Origin: Chlorogloea sp. CCALA 695
GTDB taxonomy: Bacteria; Cyanobacteriota; Cyanobacteriia; Cyanobacteriales; Chroococcidiopsidaceae
DNA length: 64,000 nt
Reading direction: 5' to 3'
NCBI RefSeq assembly: GCF_003003885.1
Contig: NZ_PVWN01000001.1
Location: 186,001-250,000 of the forward strand
Part shown: positions 1 through 64,000 of the stretch, in pieces
Numbering within the stretch: the stretch's first letter is position 1
Layout: each line of letters starts with the position of its first letter
Notes under the pieces: model-generated
Told to the model about the DNA's origin: nothing
The model's input: the letters and a program-made list of their open reading frames with translations, nothing else
Database searches by the model: none
Made by a program: the position numbers and the translations under genes

Positions 1-1
1 A

Positions 2-1402
2 AAGTTGGGGCGGTTAAATCAGTTGATGCTAACGGCGACTACCGAGCGGATAGATTTTATCCATGACTTTAATTTTGCCCAATCACCACTTACCGACGCT
101 ACCCCGAAAAAATATTATTTAGCTTGTCTCCCAGAAAAAAATCAGCCCCTAGGTAAAGTTCAAGAATTTCAGATAGAGCGGGAAACTAACCTAAACTTTT
201 TATTAGATTGTTTGCGTGATTCTCATAATATTTACGAGCAAATTGAGTTATTGCAGACATTAAAACGCTTGCAGGGAATAGAATTTGATACAGGTTTTGG
301 CGGTGAGGGACAAAAGGTAGCAATCGCCAACTTATTAGATGAAGTTTATACCCAAGCAGGAAAAGCCGGAATTTGGGCAGTAGTACGCAGAGCGGCGGGT
401 TTGCGGCAAATGGTAGATATTGGTTTATCCGACCAAGTGACGAAAATGCTAGTACGGGGCAAGCAAATCGCTGTAGGCAAGTCTTATAGTATAGATTCGC
501 TAATTTCGCGTCCGGTATCTAGTAACGAGATTGCCTCAAAAATTGATCGCTTTTGTGGGGAAGATATACGCGATCGCGTTTTGACTCAAGAAATCCTTAT
601 CTATTGCGGTTTACTAATTCGAGCAGAACCCCAACTGTTTAGCGGTTTACTAACTTTAAAGGTAGGCTATCTAATTTTACTAATGACTAGCGATCTTGCC
701 CGTGAATTGGGCGTGACTCAAGATGAAGCTTACGAGCATTTAATGCAGCTTTCACCCTTTGAAGTCAAGTTGCGATTGCGTCAAGTATTAGTTGGTTATG
801 AAGGTATGAATCAACTATTGCGCCAGCAAGAATCTCTGCACGTCAAGCAACAAGAAAGCGATATAGAGTGGGTAGTTGTGCCAGCGCCAGACAATCAAAT
901 GCCTACAGAAAGTTGGCATCAACAAAGGCAATGGGACGGTTCTACAAACCGCGTACCAAAGGATTTTTATCAAGGTGTATGGCAATTATTGCACCACTGT
1001 AAAGGTGTAGTTATTGGCGATAAATTAGAGCGACGCAATCGTTTAGATAGCGATTTAATTTTAGCAATGACACCGGGAGAGAAAAATTTTGCCCTGCAAG
1101 TCGAGCATTTGCTAAACAAAATTGAAGCGCCAGAGTATAGACAAGTGAATGTAGAAGCCTTAATGGAACTTGCAGAAATTGCCCAGCGCAACCCAAAATT
1201 ACAAATTGAGGAATATATTGTACTAGATGTATTGGTAGGTCATGCGGTGCGTTTAGGATGGCTAGACAATAATGCTGAAAAAGGCGATCGCTATGATGAA
1301 TATAAAGCCGCCGCGTGGAAGTCTTTTTACAACACTTCTCCTAGAGAATGTGCGGTGTTAGTCGTGAAAGCCGTCCGCTTTCTTACTCAATTTGGGGCTT
1401 AA
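2..1402 (+). CDS. GH15 / phosphorylase kinase alpha-beta-like protein, C-terminal part
   Basis: The frame is open to the left edge (AAG, then a TTG that is not a convincing start), so the gene is truncated at its 5' end by the window. The visible 466 residues match the C-terminal part of phosphorylase kinase alpha/beta regulatory subunits: a segment reading LSPFEVKLRLRQVL, then NRVPKDFYQGVWQLL, MTPGEKNFALQVE and PEYRQVNVEALMEL. In this family the missing N-terminus is a (alpha/alpha)6 glucoamylase-like GH15 domain. Whether the cyanobacterial protein is a carbohydrate hydrolase or a regulator cannot be told from this part. The gene ends 27 bp before ald on the same strand. Confidence 0.8.
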   Translation, partial: KLGRLNQLMLTATTERIDFIHDFNFAQSPLTDATPKKYYLACLPEKNQPLGKVQEFQIERETNLNFLLDCLRDSHNIYEQIELLQTLKRLQGIEFDTGFGGEGQKVAIANLLDEVYTQAGKAGIWAVVRRAAGLRQMVDIGLSDQVTKMLVRGKQIAVGKSYSIDSLISRPVSSNEIASKIDRFCGEDIRDRVLTQEILIYCGLLIRAEPQLFSGLLTLKVGYLILLMTSDLARELGVTQDEAYEHLMQLSPFEVKLRLRQVLVGYEGMNQLLRQQESLHVKQQESDIEWVVVPAPDNQMPTESWHQQRQWDGSTNRVPKDFYQGVWQLLHHCKGVVIGDKLERRNRLDSDLILAMTPGEKNFALQVEHLLNKIEAPEYRQVNVEALMELAEIAQRNPKLQIEEYIVLDVLVGHAVRLGWLDNNAEKGDRYDEYKAAAWKSFYNTSPRECAVLVVKAVRFLTQFGA

Positions 1403-1429
1403 GCTAAAGATAGAAATAAGAGAAAAAAC

Positions 1430-2518
1430 ATGGAAATAGGCGTTCCCAAAGAGACAAAAGACCAAGAGTTTCGCGTAGGTTTAAGTCCTAGTAGCGTCCG
1501 CGTACTCAAAGAAAACGGTCACAATATAGCTGTAGAAAGTCTTGCAGGTATGGGTTCAGGTTTTACAGACGAGGAGTATCAGCAAGCTGGGGCGCAAATT
1601 GTTAATGCTGTAAATGCTTGGAATCGTCAGCTAGTAATCAAAGTTAAAGAACCCGTAGCCGCAGAGTACGATTTTTTAGCTAAAGAGCAGTTGTTGTTTA
1701 CCTATTTGCATTTAGCCGCAAACCGCCCCTTGACCGAACAATTGATTGATTCGGGGATAACTGCGATCGCCTATGAAACTGTAGAACTTTCTGGCGCTAA
1801 TAAACTACCTCTGCTTACGCCCATGAGCATCATTGCGGGACGTTTGGCGGTGCAATTTGGGGCGCGGTATCTCGAACGTCAACAAGGCGGTAGAGGGATT
1901 CTTTTAGGGGGCGTACCAGGTGTTAAACCAGGGAAAGTAGTAATTTTAGGTGGCGGAATTGTCGGTACAGAAGCGGCGAGAATTGCTGTAGGAATGGGTG
2001 CGGCGGTACAAATCATTGATGTAAATGTCGAGCGTTTGGCATATCTTGAAACTATATTTGGTTTTAGAGTAGAGCTACTTTACAGCAATTCTGCCCAGAT
2101 TGAAGCGGCGGTAAGGGATGCCGATTTGCTCATTGGGGCGGTTTTAGTACCGGGGCGTAAAGCACCGATTCTTGTATCTCGCAGCTTAGTTAAACAAATG
2201 CGATCGCGTTCAGTTATTGTTGATGTTGCCGTCGATCAAGGGGGTTGTGTCGAAACCATGCACCCAACATCGCATACGCAGCCTACCTATGTAGATGAAG
2301 GAGTAGTACATTATGGAGTTGCTAATATGCCCGGTGCAGTTCCTTGGACAGCAACCCAGGCGCTAAATAATAGTACATTACCCTATGTTTTGCAATTAGC
2401 TAATCTCGGAGAGAAAGCTTTAGAAATCAACTCAGCTTTGGCGTTGGGAGTAAATGTAACTAAGCATCAATTGGTACATCCGGCGGTGCGAGAGGTGTTC
2501 CCAGACTTAGTTAATTAA
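1430..2518 (+). CDS. ald: alanine dehydrogenase
   Basis: This 362-residue protein has the family's usual length. It opens with [10 protein letters not shown], has the pyruvate-binding lysine (K73 in KVKEP) and catalytic histidine (H94 in TYLHLA) where alanine dehydrogenases carry them, and a Rossmann NAD motif GGGIVG at 174-179. Known function: reversible NAD-dependent deamination of L-alanine to pyruvate and ammonia in the cytoplasm. It lies 27 bp after the GH15-like gene and 37 bp before the ferredoxin-MBL gene, all on the plus strand, so the three may be co-transcribed. Confidence 0.96.
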
Positions 2519-2555
2519 TATCAAAAGATATCTATACTTTGGAGGATCTGGAATT

Positions 2556-3428
2556 ATGGCTAAATCAAGCCTCCGCCTAGCTGAAAATATTAGCGGCGAT
2601 TTTTATGTTGATAGTAGTTGTATTGACTGCGATACTTGCCGTTGGATGACTCCATCAGTATTTAATCGCGCTGGGGGACAGTCGGTAGTGTATCATCAGC
2701 CAACAAATGAAACAGAAAGATTAAGAAGCTTGCAAGCGCTCTTAGCTTGTCCGACAAGTTCTATTGGGACAGTTGAAAAGCCTGTAGATATTACTGGTGC
2801 GATCGCATCTTTCCCGATTCCCGTCTCAGAAAATGTCTACCATTGCGGCTATCACTCTAAAAACTCCTATGGCGCGGCGAGTTATTTAATTGTGCGTCCA
2901 GAAGGTAATGTTTTAGTAGATTCGCCTCGATTTGCACCACCATTAGTTAAACGTTTAGAGGAAATGGGCGGTATTCGTTACTTATATTTAACCCATAGAG
3001 ATGATGTCGCCGATCATCAAAAGTTTCATGAACATTTTTTATGCGATCGCATTCTCCACAGCGATGATATTACAACAGATACTCGCAATGTTGAAATTCA
3101 GCTAACTGGTTTAGAACCTTTTGCCTTAGATAGCGATTCGTTAATCATCCCCGTACCCGGACATAGTAAAGGCCATACAGTTTTGCTGTACAAAAACTTC
3201 CTATTTACCGGAGATCATTTAGCATGGTCAGAAGGCTTACAGCAATTAGGAGGCTTTCCCGATGTTTGTTGGTATTCGTGGTCAAAGCAAGTTGAATCAA
3301 TGCGTCAATTACTCGATTACTCTTTTGAGTGGGTTTTGCCTGGTCACGGCAGGCGCTACCATGCAGATACAGCAACAATGCACCAGCAAATGCAACAATG
3401 TGTAACTTGGATGGAATCAGTACGTTAA
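2556..3428 (+). CDS. ferredoxin-metallo-beta-lactamase fusion protein
   Basis: Residues 1-75 form a small ferredoxin-like domain with C22, C25 and C28 (CIDCDTC) and a partner C65 followed by Pro, enough for one 4Fe-4S cluster. Residues 90-290 are an MBL-fold hydrolase with H147/D153/H154 (THRDDVADH), H203, D220 and H264 (PGHGRRYH). The first metal motif is not the canonical HxHxDH: two residues are inserted and the second His is absent, which I recall as usual for this cyanobacterial and plant group. GGAGG at 2541-2545 supports the start. Substrate is unknown; a redox or glyoxalase-like role is inference. A decayed copy of its 3' end lies at about 4951-5023. Confidence 0.85.
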   Translation: MAKSSLRLAENISGDFYVDSSCIDCDTCRWMTPSVFNRAGGQSVVYHQPTNETERLRSLQALLACPTSSIGTVEKPVDITGAIASFPIPVSENVYHCGYHSKNSYGAASYLIVRPEGNVLVDSPRFAPPLVKRLEEMGGIRYLYLTHRDDVADHQKFHEHFLCDRILHSDDITTDTRNVEIQLTGLEPFALDSDSLIIPVPGHSKGHTVLLYKNFLFTGDHLAWSEGLQQLGGFPDVCWYSWSKQVESMRQLLDYSFEWVLPGHGRRYHADTATMHQQMQQCVTWMESVR

Positions 3429-3429
3429 T

Positions 3430-4815
3430 TTAGCTTTTTGCTAAAGGTAAATGCACTCTAAAACAAGTTTTTCCCGGTTGAGATTCAAAGTAAATATTGC
3501 CGCCATGTCTATTTACAACTATGCGGTAAGCAATTTCTAAGCCTAAACCCGTCCCTTCCCCCACACCTTTAGTTGTAAAAAATGGTTCAAAAATCCGCGA
3601 TTGAATAGCAGGGGGAATAGCTGTACCATTATCAACAATTTCGGCGATCGCACAGTTATTATCTTGAAAGGTGCGAATTTTTAGTTCGCCCTTACTACCC
3701 ATAGCATGGATGGCATTATCAATTAAATTCGTCCACACTTGATTAAGTTCGTTGCCGTAGGCGTTAATTAAGGGAATAGTGCGATCGTAGTTCTTCGTTA
3801 CAACAATCCCCTGTTTAAGTTTATGACCGAGTATTAGTAAAGTATTATCAATTCCCTCATGAATATCTATTTCTTGTAAAGGCGCGGTATCCATATAGGT
3901 ATAGCCTTTTACAGCTTTGACTAATTCAGAAATTCGCGTTGTACTTTGTTCAACTTCGTTAATTAATCCTGAAGTGGCTAAGTTTGCCTCTAACCAAATT
4001 AGGGCATCATTTAGAGATTGACTGTCTAAATTGTTCTTAATCTCCGCTAATTTTTGCGAATCTATACCGAAGTTTACGAGGGTAGGCGCAAGTTGCCAAG
4101 CTTTGCTTACATCATGGTTTTCTAGCCAGTCTGTAACTTCGTCTTCTTGATCGCTTTGAGTTAAAGTATCGTACTGAGGAGAATTAGCACAGTACGAAAT
4201 TGCGTCTATTTGCACCTTTGCTAAAAACTTTAATTGTTCGGTAGTCAAACAATGCTGATTTAGCTGTACTGTCAACCTTTGCAGGCTAGTAAAGCGCTCT
4301 TTCAAAGCATTAGCTGCCCGTTTTCCGGCGGCGGCGGGATTGTTCAATTCATGGGCTAAACCTGCGGACATTTTACCCAAGGCTGCTAGTTTTTCTTGCT
4401 GTCTTAGCTGTCCTTCAACATCGATAGTTCTTCCCACCATTGCCGCCAAAATTGTATCGCCTACAGAAGCGCATTCAATCAATAGTCGTTTAAAAGCTGC
4501 TATTTCAATCCGAAGGACGCGGCTTGCAATCGTAGCATGAGCGCTGGCAATTGATGCTGAGTGATTCAACATTGAGATTTCGCCCATAAATTCGCCCTGA
4601 TGGTGAATAGCAAGCAATCTTTTTTCGTTACTTACTACTTTTGTAATTTGAATTTCCCCTGCTAAAACAACGTGAAAGCCGTAATTTTCCTCACCTTCAG
4701 TAAATAAAATCTCCCCCGCCGCCAACTGAATTTCTGTCCCATGCGATCGCATTTGCTGCAAAGCTTCATCCGGTAACTTAGGAAATAGTGTAGTTTGGTT
4801 TGGATCATGTAGCAT
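3430..4815 (-). CDS. cyclic-nucleotide-binding-domain sensor histidine kinase
   Basis: The 461-residue protein has an N-terminal cNMP/CRP-type cupin domain (about 10-125), a linker helix, the H-box ALGKMSAGLAHELNNP with phospho-acceptor H155, and an HATPase_c domain with NQVWTNLIDNA (N box) and GTGLGLEIAYRIV (G2 box). No membrane segment is seen, so it should be cytoplasmic. It ends 2 bp from the convergent ferredoxin-MBL gene. Kinases of this build are, as I recall, often next to a receiver-thioredoxin-reductase fusion. Such a fusion is encoded here on the same strand but 2.15 kb upstream, beyond the tyrosinase genes. Confidence 0.92.
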   Translation of the reverse strand: MLHDPNQTTLFPKLPDEALQQMRSHGTEIQLAAGEILFTEGEENYGFHVVLAGEIQITKVVSNEKRLLAIHHQGEFMGEISMLNHSASIASAHATIASRVLRIEIAAFKRLLIECASVGDTILAAMVGRTIDVEGQLRQQEKLAALGKMSAGLAHELNNPAAAGKRAANALKERFTSLQRLTVQLNQHCLTTEQLKFLAKVQIDAISYCANSPQYDTLTQSDQEDEVTDWLENHDVSKAWQLAPTLVNFGIDSQKLAEIKNNLDSQSLNDALIWLEANLATSGLINEVEQSTTRISELVKAVKGYTYMDTAPLQEIDIHEGIDNTLLILGHKLKQGIVVTKNYDRTIPLINAYGNELNQVWTNLIDNAIHAMGSKGELKIRTFQDNNCAIAEIVDNGTAIPPAIQSRIFEPFFTTKGVGEGTGLGLEIAYRIVVNRHGGNIYFESQPGKTCFRVHLPLAKS

Positions 4816-4950
4816 GGCAAAACCTAAATCTAATAAAAGACTGTTAGCGAAGACAATCTTTTGTATTCAAATATAAAAAATTATCGCACTTTAATACTTG
4901 TTGCAAGTTACTTAAAATAATCGTTGAATTTGATAGTCATCAAAGGCACA

Positions 4951-5023
4951 ATCGGCGCTACCACGGGGATACAGTAATGATGCACCAGTGTGTAGCTTGA
5001 ATGGAATCAACAAAGCGTTAAAT
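4951..5023 (+). pseudogene. decayed copy of the ferredoxin-MBL gene 3' end
   Basis: By eye, this stretch matches the last codons of the ferredoxin-MBL gene (about 3350-3428). Shared blocks are GGCGCTACCA, GATACAG, ATGCACCAG, TGTGTA-CTTG-ATGGAATCA and the final CGTTAA. A short internal deletion and in-frame stops (TAA, TAG) make it non-coding. The intact gene is 1.5 kb away on the same strand, beyond the histidine kinase gene. It suggests a duplication or rearrangement that left debris, plausibly from the event that brought DNA into this interval. The match is short and judged by eye only. Confidence 0.55.
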
Positions 5024-5553
5024 AGAAATAAATCTATCCCCGACGATTGCGCCAAACATCAAGAGGCTACCCACATACCGCTTAAAGGCTTTAAATGCGG
5101 CTTCTGACTCCTAGCCTACTTAGCCAGCAATTTTGCCTATGGACTCGTCTGTGCTTTGCAACTGGTGAAATGTTAGTTGGAGTCGCCAATGGTTCAAATA
5201 CTGGATTGGTGGCTGTCTTAGCAGTGAAGCAGGTAGCTAGGCTGAACGCAAAATACCGCCAATTGAGTTGGCTAATTTTGGCACAGTTTATTGTTTCTGA
5301 TATTGATGGACTTATTAAACAAGTCCTCCCACACTCTTGGGGAATTATCTTCTTCGGAGGTTTTGTAAAGACTCAATAAAGTTTAAATAAAGAAATTATG
5401 TATTTGATTCAATAAATACAAATAAAGGTATATTCTATAGTTATAGAGGTAGAAAACGTGCTAGAAATAGCTACTCTACTTATTTTGATTGTTTGTGTTT
5501 TGTATGTGTAAAATAGTCATAAGTAGTTAACTGAGGAGTTTAATACTATTAAA
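5024..5553. other. interval without a recognised gene
   Basis: About 530 bp between the MBL remnant and the tyrosinase caddie gene. A 94-codon open frame at 5095-5379 (+) and overlapping open reading on the other strand resemble no family I know and lack a ribosome-binding site. I take the stretch for non-coding debris. The last 150 bp are AT-rich and should hold the promoter of the tyrosinase operon. A 17-codon hydrophobic frame (GTG at 5458, stop at 5509-5511) follows AGAGG at 5445-5449 but is too short to call. Confidence 0.4.
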
Positions 5554-5877
5554 ATGAAACGTAGAAATCTACTTCGTATTCTAGGCTTTGCCATCCCTTT
5601 AAGTGGAGTAGCTTTGTTGGTACCCAAAGCTTCCGGTGCAACTAGAAAAGTAAAAAAAGCTTTTATTAAAAATAAGTCTATAGAGTTTGTTGAAGATAGT
5701 GATGAACCTAACACAACGCAAGTGAAGGTTAAAGGCAAGAAATTTGACCGCTCTTTTCAAATTAAGAAGAAAAACAACAAATTTGTTACAGGTTATTTCC
5801 CTTTTGGAGATGAGTTTACTTCATTAGAGGAATTAACTGCTGAAGTAATAGAATCAGGTCAACTAGATTTAGATTAA
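5554..5877 (+). CDS. tyrosinase caddie protein / copper chaperone, MelC1-like
   Basis: This 107-residue protein opens with MKRRNLLRILG, a hydrophobic stretch and a likely cleavage site near ASG-A at about residue 29. That is a twin-arginine-like signal peptide. The rest is small, lysine-rich and ends in a segment (VKGKKFDRSF, GYFPFGDEF, LEELTAEVIESGQL) that parallels the C-terminus of Streptomyces MelC1. Known role of MelC1: it binds apo-tyrosinase, assists copper loading and carries the signal-less enzyme through the Tat pathway. GAGGAG stands about 20 bp before the ATG. The tyrosinase start follows the stop by 11 bp, so they form an operon. Its many lysines and low GC differ from the neighbours. 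Confidence 0.7.
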   Translation: MKRRNLLRILGFAIPLSGVALLVPKASGATRKVKKAFIKNKSIEFVEDSDEPNTTQVKVKGKKFDRSFQIKKKNNKFVTGYFPFGDEFTSLEELTAEVIESGQLDLD

Positions 5878-5888
5878 TAGGAGATTAT

Positions 5889-6776
5889 ATGGCTATCCGC
5901 AAAAATATACGTTCTTTAACTACTACAGAAAAAGCAAACTTTGTTAACGCTTGCTTAGCTTTAAAAGATAACAATAAAGCTGGTAATAAGTGGAATGAGT
6001 TTGTTTTAATTCATTCACAAACTTCTACAATTTTTACGCCATCTAATTCTAGTAGAACGCAGCCTCACGGAGGACCTGCTTTCTTAGCTTGGCATAGGTA
6101 CCACCTACACCTACTTGAATTAGCCTTACAACAAGTCTCAGGCAACTCAAATATAGGGGTTCCTTATTGGGACTGGACGCAAGATACAACCAATCCTTTC
6201 AACGCTCCTTTATGGAGTGATGATTTAATGGGTGGTAATGGAGATACAAGTGATAGTTCTTATGTTGTAAAAACAGGACCATTTAGATTTTCTCAGTGGA
6301 CAATTATAAATGAAGCGGGCAATCCTGTTACTTATCCTGATAATAGATTTACTGGTGGACTTAAACGTAGGTTTGGTAATGACATTGGCAGTCTTCCCAC
6401 AATTACTGAAGTAAATAATGCTGTTTGGATTCGTAATTATGATGACAGTCCTTACGACAGAACAAGTAATAATTCAGCGCGTAATGCTATTGAAGGATTT
6501 ATTAATACTCAATTGCATAATAGAGTTCATCGTTGGGTTGGTCAAACAATGAGAACTTCTGGTGCGCCTAATGATCCTTTATTTTATTTACATCATTCAA
6601 TGATTGATAGAATGTGGTGTCGTTGGCAATCTGGTAATGGCTTAACTGCTTATGCTCCTAATAGTGGTGGACCTTTTAGACATAATCTAAATGACCCTAT
6701 GCTTCCTTGGGATATTACTCCTAATCAAATATTAAATTATAATAATCTTGGTTATTCTTACGACAGTTTAAGATAA
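5889..6776 (+). CDS. tyrosinase (type 3 copper oxidase), MelC2-like
   Basis: The 295-residue protein has all six copper ligands: CuA H42, H60 and H69 (in FLAWHR) and CuB H210, H214 (LHNRVHRW) and H236 (YLHHSMID). PYWDW and NDPLFYLHH are further tyrosinase signatures. The N-terminus MAIRKNIRSLT and overall length resemble Streptomyces MelC2, and there is no signal peptide, as in MelC2, which is exported with its caddie. Known reaction: o-hydroxylation of monophenols and oxidation of o-diphenols to quinones, giving melanin-like pigment. AGGAG at 5879-5883 supports the start. The gene is AT-rich and contains no HIP1 site, so horizontal acquisition is plausible. Confidence 0.93.
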   Translation: MAIRKNIRSLTTTEKANFVNACLALKDNNKAGNKWNEFVLIHSQTSTIFTPSNSSRTQPHGGPAFLAWHRYHLHLLELALQQVSGNSNIGVPYWDWTQDTTNPFNAPLWSDDLMGGNGDTSDSSYVVKTGPFRFSQWTIINEAGNPVTYPDNRFTGGLKRRFGNDIGSLPTITEVNNAVWIRNYDDSPYDRTSNNSARNAIEGFINTQLHNRVHRWVGQTMRTSGAPNDPLFYLHHSMIDRMWCRWQSGNGLTAYAPNSGGPFRHNLNDPMLPWDITPNQILNYNNLGYSYDSLR

Positions 6777-6797
6777 GTTCTAGACTTTAGTTCGTTT

Positions 6798-6833
6798 AAA
6801 ATAAAAAACTTATTCAATATGAGCTTTTTATTT
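6798..6833 (+). terminator. possible terminator of the tyrosinase operon
   Basis: An imperfect AT-rich inverted repeat (AAATAAAAAACTT against AGCTTTTTATTT) with a loop of about 10 nt is followed by more T. It starts about 20 bp after the tyrosinase stop. The stem is weak in GC, so the call is tentative. Confidence 0.35.
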
Positions 6834-6965
6834 TTATTACTCTTTTAGATATAGGTTTAAAAACCTATGGCAGGATTGATTTTATTATGTGATAACTGTT
6901 TTCTGCATGGTTATAGCCTTAGTTTGATTTACTTAGTCTTACAAGTTTATTTAGTGTCTAACGTA

Positions 6966-8630
6966 TCACAAAACTTTGCTGAGATATTGATGCACAAATT
7001 GAACGCAAATTGAACCTTCGCCCACACCAGAGGCTACGCGCTTAATAGAATTATGCCGAACATCGCCCACCGCAAAAACTCCAGGAATATTAGTTTCTAA
7101 TAAAAATGGGTCGCGCTCTAAAGTCCATCCTTTCGGGCGAGTTCCGTTAGGTTTCAAGTCTTGTCCTGTTAAAATAAAACCGCGATTGTCTCTTTCTAAA
7201 ACACCCTCTAGCCAATCTGTACGCGGGACTGCGCCGATAAAGATAAATAGCGAAGTAGCGCTCACAGTTAGGGTTTCGCCCGTTTGAGAATTAGCAATAG
7301 AAATAGCTTCTAAGCTTGTTTCCCCTTTTGCCTCAATCACGCTAGAATGCACCATGACTTTAATGTTTGGTGTCTCATTAATTTGGGCAGTTAGGTACTG
7401 AGACATACTTTTAGTCAAAGACTCACCCCGGACTAAAATTGTTACTTGGCTGGCGTACTTAGAAAAATACATTGCCGCTTGTCCGGCAGAATTTGCTCCA
7501 CCAATAATATAAACTTCTTCTCCTTGACAAGATATTGCTTCAGTTTGGGCTGCACCATAGTACACCCCAGCGCCCGTTAATTTTTCAAGTCCTGGTACAT
7601 CTAAGCGTTTCCAAGACACCCCAAGAGCCAAAATTAAGGAGTGGCAGCTAATTTCACTACCATCGGCTAGTTGGACAAAGCGATAAGGATCTTCTACGCG
7701 AATTCCTTTTACTTCTTGAGGCGTGAGAATTTCTACCCCAAAGCGCCGAGCTTGAGTTACCGCCCGTCGTGCCAAATCTGCCCCGCTTAAACCCACTGGA
7801 AACCCCAAATAGTTCTCAATGCGCGAACTTGTCCCCGCTTGACCCCCTGGAGCCTCTCGTTCAATCATGACTGTATCTAGTCCTTCGGATGCCCCGTAGA
7901 CAGCCGCCGCTAAACCCGCTGGCCCACCCCCAACAATAATTAGGTCATAAAAGGGATTTCCGGCTTTAGTTTGCAAGCCAATTTTTTCGGCTACTTGAAT
8001 GTTTGTAGGTTGCGACATACTAGAGCCATCAGTAAATAGTACCAAAGGCAGTTGTAGGCGATCGCACTCAGCATAACTAACTAGCTGTTGGGCTTCCTCT
8101 GAAGACTCTATATCTAACCATTGATAGGGTACTTGGTTACGAGCTAAAAAGTCTTTAATCTCGTGAGAGCGCGGCGACCAGCGATTGCCAATGATGCGGA
8201 TGCCCTCAAAGGGAGGATAAAAATTTGCTAACCAATCGTCGAGCAAATCATTTAAAACGGGAAACAACTTTTCTTCGGGGGGATCCCAAGGTTTCATCAA
8301 GTAGTAATCAATTTGGGTACTGTTGATGGCGCGAATCGCTGCATCAGTATCGGCATAAGCTGTAAGTAGAGCGCGTTTCGTGTTGGGGAAAAGTTCTAGT
8401 GCTTGTTCGAGAAATTCTACCCCCGACATTTGCGGCATGCGTTGATCGACTAAAAACAAGGCTACAGACTGGTTGCGGAGTTTGACTTGCTGCAATGCGA
8501 CCAGTGCTGTTGCCCCAGAATCGGCACGCAAGACGCGAAATTTGTCTCCATATTCTTTTTGTAAGTCACGCGAAATTGCTCTCAAGACTTCTGGATCATC
8601 GTCAACGGTCATGATTACGGGTTTAGCCAT
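6966..8630 (-). CDS. fused response regulator / thioredoxin-reductase-like oxidoreductase
   Basis: Residues 1-130 are a CheY-type receiver with acidic D10-D12, phospho-acceptor D62 (FLVDQRMP) and K113 (LMKPWD). Residues about 143-205 look like a glutaredoxin/thioredoxin-fold insert (IRIIGNRWSPRSHEIKDFL) without a CxxC pair. Residues 225-554 are a thioredoxin-reductase-type FAD/NAD(P)H module with GGGPAG at 234-239 and GGANSAG. Where true thioredoxin reductases have the redox CATC, this protein has YYGAAQTEA (about 358-366), so it should not reduce thioredoxin by the usual route. Likely partner: the cNMP histidine kinase at 3430-4815. What the flavoprotein does is unknown. Confidence 0.93.
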   Translation of the reverse strand: MAKPVIMTVDDDPEVLRAISRDLQKEYGDKFRVLRADSGATALVALQQVKLRNQSVALFLVDQRMPQMSGVEFLEQALELFPNTKRALLTAYADTDAAIRAINSTQIDYYLMKPWDPPEEKLFPVLNDLLDDWLANFYPPFEGIRIIGNRWSPRSHEIKDFLARNQVPYQWLDIESSEEAQQLVSYAECDRLQLPLVLFTDGSSMSQPTNIQVAEKIGLQTKAGNPFYDLIIVGGGPAGLAAAVYGASEGLDTVMIEREAPGGQAGTSSRIENYLGFPVGLSGADLARRAVTQARRFGVEILTPQEVKGIRVEDPYRFVQLADGSEISCHSLILALGVSWKRLDVPGLEKLTGAGVYYGAAQTEAISCQGEEVYIIGGANSAGQAAMYFSKYASQVTILVRGESLTKSMSQYLTAQINETPNIKVMVHSSVIEAKGETSLEAISIANSQTGETLTVSATSLFIFIGAVPRTDWLEGVLERDNRGFILTGQDLKPNGTRPKGWTLERDPFLLETNIPGVFAVGDVRHNSIKRVASGVGEGSICVQFVHQYLSKVL

Positions 8631-8869
8631 AGCGCGGTATCGACCTTTTGTCAGTTAATTTTGATTTTTCTAGTCGCGGCGATTAGAGGCAATTTTGCTG
8701 TAAATGTAGCTTCTTTTCCTGCCCTTGAGATCCGGGCTTTAACTGTACTTTCACGCATTTCTACCCACAATAATTACAGATTTTAAAGGTTGCTTTAAGA
8801 GCATATTTGACATCTCTCACTAGGTAGCCACCCATCTCTATTTCTCTCAAAAACAGGAGAATTATCATA

Positions 8870-8953
8870 TTTTCCCCCCTTTTTCAAGGGGAGTCAAAAA
8901 GCGGTGTAGCTTGGCTTCCCGCTTTGTTGACGTGTTCTTGGGGGGATCTCTTA
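8870..8953. repeat. 84-bp hairpin-rich repeat, copy 1
   Basis: Starting TTTTCCCCCC and ending GGGGGGATCTCTTA, this element recurs at 54228-54311 with about nine differences by eye. It contains nested inverted repeats (CCCCTT/AAGGGG and outer C6/G6). It lies 13 bp past the gatB stop in the direction of gatB transcription, so it may act as a 3' UTR hairpin. The rest of 8631-8966 shows no gene. Confidence 0.75.
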
Positions 8954-8966
8954 CGGCAGATTACCG

Positions 8967-10451
8967 TTAACTATTCAACTTCTTAGCCATTAATTGATTA
9001 GTCAACTTTGGATCGGCGCGTCCTCCAGTTTGTTTAATCACTTGTCCTACAAAGAAGCCAATTAGCTTAGTTTTGCCATTGCGATACTGTTCTAATTCCT
9101 TGGGATTTGCAGCGACCACCTGCTCAATAATTACCTCTAATTCCCCAGTATCAGAAATTTGGATTAAACCTTTGCTTTCTACTAATTCTTTTGCTGAACC
9201 GCCTTTAGTTAGCAATTCTGGCAGAATATCTTTAGCAATTTTGCCACTAATTGTCCCTGATTCAATCAAATTAATTAATTCGGCTAAAATTGGCGGTTTA
9301 AGAGCAATTTGGGTAATATTGAGTTTATTTTGATTCAAATAACCCGCAATATCGCCCATAATCCAGTTAACAGCTTGTTTAGCGTTAGCACCCGCATTAA
9401 TTGTACTTTCAAAATACTCAGCAACGGCTCTTTCATCGGTCAAAACCCGTGCATCGTAAGCGGAAAGTTGAAAATCATTTTCGTATCGGCGGCGTTTGGC
9501 GGCGGGAAGTTCGGGTAATTCGGAGCGCCATTTTTCTAAGGTGGCTTTCGCGACTTCAATTGGTGCTAAATCTGGTTCGGGAAAATAACGATAATCGCTA
9601 GAACCTTCTTTGACACGCATACTAATAGTACGTTGGCTGCCTTCTTCCCACAGCCTCGTTTCCATAATAATGGGGCTTCCGGCTTCAATTGCTTTGGTTT
9701 GGCGCTCGATTTCGTACTCAATAGCTCGTTGAATGGCATTAAACGAGTTCATGTTTTTAATTTCTACTTTTGTGCCAAACTCTTTTTGTCCCACCGGACG
9801 CACGGAGATATTGACATCGCAACGCAGAGATCCTTCTTGCATATTGCCATCGCTGACACCCAAGTACAGCATTACCCGGCGCAATTCTTGGGCGTATTCT
9901 GCCGCTTCTACACCTGTTGTCATATCTGGTTCGGAGACAATTTCGACTAGAGGTACACCAGTGCGATTAAAGTCTACTAAGGAGTAAGTAGAACCGGATA
10001 AGCGATCGCTTCCTCCATGTACTAGCTTGCCTGCATCTTCTTCCATATGCAAGCGAGTAATGCCAATTTTTTTCCTTACAGGATTGCCATCAGCATCAAT
10101 TAATTCAATCTCCAGATAGCCATGCTCGACAATAGGCAAGTCGAATTGAGAAATTTGGTAGTTTTTGGGGGAATCGGGGTAAAAATACTGTTTGCGGTCG
10201 AATTTGCTATAGGGGGCAATTTGGCTATTTAAAGCCAGTCCCGCTTTAACGGCGTATTCGAGTACGCGCTCATTTAAAACGGGTAAAACGCCGGGATAAC
10301 CCATACAGACAGGACAAATATTCGTATTTGGCGGTGTACCAAATTCGGTTGAGCAGTTACAAAAAATCTTAGTGTTTGTTTTTAGCTGACAGTGGGTTTC
10401 TAAACCAATTACAGCTTCATATTGAGTTTTAACAGGAGTATCTGTAGTCAT
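8967..10451 (-). CDS. gatB: Asp-tRNA(Asn)/Glu-tRNA(Gln) amidotransferase subunit B
   Basis: The 494-residue product shows GatB hallmarks: [13 protein letters not shown] at the N-terminus, the zinc-type cysteines in [21 protein letters not shown], the signature [13 protein letters not shown], and the C-terminal YqeY-like tail with [17 protein letters not shown]. It is the subunit of GatCAB that binds tRNA and completes transamidation of misacylated Glu-tRNA(Gln) and Asp-tRNA(Asn), essential where GlnRS is absent. gatA and gatC are not in this window, as is usual for cyanobacteria, where these genes are dispersed. Start ATG at 10451. Confidence 0.97.
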
Positions 10452-10519
10452 ATTTCTATTTTAGATTGAACGCGAGAGCGACAATTAGGCTTTATAGGGA
10501 ATAATTACATTTTTTGCTT

Positions 10520-10553
10520 GCGAAGCTCTGCGAGCGCGCTTGCGCTTTGCGCT
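10520..10553 (+). repeat. GC-rich dispersed repeat, copy 1
   Basis: The stretch starting GCGAAGCTCTGCGAGCGCGC and continuing TTGCGCTTTGCGCTAC is found again, inverted and diverged, at 20311-20350. It sits in the gatB/PAP2 divergent intergenic region. Part of the same GC-rich motif appears near 45610-45640. Confidence 0.6.
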
Positions 10554-10593
10554 ACTAAAGCTGTACATCTATACAAGTTAACAAAGGTTTCTC

Positions 10594-11169
10594 ATGTCCT
10601 GGGTAAAAAATCTCGTACCCGTCCTTACGATGCTCTGTTGTACAACTATAGCTAATACTGCAAGCGCTGATTCTTTTGACCAAGATGTATCGCAATTTAT
10701 TTCTGATGAAGGTACGATTATCTACTTAGGAACGGGGATAGTTTTACCTTTGCTCTTAGATGGCAAAAATGGTAAAAACCAGTCTTTAAGGGTGGTAGAT
10801 TCCCTTGGTACGAGCTTACTTGTGTGCGAAGGATTAAAGGCTGTAACTGATGTTCAACGTCCTGATTCTGACGAGCGCGATAGTTTTCCTAGCTGTCATG
10901 CGACCTTAGCTTTTACGGTGGCGACCATGCAAAGTGAGTTTCAGCCTAAATATACGTTGCTTTGGTATGCGGGGGCAAGTGTGATCGCCTATTCAAGAGT
11001 AAATCTTAATCGCCACCGTTGGACGGAAGTATTAGCGGGTGCAGCTATTGGTTACGGCATTGCTAAATTAGAACTGAGTCAACCTAACGGACTACTTTTG
11101 TTTCCGATTATTGGTAGCGATAACGAAGGGGGAACAATAGTAGGGTTGCAAATGAGTAAGTCTTTTTAA
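10594..11169 (+). CDS. PAP2-superfamily phosphatase, exported
   Basis: The 191-residue protein begins with a Sec signal peptide, with likely cleavage after TASA near residue 25. It carries the three PAP2 phosphatase motifs: KAVTDVQRP (KxxxxxxRP), SFPSCHAT (usual PSGH, here PSCH) and SRVNLNRHRWTEV (SRxxxxxHxxxD, here with Glu at the last position). Known family role: dephosphorylation of lipid phosphates or other phosphomonoesters outside the cytoplasm. The Cys and Glu substitutions may alter but probably do not abolish activity. Its substrate is unknown. It stands alone, divergent from gatB. Confidence 0.85.
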   Translation: MSWVKNLVPVLTMLCCTTIANTASADSFDQDVSQFISDEGTIIYLGTGIVLPLLLDGKNGKNQSLRVVDSLGTSLLVCEGLKAVTDVQRPDSDERDSFPSCHATLAFTVATMQSEFQPKYTLLWYAGASVIAYSRVNLNRHRWTEVLAGAAIGYGIAKLELSQPNGLLLFPIIGSDNEGGTIVGLQMSKSF

Positions 11170-11172
11170 CGT

Positions 11173-11215
11173 GGGGAATTGGTAATTGGTAATTGGTAAT
11201 GGGGAATTGGTAATT
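11173..11215. repeat. short tandem repeats of GGTAATT
   Basis: GGGGAATTGGTAATTGGTAA and following bases consist of the heptamer AATTGGT repeated three times, then GGGG and a further unit. It is a cyanobacterial STRR-type heptamer array just after the PAP2 stop. Such arrays are known to vary in copy number between strains. Confidence 0.75.
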
Positions 11216-11227
11216 AAGCAAATCTTT

Positions 11228-11884
11228 TTAACTAGCTTTTGTTGCTACGCCAATAATATGCGGGGTGACAAGGGGAACTGGCGCTTGAAAATCTTGATAA
11301 TCAACCTTAGCAAAACCAGCATTTTTGATAGCTAACCCTGTTTCTCGATTGGGATTGCAACCATCGCCGATTATATTCCAAACTGGCTTAACTGTATTTT
11401 GTACCTGGCGCAAAAAAGTACCTTTTGGCGCAGCAATGTGTTCAATAAATAAAAAACGTCCACCGGGTTTTAGCACTCTTAAAACTTCCTGCAACGTCTT
11501 ATCTAAGCTAGGTACAGAACACAAAACTAATGTACTGACAACAGTATCGATACTATTATCGAGTGCGTTTATGTTTTCGGCGGAGTTTGTTTGAATTTCA
11601 ACACTCAAGCCTAATTTTTCGGCGGTTTTTTGCAAGTAAGAGTGCATAAACGGATTAGGTTCAACTCCAATCCAGCGAATATCAGTCGGATAGTAAGGAG
11701 CGTTAGCACCTGTACCAGCGCCAATTTCTAATATAGTGCCTTGTAAGTTTGTAAATAGAGCTAATTTGCGATCGCGGATCTTTTTTTCATATTCCACCGT
11801 TCCATTCGCCATTAACCAAGCAAATATCTTTTTGTACCAGTGAGTATTAATGCTATTTTGGGCTGAAGACTTTTCACTAACCAT
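11228..11884 (-). CDS. class I SAM-dependent methyltransferase (Methyltransf_11 type)
   Basis: Motif I ILEIGAGTGANAPYY, the acidic WIGVEPNPFM, the motif SIDTVVSTLVLCSVP and the post-motif VLKPGGRFLFIEH define a small-molecule methyltransferase. I chose the ATG at 11884 (218 residues) because the longer frame starting at 11932 would take its first residues (MLETLHCNV) from the 25-bp palindromic repeat at 11903-11927. The substrate is unknown. Relatives include arsenite/phospholipid/quinone-type methyltransferases, and nothing here decides among them. It is convergent with the PAP2 gene. Confidence 0.85.
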   Translation of the reverse strand: MVSEKSSAQNSINTHWYKKIFAWLMANGTVEYEKKIRDRKLALFTNLQGTILEIGAGTGANAPYYPTDIRWIGVEPNPFMHSYLQKTAEKLGLSVEIQTNSAENINALDNSIDTVVSTLVLCSVPSLDKTLQEVLRVLKPGGRFLFIEHIAAPKGTFLRQVQNTVKPVWNIIGDGCNPNRETGLAIKNAGFAKVDYQDFQAPVPLVTPHIIGVATKAS

Positions 11885-11902
11885 ATTTATATTCTTAGGT
11901 GT

Positions 11903-11927
11903 AGAGACGTTGCAATGCAACGTCTCT
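11903..11927. repeat. 25-bp palindromic repeat, copy 1
   Basis: AGAGACGTTGCA and its exact complement TGCAACGTCTCT flank one central base. The same palindrome is at 58260-58284 and, with one imperfect end, at 26498-26522. I recall it as a common cyanobacterial intergenic palindrome. Here it lies just upstream of the methyltransferase start, where it would form a hairpin in the leader. Confidence 0.9.
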
Positions 11928-11978
11928 AGCATTAGTTTTTAGATCGCACAAAATTCTTTTCTATGTGAATGACAAATA

Positions 11979-12239
11979 TCAAGCGTGAAGATTTGCTTGT
12001 TCCTGCAACCAAGGATCGACGGGTTCTCCATCGCGGCGACTCAATTGGACTTCTACTACCATCACCTCTTTGGAGCCTGGAGGCGCGGGTTTTTGCAGAA
12101 ATTTAACATTGTAATCCGCCGGGTTGTGATTGCGCTCCTTGAGCCAATCTTGTACCTTTGTAGTGGCAAATAATGATTGCCCTTGTTCAAACATTCGGGT
12201 AATCTGCATTTGGAGCGTGTAAGGATTTAATCTACCCAT
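11979..12239 (-). CDS. conserved hypothetical protein, 86 aa
   Basis: A small soluble protein without membrane segments, beginning MGRLNPYTLQMQITRMFEQG and ending in a charged stretch (SRRDGEPVDPWLQEQ). I do not recognise a named domain, though the composition and position look like a real cyanobacterial gene. It follows the Uma2 gene by 14 bp on the same strand, so the two are probably co-transcribed. No function can be proposed. Confidence 0.6.
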   Translation of the reverse strand: MGRLNPYTLQMQITRMFEQGQSLFATTKVQDWLKERNHNPADYNVKFLQKPAPPGSKEVMVVEVQLSRRDGEPVDPWLQEQANLHA

Positions 12240-12253
12240 AATTTCCTCTAAAG

Positions 12254-12985
12254 TTAGTTGGGATCGATGCCTAATTCTCGGAGTTTAGCTGCTAATTGCT
12301 GCGATCGCACTTTTTCTTGTTCTAACTCCTGCTGCGATTGTTCTAACTCTTGCTGCGACTGTTCTAACTCCTGCTGTGCTTGTTCTTTGGCGAGTTTTTC
12401 TTGTTCTCTAGAAGTTGCTAATTCTACATAAGTCGCAAATTTTTCGCCATTGGGTCCGTACAATTGCAACTCTGTACCCAACATATTAAATTTGATTCCT
12501 AATCTAGGGCTAACCCAATCTAGCATTTCCTCGATTACGTCTAATCGTCCGTCACGACGCAACCAACCGCTTAAATCGCCCTTAGCGGGGTCGTATAGAT
12601 AATATTCTTCCACACCGTAGCGATCGTAAAATACGAGCTTTTTGTCTAATCCTGTTTGCGTATTTCCGGGGGAACGAACTTCAAATACCACCTGTGGTGC
12701 AATATTTCCTTCTTTCCACTGCTGATAAGAACCGCGATCACCTTTTGGTCTACCCATAATTACCATAGCGTCTGGTGCGGCGCGGATAACATTGTTACCT
12801 TCTACGGGATACCACAACAAATCCCCAGCGATAAATACATTTTCATCGTTTTTAAACAGCCATTCCAAACCTTCTTTAATCGTAACTATCCAGCGAAACT
12901 GTTTAGTATTATCTGACATTGGTTCGCCGTCGCAATCTGGATAAACTATCTCAGTTTGATGGGTAGATTGTATTTGTGTAACCAT
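12254..12985 (-). CDS. Uma2-family (DUF820) putative endonuclease with coiled-coil tail
   Basis: Residues about 20-180 have the Uma2/PD-(D/E)XK pattern: AAPDAMVIMGRPKGDRGSY, PQVVFEVRSPGNT and KKLVFYDRYGVEEYYLYDP. Residues 190-235 form a glutamine- and glutamate-rich coiled coil with three tandem QQELEQS units, encoded by a small in-frame DNA repeat at about 12310-12375. The family is greatly expanded in cyanobacteria. A nuclease fold is known, but biological roles are not established. A second member is at 18536. Confidence 0.88.
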   Translation of the reverse strand: MVTQIQSTHQTEIVYPDCDGEPMSDNTKQFRWIVTIKEGLEWLFKNDENVFIAGDLLWYPVEGNNVIRAAPDAMVIMGRPKGDRGSYQQWKEGNIAPQVVFEVRSPGNTQTGLDKKLVFYDRYGVEEYYLYDPAKGDLSGWLRRDGRLDVIEEMLDWVSPRLGIKFNMLGTELQLYGPNGEKFATYVELATSREQEKLAKEQAQQELEQSQQELEQSQQELEQEKVRSQQLAAKLRELGIDPN

Positions 12986-13022
12986 TGCCTTACTCCTTAA
13001 AGTTAAGTAATTGGTCTATGAC

Positions 13023-15656
13023 TTAAGCTTGACTTAGCGTAGCTTTCAACTGAGTACGAGCGTATTCTAGGGCTTCGGGTAATTTACTTGCGTCCTTTCC
13101 TCCAGCTTGGGCTAAATTTGGTCTTCCACCACCGCCACCGCCACAAATTTTAGCGATTTCTCCCACAAATTTACCTGCTTGCAAGCCTTTTTTATTCACA
13201 TCAGGACTAAACGCTGCAACTAAGCTAACTTTGTCAATTTCCGGAACAGAACCTAATATTACTGCGCCTTTGCCGATTTTTTGCAGCAACCTTTCCGCCG
13301 CAATTTTTAAAGAGTCTGGCTCAACTTCTCCTATTTGGGCAACAATAATTTTGTAGTCGCCAATGGTTTGCGCTTCAGTTAGTAAAGTTTCCGATTTATG
13401 TAGGGTAAGTTCGGCTTTGAGTGATTCTAGTTGCTTTTGGGCGGTTTTAAGTTCTGTTTGTAAAACTGTGACTCGCATTGGCAATTCTTCTGGTTTTACC
13501 TTAAAGAATCCGCTTAGTTCCCTAACTACTTTATCGCGGACGTTTAAATAATCCAACACCGCCGCCCCTGCAACAGCTTCAATTCTCCTAACTCCTGACG
13601 AAATCCCGGTTTCAGAAACTATTTTAAATACGCCTATTTCCGCCGTATTTCGCACGTGAGTACCGCCACATAATTCCATCGATACGCCAGGAAAATCAAT
13701 TACTCGCACGACATCGCCGTACTTTTCCCCAAACATAGCGATCGCACCCTTGGCTTTAGCCTCTGCTATGGGCATTATCTCTATGTCTGCATGATGCGCT
13801 TCAGCTATCCATGTATTTACTTGGGCTTCTATTTGCTGCAACTCATCTAGGGTAATCAGACGTGGACAATTAAAGTCAAAACGCAGTCTATCAAAATCCA
13901 CCAACGATCCCGCTTGCGAAATAGAAGGATCGACAATCTTTTTTAAAGCTGCTTGTAATAGGTGAGTAGCGGTATGATTTGCTTGAGCGCGAAGACGACA
14001 AGTGCGATCAATTTGCGCCATCACAGGATCGCCTATTTTAAGCGTACCGCGTTCAATGCGTCCGTAATGAATGTAAATACCCAATTGCTGCTTAACGTCA
14101 TTAATAACAACGACTACACTATCTCCAGATAAGTAACCTCGATCGCCTATTTGTCCGCCAGACTCCGCATAAAATGGGGTTTGATCTAACAATACTTGTA
14201 CTTCACTTCCTGATTCTGCGACTTCTACTTGCTGACCGCCCGCAATTAATGTCATAACTTGAGCAGGAGTTGAAGGCTGAGTATAACCGAGAAACTGAGT
14301 AGCATTGATTCCCGATGCTAGTTGATTGAGCGAATTTGCAGTCAAATCGATAGTTTCGTGCGCTCCCTTAGAAGTGCCGATTTGAATTTCCATCTCATCC
14401 TCAAAGCCCTGTACATCAACGGGTACATTGTGTTCAAGAGCAATTTCTTGAGTTAGTTCTAAAGGAAAACCGTGCGTATCGTAGAGAATAAAAGCATCTT
14501 TACCAGAAATCTCTGTAGGCGACTTAGCCAATATATCGGCTAATAACTTTTCCCCTTTAGTTAGAGTTTTAAGAAAGTTAGCTTCTTCTCGTTGCAATTC
14601 ATTTTTAATTACAGTGGCTTTGGTGCGGACATTGGGGTAAGCAACTTCAGAGAGTGCGATCGCACTTTCAGCTACTTGAGTTGTAAACTCTCCTTGTATC
14701 CCCATCAATCGCCCGTGACGTACTACCCGACGAATCAAGCGGCGCAATATATAACCACGTCCAACATTAGAAGCTGTAATTCCATCAGCTATCATATGAA
14801 CTACAGCGCGGATATGATCGCCAATTACTTTAAGAGATATCTTAGTTTGTTCGTCACTTTGAACGTAATCAATCCCGGCAATTTCCGCCGCAGTTTTAAC
14901 AATTGGCTTAATTAGATCAGTTTCGTAGTTATTCGGGACTTGCTGAAGGATTTGCGCCATCCTTTCTAGTCCCATACCCGTATCAATATTTTTGTTTAAT
15001 AGCGGTGTTAGATTGCCTTCTACATCCCGGTTGTATTGCATAAATACTAGGTTGTAAAACTCAATAAACCGTGTATCGTCTTCTAAATCAATATTATCTT
15101 CGCCGCGTTCGGGGTGAAAGTCGTAATATATCTCTGAACAAGGGCCGCAAGGGCCTGTAGGGCCAGATACCCAAAAGTTATCATCTTCACCCATCCGCTT
15201 GATTCGCGCTTCTACAACGCCGATTTTGTCGCGCCAAATAGCATAAGCTTCATCATCATCTTCAAAGACGCTGACAACTAAGTTTTCGGGTTTGAGTCCA
15301 AATACTTGTGTTGATAATTCCCATCCCCAGGCGATCGCTTGTTCCTTAAAATAGTCTCCAAAGCTAAAGTTGCCCAACATCTCAAAAAACGTGTGATGCC
15401 TTGCTGTACGTCCTACATTTTCAATATCATTGGTACGGATGCACTTTTGAGAAGTAGTCGCCCGTTTATATTCCGGCTGCCTTTGTCCTAAAAAAATTGG
15501 TTTAAATGGCAACATTCCGGCGATCGTTAGCAGTACAGTCGGATCTTCTGGTACGAGAGACGCACTAGGTAAAATTTGATGCTGCTTTTGGGCGTAAAAC
15601 TCAAGAAATTTTGTCCGAATGTCGTTACCGCTAAGATACTGGAGAAGTGCAGCCAT
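13023..15656 (-). CDS. alaS: alanyl-tRNA synthetase
   Basis: The full-length 877-residue enzyme has an N-terminal class II catalytic core ([31 protein letters not shown]), the editing domain with HTATHLL and [13 protein letters not shown], and the C-terminal DHHA1/C-Ala region with [15 protein letters not shown]. It charges tRNA(Ala) and hydrolyses mischarged Ser- and Gly-tRNA(Ala). The start [10 protein letters not shown] agrees with the usual N-terminus. It precedes the Uma2 gene on the same strand by 37 bp. Confidence 0.98.
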
Positions 15657-15733
15657 AATAATTTAATTAGGTTTGAACGTGAATCAATATTTTTGTGTGT
15701 ATTTGACAAAAAGTTTTGCTTTTACGGTGCATA

Positions 15734-15769
15734 ACAAAATGTCTCGTTTCTACAATGGTGACATTTTGT
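15734..15769. promoter_or_regulatory. inverted repeat upstream of the copper chaperone gene
   Basis: ACAAAATGTC at 15734-15743 and GACATTTTGT at 15760-15769 are perfect 10-bp complements separated by 16 bp. They lie in the divergent region between alaS and the Atx1-like gene. There is no T tract. It could be an operator for a dimeric or tetrameric regulator or a structured leader; I cannot assign a regulator. Confidence 0.45.
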
Positions 15770-15880
15770 AACTACTATTTTCGCATTTTGCCAGATTTTC
15801 CATTATCCAACTGTAGGGTAATGAGCAATCGCCTCTCTAAGCCTTAGAATTAAAGCCTGAAATATATTTAATGGTTTACT

Positions 15881-16084
15881 ATGGCGCTTAAACTCAAAGT
15901 CCCCAATATCATGTGTGATGGTTGTGGCGAAACAATTACTGACTCTATTCACACAATGGAACCCGATGCCAAAATTGAAGTAGATGTTCAAGCAAAAACT
16001 GTTACCGTAGAATCTGCCGCCTCCGAAGAAACTATTAAGCAAGCTATTGTCGCGGCTGGTTTCACTGTTGAAGGCTACCAGTAA
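15881..16084 (+). CDS. copper metallochaperone, ScAtx1-like HMA protein
   Basis: The 67-residue protein is a single heavy-metal-associated domain. It begins MALKLKVPNIMCDGCGETIT, with the metal-binding C-x2-C preceded by Met, and ends VAAGFTVEGYQ. It matches the length and layout of Synechocystis Atx1, which carries Cu(I) to the CtaA and PacS ATPases for plastocyanin and cytochrome oxidase. The loop histidine (His61) of Synechocystis Atx1 corresponds to Phe in AAGF here, so copper coordination may differ. It is monocistronic, with a strong terminator 20 bp after the stop. Confidence 0.85.
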   Translation: MALKLKVPNIMCDGCGETITDSIHTMEPDAKIEVDVQAKTVTVESAASEETIKQAIVAAGFTVEGYQ

Positions 16085-16104
16085 GGCTAACTTTTCTCCA
16101 TAAA

Positions 16105-16136
16105 ATAAAGAGACGCTTCTACAAACGTCTCTTTAT
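16105..16136. terminator. bidirectional terminator between Atx1-like gene and infC
   Basis: ATAAAGAGACG and CGTCTCTTTAT are perfect 11-bp complements around a 10-nt loop. The stem's own A and T ends give T runs on both strands. It separates two convergent genes, 16 bp from the infC stop. Confidence 0.8.
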
Positions 16137-16152
16137 AAATTATTTAATTATT

Positions 16153-16680
16153 CTATTTCTTCGGAGAAATTAGCATCATCATATTGCGCCCTTCTTTTTT
16201 GGGTGCTTGCTGCACTTCTCCAAAAGTCTGTAAATCTGTCGCCATGCGCTTTAGCAACGTTTCGGCTAAGTCACTATGCTGAATTTCTCGACCGCGAAAC
16301 ATGACTGTTGCTTTTACTTTGTCGCCGTCTTTAAGAAAACGCTCGGCTTGATTTATCCGCACCTTGTAATCATGCTCCTCAATTTTGTAGCGCATTTTTA
16401 CTTCCTTTACGTCGGCGGTGTGTTGCTTTTTCCTCGCCTCTCGCGCTTTCTTTTCTTGCTCAAATTTATATTTGCCGTAGTCCATAATTCGGCAAACTGG
16501 CGGTTCGGCTTTATCGCTCAACAATACTAAGTCTAGCCCTCTTTCTTCGGCTATAGTCATCGCCTCGGTGGGGGTAATAATTCCTAGCTGCGCCCCGTCA
16601 CTGTCGATTACTCGAATTTCCGGGAAGCGGATTCTTTCGTTTATTTGGGGTAAATCGCGTGTTCTTCTTTTTTCTATCAC
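16153..16680 (-). CDS. infC: translation initiation factor IF-3
   Basis: The 175-residue IF-3 has the N-terminal domain ([19 protein letters not shown]), the [16 protein letters not shown] signature and the C-terminal domain ending [11 protein letters not shown]. It binds the 30S subunit, checks the initiator tRNA and prevents premature 50S joining. The start is uncertain: the frame opens with GTG (16680) followed by ATA. Upstream in frame come only CCA, ACA, TTA, ATC and then a TAA stop. infC in other bacteria uses rare AUU-class starts for autoregulation, so ATA or ATC is possible. No clear ribosome-binding site is seen. Confidence 0.97.
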
Positions 16681-16920
16681 TGGTGTTAAGATTTAATAGC
16701 AACTGTTTGTTAATGACCTAGCTTCAATTCAAGCTCGGAAAAAATTAACCATTGGCAGTATACTTCTTTCAAACTTTGATAGCCTAAAAAAAGTTGCACT
16801 CCGGTTTTAGTTAATCTGTATCAAACAGAATACTTCTTTGTACTTGCAATCTACCATAGCATTTTTTATCACAAAATTGCTAACGCATAAAGTAGGTTTT
16901 TTGTAAAGTTTTTGTTAATT

Positions 16921-17592
16921 TTAATGACTTAACCATTCATTTTGTTGATGCAAACAAGCAATAGCCTCATCGGTAGGGACTTGTTCAAAGCGCTCGTAAA
17001 AATTACTAACACTAAAAAAAGGTTCGGGGGTGTGGAGTGTAATCAAGACATCGCCGCGACTTTGTAACCAAGGGAGCAAGGAAAAGGGAGCAACGGGCGC
17101 ACACAGCCAAATTGCCGCAGGTTGGTAGATTTTTAACGATTGGGCTGCAACAGCTATAGTTAGCCCAGTAGCAATGCCATCATCAACAATAATAGCGATC
17201 GCACCAGTTAAATTAACATCAGGACAAGCGGGGCTGAATTGCTCGTTTTGCGCCTTAGCTGTAGTTAAAGCCGTATCTAGTACAGCTTGTCTATGTTGAG
17301 GCTTTCTAGGTACTTGGCTTTGCTCCCATAAGACATCTCCAAAGGCAGTTACCGCACCAATAGCAAGTTCGGGATTTTTGGGACGAGTAATTTTTTTAGC
17401 AACAATCGCGCTCATTGGGCATTTTAGCAAACGAGCGACAGGTAAAGCTACAGGTAATCCCCCTCGTGGTAAGCCATAGACTACTTGGGGCGGCATAATT
17501 GTGTATGCCGACATTTCGGTAATAGTAGTATAGATTGCTCTAGCTAACTGAATTCCGGCATCGGTGCGATCGCTAAAAAGTGGAGTTGACAT
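16921..17592 (-). CDS. phosphoribosyltransferase-family protein
   Basis: The 223-residue protein has the PRPP-binding motif AIIVDDGIATGLTI, and the N-terminal GLPRGGLPVALPVA followed by VAKKITRPKNPELAIGAV. This build matches the stand-alone phosphoribosyltransferases annotated as putative PRT or erythromycin-esterase-associated domains, not a specific purine or pyrimidine salvage enzyme. The substrate is unknown. It is transcribed divergently from the uracil-DNA glycosylase gene. Confidence 0.82.
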   Translation of the reverse strand: MSTPLFSDRTDAGIQLARAIYTTITEMSAYTIMPPQVVYGLPRGGLPVALPVARLLKCPMSAIVAKKITRPKNPELAIGAVTAFGDVLWEQSQVPRKPQHRQAVLDTALTTAKAQNEQFSPACPDVNLTGAIAIIVDDGIATGLTIAVAAQSLKIYQPAAIWLCAPVAPFSLLPWLQSRGDVLITLHTPEPFFSVSNFYERFEQVPTDEAIACLHQQNEWLSH

Positions 17593-17776
17593 AAATTAAG
17601 TGCGCCTAAATAAATGTAGCGGACTTACTTTTGATATTGACGGATTTGGGAGAAAAGTTAGCAGAATTGCTACTTTTGACATAGTTTGCTCGACAGAGTG
17701 CGGGGAACGCAATGAGTTTAAAATTAAAGCACACTAAAGTAGGATGCGATCGCGCTACGTAAGCAAATCAATCTCC

Positions 17777-18466
17777 ATGAATAGCGAAGAACAACTCAGC
17801 CTTTTTGACAACCCAACCGCGCCAGTATCTCAGCCCGATTTAATTCCTACTGATGCCAAAATTCCGATTCTTCCCGGTACGTATTCTGACATGACAGAGT
17901 TAGCGCAGCATTGCAATCATTGTTATCGCTGTCCTTTGGGTGCAACTCGCAATCATGCAGTGGTGGGAAAAGGAGACTTAAAAGCGCCGATTATGATTGT
18001 CGGCGAAGCGCCAGGGCAAAATGAAGACGAAACGGGATTGCCTTTTGTTGGTAAAGCCGGACAATTATTAGATAAAATCCTTGCTTCAGTAGGTTTAAAT
18101 GCTAAAGAAGATGCGTATGTATGCAATATTATCAAATGCCGTCCGCCTAGTAACCGCGTCCCGACTACAGAGGAAGTAGCAGCTTGCAAGCCATACATAT
18201 TAGAGCAAATTCGGTTAGTAGATCCCCAAGTTATTTTATTAACTGGGGCGACGGCGGTAAAAGGATTAACGGGAAATAAAACCGGGATTACTAAGATTCG
18301 CGGTACTTGGATTGAGTGGGAAGGGCGTTTATGTATGCCAATTTTGCACCCAGCCTATTTATTAAGAAATGCCTCCCGCGAACAAGGTAGTCCTAAATGG
18401 TTAATGTGGCAAGATATTCAATTAGTTAAGGCAAAAATAGACGAGCTTCGCAGTGCAAGTAATTAA
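17777..18466 (+). CDS. uracil-DNA glycosylase, family 4 (Fe-S)
   Basis: The catalytic motif GEAPGQNEDETG and the C-terminal LHPAYLLRN are those of type 4/5 UDGs. Cysteines in HCNHCYRCPLG, CNIIKCRPP and AACKPYI can bind the family's 4Fe-4S cluster. The enzyme removes uracil from DNA in base-excision repair. I placed the start at the ATG at 17777 (229 residues, MNSEEQLSLF) rather than at 17744, because the upstream extension includes a HIP1 site and does not look like family sequence. The short D/E-rich N-terminus LSLFDNPT resembles a clamp-binding peptide, which is inference. Confidence 0.9.
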   Translation: MNSEEQLSLFDNPTAPVSQPDLIPTDAKIPILPGTYSDMTELAQHCNHCYRCPLGATRNHAVVGKGDLKAPIMIVGEAPGQNEDETGLPFVGKAGQLLDKILASVGLNAKEDAYVCNIIKCRPPSNRVPTTEEVAACKPYILEQIRLVDPQVILLTGATAVKGLTGNKTGITKIRGTWIEWEGRLCMPILHPAYLLRNASREQGSPKWLMWQDIQLVKAKIDELRSASN

Positions 18467-18535
18467 AGTGTAACTTTCAACACCATATATCCCCCCTTAA
18501 AAAAGGGGAAAAATATTTATTATTAGGTAGGAAAT

Positions 18536-19156
18536 ATGTTATCTATTGCTGAAAAAATTGACGATTTGCAGCGACATACCACCGATTCCGAGCAACTGCT
18601 AATTATTAATGATATTAGCTGGCAGATGTACGAAAGTTTACTAGCTGATTTAGAAGATAATTCCCATTTGAGAATTGCTTATTTAGAGCGAATTTTAGAA
18701 ATAATGTCGCCCAGCCGTCGCCACGAGTTCATTAAAACTAACATAGGCAGACTTCTAGAAGTTTACCTTGAAGAAACACGAACCCGTTTTTATGGTTTAG
18801 GTTCAACAACTTTTCGTCAAGAAACTGTAGCCAGAGGAATTGAGCCTGATGAGTGTTATTGCATTAATTCCGAAAAACCAGTCCCAGATATTGCCATTGA
18901 GGTAGTTGTTACCAGTGGCGGGATAAATTCACTAGAGATTTATAGAGGTTTACAAGTCCCGGAAGTATGGTTTTGGGAAAGTAATAGTTTTACTTTATAT
19001 TGCTTAGATGACGAAAATTATCAAATTGTAGCTAGAAGTAAGTTGTTGCCACGACTAGATTTAAGTTTATTAGCTGAATATGTAATATTTTCCGAACCAA
19101 TGGATGCAGTTATTGAGTTTCGGCAAAAGATCCGGGAGCAGATTCAAAACTTATAG
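18536..19156 (+). CDS. Uma2-family (DUF820) putative endonuclease
   Basis: The 206-residue protein has the Uma2 core: LRIAYLERILEIMSPSRRHEF, PDECYCINSEKPVPDIAIEVV and LEIYRGLQVPEVWFWE. It lacks the coiled-coil tail of the member at 12254. A C6TT/AAGGGG hairpin at 18491-18508 separates it from the glycosylase gene. Function is not established for the family. It is convergent with ocp. Confidence 0.88.
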   Translation: MLSIAEKIDDLQRHTTDSEQLLIINDISWQMYESLLADLEDNSHLRIAYLERILEIMSPSRRHEFIKTNIGRLLEVYLEETRTRFYGLGSTTFRQETVARGIEPDECYCINSEKPVPDIAIEVVVTSGGINSLEIYRGLQVPEVWFWESNSFTLYCLDDENYQIVARSKLLPRLDLSLLAEYVIFSEPMDAVIEFRQKIREQIQNL

Positions 19157-19188
19157 GAGCGATGTATGCCATCGCTCCTACCTTATTT

Positions 19189-20154
19189 TTACTTAGTAGG
19201 ACGTAAGTTGAGCAACTCTTGAGGAGAAGCCAACATATCAATCGCCACAAAGAAAATTTTGTTTTCAGGATTGATTAAAAACCGCCAAGAAATATTCATC
19301 CCGACATTGACACCAAACCAAGGAGTTTGAACTACACCCGTTACCTTGACTTGCTTAGAGCCATCTGGGGTTTTTTCTGAGATACCTTGTTGGGGCATCA
19401 TATTGAGTCCTTGAGCTTCTTCACGCATATATTTTGCGATCGCCTCACGTCCTACAATTGGCTTTTGGAAAGGTGGCTGCAATGCACCATCGGGTGTAAA
19501 CAATTCCACAGCGCTCTTAAAGTCGTCAGCGTTCATTGCAGTAACGTAGCTCGATACCGCAGGCTCGTTAATACCATCAATTTTAATTGCCGTAGGTGCG
19601 GGAGCATCGCGTTCAAACATCGGCTCGGCGGCTCTTGGTTCACTGCTAGAAGCTACTGTTGTATCAAATCCCATATCTACCACGGTATTGCGAAGTACAG
19701 TAATTTGCTGTCCAGCATCAATTTTTTTGATAGCATCTAGCACTATCTGCACGCCGGGAGACATTTGGTAGCCTGTAGGTACAGGGGTTACTAACCCTTG
19801 CTTCATCAATTCCCCTAATTCGTACCAAAAAGCCAACTTAGTATTGACGCTAAAGTAGCCATAGGTACGGCTAATAGCCGTATCAGCGCGTGTAGCTAGT
19901 TCGCGCATTACCTGCATTTGATCTTCGTTAGACTTTTCCTGAATATCTTTAAGCATCCGCTCGGCAAATTGCAGACGGGCGGCTCCAGGAGCGGCGGGAG
20001 TAATGGTTTTGCCCATTTCGGTATAAGCGTACCACAACAATGCTAGGCGATCATCTACGCTCAGTTGGTCGAATAGAGCGATAATAGCTGGAATTTGACT
20101 GGGAACTTGAGTGCTTGAAAATATATTTTGAGCGGACTCAATTGTATAAGTCAT
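19189..20154 (-). CDS. ocp: orange carotenoid protein
   Basis: The 321-residue protein has the N-terminal helical carotenoid-binding domain and the C-terminal NTF2-like domain of OCP. The residues known to matter in Synechocystis OCP are present: Y44, W110, R155 (VLRN), the salt-bridge glutamate at 246, and the C-domain carotenoid contacts Y203 and W290. The linker (about 164-190) is longer and Ser/Glu/Pro-rich. Known role: blue-green light converts OCP to a red form that binds the phycobilisome and quenches excess energy. No frp gene (fluorescence recovery protein) adjoins it, which fits OCP types that recover without FRP, though frp could be elsewhere. Confidence 0.97.
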   Translation of the reverse strand: MTYTIESAQNIFSSTQVPSQIPAIIALFDQLSVDDRLALLWYAYTEMGKTITPAAPGAARLQFAERMLKDIQEKSNEDQMQVMRELATRADTAISRTYGYFSVNTKLAFWYELGELMKQGLVTPVPTGYQMSPGVQIVLDAIKKIDAGQQITVLRNTVVDMGFDTTVASSSEPRAAEPMFERDAPAPTAIKIDGINEPAVSSYVTAMNADDFKSAVELFTPDGALQPPFQKPIVGREAIAKYMREEAQGLNMMPQQGISEKTPDGSKQVKVTGVVQTPWFGVNVGMNISWRFLINPENKIFFVAIDMLASPQELLNLRPTK

Positions 20155-20584
20155 GATTGGAACTCCAGAATTACTAACTACTTTGAAAGTTTACAAGGAA
20201 AGCTGTTTGACTTAAAATTCGTGTCAAATTTGGACTTCTCAACCTGTCGTTTTGCGGCTAAAAAGTCTGTTGATTTGTAGCTTACAGCAAAGGTGTTTGC
20301 TAAACGTAGAAAGCGCGATAGCGCAAGCACGCACGCAGGGCTTCGCGCCAGCTATGTAAATGAATGTATCCTAACTAATAATTTTTGTAAAGCTTTTTAA
20401 TTTTTGTTTTCCAAATCTTGATTTATAAGGTAATGATTATGCGCCCAATAAAAGATTTATATAGCTAAACTCCGTTAATTAAGGCAAAATATGCGTAGCA
20501 GTCAACCTGCAAAGCATAGCCGTTAAACTTAGTTTAAAATCTAAGTAAGCTTGCTAAAAAACTTAGAAGCTTATGTATAAATAT
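20155..20584. other. ocp upstream region with GC-rich dispersed repeat, copy 2
   Basis: This 430-bp gene-free stretch precedes ocp and should hold its promoter. At 20311-20350 lies an inverted, diverged copy of the GC-rich element at 10520-10553 (on the minus strand GCGAAGCCCTGCGTGCG, then GCTTGCGCTATCGCGC). Nothing else is recognised. Confidence 0.6.
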
Positions 20585-22273
20585 TCACTTAAATTTCTCG
20601 CTATCTTTGCCAAATTTATTAGCTGTAACCGAGCCGCCAATACCTTGTAAAACGCCGCGTCCAATCAAGCCTATAGCTCTACCGACTACTTGTGTAAGCA
20701 CGTAAACAACGCTGCTACCTAAAAATGCTACGGCTCCTCGCAATCGTGGAGAAATCGCATCTCTAAATTCTAGAGCTAATGTCACTACTAAACGAATACC
20801 AGTAAGCTGCTTTAATTCTTGGTTTCGCGGTGCATAAATTGATACTTTGGCAATTCCTCTACTAGCAAGTACAAATAACTCATAACGACTTTCAAACATT
20901 AATTTTGGCTCAATAATATATTTTTTTAGGCGATATTTCCAAGATAAATTATTTCTAAATCGCTCTATTTCACGAGTAGAAATTAAGTTAGTATCGTAAA
21001 AGCTTTGTTTAATTACTTCTACATCTCCTAACTTATTTAGTAACGGTTGAATTACAGCATTAGCTAAGTGAATTAGTAAGTTTTGCAAGAGAATTTCTGC
21101 TCTTGCCATTGCTTCAGGAGTAGGAGCAGAATAAGGAACATTGTCAACAACTAAAGGTGTAGAAAACAAACAGTAAGAAAAAAGACTTCGCACCAAAGGA
21201 ATTTTCGGCAATATTTCAGTCTTTACAACTTCCGCGTCTTCCAACAAAAAGTTAGCAATTTCTATATTTTGCTCCTCTGACTGAATAGTCGAATACTTGC
21301 CAAAAAAGCCTATTATTGCAGCTTGCCATAAATCTATTAAAATTACCTCTCGCATTTTTGGTAATTGCTCTATCTGTACTTGAGCCGTGCTTAGTTGAAT
21401 AATAATCCCTTCAATTTTTCCTAAAACTATCTCTAGCAATTCTCGCTTTTTATCTGCTCTTAAAACATCGATTTCTAGCGGTACATCAGTTAAATTATCT
21501 AAGCTAAATTGCAATTTATCCCGGACTGAAACAAAGATAGTAGGTGACGAATATTCGAGTAGACTTTGATTGTTTGATACTAAATAACTTTGTTTAACTT
21601 GTAACTTCCCACTCTCAATAACTTGAGGATAAGCCCCATTATTAATAATAGTTGCTCGTGGCTTTAACAGCCGATTAACCAACCAACGAGAAACTAATAA
21701 TTCTCTCCTATGTCCGGCAAATATAGCTTTTTCTAATATTGTTAATCCGGGAAATTGTAACTGCGTGTTTACTTCCTGTAAAGTCCCGTCAATTTGCTGC
21801 AATCCAGACAAGCGCAGCTTTTCTTTAACTGTACTGAAGATGTTAAAGGTTGGCTCTATTGACCAAGAAAATTGTCTATTTGCTACTTGTCTAATAATGA
21901 CTATTAGCTCAGAAATAGATGTGTCTTTAAAACAATAACCATCAATACCTACGGCTTTTCCTATAGATAACTGCGTAGGTTCTCTAACTGTGCTAATTAG
22001 TAATACAGGTAAGCTAGGATACAAAAATTTTATTTGCTTACCTAGTTCTAAAGCTAAGATTTGATTAGTTTGGCTACTAGGCGTATTTAATGCCAAAATT
22101 ACTAAATCTACCGATGTGCGATCGCTCGTTTCTAATATTTGAAGTGCAACGGTTTCGTTGTCAGCTTCTGCAACTACTGCTATATCAGCAAATTCTTCAA
22201 GTAGTACGCGCAGTCCAGTTCGATAAATCGCGTCCGGGTCAATTAACAGTAGTTTGAGGATAGCATTGCTCAT
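20585..22273 (-). CDS. receiver-like domain plus DUF3685 protein
   Basis: Residues 1-130 fold like a response-regulator receiver (LKLLLIDPDAIYRTGL, SLPVLLISTV, GYCFKDTSISELI). The phospho-acceptor aspartate is missing, however: the expected position reads DLVILALN, with Ala at 61. The acidic pocket is also reduced, so this is probably a non-phosphorylated pseudo-receiver. Residues about 180-560 match the cyanobacterial/plastid DUF3685 type, ending in a hydrophobic stretch (about 520-550, VAFLGSSVVYVLTQVVGRAIG) that may contact a membrane. Function unknown. It follows the Fur gene on the same strand by 77 bp. Confidence 0.75.
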   Translation of the reverse strand: MSNAILKLLLIDPDAIYRTGLRVLLEEFADIAVVAEADNETVALQILETSDRTSVDLVILALNTPSSQTNQILALELGKQIKFLYPSLPVLLISTVREPTQLSIGKAVGIDGYCFKDTSISELIVIIRQVANRQFSWSIEPTFNIFSTVKEKLRLSGLQQIDGTLQEVNTQLQFPGLTILEKAIFAGHRRELLVSRWLVNRLLKPRATIINNGAYPQVIESGKLQVKQSYLVSNNQSLLEYSSPTIFVSVRDKLQFSLDNLTDVPLEIDVLRADKKRELLEIVLGKIEGIIIQLSTAQVQIEQLPKMREVILIDLWQAAIIGFFGKYSTIQSEEQNIEIANFLLEDAEVVKTEILPKIPLVRSLFSYCLFSTPLVVDNVPYSAPTPEAMARAEILLQNLLIHLANAVIQPLLNKLGDVEVIKQSFYDTNLISTREIERFRNNLSWKYRLKKYIIEPKLMFESRYELFVLASRGIAKVSIYAPRNQELKQLTGIRLVVTLALEFRDAISPRLRGAVAFLGSSVVYVLTQVVGRAIGLIGRGVLQGIGGSVTANKFGKDSEKFK

Positions 22274-22350
22274 ACGGCAATTAACCCTTGAGAAAAAATT
22301 GGAGCAAAAACTTACAACTGTTCAATTTTCTTACTCCAATTCTCCAACTT

Positions 22351-22797
22351 TTAGTTATCTTGTTTTTGTCTGTAGCCGTAAAAGTTTATATTGTAATCAG
22401 TAATTTTTACGCCTGTTTGTAACTCAATTTGCGCTAATAAATCTGCGGGTAACTCAACCTCAATATCTAAAATTTGCTTAGTGTCCAAACAATTTACATG
22501 ACTGTGAGAATCGCTGATGTTTCCATACAATCTACCATCTGAGCGTTCAATACACTCAATAATATTTTGACTAGAAAGCGCTTCTAGGTTTTGGTAAACT
22601 GATGTATGACCGATTTCTTTACCTTGGTGATTTAGGCGATCATAAATTTCTCTTGCTGATAAGTGTTCTTTTGCTTGCCAAAGTAGCTCTAAAATAAAGC
22701 GACGTTGACGGCTCAAACGCATACCCAAATTTTGACACCGATTTACAGCATCTTCAAGGGAGCGAATTGGTTTTATTGTTGCCGCCTCTTTTTGCAT
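22351..22797 (-). CDS. Fur-family transcriptional regulator (FurC/PerR-like)
   Basis: The 148-residue protein has the Fur winged helix (LSRQRRFILELLWQ, LSAREIYDRL, IGHTSVYQNLEAL) and a dimerisation domain with the metal-ligand string DSHSHVNCLD. The paired CxxC motifs of the structural zinc site in typical Fur, Zur and PerR are absent. Among the three cyanobacterial paralogues the length and missing CxxC make me think of FurC/PerR, but that assignment is from memory. It is divergent from the M48 peptidase gene, and autoregulation from the shared region is plausible but unproven. Confidence 0.85.
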   Translation of the reverse strand: MQKEAATIKPIRSLEDAVNRCQNLGMRLSRQRRFILELLWQAKEHLSAREIYDRLNHQGKEIGHTSVYQNLEALSSQNIIECIERSDGRLYGNISDSHSHVNCLDTKQILDIEVELPADLLAQIELQTGVKITDYNINFYGYRQKQDN

Positions 22798-23030
22798 AAT
22801 TATAATTTATCAACCATTTTAGTAATTAAAACGTGGGTTTAGGCGCGGTTATGCTTTAGACTTGCTTGCTAAATCTGTCTGTAAGCTAAACTTACGCGCT
22901 GGTTATTTGTTTAAAGTAAACTCATTACAACTTTATTCTAACTTATCGGCAAACGTCAGCGCGTGGCAAGGGCAACAGATTCGCTATCATGGCTTTTAGA
23001 GAAACCCGTCTGTTTTATAGCTGCGATTTT

Positions 23031-23906
23031 ATGTCTTTATCTAAAAATTCTTTAATTGGTTTGAAAGCTGACGAATTTCGTCACCCCCTAGACTTAGAAG
23101 CAACCAAGGCGATTAAACAGATACCTGGGATAGATATAATGGTGCGGAATCTGCTAGGGCCCTTAGCCGAGCAGTTTTTTTATGTAGAAAATATAGCGTC
23201 CAGTGTTTTAGTAGGCAAGCATCAGTTACCACAATACCACCAGTTGCTGCTAGAAGCCTGTGCAATCTTGGATTTGGAGCCACCCCAGCTATATATCCGC
23301 CAGCATCCTGTTCCTAACGCCTACACCTTCGCCATGCGCGGGAAACAACCCTTTGTAGTGATGCATACTTCCCTGATTGACTTACTCACACCAGAGGAAA
23401 TTCAAGCAGTAATTGCTCACGAATTAGGACATCTCAAGTGCGATCACAGCGTTTATCTCACACCGATAAATTTACTTATCCTCGCCGCCAGTCAAATACC
23501 GACTTGGGGCGAAGTTTTGGCGCAAAGCATACAAACGCAATTATTGCAATGGGTACGCTGTGCTGAGTTTACGTGCGATCGCGCGGCGTTACTTGCGACC
23601 CAAAACCCCAAAGTCGTCATGTCTCTATTAATGAAACTAGCTGGAGGTTCGCCAATTCTTGCACCCCAACTAAACCTTGAGGCATTTATCGATCAAGCGC
23701 GCGCCTACAACGACATCAGCAAGACTGAATTAGGAGAAATGCTGGTTACAGCCCGGACAGCGCAGTTAAGCCATCCTGTACCTGTATTACGAGCTAAAGA
23801 GATCGATCTATGGGCAACAAGTCAAGAATATCAATCCTTGCTAAAAGAGCGGACTACAGGTTATACTAGCAAAGCTTCAGGTTCGGGCGGATGGCGGAAT
23901 TGGTAG
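23031..23906 (+). CDS. M48-family zinc metallopeptidase
   Basis: The zinc motif HELGH (VIAHELGHLKCDH) and the downstream AEFTCDRAALL supply the catalytic site of M48 (HtpX/Ste24-like) peptidases. No strong transmembrane pair like HtpX is evident; the hydrophobic NLLILAASQI may be membrane-associated. I prefer the second ATG (23031, MSLSKNSLIGLKADEFRHPLDLE in outline) over 22989 since related proteins begin there. The last 22 bp, encoding GGWRNW and the stop, lie inside the tRNA-Leu gene that starts at 23885, so coding and tRNA sequence overlap on the same strand. Confidence 0.88.
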   Translation: MSLSKNSLIGLKADEFRHPLDLEATKAIKQIPGIDIMVRNLLGPLAEQFFYVENIASSVLVGKHQLPQYHQLLLEACAILDLEPPQLYIRQHPVPNAYTFAMRGKQPFVVMHTSLIDLLTPEEIQAVIAHELGHLKCDHSVYLTPINLLILAASQIPTWGEVLAQSIQTQLLQWVRCAEFTCDRAALLATQNPKVVMSLLMKLAGGSPILAPQLNLEAFIDQARAYNDISKTELGEMLVTARTAQLSHPVPVLRAKEIDLWATSQEYQSLLKERTTGYTSKASGSGGWRNW

Positions 23907-23966
23907 ACGCACTGCACTCAAAATGCAGCGGGGAAACCCGTAGGAGTTCGAGTCTCCTCCTGCCCA
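23885..23966 (+). tRNA. tRNA-Leu (CAA)
   Basis: An 82-nt cloverleaf: acceptor GGGCGG/CTGCCC, D-arm with TGGCGGAATTGGTAGACGCA, anticodon arm TGCA-CTCAAAA-TGCA giving anticodon CAA, a long class II variable arm (GCGGGGAAACCCGT), and T-arm AGGAG-TTCGAGT-CTCCT, discriminator A. CCA is not encoded. The 5' end overlaps the end of the M48 gene. Confidence 0.97.
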
Positions 23967-24131
23967 CTGAAACATCTGATTGTTGAGATATTGGTTATGC
24001 AGCACTTAAAGCGATAGCAATCGCCGCGCAAAGAGGGCAGAAACCATAAAGGTAGCGCTAGAGCTAGGCAGTTGAAAAAACAAACGCAGATGATGCGGCA
24101 AAAGCTCGAAGAAGCTCATAGCAATAATAAA

Positions 24132-24161
24132 AAGCGGGGAGATGATTCTGTCTTCCCGCTT
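24132..24161. terminator. bidirectional terminator between tRNA-Leu and apcF
   Basis: AAGCGGGGAGA and TCTTCCCGCTT form an 11-bp stem (one G-T pair) around an 8-nt loop, with CTTTTTG after it on the plus strand and TTTATTATT after it on the minus strand. It lies 19 bp past the apcF stop. The preceding 24000-24120 shows no gene. Confidence 0.8.
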
Positions 24162-24179
24162 CTTTTTGTGGATAATTAA

Positions 24180-24689
24180 CTAAATATCTTTTTCGCTCAA
24201 TTCTCGCGTCATGTAATCAAAAGGCTCATCGACAAAAGTTGTATCCGCTACACCCGCCGCCGCTACTTCCTGCTTAACAATATCCTTCATAATTTGGATA
24301 CCTTGGATTGTCGGCCCAATAGGTACACCCAAAGAATTGTAAGTTTCGCGCAAGCCTTGCAATACGCGCTCGTCTAGCACGTTCATATTGCCAGCAACTA
24401 GCGCGTAAGTAGCATAACGCAAGTAATAGTCCATATCCCGCAAACAAGCTGCATAACGCCTTGTGGTGTAAGCATTGCCACCCGGACGGATTAATTCAGG
24501 CAAATTTTCAAACAACTGAGAGCCAGCACGCTTGACTATAGCAGCCGCATTGCCATTAATTGCGGCGGCAGCCTGGATTCTAGAAGTTCCCGTCTCAAAG
24601 TAAGACTTGAGAGTGTCGATGGCATTGCGGTCAAAATAGCGACCAGCCACGTCATAAGTACCAATTAAGCTTGTGATTGCATCCCGCAT
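24180..24689 (-). CDS. apcF: allophycocyanin beta-18 subunit
   Basis: The 169-residue biliprotein begins MRDAITSLIGTYDVAGRYFD and has the chromophore segment PGGNAYTTRRYAACLRDMDYYLRYATYAL, containing the methylated Asn and the phycocyanobilin-binding Cys. The long C-terminus (TFVDEPFDYMTRELSE) and MRDA start distinguish ApcF from ApcB. ApcF replaces one ApcB in the terminal core trimer of the phycobilisome, next to the linker ApcE, and helps pass energy to photosystem II. It is monocistronic and divergent from glnA. Confidence 0.96.
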   Translation of the reverse strand: MRDAITSLIGTYDVAGRYFDRNAIDTLKSYFETGTSRIQAAAAINGNAAAIVKRAGSQLFENLPELIRPGGNAYTTRRYAACLRDMDYYLRYATYALVAGNMNVLDERVLQGLRETYNSLGVPIGPTIQGIQIMKDIVKQEVAAAGVADTTFVDEPFDYMTRELSEKDI

Positions 24690-24892
24690 AAAATTGTTCT
24701 CCCAAGTTTTTTTTCTGATATTTAATATTTTTAACAGGGGTGCGATCGCACTTGTTATAAATTTGTGTAACGTTGAGGCTTTATTTCGCCCTTCTCTACC
24801 GATCTTAAGCCAAAAACGCGCTCGCTCGTCGCCTGGTTAAACATAAGCAAGCGACATTTAATCCCAAGTCTAACCAATCAAAACAAAATTTT

Positions 24893-24906
24893 GTATAATA
24901 AGCTAC
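24893..24906 (+). promoter_or_regulatory. NtcA-type site (GTA-N8-TAC) upstream of glnA
   Basis: GTATAATAAGCTAC is an exact GTA-N8-TAC, the consensus of the nitrogen regulator NtcA, 120 bp before the glnA start. NtcA activation of glnA is established in cyanobacteria. A -10 hexamer at the expected 22-23 bp downstream is poor (GATGAT/TGATCT), so the exact promoter is not settled. Confidence 0.65.
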
Positions 24907-25026
24907 AAAACTGCCCCAATATCTTGAGGATGATCTAGAGGTGGCATAATTAATTATTGTCTGCAACAGCAGCAAAGAGAAATACCATTATAAATTTGAG
25001 TGCATTGGCTAAACAAGGAGTTATCA

Positions 25027-26448
25027 ATGGCTGAAACCCCCCAAGAAGTCTTGAAGATGATTCAAGATCATAACATCGAGCTAATCGATCTAAAATTTGT
25101 TGATATGCTGGGTATTTGGCAGCACTGCACTTTCCATCGCAGCCTAATTGATGAGGACTCTTTTACCGATGGTGTTGCTTTCGATGGCTCTAGTATTCGG
25201 GGTTGGAAAGCAATCAACAATTCGGACATGGCAATGCGACCCGACCCAACCACAGCTTGGATCGATCCATTTATGGAAGTGCCAACTTTAAGCATGATTT
25301 GTACGATTGTAGAACCTCGTACCGGGGAATTATATGATCGCGATCCTCGCTCTATTGCTCAAAAAGCAATTGATTATCTCATCTCCACGGGCATTGGCGA
25401 TACAGTTTTTTGCGGCCCAGAGCCAGAGTTTTTTATCTTTGACGATGCCCGTTTCGATCAAACCGGACACGAAGGCTATTACTTTATAGATTCGGTAGAA
25501 GGCGGCTGGAATGCTGGGAGAAAAGAACCCGGCGGCAACTTAGGTTACAAAATCGCCAACAAAGGCGGATACTTCCCCGTTTCGCCCACCGACACCTTGC
25601 AAGACATTCGTTCAGAAATGTTGCTAACAATGGGCAAGTGCGGCGTACCAATTGAAAAACATCACCACGAAGTAGCCTCTGGCGGACAGTGCGAACTAGG
25701 GATTCGGTTTGCGCCCTTAGTTGCTGCGGCTGACTATGTAATGACGTACAAGTACATTGTCAAAAACGTTGCTAAAAAATATGGCAAAACGGCAACATTC
25801 ATGCCCAAACCCCTGTATGGCGACAACGGTACAGGAATGCACACCCATATGTCTATTTGGAAAGATGGACAACCTTTATTTGGCGGCGACAAGTACGCCC
25901 AATTAAGTCAAATGGCGTTGTATTTTATTGGTGGATTAATTAAGCACGCGCCTTCAATCCTGGCTTTTACTAACCCTAGTATCAACTCTTACAAGCGATT
26001 AGTACCGGGTTACGAAGCTCCAGTAAACCTAGCTTATTCTCAAGGTAATCGTTCCGCTTCGATTCGGATTCCCCTATCGGGCGACAATCCTAAAGCAAAG
26101 CGCTTAGAATTTCGTTGTCCCGATCCTAGCTGCAACCCCTACTTAGCGTTTTCAGCGATGTTGTGTGCGGGTATAAATGGGATCAAAAATCAAATCGATC
26201 CGGGGGAACCATTGGATGTAGATATTTACGAACTTAGTCCTGAAGAATTAAGTAAAGTACCTTCTACGCCTGGATCTTTGGAAGCGGCCTTAGAAAGCTT
26301 GGAGCATAATCACGACTTTTTAACAGAAAGTGGCGTTTTCTCGAAAGACTTTATTCAAAATTGGATTACTTACAAGCTTGATAAAGAAGTTAATCCAATG
26401 CGCTTGCGTCCTCACCCCTACGAGTTTTCGCTGTATTACGATTGCTAA
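25027..26448 (+). CDS. glnA: glutamine synthetase type I
   Basis: The 473-residue GSI has the start [21 protein letters not shown], the substrate motif DGSSIRGWK, the ATP-binding [16 protein letters not shown] and the C-terminal domain [22 protein letters not shown] at 25015-25020, six bases before the ATG at 25027, decides this start over one at 25000. It condenses glutamate and ammonia to glutamine as the entry of the GS-GOGAT cycle. Regulation by NtcA is indicated by the upstream GTA-N8-TAC. No gif inhibitor gene is adjacent. A hairpin terminator follows at 26553. Confidence 0.98.
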
Positions 26449-26497
26449 AAAGTAATTGCGGCAACGAGACGTTGCATTGCTAAAAATAATTGCGTGT

Positions 26498-26522
26498 AGA
26501 GACGTTGCATTGCAACGTCTTT
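26498..26522. repeat. 25-bp palindromic repeat, copy 2, with a half copy
   Basis: AGAGACGTTGCAT followed by TGCAACGTCT repeats the palindrome at 11903 and 58260, with the last bases imperfect. A half copy (GAGACGTTGCATTGC) stands at 26466-26480. Both lie in the glnA 3' region ahead of the terminator. Confidence 0.85.
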
Positions 26523-26552
26523 ATCCAATTGAGCAACGCCATATTCCTTTAA

Positions 26553-26576
26553 CCGCCTAATATTAGGCGGCGTTTT
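26553..26576 (+). terminator. glnA terminator
   Basis: CCGCCTAATATTAGGCGG is a perfect 18-bp palindrome followed by CGTTTTTT, a typical intrinsic terminator on the plus strand. It overlaps the stop codon region (26563) of the convergent lysozyme-like gene. Confidence 0.85.
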
Positions 26577-27249
26577 TTAATTCTTCTTTGAGCATTTTTT
26601 GATAAACTTTGGGCAAACGTCCAGTTAGAGAATTGTTTTCTATCCCGTAGCCTAAACTTGTCCAAGTTCCCGAAAGTAGCTTTTGTACTCTATTTAGTTT
26701 ACCTTGCTGTAATAACTGCGACAAGTCTTCACCCCAAAATTGGCGATCGCTCAACCAAGCATAAACTACCGCATCTTGATACTCTGGCTCAAAGCTATAA
26801 GATTTCCAAAACATGATTCCTGGTGGCTGGGGATGGTATAACGCCGCCTTTTCGTACCAAGTAATATTAATCATCTGATAGCGTCCCGCCGCCGTCGAGC
26901 AGTTGTCTTTATTCGGGCCAGAAACAATCGTAATACATCGCTCTGGATGACGGCTCAAGTCGTCAATTTGTCCGCCCCCATACAAAATTGAGTAAGGTTT
27001 GGGATCGTTTGCCTCACTGGCTGAAATCGTCCGCATTAAGGCTCGAATATAAGGATCGCCCCCTTTCATTTTTAAAGGGGGTAAGTATCCAAGATTGGGA
27101 TGGAGGCGCGATTTTTCTGGTTGTGGAGGCAAATTATGCAATAACAAAGTTAACACCATTAAAGCGATGCTAACTGGAGTAATCTTTTTTAGAGCAATTG
27201 CCGGAACTTGCTTACTAAAAGTAGCCTTTGGGAGTGAAAAACGAGCCAA
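26563..27249 (-). CDS. lambda-lysozyme-like glycoside hydrolase (GH104 type)
   Basis: After a positively charged N-terminus and one hydrophobic segment (about 24-42, a signal anchor), residues 60-228 match the lambda endolysin-like fold: RALMRTISASEAND, YSILYGGGQIDDLSRHP, STAAGRYQMINITWYE and the C-terminal GTWTSLGYG. The glutamate in ISASEA is the likely catalytic residue. Known relatives are peptidoglycan lytic transglycosylases. Many cyanobacteria have such a chromosomal gene without phage neighbours, and here too no phage genes adjoin. Likely role: wall remodelling at the periplasmic face. Confidence 0.85.
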   Translation of the reverse strand: MARFSLPKATFSKQVPAIALKKITPVSIALMVLTLLLHNLPPQPEKSRLHPNLGYLPPLKMKGGDPYIRALMRTISASEANDPKPYSILYGGGQIDDLSRHPERCITIVSGPNKDNCSTAAGRYQMINITWYEKAALYHPQPPGIMFWKSYSFEPEYQDAVVYAWLSDRQFWGEDLSQLLQQGKLNRVQKLLSGTWTSLGYGIENNSLTGRLPKVYQKMLKEELKNAA

Positions 27250-27271
27250 TTTGCCATCCTCAAGATTGTAA

Positions 27272-27931
27272 CTAAGCTACACCTATAAATAGCTGCTCAA
27301 AACTCTGTTTTGCTGCTTCTTCCTTCGCCACAATTTCCACGATTTTATTGCGTGAAGTCGATTGCGATAGCGCTTCGACACAGACTTGCGCTACTTTAGT
27401 ACGAGGAATGCTGCCCTCAAACAGCGTATCTGCTGAAGACATGACAACGGAACTATTATTGTCTTCATTTTTCAAACCACCAGGACGCACAATGGTGTAA
27501 ACAAGTCCGCTTTTTTGAATATACTCCTCAGCCTGCTTCTTCCACACCAAAATCAACCAAAACAAATTTAGCGGATGAAGTAGCTTAGATACACATAAAG
27601 AAGATACAAACACAAAATGCTCAATTCCTTTAGTTTTAGCTACATCGACCAAATTTTTAGTTCCTTCATAATCCACTTTATAAGGACTGGAGGGGTTGAA
27701 ACTTGGTTTAGCACCTGTCGCACACAAAATTACCGTACTATCACCTATAGCTTCGCGCAAAGTCTCTGGTTTTAACACATCGCCAACCACCAACTGGACA
27801 GAATCTGGCAAAATAGCCTTAGCTTGCTCTAAGTCCCTAACCATAGCCCGGACAGGAATATTTCGTTCTACTAATTCCTTAACTATCCGCCGCCCAGTTT
27901 CGCCTGTTGCCCCTGCTACAAATGCTTTCAT
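27272..27931 (-). CDS. atypical SDR, NAD(P)H-binding protein
   Basis: The N-terminal MKAFVAGATGETGRRIVKEL is the GxxGxxG nucleotide motif of atypical (NmrA/Ycf39/TIC62-like) short-chain dehydrogenases. Later come FVFVSSLCVS and the YTIVRPGGL motif. A hydrophobic stretch (LNLFWLILVWKKQ) replaces the usual catalytic YxxxK. The length of 219 residues fits the small SDR_a5 group. The substrate is unknown; relatives act in chlorophyll or photosystem assembly. It ends 22 bp before the lysozyme-like gene start, and the two may be co-transcribed. Confidence 0.85.
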   Translation of the reverse strand: MKAFVAGATGETGRRIVKELVERNIPVRAMVRDLEQAKAILPDSVQLVVGDVLKPETLREAIGDSTVILCATGAKPSFNPSSPYKVDYEGTKNLVDVAKTKGIEHFVFVSSLCVSKLLHPLNLFWLILVWKKQAEEYIQKSGLVYTIVRPGGLKNEDNNSSVVMSSADTLFEGSIPRTKVAQVCVEALSQSTSRNKIVEIVAKEEAAKQSFEQLFIGVA

Positions 27932-28110
27932 CTCAAAATGCCTACACTATAAATAAATTTTCAACCTTTCTATTTCCCTATTGTAGATTTACTGAATAAA
28001 ACCTTAAAGTTTTTAGATTTCATGAAGATGTTAGCTTCTAGTGAAACATTGCCTTCAATTGTGGGAATCCTAAATTTAGAGCCAAGCACCGTTACACAAT
28101 AATCAAGCTT

Positions 28111-28761
28111 ATGTTGTCGCAACACGAATTTCAATCTAGAGAATCCGTTACAGTTTGGGAAGGAGCAATGTCACAAGGGGATACGGAGGTATTAGCGCCA
28201 ACTTCAATGCGTTTTTCCGGTCAATTTGCTGAGTGCATGGAAATGTATGCCCCTGCTCCCATAGTGGCGGAATATCTCAATACTCATCAAGAGTGGTTTT
28301 GTCGTTGCGCTCAACCTATGAAGGTAGAATCACTGTCTGTCAATGGTTATGCGTTGGCAATTGGTCGCTTTGGCGCTTTTGGTTATGATGTTGAGCCAAA
28401 AATTGGTTTAGAGCTTTTACCCCCCGATAATGGCGTATATCGCATCAAAACGATCGCTATTCCAAGTTATGTTGCCCCAGGTTACGATGTAGATTTTAAG
28501 GCGGTAATGGAGTTAGTAGAAATCCCCGCCGATAGTCAAGGCAAATTAGTCACAAAAGTAGAGTGGACGCTAGACTTGAACGTTGATGTCCAGTTTCCTA
28601 AGTTTATTTATCGCTTACCTAAATCTGTAATTAAGAATACAGGCGATCGCTTGCTTGACCAAATTGTCCGCCAAGTATCTCGCCGTCTAACCGCCAAGGT
28701 ACAGGCAGATTTTTACAAGTCTTTGGGTTTGCCCTTACCCCCTAAGTCTAAATGCCACTAG
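28111..28761 (+). CDS. DUF1997-family protein
   Basis: The 216-residue soluble protein matches the cyanobacterial/plastid DUF1997 family: FSGQFAECMEMYAP, WFCRCAQPMKVESLSVNGYALAIGRFG in outline, and VEWTLDLNVDVQFPKF. The start is uncertain, as MSQGDTEVLAP at codon 20 is also possible. No catalytic motif is visible and the function is unknown. It stands alone. Confidence 0.8.
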   Translation: MLSQHEFQSRESVTVWEGAMSQGDTEVLAPTSMRFSGQFAECMEMYAPAPIVAEYLNTHQEWFCRCAQPMKVESLSVNGYALAIGRFGAFGYDVEPKIGLELLPPDNGVYRIKTIAIPSYVAPGYDVDFKAVMELVEIPADSQGKLVTKVEWTLDLNVDVQFPKFIYRLPKSVIKNTGDRLLDQIVRQVSRRLTAKVQADFYKSLGLPLPPKSKCH

Positions 28762-28792
28762 CGACTGAGAAGGGCAAGGCGGATCAAGCTAA

Positions 28793-29263
28793 CTACAGCT
28801 TACTGAGAATATTTAAAATAATTTGGATTCCGCTTACAGCTTGCCACGCAAACAAAGCTAAAAGCGTCGAATTTAACACAATATGCGTATATCTTGCCCA
28901 ATCAAGCCCTTTTTGCATATAGGGCGACAAACTAGCAGAAACAGCAATCATCCCTGTCATCCCTAATCCCGCTAACAAATGTGGGCCGAGAAATAGCTTT
29001 TGGTTGTTGATATAGGTAGCGCCCATCCCGATTAACGTACCTACCACCATTAAGCCTAAAAGTATTGAACCGATTTGATAATGTCTATTGTTAAATTTGC
29101 CTTTAATTAGCTCTTTTTTAACTTCACCTACTGCATACCTTGTCTGTCGCACTTTTACGCCTAGGTAGAGTGCGTAAACTGAAACTCCTAGCAAAGCAAA
29201 CATTAAAAGCGGGTGAAAAATATTTAGCCAAGGTTTGATTTCTGTGGGAATTTCCAGACTCAT
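28793..29263 (-). CDS. DUF4079-family membrane protein
   Basis: The 156-residue protein has four hydrophobic segments (about 13-35, 63-82, 93-112 and 125-150) with histidines near their ends (IFHPLLMFALLG, LGPHLLAGLGM, YTHIVLN). This resembles b-type-cytochrome-like DUF4079 proteins of cyanobacteria. Haem binding is inference. It is convergent with the DUF1997 gene, 31 bp apart. Confidence 0.8.
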   Translation of the reverse strand: MSLEIPTEIKPWLNIFHPLLMFALLGVSVYALYLGVKVRQTRYAVGEVKKELIKGKFNNRHYQIGSILLGLMVVGTLIGMGATYINNQKLFLGPHLLAGLGMTGMIAVSASLSPYMQKGLDWARYTHIVLNSTLLALFAWQAVSGIQIILNILSKL

Positions 29264-29432
29264 AGTGTTTTAGTAATTATTATGCTTGATAAAACTTAGC
29301 ATAACTGCTATAAACAACTTATTTCAACGTAGACACATTGTCTGGAGGCATGATTTAACGGCTGTTGAAGGATTTATTAACAACTTCAATTAGATTGCAT
29401 CCTAACTTTCAGAAGGATAAGTAATTGCCTCC

Positions 29433-29840
29433 TCAAATTTGCCCCAATGCCCGACGCACAATTGCTTCTAAGTCTTCAATCATGTAAGGCTTGCTGATAT
29501 AATCACTACAACCTGCGGCTAATAAGCGATCGCGGTCTTCTTGTCTAGCTAAGGCTGTTACAGCAATTACAGGAATGTTCTCTGTAGTTGGGTTGTGTTT
29601 CAAATGAAAAACAACTTCTATACCGTTTAGGTCTGGCAGCATTACATCTAACAAAATTAAGTCTGGGTTGTAAATTTGGGCGATAATTAAGGCTATTTGT
29701 CCGCTAGTTGCAGTAAGTAACGAACAATCAAAGACATTTAATACTTCACTCAGTAGCAGCAAATTATCTTCATTGTCATCTACTGCTAAGATTCGTGTTT
29801 GTTTAGCGGTGGTTGCTACACTTTTGGCTAAAACTTCCAA
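29433..29840 (-). CDS. single-domain response regulator
   Basis: A stand-alone CheY-like receiver of 135 residues with acidic D21-D22 (ILAVDDNEDN), phospho-acceptor D65 (LILLDVMLPD), the switch threonine in IAVTALA and the lysine in DYISKPYM. No output domain is present, so it should act by protein contact, for instance in a phosphorelay or pilus/taxis pathway. No kinase gene adjoins it, and its partner cannot be named. Confidence 0.93.
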   Translation of the reverse strand: MEVLAKSVATTAKQTRILAVDDNEDNLLLLSEVLNVFDCSLLTATSGQIALIIAQIYNPDLILLDVMLPDLNGIEVVFHLKHNPTTENIPVIAVTALARQEDRDRLLAAGCSDYISKPYMIEDLEAIVRRALGQI

Positions 29841-30254
29841 TTTTTCCCTCCATTCTTAGGAATCCATCAATAGACAAAAGCATTTTTGCCCTAAATCGTA
29901 ATTGAGGCATTCCTTAAGCGGCGCATCCGGCGCTTGTTTGGACTGGCTCTAACTTGGCTGACGAAAAATGTCAAAGCAAAAAGCTACTTAAGTATTATTG
30001 TTGTAATCACTGGTAGCAAAAAATACAATACTCTCAAATTGAACCGAGTGCAGTCTTAATAAATTTAATACTTTTTTAACAATAGCTCAACTTTCGGGGA
30101 AAAGCTGTAGTTAGGTTAACAAAGTAAGGAGTTTTGTTAAGTTTCTGAGTAGGTAAATAAAAGTGCGATCGCCCAAAAGCAGTATTGTAGCGAGAGAATA
30201 GAAGAAAATGGGCGATTAATGCGATCACCTGCGTTGACTAGATGGAGAAAAGTA
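29841..30254. other. upstream region of the SSADH/2-OGDC genes
   Basis: About 410 bp without a gene between the receiver (minus) and SSADH (plus). It holds GTAATCACTGGTAG at 30003-30016, one base off the NtcA consensus GTA-N8-TAC, a TACTTAAGTA palindrome near 29982 and a HIP1 site near 30168. No promoter can be fixed. Confidence 0.35.
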
Positions 30255-31619
30255 ATGGCGATTTCGTCAATCAATCCCGCTACCGGAGAAACGCTCAAAA
30301 CCTTCACTGCACTAACAGATAGCGAAATTGAAACTAAACTTGAATTATCAAAGCAAGCCTTTGAAAAAGGACGTAAAACATCTCTAAGCAAACGTGCGGA
30401 ATGGATGCAAGCCGCCGCCGCGCTATTAGAGCAAAATAAAGCTCAATACGCGCAAATTATGACTTTAGAAATGGGTAAACCAATTCAAGGCGCGATTGCA
30501 GAAGTGGAAAAATGTGCTGTAGTATGTCGTTACTACGCCGAAAACGCTGCCAAATTTCTCGCTGATGTACCCACATTTACAGACGCGAGTTCTAGTTTTA
30601 TTCGCTATCAACCCTTGGGAGCAATTTTAGCAGTAATGCCCTGGAATTTTCCCTTTTGGCAAGTATTTCGCTTTGCTGCACCTGCATTGATGGCGGGAAA
30701 TGTCGGTTTACTCAAACACGCTTCTAATGTACCGCAGTGCGCCTTAGCAATTGAAGATATTTTTACGCAAGCGGGTTTTCCTCCTGGAGTATTTCAAACT
30801 TTGCTAGTAGGCGCTGACAAAGTTAGCGATTTAATTAACGATGATCGCATTGCGGCAGCAACTTTAACCGGAAGTGAAGCTGCGGGAGCAAGTTTAGCTG
30901 CCGCCGCCGGAAAACAAATTAAAAAAGTAGTTTTAGAATTGGGAGGCAGCGATCCGTTTATAGTTTTGAGTAGCGCCGATTTGGAAACCGCCGTAACTAC
31001 CGCCGTAAAGGCGCGGATGCTCAATAATGGTCAATCTTGCATCGCTGCAAAACGCTTTATAGTGGTTGCAGAAATTGCTGACGGGTTCGGGCAAAAGTTA
31101 GTAGAAAAATTTGCCGCTTTAAAAGTTGGCGATCCCACGCAGCTAGATACAGATTTGGGCCCCTTGGCAACGCCGAATATTCTCAAAGACTTAGACTATC
31201 AAGTTAGTCAAGCGGTAAAAGACGGCGCAAAGGTACTGATAGGTGGACAAAAGTTAGATCGCCCTGGAAACTACTACGAGGCAACAATATTAACGGACAT
31301 TCCCCCCGGAAGCCCCGCAGAAAAAGAAGAATTTTTTGGGCCAGTGGCATTGTTGTTTAAAGTAGCAAATATTGATGAAGCGATTAAGTTAGCCAACGAT
31401 ACGCCCTTTGGCTTGGGTGCTAGTGCATGGACAAATAATGGCGAAGAGAGCGATCGCCTGATTGACGAACTCGAAGCGGGAGCGGTATTTATCAATAGCA
31501 TGGTCAAATCTGACGTGCGAATGCCCTTCGGTGGCATCAAAAAGTCGGGTTATGGTCGAGAATTAGGTAGCCAGGGCATTCATGAGTTTATGAATATTAA
31601 AACTGTTTGGGTAAGCTAA
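30255..31619 (+). CDS. gabD: succinic-semialdehyde dehydrogenase (NAD(P)+)
   Basis: This aldehyde dehydrogenase has the NAD-binding PWNFPFWQVFRF, the general base E228 (LELGGSDPF) and catalytic C262 (NNGQSCIAAKR). The start MAISSINPATGE at 30255 follows GGAG about 10 bp upstream and removes 12 unlikely residues, giving 454 residues. The next gene, 86 bp on, is the 2-oxoglutarate decarboxylase. Together they match the known cyanobacterial bypass (Synechococcus PCC 7002 A2771/A2770): 2-oxoglutarate to succinic semialdehyde to succinate, replacing 2-oxoglutarate dehydrogenase. Confidence 0.93.
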   Translation: MAISSINPATGETLKTFTALTDSEIETKLELSKQAFEKGRKTSLSKRAEWMQAAAALLEQNKAQYAQIMTLEMGKPIQGAIAEVEKCAVVCRYYAENAAKFLADVPTFTDASSSFIRYQPLGAILAVMPWNFPFWQVFRFAAPALMAGNVGLLKHASNVPQCALAIEDIFTQAGFPPGVFQTLLVGADKVSDLINDDRIAAATLTGSEAAGASLAAAAGKQIKKVVLELGGSDPFIVLSSADLETAVTTAVKARMLNNGQSCIAAKRFIVVAEIADGFGQKLVEKFAALKVGDPTQLDTDLGPLATPNILKDLDYQVSQAVKDGAKVLIGGQKLDRPGNYYEATILTDIPPGSPAEKEEFFGPVALLFKVANIDEAIKLANDTPFGLGASAWTNNGEESDRLIDELEAGAVFINSMVKSDVRMPFGGIKKSGYGRELGSQGIHEFMNIKTVWVS

Positions 31620-31705
31620 AGTCACAGTTAATTAGGTAAAGGCGCAATGCCTAACCTGAAAAGCGCAAATATCCCCCTTAGATAGAGTGTGGAGGACGTA
31701 AATCG

Positions 31706-33343
31706 ATGAATACAGCAGAATTATTAATTCAGTGTCTAGAAAATGAAGGTGTACGTTACATTTTTGGCTTACCTGGAGAAGAAAACCTGCACGTTTTGGA
31801 GGCGATCAAAAAATCTTCCATCCAATTTGTCACTACTCGGCACGAACAAGGCGCAGCGTTTATGGCAGACGTTTACGGGCGCTTGACGGGCAAGTCTGGG
31901 GTATGTCTGTCTACGTTAGGGCCTGGGGCAACTAATTTAATGACGGGAGTTGCTGACGCGAATTTAGACGGCGCTCCTTTAGTTGCCATTACTGGGCAAG
32001 TAGGAACTGATCGGATGCACATTGAGGCGCACCAATATCTTGATTTAGTGGCGATGTTTGCGCCTGTAACTAAGTGGAATAGCCAAATAGTTCGTCCCAG
32101 CAATACCCCCGAAATTGTCCGACGGGCGTTCAAAACTGCCCAAAGTGAGAAACCTGGGGCAGTACATATCGATTTACCCGAAAATATTGCCGCTATGCCT
32201 GCGGTGGGGAAACCTTTAAATAACAGGGCTTTGCAAAAAACCTATGCGGGTTTTCAAAGTATTAGCGCCGCCGCCGCCGCTATCTCTGAAGCTAATAACC
32301 CGCTAATTTTAGTCGGCAATGGGGCGATTAGAGCTAATGCCAGCGATATCTTGACCAAATTTGCCACAGAGTTAAATATTCCTGTAGTTAATACTTTTAT
32401 GGGTAAGGGGGTGATTCCTTATACTCATCCTTTGGCTTTGTGGACGATGGGATTGCAGCAGCGAGACTATATCAATTGCGGGTTTGATAATACAGATTTG
32501 GTAATTGCGATCGGCTACGACTTAATTGAGTATTCGCCCAAAAATTGGAATCCTAGTGCCAATATTCCAATCATCCATATCAATGCGATGTCCGCCGAGA
32601 TTGACAGTAGTTACGTGCCAATAGTAGAAGTTGTCGGCGATATCTCTGATTCCTTGGAGGAGATTTTAGGGCGATCGCAAAGGGTTGGCAAACCCGAACC
32701 CTACGCCTTACAATTACGCGCCGAAATTCGGGCAGATTACGAGGAATACGCCAACGATAGCGGGTTTCCGATTAAACCTCAAAAACTAATTTACGATCTG
32801 CGTCAGGTAATGGGGCCTGAAGACATTGTAATTTCTGATGTCGGCGCTCATAAAATGTGGATTGCTCGTCATTATCATTGTGATCGCCCGAACACTTGCC
32901 TAATTTCTAATGGCTTTGCAGCGATGGGGATCGCAATTCCTGGCGCAGTAGCAGCAAAAGTCGTTCATCCTAACCGTAAAGTTGTTGCAGCAACCGGAGA
33001 CGGCGGTTTTATGATGAATTGCCAAGAATTAGAAACTGCCTTGCGAGTAGGTACGCCCTTTGTAACTTTAATTTTCAATGATGGCGGTTACGGCTTAATT
33101 GAATGGAAGCAGCAAAATCAATTTGGTAGCTCCTCCTATGTCCATTTTGGCAACCCAGATTTTGTCAAACTAGCTGAGAGTATGGGTTTGAAAGGCTATC
33201 GCGTAGAATCGGCTACAGATTTTATTCCCATCTTGAAAACTGCTTTAGCCCAAGATGTTCCAGCAGTTATTGATTGCCCGGTAGATTACCGCGAAAACTC
33301 TCGATTTACACAAAAATCTGGCGACTTAAATTGTAAATTGTAA
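31706..33343 (+). CDS. 2-oxoglutarate decarboxylase (acetolactate-synthase-like ThDP enzyme)
   Basis: The 545-residue ThDP enzyme has the catalytic glutamate in TTRHEQGAAFMA, the ThDP/Mg motif ATGDGGFMMNCQELETA and NDGGYGLIEWKQ. It would often be labelled acetolactate synthase. Pairing with SSADH and the recalled sequence of the verified PCC 7002 enzyme support 2-oxoglutarate decarboxylase instead. GGAGG lies 9 bp before the ATG at 31706. Working with SSADH it completes the oxidative TCA cycle and links to GABA metabolism. Confidence 0.88.
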   Translation: MNTAELLIQCLENEGVRYIFGLPGEENLHVLEAIKKSSIQFVTTRHEQGAAFMADVYGRLTGKSGVCLSTLGPGATNLMTGVADANLDGAPLVAITGQVGTDRMHIEAHQYLDLVAMFAPVTKWNSQIVRPSNTPEIVRRAFKTAQSEKPGAVHIDLPENIAAMPAVGKPLNNRALQKTYAGFQSISAAAAAISEANNPLILVGNGAIRANASDILTKFATELNIPVVNTFMGKGVIPYTHPLALWTMGLQQRDYINCGFDNTDLVIAIGYDLIEYSPKNWNPSANIPIIHINAMSAEIDSSYVPIVEVVGDISDSLEEILGRSQRVGKPEPYALQLRAEIRADYEEYANDSGFPIKPQKLIYDLRQVMGPEDIVISDVGAHKMWIARHYHCDRPNTCLISNGFAAMGIAIPGAVAAKVVHPNRKVVAATGDGGFMMNCQELETALRVGTPFVTLIFNDGGYGLIEWKQQNQFGSSSYVHFGNPDFVKLAESMGLKGYRVESATDFIPILKTALAQDVPAVIDCPVDYRENSRFTQKSGDLNCKL

Positions 33344-33379
33344 GCTTATGCTCAAATAAGCTCTAATTATAAATGTTTG

Positions 33380-33429
33380 GATTGGGCAATAAGATAATCC
33401 AATCAAAGATTACTTTTTCTTGCTCAATC
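33380..33429 (+). terminator. possible terminator after the 2-OGDC gene
   Basis: GATTGGGCAA (33380-33389) pairs with TTGCTCAATC (33420-33429), nine of ten bases, followed by TTTTATATAT. The loop of 30 nt is long and a smaller GGATT/AATCC hairpin competes, so the call is tentative. Confidence 0.35.
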
Positions 33430-33467
33430 TTTTATATATCTGGACTATTTAAGATAATCTTAATTAA

Positions 33468-33701
33468 CTACTCATCGTAAATAGTTAGTTCTTTTGGATT
33501 GGAACGTTTAATAACTACTACAACTCCTTCCGCTCCTTCATTATTCAAATCTTCAACATAACCTGGATAGGCAGCCTTGGCTTCAGCAGAGGTTTTAAAT
33601 GGGCCGAAGTAATACACGCAACGGGGCTTAACAGTTGTAATCTCTATCCACCAAGATGTATTAAATCCCTGTATGAAGCCTATAATTAACTGTTTAATCA
33701 T
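33468..33701 (-). CDS. DUF1816-family protein
   Basis: A 77-residue protein with the family core SWWIEITTVKPRCVYYFGPF and AEAKAAYPGYVEDL. DUF1816 proteins resemble the CpcD-type linker domain and are restricted to cyanobacteria, but the function here is not known. It is convergent with the 2-OGDC gene. The 280 bp upstream (33702-33983) are AT-rich and show no other gene. Confidence 0.85.
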   Translation of the reverse strand: MIKQLIIGFIQGFNTSWWIEITTVKPRCVYYFGPFKTSAEAKAAYPGYVEDLNNEGAEGVVVVIKRSNPKELTIYDE

Positions 33702-33983
33702 GTATGTAGTAGGGCATAAAGAGTAGCAGCAAAAAGCCTATATTACCAGAGTCGTTATTCAAATACAATAACTATTATCTTCCCTTAGATAGAATAAATA
33801 ATTATTCCTTTGCTTCAAAAGTAAATTTAAACAATATCAACATTTAAGTTCTAAGTAATAACCTTTAAGTATAAATACAACTATTCTTATTCAAAATAAC
33901 TTAAATATTTAGGATCATAAAGAATTAATTAGTACAATCATTTTCGCTACAGCTATTTCTAACAAATTAATCAACTATAGTCA

Positions 33984-34760
33984 ATGATTGTTGCTACTTG
34001 GAATGTAAATTCGATTCGGATTCGCGAAGATGCGGTAATAAATTGGCTAAAGGAGAATCCGGTAGATGTATTGTGTTTGCAAGAAACTAAAGTTGTAGAT
34101 ACAGATTTTCCGCAATCGCTCTTTACAGACCTAGGTTATCACATCTATGCTTTTGGTCAAAAATCTTACAACGGCGTAGCAATTATTAGCAAACAGCCTT
34201 TAGAGAACGTTAGTACAGGTTTTGCGCCGCTAATTGGCTTAAATGACCTAGACGAGCAAAAACGATTAATTACGGGGACTCTTGACGACGTGAAGATTGT
34301 CTGCGTATACGTTCCTAATGGTGGCGCGATAGAGAGTGAGAAGTACCTCTACAAATTGCAGTGGTTAAAAGCATTACGAGAATACTTGCGCTTTGCTTTG
34401 TATGAAATCTCTAATATTTGTATTTGCGGCGACTTTAATATTGCCTTAGAAGACAAAGATATTCACGCTCCCGCCTTACTAACAGGTCAGACTATGGCAA
34501 CAGAATTAGAACGTCAAGCTTTGCGAGAGATTATCGATTTGGGTTTTGCTGATGCCTTTCGCAAGTTTACTACTGAAGGCGGAAATTATAGCTGGTGGGA
34601 CTATCGCGCGGCGGCTTTTCGGCGTAATTTAGGTTGGCGAATCGATCATCATTATTTAACTTCTGACCTTTACAAACAGGCGACTAGCTGCATTATTGAT
34701 ACTACCGTGCGAAAACTTACCCAACCTAGCGATCATGCACCAGTAATTGTCGAGTTTTGA
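33984..34760 (+). CDS. xth: exodeoxyribonuclease III
   Basis: The 258-residue enzyme has the endonuclease/exonuclease/phosphatase motifs: ATWNVNSIR, VLCLQETKV (metal Glu), CGDFNIALEDKD (Asp/Asn) and the C-terminal WRIDHHYL and PSDHAPVI (catalytic Asp-His). It acts as AP endonuclease and 3' repair exonuclease. It stands alone, with no visible ribosome-binding site. Confidence 0.95.
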   Translation: MIVATWNVNSIRIREDAVINWLKENPVDVLCLQETKVVDTDFPQSLFTDLGYHIYAFGQKSYNGVAIISKQPLENVSTGFAPLIGLNDLDEQKRLITGTLDDVKIVCVYVPNGGAIESEKYLYKLQWLKALREYLRFALYEISNICICGDFNIALEDKDIHAPALLTGQTMATELERQALREIIDLGFADAFRKFTTEGGNYSWWDYRAAAFRRNLGWRIDHHYLTSDLYKQATSCIIDTTVRKLTQPSDHAPVIVEF

Positions 34761-34866
34761 CTAATGCGATCGCCAGAAATTAACTTTTTGCAGGTAATTA
34801 TAAATAGTTAGTAACTTGTAAAATTACTATAAATAAATTTTTATTATGCTTATTTTTTGCAGTTTA

Positions 34867-35358
34867 CTAGCGATAGTTGGTAAACTGCAATGCTACAGGC
34901 AATTCTTCTTGCTTCAAGCGCTGAATTACTACTTGCAAATCGTCTTTATCTTTACTAGAAACTCTTACTGTGTCGCCTTGAATTGACGGCTGTACTTTTT
35001 TAAACTCATCTCGAATTAGCTTACTAATCTGTTTAGCTATTTCTTGACTAATACCTTTTTTTAGCTTAACTTCTTGACGGATGCGATTACCGCTTGCAGA
35101 TTCAATTTTGCCGTAATCAAATATTTTTAGAGAAAGGTTACGTTTAGCGGCTTTTTGCTGAAGGATAGAGTGAACAGCATCTAAAGTAAATTCGCTATCG
35201 GTGCTGATATCAATTGCTTCAGCGCCCAATTCTACTGTTGTTTGAGTATCTTTGAGATCGTAGCGGCTTTTGATTTCTCGCACAGTTTGATCGATCGCAT
35301 TGACTAATTCTTGGTGGTCAAAGTCGCTGACAATATCGAAAGAATAGTTAGAGGCCAT
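34867..35358 (-). CDS. YajQ-family nucleotide-binding protein
   Basis: With the start at [20 protein letters not shown] (35358) the protein has the family's usual 163 residues. The longer frame would add 28 atypical residues overlapping the MAPEG gene. It contains the paired ferredoxin-like folds ([36 protein letters not shown] in outline, [12 protein letters not shown]). Some YajQ proteins bind cyclic di-GMP and others bind RNA or nucleotides. Which applies here is unknown. Confidence 0.92.
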
Positions 35359-35399
35359 AAAACTTAAAAGGTAAATAGTATATTCAAGCTTAGTAGCTA

Positions 35400-35810
35400 T
35401 TAGCCATGTGAAACGCTCAAAACAAACAGCGTACCCGCACAAATATTACCAATAGCAAACATCAAACTCCGTCCTAGCGGTATGTTAGCAATATAAAACC
35501 CTGAATACAGCAACCTTGCTACTACAAAGGTAATTGCCGCAATTTCTGCTGTCTGGGAATTTTGTCCTGTAATGTAAGCCATTAAAGCGGCGGCGGCAAA
35601 AATGGGGAAGGCTTCTAAAGTATTTTGATGCGCCCAATTAGCCCGTTGAGCATAGGACGGTAACTTATCAAACATCGCACGCGGCGCAGCCATGTCATAA
35701 CCTACCTGGAATCGCCCGTAAGCGACCGCTAAATAGGGAATATAAATTAAGACTGCTGCCGCCACAATGCTAGTTAAAAAAACTGTCGGCGCGGTGAATA
35801 GCGATGTCAT
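35400..35810 (-). CDS. MAPEG-family membrane protein
   Basis: The 136-residue protein has four transmembrane segments and the MAPEG pattern [19 protein letters not shown] followed by [14 protein letters not shown]. Relatives are glutathione- or eicosanoid-metabolising integral membrane proteins; the bacterial substrates are mostly unknown. It sits between the SLOG gene (3 bp gap) and yajQ (41 bp gap), all on the minus strand, forming a likely three-gene unit. Confidence 0.85.
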
Positions 35811-35813
35811 ATT

Positions 35814-36317
35814 TTAATCAAAGTAGAATAATGTAACCACTTTTCTTTGATCTTCGGCTTCTTGGCAAGTTTGTAACAAAGTGCGGCTGTCATGAAAGGC
35901 AAAACAGATGAGTTGCTGACAACGGGAAACAATTTCTTGATTGCACAATGAACTAGCTTCAGCTAAAGATAGGCGATCATTGCCAGGATTTTCAACTAAG
36001 TGCATGACTTGTTCTAACTGCTGGCGAGATTCTTGGGGTTGACGTTCCAAACTTTGCGGCAAAATTACCGTTAATAAGTTGGGATCGGCACGCATTGCGC
36101 CGCGAATTGCTGCCGCATTAGTACCAGCAGCACCAGAAGTTAGCAACCGATTTCCTGATAAAACTAAGGCATAACTCATCATCTCGATTAAGTGTTGATG
36201 AGTAAGGGGGACATGGCGCGAACCTAGTAAAGCAATCCGTTTAGAGCCTGTTTGCTGGATTGTTGCTAATTCTTGCGCTAATGTATCGATTTTGGGTATG
36301 TCTATGGACTGACTCAA
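35814..36317 (-). CDS. DprA/LOG-like (SLOG superfamily) protein
   Basis: The 167-residue protein has a Rossmann-like core with RIALLGSRHVPL, LLTSGAAGTNAAAIRGA and VILPQSL, the pattern of SLOG (DprA, LOG) nucleotide-binding domains. Short stand-alone versions are often labelled DNA recombination-mediator protein A in cyanobacteria. Residues after 110 have a conserved-looking CQQLICFAFHDSRTLLQTC. SLOG domains bind nucleotides or nucleotide-derived signals; the role here is unknown. Confidence 0.7.
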   Translation of the reverse strand: MSQSIDIPKIDTLAQELATIQQTGSKRIALLGSRHVPLTHQHLIEMMSYALVLSGNRLLTSGAAGTNAAAIRGAMRADPNLLTVILPQSLERQPQESRQQLEQVMHLVENPGNDRLSLAEASSLCNQEIVSRCQQLICFAFHDSRTLLQTCQEAEDQRKVVTLFYFD

Positions 36318-36444
36318 ATTGGCGCGATCGCGTTTTTCAAAACAACCTCGTTATTTTAGCAGAGAGTACCGCTATTGAATGCGATCACCGATTTTTAGTA
36401 AATCCTCAAAGATATCGTTTTGAGATCAACTTCCTCTTAGCTGT

Positions 36445-37536
36445 TTAAGGCAAAGCCACCGCCGCTTCAATGCCCAATATAGACAACAAACGGTCAATAT
36501 CAAAATGCTCTTGCATTAATTGACGGATACAATCTACCTTGATTGGTTCGTGCAGGCGGACTTGTCCAAAAGCGCGATCAACAATTTCCACTGTAGAAAG
36601 GGTATCGAGATCAACCGATAAAATCGGAATTTCTAATTCCTCTGCTTTATTGAGAATAAAATCCGGTGGTGGTACTTGTCCAGTGAGAATCAGACATTGA
36701 GTAGAACTTTCCAATGCTGCTAATTGAATTTCTACGCGATCGCCTCCGGTTACTACTGCCATATTGCGCCGTTTGCGAAAGTATTTAAGCGCCGAATTGA
36801 CATTCATAGCCCCAATAGCGAGACTTTCTACCATTAGGTTAAGGCGATCGCCCCGGCAAAGCACTTCTGCTTGCAATTGCTTAACAAGTTCTGCAACGCT
36901 GACACTACGCAGCAAAGCATTTTTTGGTAGCATTCCAAGTACGGGGATATTTTGCTGCTCTAAAAATGGACAAATTTGGTTACGGGCAAATTCTAATTCA
37001 TCGGCGGGAATATCATTGATCAGAACGCCAACTAAAGATTCACCCAAGCTAAACTTTGCGGCTAACAATGCCTCCATTGACAAAACCGATTGGTAGCGCA
37101 CTACCAACAATACAGACGCACCAACAGCTTGTGCTACTTGGGGCAAACTGAGGTCAAATAACATTCCTTCTGCTAAATTCCCAGCGCCTTCTAGCAATAC
37201 TAAATCGCCGCTAGAAGTTTGCAGGTATTGCCTAGCTTCCTGTTGATAATCAGTTTTATCTTCACCGCTTAGACGTTTTTTTACCGTAGTACCATTCAAA
37301 TTTAGTAGTGTTGGTAATAATCGCTGAGGAGACAGAGCAAGTATTTGCTTAATAAATTCAACATCTGCTTCCCCTACTTTTCCTTGGTCTTCACTAAAAT
37401 TACTCCCTACGGGCTTGCCGTAAGCAATATCTAAGCCTTTTTTTTGCAGTTGATCAGCTAGACCTATTACAGTAGCAGACTTACCACTGTAAGCCTCTGT
37501 TGACCCAATTAGTAAATATTTAGCCGATATTGGCAC
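36445..37536 (-). CDS. phosphotransacetylase-family protein (BioD-like plus DRTGG)
   Basis: The N-terminus has a P-loop variant GSTEAYSGKSATVIGLA like dethiobiotin synthetase, with LVLLEGAGNL and GVLINDIP. Residues about 215-330 form a DRTGG-type domain (ALKYFRKRRNMAVVTGGDR). This is the N-terminal arrangement of long phosphotransacetylases, but the catalytic Pta domain is absent. Free-standing forms are widespread in cyanobacteria and have no assigned reaction. A sensory or regulatory role is inference. Confidence 0.78.
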   Translation of the reverse strand: MPISAKYLLIGSTEAYSGKSATVIGLADQLQKKGLDIAYGKPVGSNFSEDQGKVGEADVEFIKQILALSPQRLLPTLLNLNGTTVKKRLSGEDKTDYQQEARQYLQTSSGDLVLLEGAGNLAEGMLFDLSLPQVAQAVGASVLLVVRYQSVLSMEALLAAKFSLGESLVGVLINDIPADELEFARNQICPFLEQQNIPVLGMLPKNALLRSVSVAELVKQLQAEVLCRGDRLNLMVESLAIGAMNVNSALKYFRKRRNMAVVTGGDRVEIQLAALESSTQCLILTGQVPPPDFILNKAEELEIPILSVDLDTLSTVEIVDRAFGQVRLHEPIKVDCIRQLMQEHFDIDRLLSILGIEAAVALP

Positions 37537-37693
37537 GCTTTGCTCCTTATTTTATCTTTGGCAGTAGACCCAGGAGTCTCCACTGGTTCGTTACTTAAGC
37601 GCAACTTTTTGTTTATCTTAAGTCGAAATTTAGTTTTACAGGCTAACAATAATATTGCCAATCCCAGGAAAATTTTTAGACTAGGTTTAAAGA

Positions 37694-38068
37694 TTAGTCG
37701 TCTTTACGCAGAAGTTTACGATAAAACCCTTTAGGAAAATCAGTAGTTTGCGCTAGTTGAAAAGTAACGACTACATCAATTAAAAAATCTACTAATACCG
37801 AACTTGCCATCATAATTTCGTAACTTAGCTCGGCGTTCCCGTCAAACTGCATCCGACACCGGACTAAATCGGCAGGTAACGTCGAAACGTTCCAAGTAGC
37901 AACAAAAGGAATACTTTCTCCCCCCTCAATTTTACGCTGTCCTTGTAGCACTCCTTTTTTATACAAACTAATAGCTAAAGGCAGAATATTACGCTTGTTT
38001 CCCTGAAAATAGGGCATATACACTCGGACATCTTGAGGATTGGCGGGCTGTAGTTGAGCGAGAGACAT
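37694..38068 (-). CDS. ebsA: EbsA-like protein, type IV pilus biogenesis
   Basis: The 124-residue protein carries VYMPYFQGNKRNILPLAISLY in outline, then EGGESIPFVATWNVSTLPADL and CRMQFDGNAELSYE. I recall these blocks from EbsA, which in Synechococcus elongatus binds PilB and Hfq and is needed for pilus assembly and biofilm self-suppression. No signal peptide or membrane segment is seen. No pilus gene adjoins it. The identification rests on remembered sequence. Confidence 0.6.
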   Translation of the reverse strand: MSLAQLQPANPQDVRVYMPYFQGNKRNILPLAISLYKKGVLQGQRKIEGGESIPFVATWNVSTLPADLVRCRMQFDGNAELSYEIMMASSVLVDFLIDVVVTFQLAQTTDFPKGFYRKLLRKDD

Positions 38069-38265
38069 GATTAAATATTCCTTAAATTTACGTAAAATGA
38101 TGGCTAATCTAGGCTGCTGACCATAATATTCCCAAAAACGACCTACTTATTACACAGAAATAAAGTAATTTGCTGCATAATTCTTTTTACTCAAAGTCAA
38201 AATGATTGACTCACGGTTTATTATGGGCTGAAGATGTCTTAAGAAAATTCTGGTGAGCAAATTCT

Positions 38266-39240
38266 ATGGCTCCACTGGTTGCCAACTATTACTTGACCTA
38301 TCGCTGCAATGCTCGCTGTCACTTTTGTAACATTTGGGCATTGGAACCGCCAAAGGAAGCCGATTATCAAACGATCGCGCACAATTTGGTTGATTTACGC
38401 AAGCTAGGTGTAAATTACATTGATTTTACTGGGGGCGAACCATTGTTACGCGCCGATGTTGGTCAAATATACCAAGAGGCAAAACGCCTTGGGTTTATGA
38501 CTAGCATGACGACAAACACGATTTTGTATCCCAAAAAAGCGAAAGAAGTTCAAGGACTTGTAGACTTTTTAAATTTTTCCTTAGATGGTGCGGATGCTGA
38601 AACTCATGACAGATCACGAGGAGTAAGACTTTTTGACAACTTGGTAGAATCGGTAAAACTTGCCCAATCTTTAGGCGAATACCCCGTACTCAACCACACC
38701 GTTACAGCCCAAAACTACGAGCGAATTGACGAAATTGGCGAATTAGGATTGCGTTTAGGGGCGAGAGTGTGGCTAAACCCAGCTTTTACCGCCTATGACA
38801 ACTATAATTCCCAAAAAAACCCCACTCCTGACATGGTGGCGGCAATTCAAGCTAGCGGGAAGAAGTATAAGAATGTCGGATACAATAAAGCTGCATTGGC
38901 TTTTATTGAAGCTGGCGGCAATGATACCAAAAACCCCCGTTGTAAAGCGGTAGATGCGGTAATTGCAATTTCTCCTGACGACCAACTGCTGTTGCCTTGT
39001 TACCACTTTGCCCAATCAGGCGTACCCATTAACGGTAAGCTTTACGAGCTTTACCGTGAATCGGAAGAAGTGGAGAAGTATCGCGCTTCTCAAGGAAAGC
39101 TATCAGTCTGTGAAGGCTGTACAGTATGGTGTTATTTGATCCCCAGCTTCAATATGGGTGTAGACAAATACTGGTGGCTAAATACAGTAACTTATGCCAG
39201 CGAATTTTTGGCAAGAAAACGATTCTTACAACGAGCTTGA
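38266..39240 (+). CDS. radical SAM protein with SPASM-like C-terminus
   Basis: The radical SAM cluster motif CNARCHFC is near the N-terminus, followed by DFTGGEPLLR and LNFSLDGAD. The C-terminal third has extra cysteines (NPRCKAVDA, LLLPCYHF, CEGCTVWCYL) that could hold an auxiliary cluster. The family is close to AdoMet enzymes of hopanoid (HpnH-like) or peptide modification; no substrate can be named. Its last 47 bp overlap the start of the glycosyltransferase gene in another frame, so translation of the pair is probably coupled. Confidence 0.85.
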   Translation: MAPLVANYYLTYRCNARCHFCNIWALEPPKEADYQTIAHNLVDLRKLGVNYIDFTGGEPLLRADVGQIYQEAKRLGFMTSMTTNTILYPKKAKEVQGLVDFLNFSLDGADAETHDRSRGVRLFDNLVESVKLAQSLGEYPVLNHTVTAQNYERIDEIGELGLRLGARVWLNPAFTAYDNYNSQKNPTPDMVAAIQASGKKYKNVGYNKAALAFIEAGGNDTKNPRCKAVDAVIAISPDDQLLLPCYHFAQSGVPINGKLYELYRESEEVEKYRASQGKLSVCEGCTVWCYLIPSFNMGVDKYWWLNTVTYASEFLARKRFLQRA

Positions 39241-40627
39241 AGCGCTTAATTCGTTGTTGTCTGAGTTCTCTGAACCAGAGGAATCAGAAGAAAGTGTTGA
39301 GGAGTCAATGTTAGAGGTATCAGCAACATCTCTAACTTTTGACTACCAAGGACGCAGACGCAAAGCGGCGGTAGTTTTGACAATAGTTTGGGGCGGTACG
39401 ATCGCCCTAAACTTGGTTTCCTGGGGTTCGTGGTTTGTTTTAGGCATGACAACAATTTTTGGGATTCATGCTTTGGGACTTGTTTTTACTCGTCCCCGCC
39501 TAGCACCAGCACCATTATCGGGGGACTTAGCAAGTTGTCCCACAGTTTCCTTGCTAGTTGCTGCTAAAAACGAAGAAGCGGTAATTAGCAATTTGGTCAA
39601 AATGCTTTGTAGTATCAATTACCCGTTAAGTAAATACGAAATCTGGGTAGTTGACGATCATAGCACCGACAAAACGCCGGAATTGCTGGCAAATCTGGCG
39701 CAAAAATATTCTCAGCTAAAAGTATTGCGGCGCACCGAAACCAGTGGCGGTAAATCTGGGGCGTTAAATGACGTATTGCCATTGACAAAAGGGGCATTTT
39801 TAGGGGTATTTGATGCCGATGCTCAAGTGTCGCCCGATTTGCTTCGTCAAGTATTGCCTTTATTTGATCGAGAAACTGTAGGGGCTGTACAGGTACGGAA
39901 AGTAATCGCCAATGCTGGGATTAATTTCTGGACAAAAGGGCAAAGTACAGAAATGGCTTTAGATAGCTATATGCAGCAACAGCGCATTGCTAGGGGCGGG
40001 ATCGGTGATTTGCGTGGTAACGGTCAATTTGTGCGCCGAGAGGCTTTAGTGCGCTGCGGAGGCTGGAATGAGGAGACAATTACCGATGACTTGGACTTGG
40101 CTTTACGCTTGCACCTAGACCAGTGGGATATTGAGTTTTTGAGCTTTCCCGCAGTGATGGAAGAAGGCGTAACTACAGCAATTTCTTTATGGCATCAGCG
40201 CAATCGCTGGGCTGAAGGACAATCTCAGCGCTATTTAGATTACTGGAAAGCAATTTTTAGCAATCGGTTGGGAAGGGCAAAAACCTTTGATTTGGCGATG
40301 TTTTTGTTAATACAGCAAATTTTACCGATCGCTTCTGTACCCGATTTGATGATGTCTTTAGCCCGTAATCGAGCGCCAGTAATGGCTCCCTTAACTGGTA
40401 TCACTCTAAGTTTGTCAGTAGTATCAATGTTTATGGGTTTGAAAAGGGTAGGCAAACAAGAATCGTTGAACCCATCGGCATTTTTGGCGATCGCCTTGCA
40501 AACTCTCCGGGGTACTATTTATATGCTCCACTGGGTAGTTGTTATGGTTAGCACCACTGCACGAATATCGGTTAGGCAAAAGCGGCTGAAGTGGGTAAAG
40601 ACAGTACACGAAGGCGTTATTGATTAA
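39194..40627 (+). CDS. family 2 glycosyltransferase, processive type, membrane-bound
   Basis: After an acidic N-terminus (about 1-50, EEPEESEESVEES-like) come two transmembrane segments (60-95), then the GT2 core with LLVAAKNEEAV, VVDDHSTD, FDADAQV, TDDLDLALRL and the processive-enzyme motif HQRNRWAEGQ. C-terminal hydrophobic segments follow. Such enzymes polymerise or transfer sugars at the cytoplasmic membrane. The start ATG at 39194 lies inside the radical SAM gene; a later start near 39308 is possible. The stop overlaps that of dnaX by three bases. Confidence 0.9.
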   Translation: MPANFWQENDSYNELEALNSLLSEFSEPEESEESVEESMLEVSATSLTFDYQGRRRKAAVVLTIVWGGTIALNLVSWGSWFVLGMTTIFGIHALGLVFTRPRLAPAPLSGDLASCPTVSLLVAAKNEEAVISNLVKMLCSINYPLSKYEIWVVDDHSTDKTPELLANLAQKYSQLKVLRRTETSGGKSGALNDVLPLTKGAFLGVFDADAQVSPDLLRQVLPLFDRETVGAVQVRKVIANAGINFWTKGQSTEMALDSYMQQQRIARGGIGDLRGNGQFVRREALVRCGGWNEETITDDLDLALRLHLDQWDIEFLSFPAVMEEGVTTAISLWHQRNRWAEGQSQRYLDYWKAIFSNRLGRAKTFDLAMFLLIQQILPIASVPDLMMSLARNRAPVMAPLTGITLSLSVVSMFMGLKRVGKQESLNPSAFLAIALQTLRGTIYMLHWVVVMVSTTARISVRQKRLKWVKTVHEGVID

Positions 40628-42465
40628 AAATCTATTTCCTCATCATCTTCCTCATCCCAGTCACTAGCAGAAGTAGAAATTTCTTGAAAACCTTTAGGGA
40701 CGGAGCGTTCGCCCCCCAAAGTTTCCGCTTGCGTTACTGGGGGAGAGTTTGAGCTAACAAGTGGTTTTAAGTTAAAGTTGACCGTTTCACCCTTAAAAGC
40801 CTCAGCTAAACGTTGAGATGCAAGTTCTAATTGATTGTCAGCTATTTCAAAAGTGGTATCAGTGCTAGGTGTAGCAACTACTGGGGTTGGTTGTGGCGTG
40901 ACGACGGGCAATTCTGGGGCTAGTGGAGGCGGAGGGGAGATAGGCGCTTTTGGCGGTGGTGTAGTTTTGGCTTCTTTCCCCACTTCTACAGTTACTTTTA
41001 CTTTCTGCGATCCTAACTTTTGAAAAGCAGCCTCAATATTAGGAATTTTATTTTGTACCATAGCCAGCAATGGTTGAGAGGCAATCCCCACTCGCGCCAA
41101 ACTCCCATCAAAAGATAGCAAGCGGCACTGTTGACTTACAAGTGCTTGGGCGGAATAAGGTTGAATTTCTTTAACTACTTGTTGCCATAAGTCGCTATCT
41201 CCAGCGACTACGGTTGGTTCTGCTTCTAAAGGCTGAGAAGTTATATCTGGCGGTACAATGGGCGTAGGTGTGGGTTCAACTCTAGTTATTTGCTCAATAA
41301 CTGGAGTTGGTTTAGTTTCTGGAATTGGGGCGCTAATTATTTGCTGAGGAATTGCCACTACAGGTTTTTGCGGAGTATTAGCAGACAATAATCCTAATAA
41401 TGTTACTTCTAACCACAAACGCGGTTGAGTAGAGTTTTTGATTTGAACTTCACTTTTTGCTAAGTGCTGTTGTCCGTTGATAATAGTAGCAATTTCTAAC
41501 TTCAGGGCTAGTTCACCTAGTTTTGCCCAAGTTGCGGGAGTAAGAGAAACTAAATCGCTACGAGTGGGAGCAGTTTTAGCAATGAGTAAGTCTCGGTAGA
41601 ATCCAGCGAGATTTTGTAGCACTATCACGGGTTCACGCCCTCGATCCATAATTTTTCGAGCGCTTTCTAAAATAGTATCGGGGTGGTTTTGGGCGATCGC
41701 ATTCAACAATTCTAAGCAATCTTTTTCGCTTACTGAGCCTGCTAAATCCCACACGCGCTCAATAGTAATTTCCCCCGATAACAAGCTCAACTGATCGAGC
41801 AAACTTTCTGCATCCCGCAAGCCGCCTTGAGCTAGTTGAGCTACTAATTGCAAAGCCTCGGCGTTGATACTAATGCCTTCTTCGGTGGCAATATAGCGCA
41901 AATGATCGGCTATTGCTTGAATCGGAATGCGGCGAAAATCGAACCTTTGACAGCGAGAAATAATTGTCGGTAAAACTCGCTCTGGATCGGTGGTTGCTAA
42001 GATAAATACCACGCTTTTCGGCGGTTCTTCCAGAGTTTTTAACAGACAATTGAACGCCGCACTCGATAACATATGGCATTCATCGATCGCATAAACTTTG
42101 TAACGACACTGTACGGGAGCAAATTGGGCGCGTTCGATAATTTCCCGAATGTTGTCTACACCTGTATTACTAGCAGCGTCAATTTCAATCACATCTAAAG
42201 CAATACCTTTAGTAATTCCTTGACAAGCATCGCACTTGCCACAAGGCTTTTCTGTTGGCGCGGGGCTACTAAGACAATTGAGAGATTTAGATAAAATCCG
42301 GGCGCTAGAAGTTTTACCCGTCCCTCTTGAGCCTGTAAACAAGTAAGCCGGGGCTATTTGGCTTTTGCGGATAGCATTAGTGAGCGTAGTTGCGATCGCC
42401 TCTTGCCCAATTAAATCAGCAAAAGTTTGTGGTCGATATTTGTGATGTAGCGGCTCGTAAGACAT
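40624..42465 (-). CDS. dnaX: DNA polymerase III gamma/tau subunit
   Basis: The 613-residue clamp-loader subunit has Walker A GSRGTGKTSSAR, the zinc cysteines C64 region (KPCGKCDACQG), Walker B YAIDECHML and sensor LATTDPERVLPTI. The C-terminal part (about 370-560) is a proline-rich linker and the end is acidic. Some cyanobacterial dnaX genes hold an intein; here the frame is continuous without one. It loads the beta clamp and organises the replisome. Confidence 0.96.
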   Translation of the reverse strand: MSYEPLHHKYRPQTFADLIGQEAIATTLTNAIRKSQIAPAYLFTGSRGTGKTSSARILSKSLNCLSSPAPTEKPCGKCDACQGITKGIALDVIEIDAASNTGVDNIREIIERAQFAPVQCRYKVYAIDECHMLSSAAFNCLLKTLEEPPKSVVFILATTDPERVLPTIISRCQRFDFRRIPIQAIADHLRYIATEEGISINAEALQLVAQLAQGGLRDAESLLDQLSLLSGEITIERVWDLAGSVSEKDCLELLNAIAQNHPDTILESARKIMDRGREPVIVLQNLAGFYRDLLIAKTAPTRSDLVSLTPATWAKLGELALKLEIATIINGQQHLAKSEVQIKNSTQPRLWLEVTLLGLLSANTPQKPVVAIPQQIISAPIPETKPTPVIEQITRVEPTPTPIVPPDITSQPLEAEPTVVAGDSDLWQQVVKEIQPYSAQALVSQQCRLLSFDGSLARVGIASQPLLAMVQNKIPNIEAAFQKLGSQKVKVTVEVGKEAKTTPPPKAPISPPPPLAPELPVVTPQPTPVVATPSTDTTFEIADNQLELASQRLAEAFKGETVNFNLKPLVSSNSPPVTQAETLGGERSVPKGFQEISTSASDWDEEDDEEIDF

Positions 42466-42556
42466 TAGTTTTAATACATTCCCTCCTACTAAGATAAAGG
42501 AGCAGGGGACGGATTGTTTGTTTAATTTAGTACAAATTTACTAGAGGAGGATAGTT

Positions 42557-43456
42557 TTGGCGCGATCGCCTTTTTCTGCCTTAGATAAGGAAACCATTGG
42601 CTTAGTCTACGGTTTTTTGGGCGTACTTTGCTTTAGCCTAACTTTACCCGCCACACGGGCGGCGGTAGCAGACTTAGATCCCGTTATAGTTGGGCTGGGA
42701 CGATCTATGGTGGCGGCGATGCTGGCGGCAATATTATTGAGAATTAGTGATCAAAAAACCCCAAGTCGCAGGCAAATAAAAAGCTTAATAGTTGTAGCTT
42801 TGGGTGTAGTAATTGGGTTTCCAATTCTATCAGCTTGGGCAATGGTAAATTTACCCGCTTCTCACGGAGCAATTGTTTTAGGAATTGCGCCTTTAGCTAC
42901 GGCGATCTCTGGAACACTCCGTACAGGCGATCGCCCTTCAATAGGTTTTTGGTTAGCAAGTATATTAGGTAGCGCTACAGTAGTTAGTTTTGCTGTCTAT
43001 TCTGGGGCGGGACACCTGCAAATAGGAGATTTAGCGTTATTGGGGGCAATGATTGCAGCGTCTTTTGGCTACGCAGAAGGCGCACTATTAGCGCAAGTAA
43101 TGGGGGGATGGCAAGTAATTAGTTGGGGCTTAATAGTGGCTGTACCAATGATGATTTTGCCTGTAATTGCCGCCGTCTGGCAGCATGGATTAGTAGCATC
43201 GCCTACCGCGTGGTTGGGCTTTGGTTATATTGCAGTATTTAGTCAGTTTTTGGCGTTTTTTGCTTGGTACAAAGGCTTGGCAATTGGCGGAGTGGCGCGA
43301 GTGGGACAAGTTCAACTATTGCAGCCATTTTTGACAATTGCCGCCTCAGCGTTGCTACTAGGGGAATCAATTTCTCCCGTTGCTATTGGCACGGCAATTG
43401 TCGTGCTTATGATTGTGATTTTGGGCAAAAAGGCAGCAGTGAAACGGGTTAAATAA
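42557..43456 (+). CDS. DMT-superfamily (EamA) transporter
   Basis: The 299-residue protein has about ten transmembrane segments in two EamA repeats, with a typical VGLGRSMVAA and ASHGAIVLGIAPLATAI. It probably exports metabolites or amino acids; the substrate is unknown. The start is TTG at 42557, decided by GAGGAGG at 42544-42550 six bases upstream, a strong ribosome-binding site for this genome. The last eight bases overlap the convergent aat gene. Confidence 0.9.
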   Translation: MARSPFSALDKETIGLVYGFLGVLCFSLTLPATRAAVADLDPVIVGLGRSMVAAMLAAILLRISDQKTPSRRQIKSLIVVALGVVIGFPILSAWAMVNLPASHGAIVLGIAPLATAISGTLRTGDRPSIGFWLASILGSATVVSFAVYSGAGHLQIGDLALLGAMIAASFGYAEGALLAQVMGGWQVISWGLIVAVPMMILPVIAAVWQHGLVASPTAWLGFGYIAVFSQFLAFFAWYKGLAIGGVARVGQVQLLQPFLTIAASALLLGESISPVAIGTAIVVLMIVILGKKAAVKRVK

Positions 43457-44024
43457 GTCCACATTGGCGCTGCAACGATTGTTTAAGCAATCTTTGGTAC
43501 TCTAAATCTGCAACTTGGTAAGCCCCAAACCGCTCTAAGTGCGGGTTCATCATTTGGGCATCAAACAAGACAAAGGAACGCGATCGCAATTTTTCTACTA
43601 ATTTCACCATTGCAACTTTTGAGCCGTCGGGAATGCGATAAAACATTGATTCGCCGATAAACATCCCACCGATGGCAATTCCAAGGATTCCTCCGGCTAA
43701 CTCATCACCAAGCCAAGTTTCAAAGCTGTAAGCCCAACCATTGAGGTAAAGCGCCCAGTAAATCTCTTGTAACTCCTTTGAAATCCAAGTATTTTCGCGG
43801 TTAGCACAGCCCTTAACTACCGCTTTAAAATCGCGGTTGATAGCTACTGTAAATTTGTCGGAGTTTAAAACGCGCTGTAATGATTTGGGGTAGCGAAATC
43901 GAGCATCTAAAGGAATTAACGTGCGATCGCTACTTGAATACCACTGCAAGCTTTCGTCTTCAGTAGCCATCAAAAAGTAACCTTGAGCGTAACCCTCAAT
44001 GATGGCTAAAACATCATAATCCAT
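43449..44024 (-). CDS. aat: leucyl/phenylalanyl-tRNA-protein transferase
   Basis: The 191-residue enzyme shows the Aat hallmarks GYAQGYFLMATED, NRDFKAVVKGCA, TWISKELQEIYWALYLNGWAYS in outline and GGMFIGESMFYR. It attaches Leu or Phe to proteins beginning with Lys or Arg, marking them for ClpS/ClpAP in the N-end rule pathway. Length is typical of the shorter cyanobacterial form. Confidence 0.95.
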   Translation of the reverse strand: MDYDVLAIIEGYAQGYFLMATEDESLQWYSSSDRTLIPLDARFRYPKSLQRVLNSDKFTVAINRDFKAVVKGCANRENTWISKELQEIYWALYLNGWAYSFETWLGDELAGGILGIAIGGMFIGESMFYRIPDGSKVAMVKLVEKLRSRSFVLFDAQMMNPHLERFGAYQVADLEYQRLLKQSLQRQCGLI

Positions 44025-44156
44025 TAATTAATCTGCGAGTTGAGAACGCCATTTTAACGTTAAAACCCTCTTCAAATTTCTGGGATAATTTGGTTGACTC
44101 TGTAAAAAGTTTAATCTTTCCAATCCACTGACTCAGTATTGCCAATCTCTGATTAC

Positions 44157-44936
44157 CTACATATACCGAGTTAATTGAACGCGATAACGTTCTTTTTTAG
44201 TAACCATAATCTCGCCAACTTCCAATCTTCCCTTACCGCGAATCGCAATCAAATCGCCAGACTTGACTTGATAACTTGTTTGAGTAACATCTTTCCAATT
44301 GACACGCACATCGCCGCCGTCGATTAAGTCAGACATTTTGCTGCGAGACATTCCAAAACCCGCCGATGCGATCGCATCTAATCTTAAAGAAGCCTCAACA
44401 GTAGTCGATTCCTTCTTTTTAGGTTCTCTAATTTTTAGCTCACTTAAATCTATGCGTTGAGTTTTTACAGGAACAGAACGCACTTGTTGCAAGCTCATTT
44501 CTAAAAATTCTGCTATTTCGGGACTAGCGATCGCCTGCGCCCCCCGTTCGCCTAGTACAATAACATCGCCCGTCTTCTCACGGACAATTCCCGCCCCCAA
44601 CATCGCCCCCAAAAAGTCGCGGTGCGTCGCTGTATCAAAAAGGAAGTTTCCAGCAATTTCTAGCGCCACTAGCTCTACTTGTTCGCGTTCTAAAGGCATT
44701 TCCGATCGGGCAATCGCTACTCGTTGGCGTTCGGCTTGTTCGTATCCACCCCAAGCCACTATTTGCACCTCTGTTAAGCGACTAAACACCCGTTGGAGTT
44801 CGGCAAGTTCTGGCGGAGACAAAAAGTCTGTTAGCACAACTTCCCACGTCTTAATTGCTTGTTCAGCGCGATCAATTACCCGCGCTATAGTGTCTCGATT
44901 TTCTACACCTTTTAAAATTTCTTCTCTTGGCAACAT
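44157..44936 (-). CDS. photosystem II S4-domain protein
   Basis: The 259-residue protein has an N-terminal YlmH-like region (LSPPELAELQRVFSRL, HRDFLGAMLGAGIVREKTGD in outline) and a C-terminal S4 RNA-binding domain (RLDAIASAGFGMSRSKMSDLI, GKGRLEVGEI). It corresponds to the family named PSII S4 domain protein in cyanobacteria and plastids; its exact role in photosystem II or translation is not established. It precedes the aat gene on the same strand by 132 bp. Confidence 0.88.
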   Translation of the reverse strand: MLPREEILKGVENRDTIARVIDRAEQAIKTWEVVLTDFLSPPELAELQRVFSRLTEVQIVAWGGYEQAERQRVAIARSEMPLEREQVELVALEIAGNFLFDTATHRDFLGAMLGAGIVREKTGDVIVLGERGAQAIASPEIAEFLEMSLQQVRSVPVKTQRIDLSELKIREPKKKESTTVEASLRLDAIASAGFGMSRSKMSDLIDGGDVRVNWKDVTQTSYQVKSGDLIAIRGKGRLEVGEIMVTKKERYRVQLTRYM

Positions 44937-44963
44937 TGAAAACTTTTAACTAAATGAATCTTA

Positions 44964-45479
44964 TTACTGCTCGTCGGGATCGTTATATCCTTGTAAGTTT
45001 TCTGGTTCAAATTTTCTTAATACTCGGTTAGCTTGACGAGTAACTAAATCCGATCCTTTGACAACTACTAAATATTTGCCTGCGTTTAAGCGATTGCGGT
45101 AGGGGAGCGCGTCACCGCCACCTAAAGTTAAACCTACTCCACCACCTGCAAAAAAGCTGCCCATAAAACCGCCGCCTGCGCCTAAAAGAGCGCCAATTGC
45201 AATGTTACCCGTTGTACCTGCCCAAGGAAAAGTATTTAAACCTGTGAGCAAATTAAAAGCTCCACCTGCGATAAACCCAAAAGGTACTAGCCAAAAAGAG
45301 AGTAAACGGGATTGTTTTTTAGCTTCATTATTAGGATCAATTAAGCCAAATTCGTCCGCCGTTTTGTAACCTCTGCCCAAAATACTGACATTTGCTAGAG
45401 GTATACCTTCTTTTTCAAGAGTTACGTAGGCAGATTCGGCTTGAATGCGATCGCTCATCACGGCGATAAGATAGTTCAT
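44964..45479 (-). CDS. hypothetical membrane protein with glycine-zipper region
   Basis: The first 40 residues (YLIAVMSDRIQAESAYVTLE) resemble the small alpha/beta domain found in general-stress membrane proteins. Two hydrophobic glycine-rich segments follow (about 68-90 and 93-125, AIGALLGAGGGFMGSFFAGG). The C-terminus is polar. I do not recognise a named family with confidence. It is 27 bp upstream of the PSII S4 gene on the same strand, so co-transcription is likely. Confidence 0.65.
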   Translation of the reverse strand: MNYLIAVMSDRIQAESAYVTLEKEGIPLANVSILGRGYKTADEFGLIDPNNEAKKQSRLLSFWLVPFGFIAGGAFNLLTGLNTFPWAGTTGNIAIGALLGAGGGFMGSFFAGGGVGLTLGGGDALPYRNRLNAGKYLVVVKGSDLVTRQANRVLRKFEPENLQGYNDPDEQ

Positions 45480-45543
45480 AAAATGCGATAGATTTTGTTA
45501 GTGCTGGTTTCAGCTTTGGGTTATAGTTTAACTTGCTGCGAGT

Positions 45544-45669
45544 ATGCCCCAAGCTATAGTTATTTTAATTATGGCAGGAACAATTATTGCTTGTGCCGCC
45601 GTGACTTTGGGCGCGATTGCGCTCGCGCGCAGCGCTAAAAGCGATCGCACTATTAATATGCAAAGCTAA
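45544..45669 (+). CDS. candidate 41-residue membrane peptide
   Basis: ATG at 45544 opens MPQAIVILIMAGTIIACAAV, a single hydrophobic helix of about 28 residues, followed by a polar tail (RSAKSDRTINMQS) and TAA. Its size resembles small thylakoid or stress-related membrane proteins. The 3' half coincides with a GC-rich stretch and a HIP1 site (45641-45648), which argues for caution. It lies between two divergently read genes with no ribosome-binding site. Confidence 0.35.
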   Translation: MPQAIVILIMAGTIIACAAVTLGAIALARSAKSDRTINMQS

Positions 45670-45726
45670 AGTCAAAAATCAAAGTCCATCGTAAAAACGA
45701 AGTATAGCGCGACTTCCTACAGAAAA

Positions 45727-47307
45727 ATGCCCAAAGTTCTTGTATCCGATCCCATTGACCAAGTTGGAATTGATATTCTCTCTCAAGTTGCCACCGTTGA
45801 TATCAAAACCAATTTATCCCCCGAACAACTGATCCAAATCATTCCAGAGTATGACGCATTAATGATCCGCTCTGGCAGCCGCATTACCAAAGAAATTATT
45901 GAAGCTGGAACCCAGCTAAAAATTATCGGACGTGCTGGCGTGGGTGTAGATAACGTCGATGTACCCGCCGCCACGCGCCGAGGCATAGTAGTAGTAAATT
46001 CCCCCGAAGGTAACACCATCGCCGCTGCCGAACACGCTCTAGCGATGATGATGGCGCTCTCTCGCTACATTCCTGATGCCAACGCCTCCGTAAAAAGCGG
46101 ACAGTGGGATCGCAAAAGTTACGTAGGCGCGGAAGTTTACAAAAAAACCCTGGGAGTGATCGGTTTAGGTAAAATTGGCTCTCATGTGGCTAACGTTGCT
46201 AAAGCAATGGGCATGAAACTAATTGCCTTCGATCCTTTTATTTCCAACGAACGCGCCGAGCAATTAGGCTGTCGCTTAGTAGATATGGATTTATTACTAC
46301 GAGAATCTGACTACATCACCCTACACATCCCCAAAACTCCTGAAACAACCCACCTCATCAACGCCGAAGCTTTAGCCAAGATGAAGCCCAACGCCCGAAT
46401 TATTAACTGTTCAAGAGGCGGAATTATTGACGAAGTTGCTTTAGCTGAAGCCTTAGAAAAGGGACAAATTGGCGGCGCGGCTTTAGACGTATACGAAACC
46501 GAACCCTTGGGAGAATCGCCCCTCAAAGCCTTGGGCAAACAAGCAATTTTAACTCCGCACTTAGGCGCATCTACCGCCGAAGCGCAAGTAAACGTAGCCA
46601 TAGATGTCGCCGAGCAAATTCGGGACGTGCTACTAGGCTTACCTGCCCGTAGTGCGGTAAATATTCCCGGTATTAGCCCCGATGTAATGGAAGAACTGCG
46701 CCCTTATATGCAGTTAGCCGAAACTTTAGGTAAGTTTGTCAGTCAGTTGGCTGGAGGTAGAGTCGAGTCGCTAGTTGTCAAACTTCAAGGCGAACTTGCG
46801 ACTAATAAAAGCCAGCCTTTGGTAGTAGCGTCGCTTAAAGGATTGCTATCTCAAGCTTTGCGCGAACGAGTAAATTATGTAAATGCTGGTATTGAGGCAA
46901 AAGAGCGAGGAATTAGAGTTATTGAAACGCGAGATGCGTCGATTCGAGATTATGCCGGATCGTTGTATTTAGAAGCTAAAGGCTCGTTAGGCACTCATTC
47001 AGTTACAGGGGCATTGTTAGGAGATGGCGAAATTCGGATTACAGATATTGACGAATTTCCAATCAACGTGCCGCCAACTAAACATATGCTATTTACTTTA
47101 CACCGCGATATGCCAGGACTAATTGGCAAAATCGGTTCGTTGCTGGGTAGCTTTAATGTCAATATCGCCAGTATGCAGGTAGGACGTAAAATTGTGCGCG
47201 GCGATGCGGTAATGGTGTTGAGTTTAGACGATCCTTTACCCGATGGAATTAGAGAAGAAATTATCAAAGTTCCCGGAATTAGAGACGCTTACACGGTTAC
47301 TTTATAA
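45727..47307 (+). CDS. serA: D-3-phosphoglycerate dehydrogenase
   Basis: The 526-residue long-form enzyme has the NAD motif [13 protein letters not shown], the catalytic RGGIIDE and [12 protein letters not shown] (Arg, Glu, His), then the intervening allosteric domain and a C-terminal ACT domain ([16 protein letters not shown]). It starts the phosphorylated serine pathway by oxidising 3-phosphoglycerate, and the ACT domain usually senses serine. It lies 12 bp before prmA on the same strand. Confidence 0.97.
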
Positions 47308-47319
47308 CGTTGCTAATTT

Positions 47320-48213
47320 ATGGCAAATAGTTGGTGGGAACTACAAATTGATTGCGATCCAAGCTTAGAAGAATCGATTTTCTGGCGCTTGGATAAGTTT
47401 GGCTGTCAGGGGACAGCTAGTGAAAATAAGGGCGCTGCAAGTTTAGTAAAGGCTTATTTACCTAGAAATCAAGTCCAACTATTAGATTTGGCAGCGCTGT
47501 CATTGTGGCTGAGGCAAGATGCTTTAATTGCCCAATTGCCTGCACCGTCGCTGCACTGGCAATTGATGGACGAGGAAGACTGGGCGAGTAGCTGGAAAGA
47601 TTACTGGCAACCGGAAGAAATCGGCGAGTATTTTTTGATTAATCCAGCTTGGATAGAAGTACCAGAAAATACAACTCGTTTAGTTCTTACTCTCGATCCG
47701 GGCATGGCTTTCGGTACGGGCAATCATGCCACAACTCAGCTATGTTTGGAATCATTAGAAATGCGAATTGATGAAGATTCCCAAGGCGAAGTATTAGCAG
47801 ACATCGGCTGTGGTTCGGGTATTCTGTCCATTGGGGCGTTGCTACTAGGTGCGAGCAAAGTTTATGCCGTAGATACAGATTTATTAGCGGTGGAATCTAC
47901 TACTAGCAACCGGGAGTTAAATAAAATTGCTCATGATCGCTTGCTTGTAGATAAGGGCAGTGTAGAGCAAGTGCAAAAGCTGCTCCACAACGAACAAGTA
48001 GATGGCATTATGTGTAATATTTTAGCCGAAGTAATCATTCGTCTAATTCCCCAAATAAGCGCACTTTGCAAGCCGACGACTTGGGGGATTTTTAGTGGTG
48101 TATTACTCGACCAAGCCGCAGATGTAGCAGATGCTTTAGAACATAATGGCTGGATTGTTGCTACTATTTGGCGGCGCAAAGAATGGTGTTGCTTTAATGT
48201 CCGGCGCTCTTAA
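47320..48213 (+). CDS. prmA: ribosomal protein L11 methyltransferase
   Basis: The 297-residue product has PrmA features: the N-terminal recognition domain, [35 protein letters not shown] and motif [18 protein letters not shown]. It trimethylates several amino groups of L11. The serA-prmA order is common in cyanobacteria. The gene ends the ordinary region before the TIR locus. Confidence 0.95.
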
Positions 48214-48553
48214 ATCTAGAATTGGGGGCGGATTCACCCCTAAGTAGTAACTAGGGAGTGTGGAAGTGAGATCGCACATATATTATCTAGTAGACAGCGT
48301 ATGAGCGATTTAGAACATGGGTATAAGCCATCATTGTTTTTGATGAAAACAGTAGCCAGAAAGCTTTATGTGAAAAGTGATTTAGAGTTTTATTTGAAAA
48401 ACTTATATGAATTCCCTTTGTCCTAGGAAAAGCATAATCTCTTAATTAAAAGCAGAAAGCAGACTGTACAAAATCTCTGAAAATTGAAAATCATGTTAAC
48501 CTAATGTCACGATGATTGGTTAAAAATTCTAAGAAATCTAAATATTAGCATCT
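48214..48553. other. interval between prmA and the TIR locus
   Basis: About 340 bp, AT-rich in its second half. A 41-codon frame (48301-48426, MSDLEHGYKPSLFLM) has no ribosome-binding site and no recognised relatives, so it may be chance. The region should hold the promoter of the two-gene TIR locus. I see no att site or integrase remnant. Confidence 0.35.
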
Positions 48554-49051
48554 ATGGCAATGCAAGATCCTGCCGTCTTAAAGAAGGTGTCTGTCAGTTT
48601 GCCCTTTGGTATTGGCTCTGCTGAGTGGGAAGCTGATTCTACGGAGCGCAATGCAGCGTGGTCGTTATACGTTGAATTAGTAACTCGCATCGCTGTTCAA
48701 TCGTTAGAAGTTGATCAAGGAACAGTACGCGAAGCTCTGAACTCGCTGTACAGCTTATTTAGTTCTACCCGTGAAATTCTTAGAGAAGCAGGTCCAAAAG
48801 TTGGTGCTTCCCCTAACTCTGTTGGTGGGATTGCTATTGCAGTTCTTAATAAGGGTCTACGACCTTTTCTCTCAGAATGGCATCCTCTTCTTCAAGTCTG
48901 GGAAGCAAAACGCACTCCTGACTTAAGCCCCAAAGAGCATGAGGAAAATTGGGTAAAGGAACCTCAATTAAGAGGTAAACTTTCATTACTACGGGCGGAT
49001 TTAGAAGAGTATGCCAACGCGTTGGCGGAAATTGTTGGGCTTAAGTTGTAG
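48554..49051 (+). CDS. unknown 165-aa helical protein, partner of the TIR-methyltransferase
   Basis: The protein is soluble and mostly helical by composition, with SLPFGIGSAEWEADSTERNA, AAWSLYVELVTRIAVQSLEV, LNSLYSLFSSTREILREAG and WHPLLQVWEAKR. No catalytic motif, signal peptide or membrane segment is visible. I recall similar sequences (GSAEWE, SLYSLFSSTRE) as hypothetical proteins of actinobacteria, but I have not searched. It precedes the TIR gene by 33 bp on the same strand, so the two probably act together, perhaps as sensor or inhibitor. That role is inference. Confidence 0.75.
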   Translation: MAMQDPAVLKKVSVSLPFGIGSAEWEADSTERNAAWSLYVELVTRIAVQSLEVDQGTVREALNSLYSLFSSTREILREAGPKVGASPNSVGGIAIAVLNKGLRPFLSEWHPLLQVWEAKRTPDLSPKEHEENWVKEPQLRGKLSLLRADLEEYANALAEIVGLKL

Positions 49052-49084
49052 TAGTAATTAGCGACCTGAGATCAGGAGTGACTG

Positions 49085-50551
49085 ATGTTCGATGTTTTTC
49101 TGGCACACAACAATGTCGATAAACCCGCAGTTAGAGTTGTTTGCAACAAACTTAGAAGGCTAGGGATTGACCCATGGCTCGATGAAGAGCAGATTCGAGC
49201 AGGAGAAGCGTGGCACGATACACTTCAAAGAGCCATGACTGAAGTTGAGTCAGTAGCTGTTTTTATTGGAACAAATGGATTAGGAAGATGGCAATCGATG
49301 GAATTACCGGTGTTTATCACCCTATATAACGAGGGGCGAAAAATCCCAATTATTCCTGTTCTTTTGCCTGGAGTAAGTCGCATTCCAAATGAACTGGTTT
49401 TTTTTAAACAATTTCAGGCTATGAAATTTGAGAACGATATTGAGGATGAAAATGCAATTAGAAAACTTTATGATGGAATCATCGGAAGAAGATCGAATCA
49501 ACCACCAAAGGTTTTAAAGAGGGGTGAGATATTTGAGAGGTTTACAGACGCAACACTCTATCTGGATCAGACATCTCAAGATCCTATAGACGAGATTCGG
49601 CAACACATAGACAAAAAAACTCTAATACCTCTTAGATATATATACAGCTTTCCATACGGTGCAAACCTCTGGATCTCTTTATGTAACGATCCTAATGAAT
49701 ATAAATATTATGCACACTCAGTAAACTTCATCCGAGAGGAAAAAAGCCGCATAGTGGGAGCAATTGAAGAGATTAATCCAGAAATAATCCGCTCAAATCC
49801 TGACTATATCAGTCTCGGCTGTGGTAATGGGGTAAAAGATAAAATTCTTCTCGAGGAGATCCTAAGCCGAAGTGGAAGCACCCAGCCAAGGTCTTACTAC
49901 TATCCATACGATATTAGTCCTGTTTTGCTTTCTAAAGCGATCAGGAGAGTCTGTGAGTCGGACATCTTAAAACAAAGTATCAGAATCAAGGCAATCGAGG
50001 CAGACTTTCAAAGCTTGCCGTTGTTTGACCCAGTTTATCAATATCGGCAGGAGCCAAATATATTTGCTCTTCTAGGAAATACTCTAGGGAATATGAAAGA
50101 CGATGTGGAATTTCTTCAACAGGTAAGGGAGGCGATGTACCCGGATGATGTACTTCTTGTGGAAGTAAGGCTCTACCAAGACTATGACACCACCGTGCTA
50201 AGTGGTGATCTTCAAAGAATTAAGCAGTTCGATTTTACTCCGCTCCGATGGCTTGGAGTAAATTACGAGTCTGAAAAGCTGAACTACTCAATTAAAGAGA
50301 ACGAGAGCGGTTCAGGAGCCGTAACTCTCACAGCTAATTACCAGAATTTCACGATTGAGGAAGGAGGCAGTGTCAAAATAATTGGCAAGGCAAAACTTGC
50401 GTGTGTTCATCTTTATCAGAAGAATTCCCAGGGAGAAGTATACGGATTGGAAAAGGTCTTTGGGAATAAGGGGTTTAAAATAGAGGCAAAATTTGTTAAT
50501 GAGAGTACAGCATTGTTTGTTTTGACATTAGCTCCTCAATCAGACTCTTAG
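49085..50551 (+). CDS. TIR domain fused to EgtD-like histidine methyltransferase
   Basis: Residues 1-115 are a TIR domain: FDVFLAHNNVDK, GIDPWLDEEQIRAGEAW and W69QSME73, the WxxxE motif holding the catalytic glutamate of NAD-cleaving TIRs. Residues about 150-488 resemble the EgtD/Methyltransf_33 histidine-specific methyltransferase: LGCGNG at 244-249, YDISPVLLSKA, ALLGNTLGNM at 328-337, VLLVEVRL and a C-terminal beta-rich part ending FVLTLAPQS. AGGAG at 49074-49078, six bases before the ATG, fixes the start. TIR domains in bacterial immunity degrade NAD or make ADPR signals. What the methyltransferase adds here is unknown. Confidence 0.85.
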   Translation: MFDVFLAHNNVDKPAVRVVCNKLRRLGIDPWLDEEQIRAGEAWHDTLQRAMTEVESVAVFIGTNGLGRWQSMELPVFITLYNEGRKIPIIPVLLPGVSRIPNELVFFKQFQAMKFENDIEDENAIRKLYDGIIGRRSNQPPKVLKRGEIFERFTDATLYLDQTSQDPIDEIRQHIDKKTLIPLRYIYSFPYGANLWISLCNDPNEYKYYAHSVNFIREEKSRIVGAIEEINPEIIRSNPDYISLGCGNGVKDKILLEEILSRSGSTQPRSYYYPYDISPVLLSKAIRRVCESDILKQSIRIKAIEADFQSLPLFDPVYQYRQEPNIFALLGNTLGNMKDDVEFLQQVREAMYPDDVLLVEVRLYQDYDTTVLSGDLQRIKQFDFTPLRWLGVNYESEKLNYSIKENESGSGAVTLTANYQNFTIEEGGSVKIIGKAKLACVHLYQKNSQGEVYGLEKVFGNKGFKIEAKFVNESTALFVLTLAPQSDS

Positions 50552-50823
50552 GAAACCAATGATTCCTTTGGTGCAACTCTCCCTTAATATAAACGGGTTA
50601 AGGTTAGAAAACTTAGCCTTTCCTTCTACTCAAGACCCTTACCACTTCCTTATGCTTGCAATCATAGAAGTATTTGAACTGCTAACGTGCTGATTTTTGG
50701 TAGAGGCAGATACTTAAGTCAATGCCTGTTGAGGAAAGTATTCCAGTTGAAGCGATTTTAGACAAGCCAAGATGAGCAAAGGTTTCATCTCTATCTTCAC
50801 TTATCAGGTGACTTCACTCTATT

Positions 50824-51141
50824 TTAAAGTAGCGGCTGTAAGCGCCCAATTAAAGCATTAGCTTGTAATACGCCTTCAATGCGATCTACGGGTTTACCTT
50901 GCTTGAAAACAACCAAAGTTGGTAAAGCATGAATATGGTGCGTACTCGCTAGTTGAGGATATTTATCAGTATTAATTTTTACTACCCGCAACCGATCTTT
51001 AAGTTGATTATTTACCTGCTCTAAAATTGGAGCCATCATTTGGCACGGCCCGCACCAATCAGCGTAAAAGTCGACCAATACTGGTAAGTCTGACTGGGCA
51101 ATTAATTCTTCAAAACTGTTGAACTGCTGTTTGGTAGCCAT
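50824..51141 (-). CDS. trxA: thioredoxin
   Basis: The 105-residue protein has the classic WCGPC active site (C30, C33) and the cis-proline in LPTLVVFKQGK. The start is ATG at 51141 (MATKQQFNSF); an upstream TTG would add three residues. The type is close to m-type thioredoxins. It is divergent from fabG. The 270 bp between it and the TIR gene show no gene. Confidence 0.95.
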   Translation of the reverse strand: MATKQQFNSFEELIAQSDLPVLVDFYADWCGPCQMMAPILEQVNNQLKDRLRVVKINTDKYPQLASTHHIHALPTLVVFKQGKPVDRIEGVLQANALIGRLQPLL

Positions 51142-51233
51142 AGAACACAATAGGTTTAATTTTCTATCTCTAATTTTAACGAGTTGATTTTGATGTTTTC
51201 AAAATTGGACACATATTTGCGTAAAATCGTTAA

Positions 51234-53131
<1,898 letters not shown>

Positions 53132-53218
53132 TACTACTATCAAAGCTGATTGTCAGCATCAACAGTATACTAATCAATATTTTCAGATTTCACTCAGATT
53201 TAGCAAAACTTACGCTAG

Positions 53219-54085
53219 TTACGCGGAAGTATTATTTTTTGGGAAATCCTGATTTTGGCTTGCTTCCCAACCTAACAGCACTTTCTTCCGCTCTAATCCC
53301 CAACGAAAACCACCCAATTCGCCAGATTCTCGAATTACGCGATGACAGGGAATTAAGTAGCCAACAGGATTATTACCCAAGGCGTTACCAACGGCTCTAG
53401 CTGAAGTGGGACGACCGATCGCATTTGCTAAACTTTGGTAAGTTGCAAGTCCCCCAAACGGGACTCTTAATAACCCCCGCCAAACTTGAATTTGAAAATT
53501 AGTACCTTTGACGAACAAAACTAAAGGCTGATTGGTAGCAATAGGGGCAAAAATGCGATCGCATATCTCTTTAGTTGCTTGTCTATCCTGTACAATCTCA
53601 GCCTTTGACCACTCTAAGCGCAAAAGCTGCTCAACGTCTTGGCAAGTATCGTCCAAAAAGCGTAGATTGCAGATACCGCGAACAGTCATAGCAATTAAAC
53701 ATTTACCAAAAGGGCTTTCATGCACTCCATAGATAATCTGTAACCCTGTACCGCCTGTTTTAAATTCACCAGGGGACATAGCTTCCAACGTCACAAAAAG
53801 ATCGTGCAAACGTCCCGGACTTGATAACCCCACATCGCCAGTAAGATTTAACAAGCTTTTTGTTTCAGCTATTTTTGCTTTGGCATATTCTACCGTCAGA
53901 TATTGCAAGAAACGCTTAGGACTAATACCCGCCCATCTTGTAAATAGCTTTTGAAAGTGATATTCGCTTAAGTTTACGTGGGTTGCAACTGTTGCTAAAT
54001 CTGGCTGTTGTAAATGATTTTCACTTATAAAGGCGATCGCTTTAGCAATAAGCTGATAATTGCTAGTTTCGACAAAGGAAGTCAT
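53219..54085 (-). CDS. AraC-type HTH / O6-methylguanine-DNA methyltransferase
   Basis: Residues about 10-100 are an AraC helix-turn-helix pair (SEYHFQKLFTRWAGISPKRFLQYL in outline). Residues 110-288 are the suicide methyltransferase with active-site NPVGYLIPCHRVI and GGFRWGLERK. The Ada-N cysteine domain of E. coli Ada is absent, so induction by methylphosphotriesters is not expected. ATG at 54085 (MTSFVETSNY) is preferred to 54112. It repairs O6-methylguanine and may regulate its own or other genes. Confidence 0.92.
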   Translation of the reverse strand: MTSFVETSNYQLIAKAIAFISENHLQQPDLATVATHVNLSEYHFQKLFTRWAGISPKRFLQYLTVEYAKAKIAETKSLLNLTGDVGLSSPGRLHDLFVTLEAMSPGEFKTGGTGLQIIYGVHESPFGKCLIAMTVRGICNLRFLDDTCQDVEQLLRLEWSKAEIVQDRQATKEICDRIFAPIATNQPLVLFVKGTNFQIQVWRGLLRVPFGGLATYQSLANAIGRPTSARAVGNALGNNPVGYLIPCHRVIRESGELGGFRWGLERKKVLLGWEASQNQDFPKNNTSA

Positions 54086-54129
54086 AAATATATTTCGTCT
54101 ATTACTTCTCAATGTATTGATAGCCGAGA

Positions 54130-54237
54130 ATCAAAACCACCCGTTTCTTGCGGAAATCGAAAAAAGATATTTATTTTCCCCAGATCAAAACCACCCGTTT
54201 CTTGCGGAAATCAAAAAAAGATATTTATTTTCCCCCC
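54130..54237. repeat. 54-bp tandem duplication
   Basis: Two units of about 54 bp, each opening ATCAAAACCACCCG and ending TATTTATTTTCCCC, lie head to tail, differing by one or two bases. The second unit runs into the 84-bp hairpin element that begins at 54228. No coding role is seen. Confidence 0.85.
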
Positions 54238-54311
54238 TTTTTCAAGGGGAGTCAAAAAGCAGTTTAGCTATGCTTCCCGCTTTATTGACGTGGGTTAGGG
54301 GGGATCTCTTA
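54228..54311. repeat. 84-bp hairpin-rich repeat, copy 2
   Basis: It has about 89 percent identity by eye to the copy at 8870-8953, with the same ends (TTTTCCCCCC and GGGGGGATCTCTTA). Its last three bases form the TAA stop of the beta-lactamase-like gene on the minus strand, so the element sits exactly at that gene's 3' end. Confidence 0.8.
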
Positions 54312-55283
54312 CTTAAAAACCAAATCACTGCTAGATTCAGCTATTTTCCCCGAAATATACGGCAATATTGCTTTATCTTGACTAGCAACGCCTTCAATAA
54401 ATACGACCAATAAATAAGGTTGCTTCCCCGGAATCTCAATATAAGCTGCATCATGGCGCACTTTGCTAGTCCAACCTGCTTTTGACCAAAGTTGAGCATT
54501 ATTTGGCAAACCGCCACCTAAAAAACCTGTAACTTGACTTTCATCATCCTTACTTAACTCTGTAAGACTACGCTTGAGTAATCCCATCATTGCTTGACTT
54601 TGCGTAGCCGACACCGCCACCCCGCCAACAATACTATGTAATAGCCGCGCTGTAGCGTTTGTAGTTAGCATATTGCGGTTGTCCATCAACTCCCCTACAA
54701 ACATTCTTTCGCGTCCATAGGGGCCATCACCCCAAGTTTTTTGATTGATATTAATTGTCTGCAACTCCTCCCATCCCAAAGATTGAAAGTAGCGGTTGAC
54801 AATATTGCGCTGCATTTTCCAAGTTTCAAAAGGCCCTGGAGGCAATTCCGGCCCGCTTGTAGTTCCAGTGAGAATGTCTACAACTAAGCTCGTAGCATCA
54901 TTACTAGAATCGACGATCATATCTCTAATTGCTCGTTCTAACTCCCTAGTAGTTTGACTCATGCGTTTATCTAGCCATTCGTAAACAGCAACCAGATAAA
55001 ACAATTTGATAACACTTGCTGGATAAATCCGCTCATCGCCTCGGTAGCTAAAACCGCGCACCCCATGACCCCAAAAAGCTTGAGGACTAAGCGCACCGCC
55101 AGTATTGACGGGTACGGGAGCATCATAAACAATCCACGTTAAAGCAATGGAATTACGGGCAAGAGTGGGAAATTCTGCCCAAGTTTCGGCTAAAATGCGA
55201 TCGCCTAAAGTTTCAAGTTGCTCGTCTTTACGGAAAAATGTCATAAAGCGCTTAAATAATCGGCTAAAGTTTTGAGATATCAA
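54309..55283 (-). CDS. class A beta-lactamase-like serine hydrolase
   Basis: The 324-residue protein has the SxxK motif S90-V-I-K93, an SDN-like S127-N128-D129 and a KTG-like K-A-G (WSKAGWTSKV), which define a penicillin-recognising serine hydrolase fold. It has no clear signal peptide, and the EXXLN motif of true class A resistance enzymes is not evident. A role in wall metabolism is more likely than antibiotic resistance, which is inference. It is divergent by 13 bp from the NlpC/P60 gene. Confidence 0.85.
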   Translation of the reverse strand: MISQNFSRLFKRFMTFFRKDEQLETLGDRILAETWAEFPTLARNSIALTWIVYDAPVPVNTGGALSPQAFWGHGVRGFSYRGDERIYPASVIKLFYLVAVYEWLDKRMSQTTRELERAIRDMIVDSSNDATSLVVDILTGTTSGPELPPGPFETWKMQRNIVNRYFQSLGWEELQTININQKTWGDGPYGRERMFVGELMDNRNMLTTNATARLLHSIVGGVAVSATQSQAMMGLLKRSLTELSKDDESQVTGFLGGGLPNNAQLWSKAGWTSKVRHDAAYIEIPGKQPYLLVVFIEGVASQDKAILPYISGKIAESSSDLVFK

Positions 55284-55296
55284 AAGATTACTGTGT

Positions 55297-55980
55297 ATGG
55301 TATCCCTTCAGGAATTTATAGCAAATGAATACATTTGCCAGAGCGACTTAAATATTTATGACACTCCAAAGGGTGAAGGTTTGGTAACTCAAGCCGCCAC
55401 CGGGAGACATTTGCAAGTTATCTCTATCCTTGAAGATAGGGCAATGGAGGTTCGTTTATGCGAAGATAATTACCCAGGATGGTTACTAGCTAAGGATTTG
55501 AGCAGTTTAGAATTAGCAGATAGTAAGTATAACGTGATCACTTTTTCGCCAATGCAAATCAAATCCCAGCTTCCAGAAGTAATTGACTTTACTAAACAAG
55601 CAATGCAACAACCTAATTATTACCTCTGGGGGGGAACTGTAGCGCCTAATTATGATTGTTCGGGATTGATGCAAGCAGCGTTTAAATCTGTTGGGGTTTG
55701 GCTACCTAGAGATGCTTATCAACAAGAAGCTTTTACCCAAAAAATTAGCTTTGAGGAATTGTTACCAGGAGACTTAGTATTTTTTGGCAGAGCCGAAAAA
55801 GCAACTCATGTAGGATTGTGTTTAGGTGAAGCTTGTTATATTCATAGTTCTGGGCAAAAGCAAGGACGTAATGGTATTGGAATCGACAAACTCTCGGAAC
55901 AAGGAGATGAGGTTAGCAAGTCGTATTATCAACAATTGCGCGGTTTTGGCAGAGTGATGAGCAGTTACGGGGCGCATTAA
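55297..55980 (+). CDS. SH3b-NlpC/P60 cell-wall endopeptidase
   Basis: Residues 1-80 are SH3-like (SDLNIYDTPKGEGLVTQAATG in outline, GWLLAKDLSSL) and residues 90-227 an NlpC/P60 domain with catalytic C121 (NYDCSGLM), H171 (ATHVGLC) and H183 (YIHSSGQ). This order and length match the cyanobacterial D-gamma-glutamyl-diaminopimelate endopeptidases of known structure from Anabaena and Nostoc. It recycles or remodels murein peptides. The following glycosyltransferase starts one base after its stop. Confidence 0.93.
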   Translation: MVSLQEFIANEYICQSDLNIYDTPKGEGLVTQAATGRHLQVISILEDRAMEVRLCEDNYPGWLLAKDLSSLELADSKYNVITFSPMQIKSQLPEVIDFTKQAMQQPNYYLWGGTVAPNYDCSGLMQAAFKSVGVWLPRDAYQQEAFTQKISFEELLPGDLVFFGRAEKATHVGLCLGEACYIHSSGQKQGRNGIGIDKLSEQGDEVSKSYYQQLRGFGRVMSSYGAH

Positions 55981-55981
55981 G

Positions 55982-56986
55982 ATGACATTAATTGAGGAAA
56001 GTATTGAGCGCAGACTTTTAATAAGAGATGAAAGTCTAGCAGTTTCGGTAATTGTACCTGTTTACAATGAGGTGGAAAGTTTGCCTCATTTAATTACAGA
56101 AATTGCCAAAAGCCTTACAGAGAGTGGGTTAAGTTATGAAATTATTTGCGTTGATGATGGCTCAAAAGATGGTTCGGCGCAGCTATTAAAAGTAGAAGCT
56201 CAAAAACGCCCAGATTTGAAGGCGGTGTTATTGCGGCGTAACTATGGACAAACCGCAGCAATGGCAGCAGGATTTTATTATGCGCGATCGCATTCTATCG
56301 TAACTTTAGACGGCGATTTGCAAAACGATCCCGCAGATATCCCTTTGTTACTAGCAAAACTAGCCGAAGGGTACGATTTAGTCAGTGGTTGGCGGCAAAA
56401 AAGGCAAGATGCGGCTTTAACTCGCTTACTTCCTTCTAAACTTGCTAATTTGCTCATCGGGCGCGTAACGGGCGTAAAATTACACGATTACGGTTGCTCA
56501 TTAAAAGCCTACCGCGCCGAAGTTGTAGCAGATATGAATTTATACGGCGAATTGCACCGTTTTTTACCTGCTTTGGCATACATTGAAGGCGCAAATATTA
56601 CCGAAATTCCGGTACGCCATCACGCGCGGCGTTTTGGTCAAAGTAAGTACGGCTTGGGACGCACTTTTCGGGTTGTAATGGATTTATTGACCATTTACTT
56701 CATGAAAACATTTTTAACGCGCCCTATGCACGTTTTTGGGCTGTTTGGTTTGCTTTCTACTGCTTTAGGTACAACTTTAGGGCTGTATTTGACCTTTTTA
56801 AAGCTAGGATTGGGTCAAAGTATCGGCAATCGCCCGTTGTTGATTTTGGCTGTATTGCTTGTGGTGGGTGGAGTGCAGCTATTTAGCTTTGGCTTGCTTG
56901 CAGAATTACTTATGCGTACTTATCACGAATCTCAAGGGCGACCTATTTATCGCGTGCGAGAGGTCGTGGGAAAAAATGTTAATTAA
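55982..56986 (+). CDS. polyprenyl-phosphate glycosyltransferase, GT2 (DPM1/ArnC-like)
   Basis: The 334-residue protein has SVIVPVYNEVESL, VDDGSKDGS and LDGDLQNDPADIP (DxD region), then RFGQSKYGLGRT and two C-terminal transmembrane segments (about 250-275 and 285-312). This is the build of enzymes that load a sugar onto polyprenyl phosphate for later transfer outside. The sugar is unknown. One base separates it from the NlpC/P60 gene, so they form an operon. Confidence 0.92.
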   Translation: MTLIEESIERRLLIRDESLAVSVIVPVYNEVESLPHLITEIAKSLTESGLSYEIICVDDGSKDGSAQLLKVEAQKRPDLKAVLLRRNYGQTAAMAAGFYYARSHSIVTLDGDLQNDPADIPLLLAKLAEGYDLVSGWRQKRQDAALTRLLPSKLANLLIGRVTGVKLHDYGCSLKAYRAEVVADMNLYGELHRFLPALAYIEGANITEIPVRHHARRFGQSKYGLGRTFRVVMDLLTIYFMKTFLTRPMHVFGLFGLLSTALGTTLGLYLTFLKLGLGQSIGNRPLLILAVLLVVGGVQLFSFGLLAELLMRTYHESQGRPIYRVREVVGKNVN

Positions 56987-57031
56987 AGTAACAATAGAGA
57001 AGGTAAGTGTACTAAATATGTAGTTTTTACT

Positions 57032-58261
57032 TTGAACGTTTTTTCCGATCTCGATCCTCAACTGCGACGAAATTTAAAAATCTTATTTGCCGCCGGACTA
57101 TTATTTTGGTCTAGTTTGACTGCTTTACTGCCAACTTTACCTTTATATGTAGAAGAATTAGGCGCGTCTGAACAGCAAATTGGTTTTGTCATGGGCTGTT
57201 TTGCCATTGGTTTATTACTATTTCGTTCGGTACTCGGACGTTTGGCAGACGAACACAGCCGCAAGATTGTGTTGATAATTGGGATGTCGGTAGTAGCCAG
57301 CGCTCCTTTGGGCTATTTAGTCGTAAACTCAATTCCATTACTCATGGTAATTCGAGCGTTTCACGGTATCAGTCTCGCAGCTTTTAGTACGGGTTACTCG
57401 GCATTGGTTGCAGATATTGCACCGCCTCACAAGCGCGGCGAAGTCATTGGTTACATGAGTTTGGTAAATCCGCTAGGGCTGGCTATTGGCCCTGCTTTAG
57501 GTGGTTTTCTGCAAGCGGGTGCGGGTTATACTCCTTTGTTTCTCTTGTCTTCAGGATTGGGGATTTTAGGCTTGATTTTTACTAGCCAGGTAGTCAATCC
57601 TAGGATAATTGCTGACTCGCGTATTAATACCAAAGGTAATGTATTTTGGAAATTGCTTTTTAGTCCCCGCGTCCGGGTTCCAGCTTTGGTACTGTTGATG
57701 GTAGGCTTGGCTTTTGGTACATTAAGTACCTTTGTGCCATTATTTATTAGATCGGTGGGTGTAGACTTAAACGCTGGACTATTTTACACTGCTGCCGCGA
57801 TCGCAAGTTTTAGTGTCAGATTAGTTGCCGGAAAGGCCAGCGATCACTATGGACGCGGTTTATTTATTACTATTAGCTTAGTGTTGTATACTGCCTCCAT
57901 GCTGCTATTGTGGGTGGCAAATAGCCCCAGTAGCTTCTTAACGGCGGCGGTAATTGAAGGCGCTGGCGCTGGTACTTTAATTCCTATGATTGCGGCGATG
58001 ATGGCAGACCGAGCTATGCCCACTGAACGCGGTAAAATCTTTGGTGTCTGTATGATAGGCTTTGATGTCGGCATTGCGATCGCAGGGCCAGTTTTAGGTT
58101 CGGTAGCGCAACAAGTCGGCTATCGCCATATCTTCGGCTTTGCTACTGTTTTAACGTTTTTAGCAATTATTATCTTTCTCACCCAATGCAGTAAAGATTT
58201 ACCTCATTCTCTGCGGTTTGCTTTGGGTAAAGGTAGAGATGTTTATGCTACAAAAATCTAG
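57032..58261 (+). CDS. MFS transporter
   Basis: The 409-residue protein has twelve predicted membrane segments and the MFS loop motif GRLADEHSRKIVLI after the second. The N-terminal FSDLDPQLRRNL is cytoplasmic. The pattern resembles drug/metabolite exporters. The start is TTG at 57032, the only plausible initiator in frame. Its stop codon TAG lies in the 25-bp palindromic repeat at 58260. Confidence 0.9.
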   Translation: MNVFSDLDPQLRRNLKILFAAGLLFWSSLTALLPTLPLYVEELGASEQQIGFVMGCFAIGLLLFRSVLGRLADEHSRKIVLIIGMSVVASAPLGYLVVNSIPLLMVIRAFHGISLAAFSTGYSALVADIAPPHKRGEVIGYMSLVNPLGLAIGPALGGFLQAGAGYTPLFLLSSGLGILGLIFTSQVVNPRIIADSRINTKGNVFWKLLFSPRVRVPALVLLMVGLAFGTLSTFVPLFIRSVGVDLNAGLFYTAAAIASFSVRLVAGKASDHYGRGLFITISLVLYTASMLLLWVANSPSSFLTAAVIEGAGAGTLIPMIAAMMADRAMPTERGKIFGVCMIGFDVGIAIAGPVLGSVAQQVGYRHIFGFATVLTFLAIIIFLTQCSKDLPHSLRFALGKGRDVYATKI

Positions 58262-58284
58262 AGACGTTGCATTGCAACGTCTCT
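58260..58284. repeat. 25-bp palindromic repeat, copy 3
   Basis: AGAGACGTTGCA and TGCAACGTCTCT flank one base, differing from the copy at 11903 only at the centre. It overlaps the last bases of the MFS gene and lies 19 bp from the tRNA-Arg 3' end. It could end transcription from either side, though no T tract follows. Confidence 0.9.
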
Positions 58285-58302
58285 ATAATCATTTCATCAA
58301 TA

Positions 58303-58376
58303 CGGGCGAGGAGGGATTCGAACCCCCGACACCGTGGTTCGTAGCCACGTACTCTAGTCCACTGAGCTACACGCCC
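58303..58376 (-). tRNA. tRNA-Arg (ACG)
   Basis: A 74-nt cloverleaf on the minus strand: acceptor GGGCG/CGCCC with a T-T mismatch inside, D-arm TAGCTCAGTGGACTAGAGTA, anticodon arm CGTGG-CTACGAA-CCACG giving ACG (read as inosine-CG in bacteria) and T-arm GGGGG-TTCGAAT-CCCTC. CCA is not encoded. Confidence 0.97.
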
Positions 58377-58412
58377 TTGCAGAATTAATATACTACCACA
58401 TCTATTTAGACA

Positions 58413-58898
58413 ATGCAAGAATTCAACAAACCTAGTTTGACTCATTTAGATGCTCAAGGACAAGCTCAAATGGTTGATGTGTCTGGCAAAGTACCAACTA
58501 TTCGCCAAGCCGTAGCCGAAGCTAGAGTAAGGATGCTACAAGCGACATTTCAAGCCATTCAAGCCGGAAATCTACCCAAGGGCGATGTATTGGGGACAGC
58601 TAGACTAGCGGGAATTATGGCAGCAAAGCAAACATCGGCGTTGATTCCTTTATGTCATCCTTTACCTATTCAGAAAATAGAAATACAAATTACCCCTGAT
58701 TTGTCGTTACCAGGTTATGTAATTCGTTCAACGGTTAAAACAAAAGCCGAAACCGGGGTAGAAATGGAAGCTTTAACGGCTGTATCTGTAGCTGCGCTTA
58801 CTTTGTACGACATGGCAAAAGCTTTAGAAAAATCTATAGTAATTGAATCAATTTGCTTAATTAGCAAAAGTGGCGGCAAATCTGACGACTATAGCTAG
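58413..58898 (+). CDS. moaC: cyclic pyranopterin monophosphate synthase
   Basis: The 161-residue MoaC has the characteristic [20 protein letters not shown] in outline, [10 protein letters not shown] and the C-terminal [21 protein letters not shown] in outline with KSGGKSDDY. With MoaA it makes the pterin precursor of the molybdenum cofactor, needed for nitrate reductase. No other moa gene is in the window. Confidence 0.97.
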
Positions 58899-58950
58899 TA
58901 TTTACTACGCGATCGCATTTAAAATTAACTTTAGTATCTAAATCTACTCC

Positions 58951-59211
58951 ATGCCTCCTCGTTGGCCCCGCAAACCAGACCGTAAAGACCCAGCTTTTCG
59001 TAAGCTAGACGATAGAATGACCTTTGCTACTCATGTAGCGGCTTTTACCGCAATTAATTCGGGCTTGTGGTTTTTTCACAACTTTAAGTATGCTACTTGG
59101 GAGTGGTTGCCTTGGTTTACAGCCACTCATCTCGTCGTGCTACTATCGCATTTAATCTATATCAGTGCGATCGCCGATTATTCTTCCGATACCCCATCCA
59201 AATCAACCTAA
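58951..59211 (+). CDS. 2TM-domain protein
   Basis: An 86-residue protein with a basic proline-rich start (MPPRWPRKPDRKDPAFRKLD), then two hydrophobic segments (about 25-43 and 53-73). This is the layout of the small 2TM domain family, where a FxxHxxxFxxxN pattern (FATHVAAFTAIN) is typical. Function unknown. It is 52 bp after moaC on the same strand. Confidence 0.8.
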   Translation: MPPRWPRKPDRKDPAFRKLDDRMTFATHVAAFTAINSGLWFFHNFKYATWEWLPWFTATHLVVLLSHLIYISAIADYSSDTPSKST

Positions 59212-59278
59212 AGAGGGACTACCAGTAGTAGAACAATCTTAGGCAAATAAGCGAAGATAGAATTATTTAATCCCTATC

Positions 59279-59584
59279 ATGGCTCTTAACACTACTGAAG
59301 CAATAGAAAAACTTGCCGCAGAAATTGGCGAAAATGTTTACCTAGATATTGCTAAATGGCATTTATATCTATCTAATGCTCATTTACATACTCTACTTGC
59401 CGAACAACTGTATCCAATTTTAAGCGCTAAATCTTTAGATGAAGACCGCGTTTTGCACATTTTGCAATCCATCCCCGTCAAAATTGGTGGTGGCAAAAAG
59501 GAAGTATCGTTAATTGACTTTATGCCTATGCAATGCCAGGTAATTTTGATGGATATTTTAGAAAAATATCAACGCAATATGTAA
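59279..59584 (+). CDS. DUF3181-family protein
   Basis: The 101-residue protein, with KLAAEIGENVYLDIAKWHLY, AEQLYPIL and GKKEVSLIDFMPMQCQ, matches the cyanobacterial DUF3181 family. It is soluble and has no known function. A terminator follows it. Confidence 0.85.
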   Translation: MALNTTEAIEKLAAEIGENVYLDIAKWHLYLSNAHLHTLLAEQLYPILSAKSLDEDRVLHILQSIPVKIGGGKKEVSLIDFMPMQCQVILMDILEKYQRNM

Positions 59585-59642
59585 AAGGATGTTTACAAAC
59601 AATCTTTAAGCAAACAAGCATTTTTAGCTAAATAAACCAAGT

Positions 59643-59674
59643 ACCGCTTAGAATTTGAATTTTAAGCGGTTTTT
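59643..59674 (+). terminator. terminator after the DUF3181 gene
   Basis: ACCGCTTA and TAAGCGGT form a perfect 8-bp stem with AT-rich interior, followed by TTTT. It lies between two convergent genes and is oriented for the plus strand. Confidence 0.8.
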
Positions 59675-59676
59675 CA

Positions 59677-61323
59677 CTACCTACCAAGTTTTTGACGGAT
59701 TCTAGACACAAAAACATCAACTTCTGGTAACTTCATCTGCATCGCAATTAAAGCAAAAACCCCAATTCCCACACCTCCAGCTAAAGTAAGCTGGACTAAT
59801 TGCTCTTTGAATCCATCATCATGCCAAAACTGCTGTATTCCCCAAAGAGTTCCCCAACTAGCTAAACCAGCTAAAAAGCTACCGCCAGTCAAAGCAAAAA
59901 TAGGCAAACTCCATTCAAGCCAGGGTAAACCATGCAGTTTGCGATCAAGCATCCAAAATAACAGCAGCATCGATATGATATTTACTACCACCGTTGCCAA
60001 AACTAAACCCGGTGCGCCAAGCATTTTAAAAAATACATAGGCAAAAATGATATTAAAAAAGATGCTTACCATACTGATACGAAAAGGTGTATCGCCATCA
60101 CCTAAAGCATAAAATACTCTAATTAGAACATCGCGCCCTAGATAAACAAACATCCCAATCCCGTACATAACCAGTAAAGAGGACACCAATTGAGACGCAT
60201 TGCGATCAAAAGCTCCGCGCTCGTATACTACGCGCACAATTGGTACAGCCAAAGTAATCGTAATTGCCCCCAAAGGCAGCATAGTAATTGCTGTAAGTAA
60301 CAATCCCTGACGGATGCGCCCTTTCAATTCATCCCAATCTTGAGGATCAGCAAGTCGGGAAAAAATCGGCAGCATTGGCACTAATATCACATTAGAAAGA
60401 ATGCCCAAAGGTGTTTGAATCAACAAACCCGCGTATTGCAAAGCCGAAGCCGCTTGGGGAATATAGGAAGCTAAAATCAAAATCACGTACAAGTTAATAT
60501 GACTCATCCCCGACGAAAACGTCGCCGGAGCCATAATTTTTGTAACTTCTTTTACTCCTGGCTGATTAAAATCAAAGCGCAGGCGCAAAGTACCCATACC
60601 TGACTTCCATTGTGCCGGAACTTGTATTAGCCACTGCAAAACGGCTCCCGCTAAAGTTCCCCAAGCTAAAACCGCTCCCCCTAGCATTGCGTATTGAGGC
60701 GTTGTAACTTTTGCCCCTAACTGCCATGCTAAAACCCCCAATCCAATAATTACGGTAATGCTAGAAAATAGGGGACTAACTGATGGTAGCCAGTACAAAT
60801 TAGCCGCATTCAACGTACCGAAACCAATGCCAATTAAACCCGCTAGTAAAGCCATCGGAGCCATGATTCGCATTTGCCTAACGGCGATCGCTTTTACCTC
60901 TAATCCGTGAGGTGTAGTACCTAATCCCGGCGCTACTAAATCGATAATTCCTGGTGCGAAAAAAATCAAGGCGATCGTTACTAGCAACAGCAACCCACCA
61001 ACAAAAGTTGTCACCGTCTCTACTAAAGGTGCAGCCTCAGATTTGGGACGTTTGGCTAAAACGCTGACAATCGCGCTATGAAAGGGCCCATTAATACCGC
61101 CTAATAGCACCAATAGAAAGCCGGGAATGACATAAGCATAGTTAAAAGCATCGGCAACTACACCTACACCAAACACCGCCGCGATCGCCTGCGTGCGTAC
61201 TAAACCAAAAACTTTACTAATTAACGTTGCCGCCGCAACAATTCCAGCAATTCCAGCTAAAGAGCGAGAGGGGGTTGATTTTGACACAAATATCTTTAGA
61301 AATACCTTAACTAAAATCCCCAT
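59677..61323 (-). CDS. murJ: lipid II flippase MurJ
   Basis: The 548-residue protein has about fourteen membrane segments and MurJ signatures: TLISKVFGLVRTQAIAAVFG in outline, DAFNYAYVIPGFL, GGINGPFHSAIVSV and the MATE-like repeats. It flips lipid II to the periplasmic face for peptidoglycan synthesis. An internal start a few codons later is possible. The gene is convergent with the DUF3181 gene. Confidence 0.95.
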   Translation of the reverse strand: MGILVKVFLKIFVSKSTPSRSLAGIAGIVAAATLISKVFGLVRTQAIAAVFGVGVVADAFNYAYVIPGFLLVLLGGINGPFHSAIVSVLAKRPKSEAAPLVETVTTFVGGLLLLVTIALIFFAPGIIDLVAPGLGTTPHGLEVKAIAVRQMRIMAPMALLAGLIGIGFGTLNAANLYWLPSVSPLFSSITVIIGLGVLAWQLGAKVTTPQYAMLGGAVLAWGTLAGAVLQWLIQVPAQWKSGMGTLRLRFDFNQPGVKEVTKIMAPATFSSGMSHINLYVILILASYIPQAASALQYAGLLIQTPLGILSNVILVPMLPIFSRLADPQDWDELKGRIRQGLLLTAITMLPLGAITITLAVPIVRVVYERGAFDRNASQLVSSLLVMYGIGMFVYLGRDVLIRVFYALGDGDTPFRISMVSIFFNIIFAYVFFKMLGAPGLVLATVVVNIISMLLLFWMLDRKLHGLPWLEWSLPIFALTGGSFLAGLASWGTLWGIQQFWHDDGFKEQLVQLTLAGGVGIGVFALIAMQMKLPEVDVFVSRIRQKLGR

Positions 61324-61551
61324 TGGGATTTATAGATAATACCGCTCTCTAGCACTGTGATCGGGGTGCTTGCCAACAAAGTATTGCACCTATTGCCCTA
61401 CAGAAAGAGTTTGAAGTTGCGGAGATTCCCCCGAAAAAGAGGGGGAAATCTTGAAATCCTTTCTTTTACAGGAGATTTCAGAGAATCGATACTTGGTACA
61501 AATCAAAAGACTTTTGCAATATCTTTCGATTATCAACCTATAGCGCGATCG
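61324..61551. other. murJ upstream region with a C5/G5 hairpin
   Basis: This 228-bp gap holds an inverted repeat GATTCCCCC/GGGGGAAATC at about 61423-61451. A 73-codon frame across it (61357-61578) is rich in basic residues with no recognised relatives, and I treat it as non-coding. Confidence 0.5.
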
Positions 61552-62346
61552 CTAATTTTTATCTATACCTGTACCTAAAATAGTTTTCCACAAATTTATT
61601 AAGGCTTCTCTCGGTAAAAATCGCGGGATATTTACAAGCACTTGATTTTTAATATCCCCAGGTACAACACTAGAATGCTTGTTCTTAAAGGCTTCTAAGG
61701 CTTCACGTACTATTACTTCGGGCGAAGTAGCGTTTGCTTTGGCGGCTTTAGCTAAAGCGCTAGGAAACTCTGCATCTTCAAAAAAGCTTGTGGGTGATGG
61801 GCCCGGACAAACAGCAAGAATGTTGACGTTATAACTGCGATTTTCGGCCCACAAAGCCTCGCTAAAACTCAATACAAAAGCTTTACTAGCAGCGTAGACA
61901 GTGAAGTACGGCATCGGTTGAAAGGCGGCGGTTGATGCCATATTAATTATTCCTCCCAAGTGGCGATCGCGCATTCCGGGCAAAAAGTAATGCGTTAAAT
62001 CGACTAATGCCAATATATTTAGTTGAACTATCTTAATTTGTTTTTCGCCGTCTCGCTCGGCAAAATCGCCGTAGTCACCAAAACCCGCATTATTAACCAA
62101 TAAATCAACAATTACTCCTTTTTGATTTACCTTGTCAAATACTTCTTTTGCGGCGTTTGGTGCAGTCAAATCTTGAACAATGATCTCTACGTCAATTTTG
62201 TACTGGGATTGCAACTTTTGCGCTAATAATTGCAGCTTATCTTGCGATCGCGCTACCAAAACTAAATTCATTTGCCTCAGTGCTAATTCTTGGGCGAAAG
62301 TCTCCCCAATTCCTGCCGAAGCTCCGGTAATTAAAGCTGTTTTCAT
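61552..62346 (-). CDS. short-chain dehydrogenase/reductase
   Basis: The classical SDR pattern is complete: TGASAGIGETFA (NADP type), NNAGFGDYG, the catalytic Ser in NMASTAAF and Tyr-Lys in YAASKAF. Length 264 residues. It resembles the DltE/YqjQ-like reductases with unknown substrate. It lies between coaBC and murJ, all read on the minus strand with short gaps. Confidence 0.9.
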   Translation of the reverse strand: MKTALITGASAGIGETFAQELALRQMNLVLVARSQDKLQLLAQKLQSQYKIDVEIIVQDLTAPNAAKEVFDKVNQKGVIVDLLVNNAGFGDYGDFAERDGEKQIKIVQLNILALVDLTHYFLPGMRDRHLGGIINMASTAAFQPMPYFTVYAASKAFVLSFSEALWAENRSYNVNILAVCPGPSPTSFFEDAEFPSALAKAAKANATSPEVIVREALEAFKNKHSSVVPGDIKNQVLVNIPRFLPREALINLWKTILGTGIDKN

Positions 62347-62422
62347 TAAATAATCTTATCTAAACTTTTTAAATCTTAACAATTTAACAAAAAATAATCT
62401 ATCAACCGGATTAGAGTTAAGT

Positions 62423-63622
62423 CTAAAACAATGCTCTGATAAAATTGTACAAATGATGCGCTAATTGGAGTTTGCTACAAGCAGGAATTTCTAATTGACG
62501 ATTAGCGTCTATAAAAACAGCAGAGTTAGAATCGCTCCCAAAACCACTATTAGGTAAATCAATGGGATTTGCTGCGATCGCATCTAAGTTTTTTGTCTGC
62601 AATTTCTGCAATGCTGGGGTGATAATATCCCCCGTCTGAGCCGCAAAACCTATCAAACGTTGATGAGGCTGTTTTAAGCGCCCTAACTGGGCCACAATAT
62701 CCCCAACGGGTTCTAAAGGTAAACTTTGAGGTAGGGATTTTTTGGGCAACTTGACGCTGCTGTAAGTAGCTGGCTTTACATCCGCTACCGCCGCCGCCAT
62801 GATTGTAATATCAGCATTAGTAAAGTTATTTAACATTGCTTGACGCATTTGGTCAGCGCTTACAACCTCAATTGCTTGCATTCCTAAAGGTATAGTACCG
62901 CTAAGGGGTGCGTGAACTAAAGTCACAATTGCTCCTCTATTTAGGGCTGCTTGGGCTAAAGCTAAACCCATTTTGCCTGTAGAAGGATTGCCAATAAACC
63001 GGACGGGATCTAAGTATTCTCTCGTTCCACCCGCACTAATTAATACTCGCATTCCTAGTAAATCTCGCTGTCCTTTGGCGTATAAAAGCGATCGCAAATT
63101 AGTGAAAATCTCCCTAGGTTCCGCCATGCGCCCCGCTCCCACGCGATCGCAAGCTAATAACCCATCCCCCGTTTGCATACCATAATATCGCTTATCTGTC
63201 AATAATTGCTGCCAGTTGCGCTGTACTGATAATTGCTGCCACATCTCGGTATTCATGGCAGGAGCGAGTAAAATCGGACAATTAGAAGCTAAAACGGTAT
63301 TAGTTAGCAGATTATCTGCCATACCGTGAGCTAGTTTAGCTAGAGTATTTGCTGTCAAAGGCGCAATAACTAAAATTTCTGCCCATTCACCTAAATCTAT
63401 ATGTAAGGGGCGATTATAAATTGGTTGCCAAAAATCTTTATCGGTGTAAGCTGGATGACGAGCCAGAGTAGCTAAAGTTAAAGGCGTGATAAATTCTTGG
63501 GCGGAATCAGTGAGAATTACCCGAACTTCCGCCCCAGCTTTAAATAACGTTGATACAAGTTCGCAAACTTTGTAAGCCGCAATACCGCCGCCTACGCCAA
63601 CTAAAATTTTCCTACCGAGCAT
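62423..63622 (-). CDS. coaBC: phosphopantothenoylcysteine decarboxylase / phosphopantothenate-cysteine ligase
   Basis: The bifunctional 399-residue protein has the flavin decarboxylase domain first ([24 protein letters not shown] and an active-site cysteine in [15 protein letters not shown]). The CoaB ligase domain follows ([27 protein letters not shown] in outline, AAAVADVKP). It catalyses two steps of coenzyme A synthesis. Its ATG follows the TAA of the DUF2555 gene directly (TAAATG), so translation is likely coupled. Confidence 0.97.
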
Positions 63623-63838
63623 TTACAACTCGTCGCAAGGATCTAAGTCTAATAAATAAACAAAAGACTCTACCAACTCTGGACGATGAAAAGCGATCGC
63701 TCTGAGTAAATGCCAATCATTTAATCCGTCAAAAGCATTGGTATAGTTATCTTGCTCTAGACGCAAAGCTAAGTCTTGTACTTCCTGTGCAGACATGATG
63801 GAAATATCTTGTTTGGAAATGCTCAAAATTTCTATCAT
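63623..63838 (-). CDS. DUF2555-family protein
   Basis: The small protein has LSISKQDISIMSAQEVQDL and GLNDWHLLRAIAFHRPELVES in outline, the DUF2555 pattern of cyanobacteria. I chose the ATG at 63838 (71 residues); 63859 is also open. It is the first gene of a unit with coaBC. Function unknown. The last 140 bp of the window show no other gene. Confidence 0.82.
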   Translation of the reverse strand: MIEILSISKQDISIMSAQEVQDLALRLEQDNYTNAFDGLNDWHLLRAIAFHRPELVESFVYLLDLDPCDEL

Positions 63839-64000
63839 TACTCGCGCCTCCAGCAACATTTAAGTGCAGTAGATATTGCATTGCTGTAACCACCGTATCT
63901 ATTCTAATGGCATAAATGAAATTGTGTAATTAAATTGTCACTGTTGTTTATAACTATACCGACGTTAAAACGGCATCGCTAGAGCTACTAACTTTTGTCT

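Follow-up and report, generated by a model that had tools for sequence, protein, structure and literature searches.

A cyanobacterial TIR gene with an EgtD-like second half and an unnamed small helical partner: a candidate two-gene immune module with exchangeable domains

TIR NADases are important to immunity in bacteria, plants and animals, and the trigger of a given bacterial TIR protein is often unknown. Two-gene TIR-based defence is already known from Thoeris, in which the TIR protein ThsB works with ThsA, and the original prediction for the locus described here had pointed to reports that type II Thoeris TIRs make a histidine-ADPR conjugate, a product that is indeed in print (His-ADPR; excerpt of PMC11364022). 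Proteins that join TIR to GUN4 are known as well. GUN4 is described in an excerpt of PMC7159879 as a sensor that binds tetrapyrroles and is found together with TIR in a single chain, and GUN4, FGS and TIR are listed in an excerpt of PMC8195603 among the domains of cyanobacterial conflict systems, namely VMAP and related ternary systems. Another TIR-like NADase defence is Swarozyc, which carries DUF4062 and is triggered by the phage portal according to an excerpt of PMC13174449.

The present locus lies in a window of 64,000 nucleotides of Chlorogloea sp. CCALA 695 DNA, the whole stretch that was analysed, and consists of a gene for a 165-aa protein, referred to below as the partner, and a gene for a TIR protein with an EgtD-like second half (Table 1); the strand opposite the latter frame is rich in stops. 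It resembles Thoeris in that a TIR gene stands with a second gene. Membership of Thoeris was nevertheless rejected: upstream lies the partner, which gives no match in Pfam, PADLOC or NCBIfam at E <= 1, and then prmA, the downstream neighbour is a thioredoxin-like ORF, no ThsA was recognised beside the TIR gene, and PADLOC ThsB (16.8 bits) as well as the best PADLOC match, SAVED_TIR (21.3 bits), cover part of the TIR only. As regards SPARTA, the C-terminal half of the TIR protein matches Methyltransf_33, with no APAZ among the Pfam matches listed, and no Argonaute-like ORF was noticed when the ORFs between 40 and 60 kb were read. With the VMAP and ternary conflict systems it has the domain pool in common, to judge from the excerpts of PMC7159879 and PMC8195603, but the partner does not appear in these excerpts, and no MoxR or vWA gene was noticed on reading the same ORFs, four of the 29 listed being also scanned with Pfam. 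Likeness to Swarozyc would lie in TIR-like NADase defence (excerpt of PMC13174449), whereas DUF4062 gave no Pfam match on the window protein. No paper on the partner or on a TIR-EgtD fusion was recognised in the open-access collection searched, and the pair looks like a fresh variation on two-gene TIR defence, its partner belonging to a family that has no name yet. On reading the ORF list, no further gene of known defence type was noticed next to the pair, Rfam gave no RNA element at gathering level between 47000 and 52500, promoter and terminator scans stayed at chance level, and the repeats were unremarkable.

Table 1. Features of the locus, with positions counted from the first nucleotide of the window
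Feature	Position	Strand	Basis
TIR/EgtD-like methyltransferase fusion protein, 488 aa	49085..50551	+	ORF and Pfam
TIR domain, roughly residues 1-142; contains W69 and E73	49085..49510	+	Pfam, fold, E73 conservation
Methyltransf_33 SAM domain, residues 178-366, with LGCGNG, YPYDIS and LLGNTLGN	49616..50182	+	Pfam, residue check, profile match to EgtD structures
C-terminal region, residues 367-488, aligning with EgtD only loosely; Glu282 and Ser284 equivalents not kept	50183..50548	+	
165-aa partner protein, LNxxLRPFxxxWH motif, predicted four-helix bundle	48554..49051	+	
Insertion with both genes, missing from related genomes	48238..50818	.	Flank comparison
prmA, flanking, outside the system	47320..48213	+	Pfam PrmA 295.2 bits; match in 19/19 family genomes
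Thioredoxin-like gene (WCGPC), flanking, outside the system	50824..51150	-	Named by reading the motif

The N-terminal half of the fusion protein carries a TIR domain with a WxxxE motif, as had been predicted. TIR_2 matches residues 4-128 with 64.3 bits against a cut-off of 28 (Pfam), W69 and E73 stand where they had been placed, and AlphaFold2 returns a confident TIR for residues 1-130, with a mean pLDDT of 77-97 in ten-residue blocks. The best match of this model in the PDB is AbTir (7uxu; Z 17.6, rmsd 1.9, 130 residues), followed among solved structures by the SPARTA TIR-APAZ protein (8ifl, Z 17.0) and by SARM1 (9mw2, Z 16.9). In an alignment of 31 TIRs, made up of the window TIR and 30 picked from the 60 partner-linked TIRs introduced below, E73 is invariant and W69 is common but not invariant. 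E73 is the WxxxE glutamate, which is catalytic in known TIRs, and on the strength of sequence and modelled fold the window TIR is likely to be an NADase. Fold and glutamate are common to the window TIR and to AbTir, SPARTA TIR-APAZ and SARM1, its best structural matches, while the attached domain and the partner gene differ.

Linkage between a TIR gene and the partner extends well beyond the window. A scan of genome contigs for the partner gave 242 pattern matches, 214 of them relatives, and the best 80 of these correspond to 79 loci with partner identities of 65-79%, more divergent copies lying outside the count. The loci include near-duplicates, such as L145 and L146 with 99.9% identity, and by title all are cyanobacterial except for one Omnitrophota MAG contig. 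Among 388 genomes of the order, 50 gave a partner match, in some cases to fragments with stops. The 79 loci hold 84 partner ORFs, of which 60 have a same-strand TIR ORF within -150 to +250 bp; the TIR ORF lies downstream in 51 of the 84, upstream in nine and on the opposite strand only in three, and nine of the remaining 21 have one within about 1 kb on either strand. Up to 250 bp from the partner there are 0.77 TIR ORFs per kb (64 ORFs), as against 0.005 per kb at 3.5-7 kb (two ORFs). As the TIR profile behind these counts was built from matches to the window TIR, very divergent TIRs may have been missed, and the presence of TIR_2 in 60 of the 60 proteins is given by construction, since they were chosen by having a TIR match.

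In 37 of the 51 downstream cases the TIR ORF starts 5-25 bases past the last sense codon of the partner; in the window the partner ORF ends 33 bases ahead of it. An antitoxin gene usually precedes its toxin gene, and this order and spacing are what a toxin-antitoxin pair would display, in which the partner would be the inhibitor of the TIR protein and the second domains would decide on its targeting or its release. The nine partners that follow their TIR gene do not fit well with this explanation, which we regard as possible but unlikely, and the fusions of the partner described further below also bear on it. The Omnitrophota contig is short, carries a partner 67% identical to that of the window (L177:877-1371) and gave no TIR match; this copy could reflect transfer or contamination.

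The partner itself offers few clues to its family. Its predicted structure consists of a bundle of four helices and, with less certainty, a β-hairpin at the N-terminus; the mean pLDDT is 82 overall, with low confidence in the hairpin part, where residues 1-30 stand at 48, 58 and 66 in ten-residue blocks. Foldseek found nothing at E <= 0.001, and comparison with known structures by VIA gave generic helical bundles only, the best at Z 10.2, which is too low for a helical bundle to name a family. There was no PHROG match, and a search of 50,697 phage records at E <= 1e-5 did not turn up the partner either. Two alignments were prepared, one (A1) with 39 rows from which fused, chimeric and truncated copies are excluded, the other (A5) with the window and 56 of the 79 loci, L188 having a stop in the matched stretch and 22 others being omitted. 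A profile comparison of two further alignments of the study, A3 and A2, carries no information, as they have rows in common. Across 12 diverse copies, P104, W109 and H110 of the LNxxLRPFxxxWH motif are invariant and N99, R103 and F105 nearly so. The spacing R103-x6-H110 resembles the HEPN Rx4-6H motif; Pfam lists no HEPN family at E <= 1 for the window partner and four other copies, and the toxin-antitoxin entry 7bxo (HEPN-MNT) appears in the Foldseek results for the partner model as two chains at ranks 30 and 41 with E > 1. The partner may be an adaptor, an inhibitor or a signal receptor.

While the partner and the TIR remain constant, the other half of the TIR protein changes. Among the Pfam matches listed for the 60 partner-linked TIR proteins, at least 31 carry GUN4 and at least five WD40. 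Home-built profiles assign 31 to GUN4, five to WD40, two to FGE and two to TPR, and find four with TIR only and one with a short second TIR match, 15 of the 60 falling outside every home-built profile type. On these profile matches, the second domain is GUN4, WD40, TPR or FGE-sulfatase in 40 of the 60 and a predicted SAM-binding, EgtD-like domain in the window. The order of domains is not fixed, since the TIR is C-terminal in four of the five WD40 proteins. A set of 28 proteins from order genomes, picked from 40 fetched regions and overlapping heavily with the 60, gives a similar range (15 GUN4, four WD40, three FGE-sulfatase, three TPR, one EAD10, one double TIR and one untyped); one WD40 type, at L089, also matches Ras. 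At L170:5471-6892 the TIR protein lies upstream of the partner and has two similar repeats that are EVE-like by reading.

Direct evidence for exchange comes from one pair of Microcystis genomes, in which the second half of the TIR protein has been replaced as a unit. A stretch of 1210 bp that takes in the partner gene and the greater part of the TIR is 98.7% identical in DNA between the two loci; at about residue 122 the likeness breaks off, one protein continuing into GUN4 and the other into TPR, and beyond this point the proteins are unrelated. The boundary is sharp (L169:6660-7869 against L178:4123-5332), and farther along the DNA matches again, partly in rearranged form. A tree of the window TIR and 59 of the 60 partner TIRs implies 16 changes of domain type, a number that is indicative only, as the tree was made by a quick method, has long branches, lumps untyped domains as one type and was not accompanied by shuffles.

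That the second domain is exchanged while partner and TIR stay constant suggests one shared effector that can be given different inputs. The explanation that we prefer, and that we judge about as likely to be right as wrong, is a mobile, modular TIR immune module of two genes, in which gene 1 would encode the small helical partner and gene 2 a TIR, probably an NADase, with a replaceable second domain. This second domain would most likely recognise the trigger, which could be a component of the invader or else a small molecule, for example SAM or a methyl acceptor, and the partner would belong to the same complex as an adaptor or regulator; the TIR would then be released and act on NAD, and the infected cell would be stopped. 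With a partner that is conserved and a second domain that changes, even where two Microcystis loci are otherwise nearly identical, nature would supply a range of inputs on one TIR chassis, which makes the question of what the second domain detects testable by domain swaps. The EgtD-like version would bring a methyltransferase fold into the group of domains with a possible role in TIR control. Against this explanation stand the partner ORFs that have no TIR ORF within 250 bp or one on the opposite strand only, the variable order of domains and the absence of any further defence gene noticed next to the pair. The same pattern, a conserved partner beside a TIR protein whose other half changes, also speaks for the toxin-antitoxin explanation given above.

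For the EgtD-like half, profile comparisons support membership of the EgtD fold family but not histidine specificity. Methyltransf_33 matches residues 178-366 with 63.0 bits against a cut-off of 23, over positions 13-182 of the 304 in the profile, and the two motifs by which a methyltransferase had been predicted, LGCGNG (residues 244-249) and LGNTLGN (within LLGNTLGN, residues 329-336), are both present. A profile of the window domain and seven cyanobacterial relatives, made without typical EgtDs, matches EgtD structures (7scf, E 3.5e-8). The assignment rests on sequence profiles, because the AlphaFold2 model, made without homologues, has a pLDDT mostly below 50 in this half and neither supports nor refutes it. 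The SAM domain is common to EgtD and the window protein, and in an alignment with the EgtD-type protein of the same genome the glycines of motif I, the acid of YPYDIS and the equivalents of Tyr39 and Asn166 are kept. By contrast, the window protein lies far below the NCBIfam equivalog cut-off for EgtD (51.9 against 290.9 bits), and EgtD Tyr206 falls in a gap, Glu282 is replaced by Ala and Ser284 by Val, with an ambiguous equivalent of Tyr56, although at about 20% identity single positions near the C-terminus of this alignment are uncertain. Tyr206, Glu282 and Ser284 are among the residues named at the histidine site of Mycobacterium tuberculosis EgtD (excerpt of PMC8593015). A separate Methyltransf_33 gene in the same genome scores 398.3 bits.

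Histidine is an unlikely substrate because the equivalents of Tyr206, Glu282 and Ser284 are lost. The original prediction had put forward that the protein makes or modifies a histidine-linked nucleotide signal; the EgtD score and the lost histidine-site residues rule this out as the leading idea, and the partner, a gene on which the original prediction had not touched, is not ThsA. With the residues on the SAM side intact, the methyltransferase half may still be an active enzyme. It would then act on an amino acid, a nucleotide or a protein, giving two activities in one chain or a modified ADPR signal, an arrangement that we consider improbable. The kept SAM-side positions speak for it, as do the cyanobacterial EgtD-like relatives that are fused to other domains or stand alone; the loss of the histidine site speaks against it, and so does the position of the domain, which in related proteins is held by domains mostly not known as enzymes. 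The second half in the window is more likely to sense a ligand or to methylate something other than histidine than to make His-ADPR. To judge from its position, it is most likely an input domain whose binding partner would be SAM, a methyl acceptor or a protein, as the preferred modular scheme would have it. The window methyltransferase half recurs in none of the other ORFs of two sets of partner loci at E <= 0.01, and as no other partner-linked ORF carries it, this role is argued from position. The alternative that had originally been offered, a methyltransferase fold acting as a sensor that controls the TIR, has fared better than the histidine signal: the variety of attached domains and the one cassette exchange support it indirectly, while the intact SAM-side residues leave room for an active enzyme.

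Fusion of this particular TIR to this particular domain is found in the window only, as far as the searches reach. In its own genome the whole protein has a single match, itself; 19 pattern matches in genome contigs include no relative of the whole protein; eight plasmid records were hit, none over 80% of the query; and in 388 order genomes, 109 of which matched the protein (at most four candidates scored per genome), none of the matches listed spans both halves. The methyltransferase profile, used at E <= 1e-8 against 388 class genomes, a draw that overlaps with the former, matched 25 genomes. Three of these besides the window exceed 500 bits and are profile members or near twins of members, the rest staying below 70 bits, and no other listed open frame is longer than 407 aa, against 489 for the window. 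These results would suit an accidental fusion in one strain without immune function, which is hardly credible, however, given that both frames are intact, that the motifs of both domains are kept and that other TIR-like/EgtD-like fusions exist.

These other fusions are found at L063, from the same genus, and at L065 and L066, from cyanobacteria, where the EgtD-like relative is joined to HTH and a weak TIR. TIR_2 scores 20.2, 28.4 and 19.4 bits, respectively, against the cut-off of 28, so that one of the three passes, and Pfam names the HTH in L065 and L066 only, weakly. A fourth relative is fused to CHAT and sits among caspase-domain, CHAT-TPR and WD40 genes (L064:2160-10825). Stand-alone relatives are present at L067, L068, L069 and L071, L070 being a shorter reading. 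In three of them (L067:5391-7159, L068:4622-6399 and L071:4640-6408) the gene is followed by one for a protein of 202-219 aa with a hydrophobic N-terminus, for which Pfam gave no match over cut-off in L067 and L068, the two scanned.

Mobility of the module is suggested by the window itself, where both genes form a strain-specific insertion. In three related genomes prmA and the thioredoxin-like gene face each other without the pair, with 34 bases between the flanking blocks in G216, 39 in G174 and 119 in G186. The same gap holds a NucS_C-like ORF in G243, and on a short contig of G237 prmA runs into a tyrosine recombinase (L217:1546-2493, L216:4143-4802). The gap between prmA and the thioredoxin-like gene is possibly an insertion hot spot, judging from these flanks.

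Partner homologues also occur on plasmids and viral contigs. The plasmid search returned nine records, of which seven were covered by annotated regions, the other two being further S. longwoodensis plasmids. A Calothrix plasmid also carries a copy; the partner protein there is annotated as a GUN4 protein, whereas the home-built profiles gave it no type. In Streptomyces, the S. cynarae homologue runs into the start of a TIR-annotated gene that has WD40 matches, and that of S. longwoodensis has, about 1.6 kb upstream and beyond a transposase, a TIR gene with weak WD40 matches; both homologues are 37% identical to the partner and have a hydrophobic N-terminal stretch. The Photobacterium toruni homologue (31%) stands 13 bases ahead of a TIR gene, and no TIR is annotated near the one in Ruegeria. 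According to annotation and profile matches, the partner adjoins TIR proteins in at least three bacterial phyla.

Sinorhizobium and Mesorhizobium present a different arrangement, in which the N-terminal part of a patatin-like protein gives a partial partner match (query positions 21-110 and 20-114) and TIR-annotated genes lie round about; the patatin scores are 25.3 bits, below the cut-off of 27.7, and 35.8 bits, and one TIR-annotated gene of the Mesorhizobium cluster is ThsB_TIR (75.6 bits). Partner fusions of this kind favour a signalling role. Taken with the partners that follow their TIR gene, the patatin-like fusions and the hydrophobic N-terminal stretches, which some cyanobacterial copies also carry on an N-terminal extension, are more easily explained by a signalling adaptor than by a protein that only inhibits, and hence weigh against toxin-antitoxin.

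Proximity of distant homologues to ThsB_TIR genes raises a further, Thoeris-like explanation, in which the 165-aa domain would be the receptor for an ADPR-type signal made by the TIR and would gate an effector. Besides the rhizobial patatin-like proteins, one of two IMG/VR contigs with a partner copy would agree with this, as its partner has a ThsB_TIR gene on one side and, on the other, a gene for an SNase protein with hydrophobic stretches (L258), and W109 and H110, with R103, could form a ligand site. The window partner, on the other hand, has neither a predicted membrane stretch nor an effector domain, so that no output is visible; the rhizobial matches cover part of the domain only; and the fold searches point to no more specific class than helical bundles. 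We hold this explanation to be distinctly unlikely. The modular scheme can also be pushed further, to a 165-aa domain that is a new cross-phylum TIR partner, whether adaptor or signal receptor, and defines a not yet described two-gene family with plug-in sensors, the EgtD-like plug-in standing guard over SAM or methylation status, with NAD loss as the answer to an invader that breaks down SAM or changes methylation; put so strongly, the proposal is speculative and improbable.

On the second IMG/VR contig (L257) the partner lies 87 bases ahead of a protein with a C-terminal TIR. The Mesorhizobium plasmid cluster (L255:2425-8327) combines TIR-annotated genes, an Nmad2 gene and the partner-like domain fused to patatin, and is perhaps a larger signalling system.
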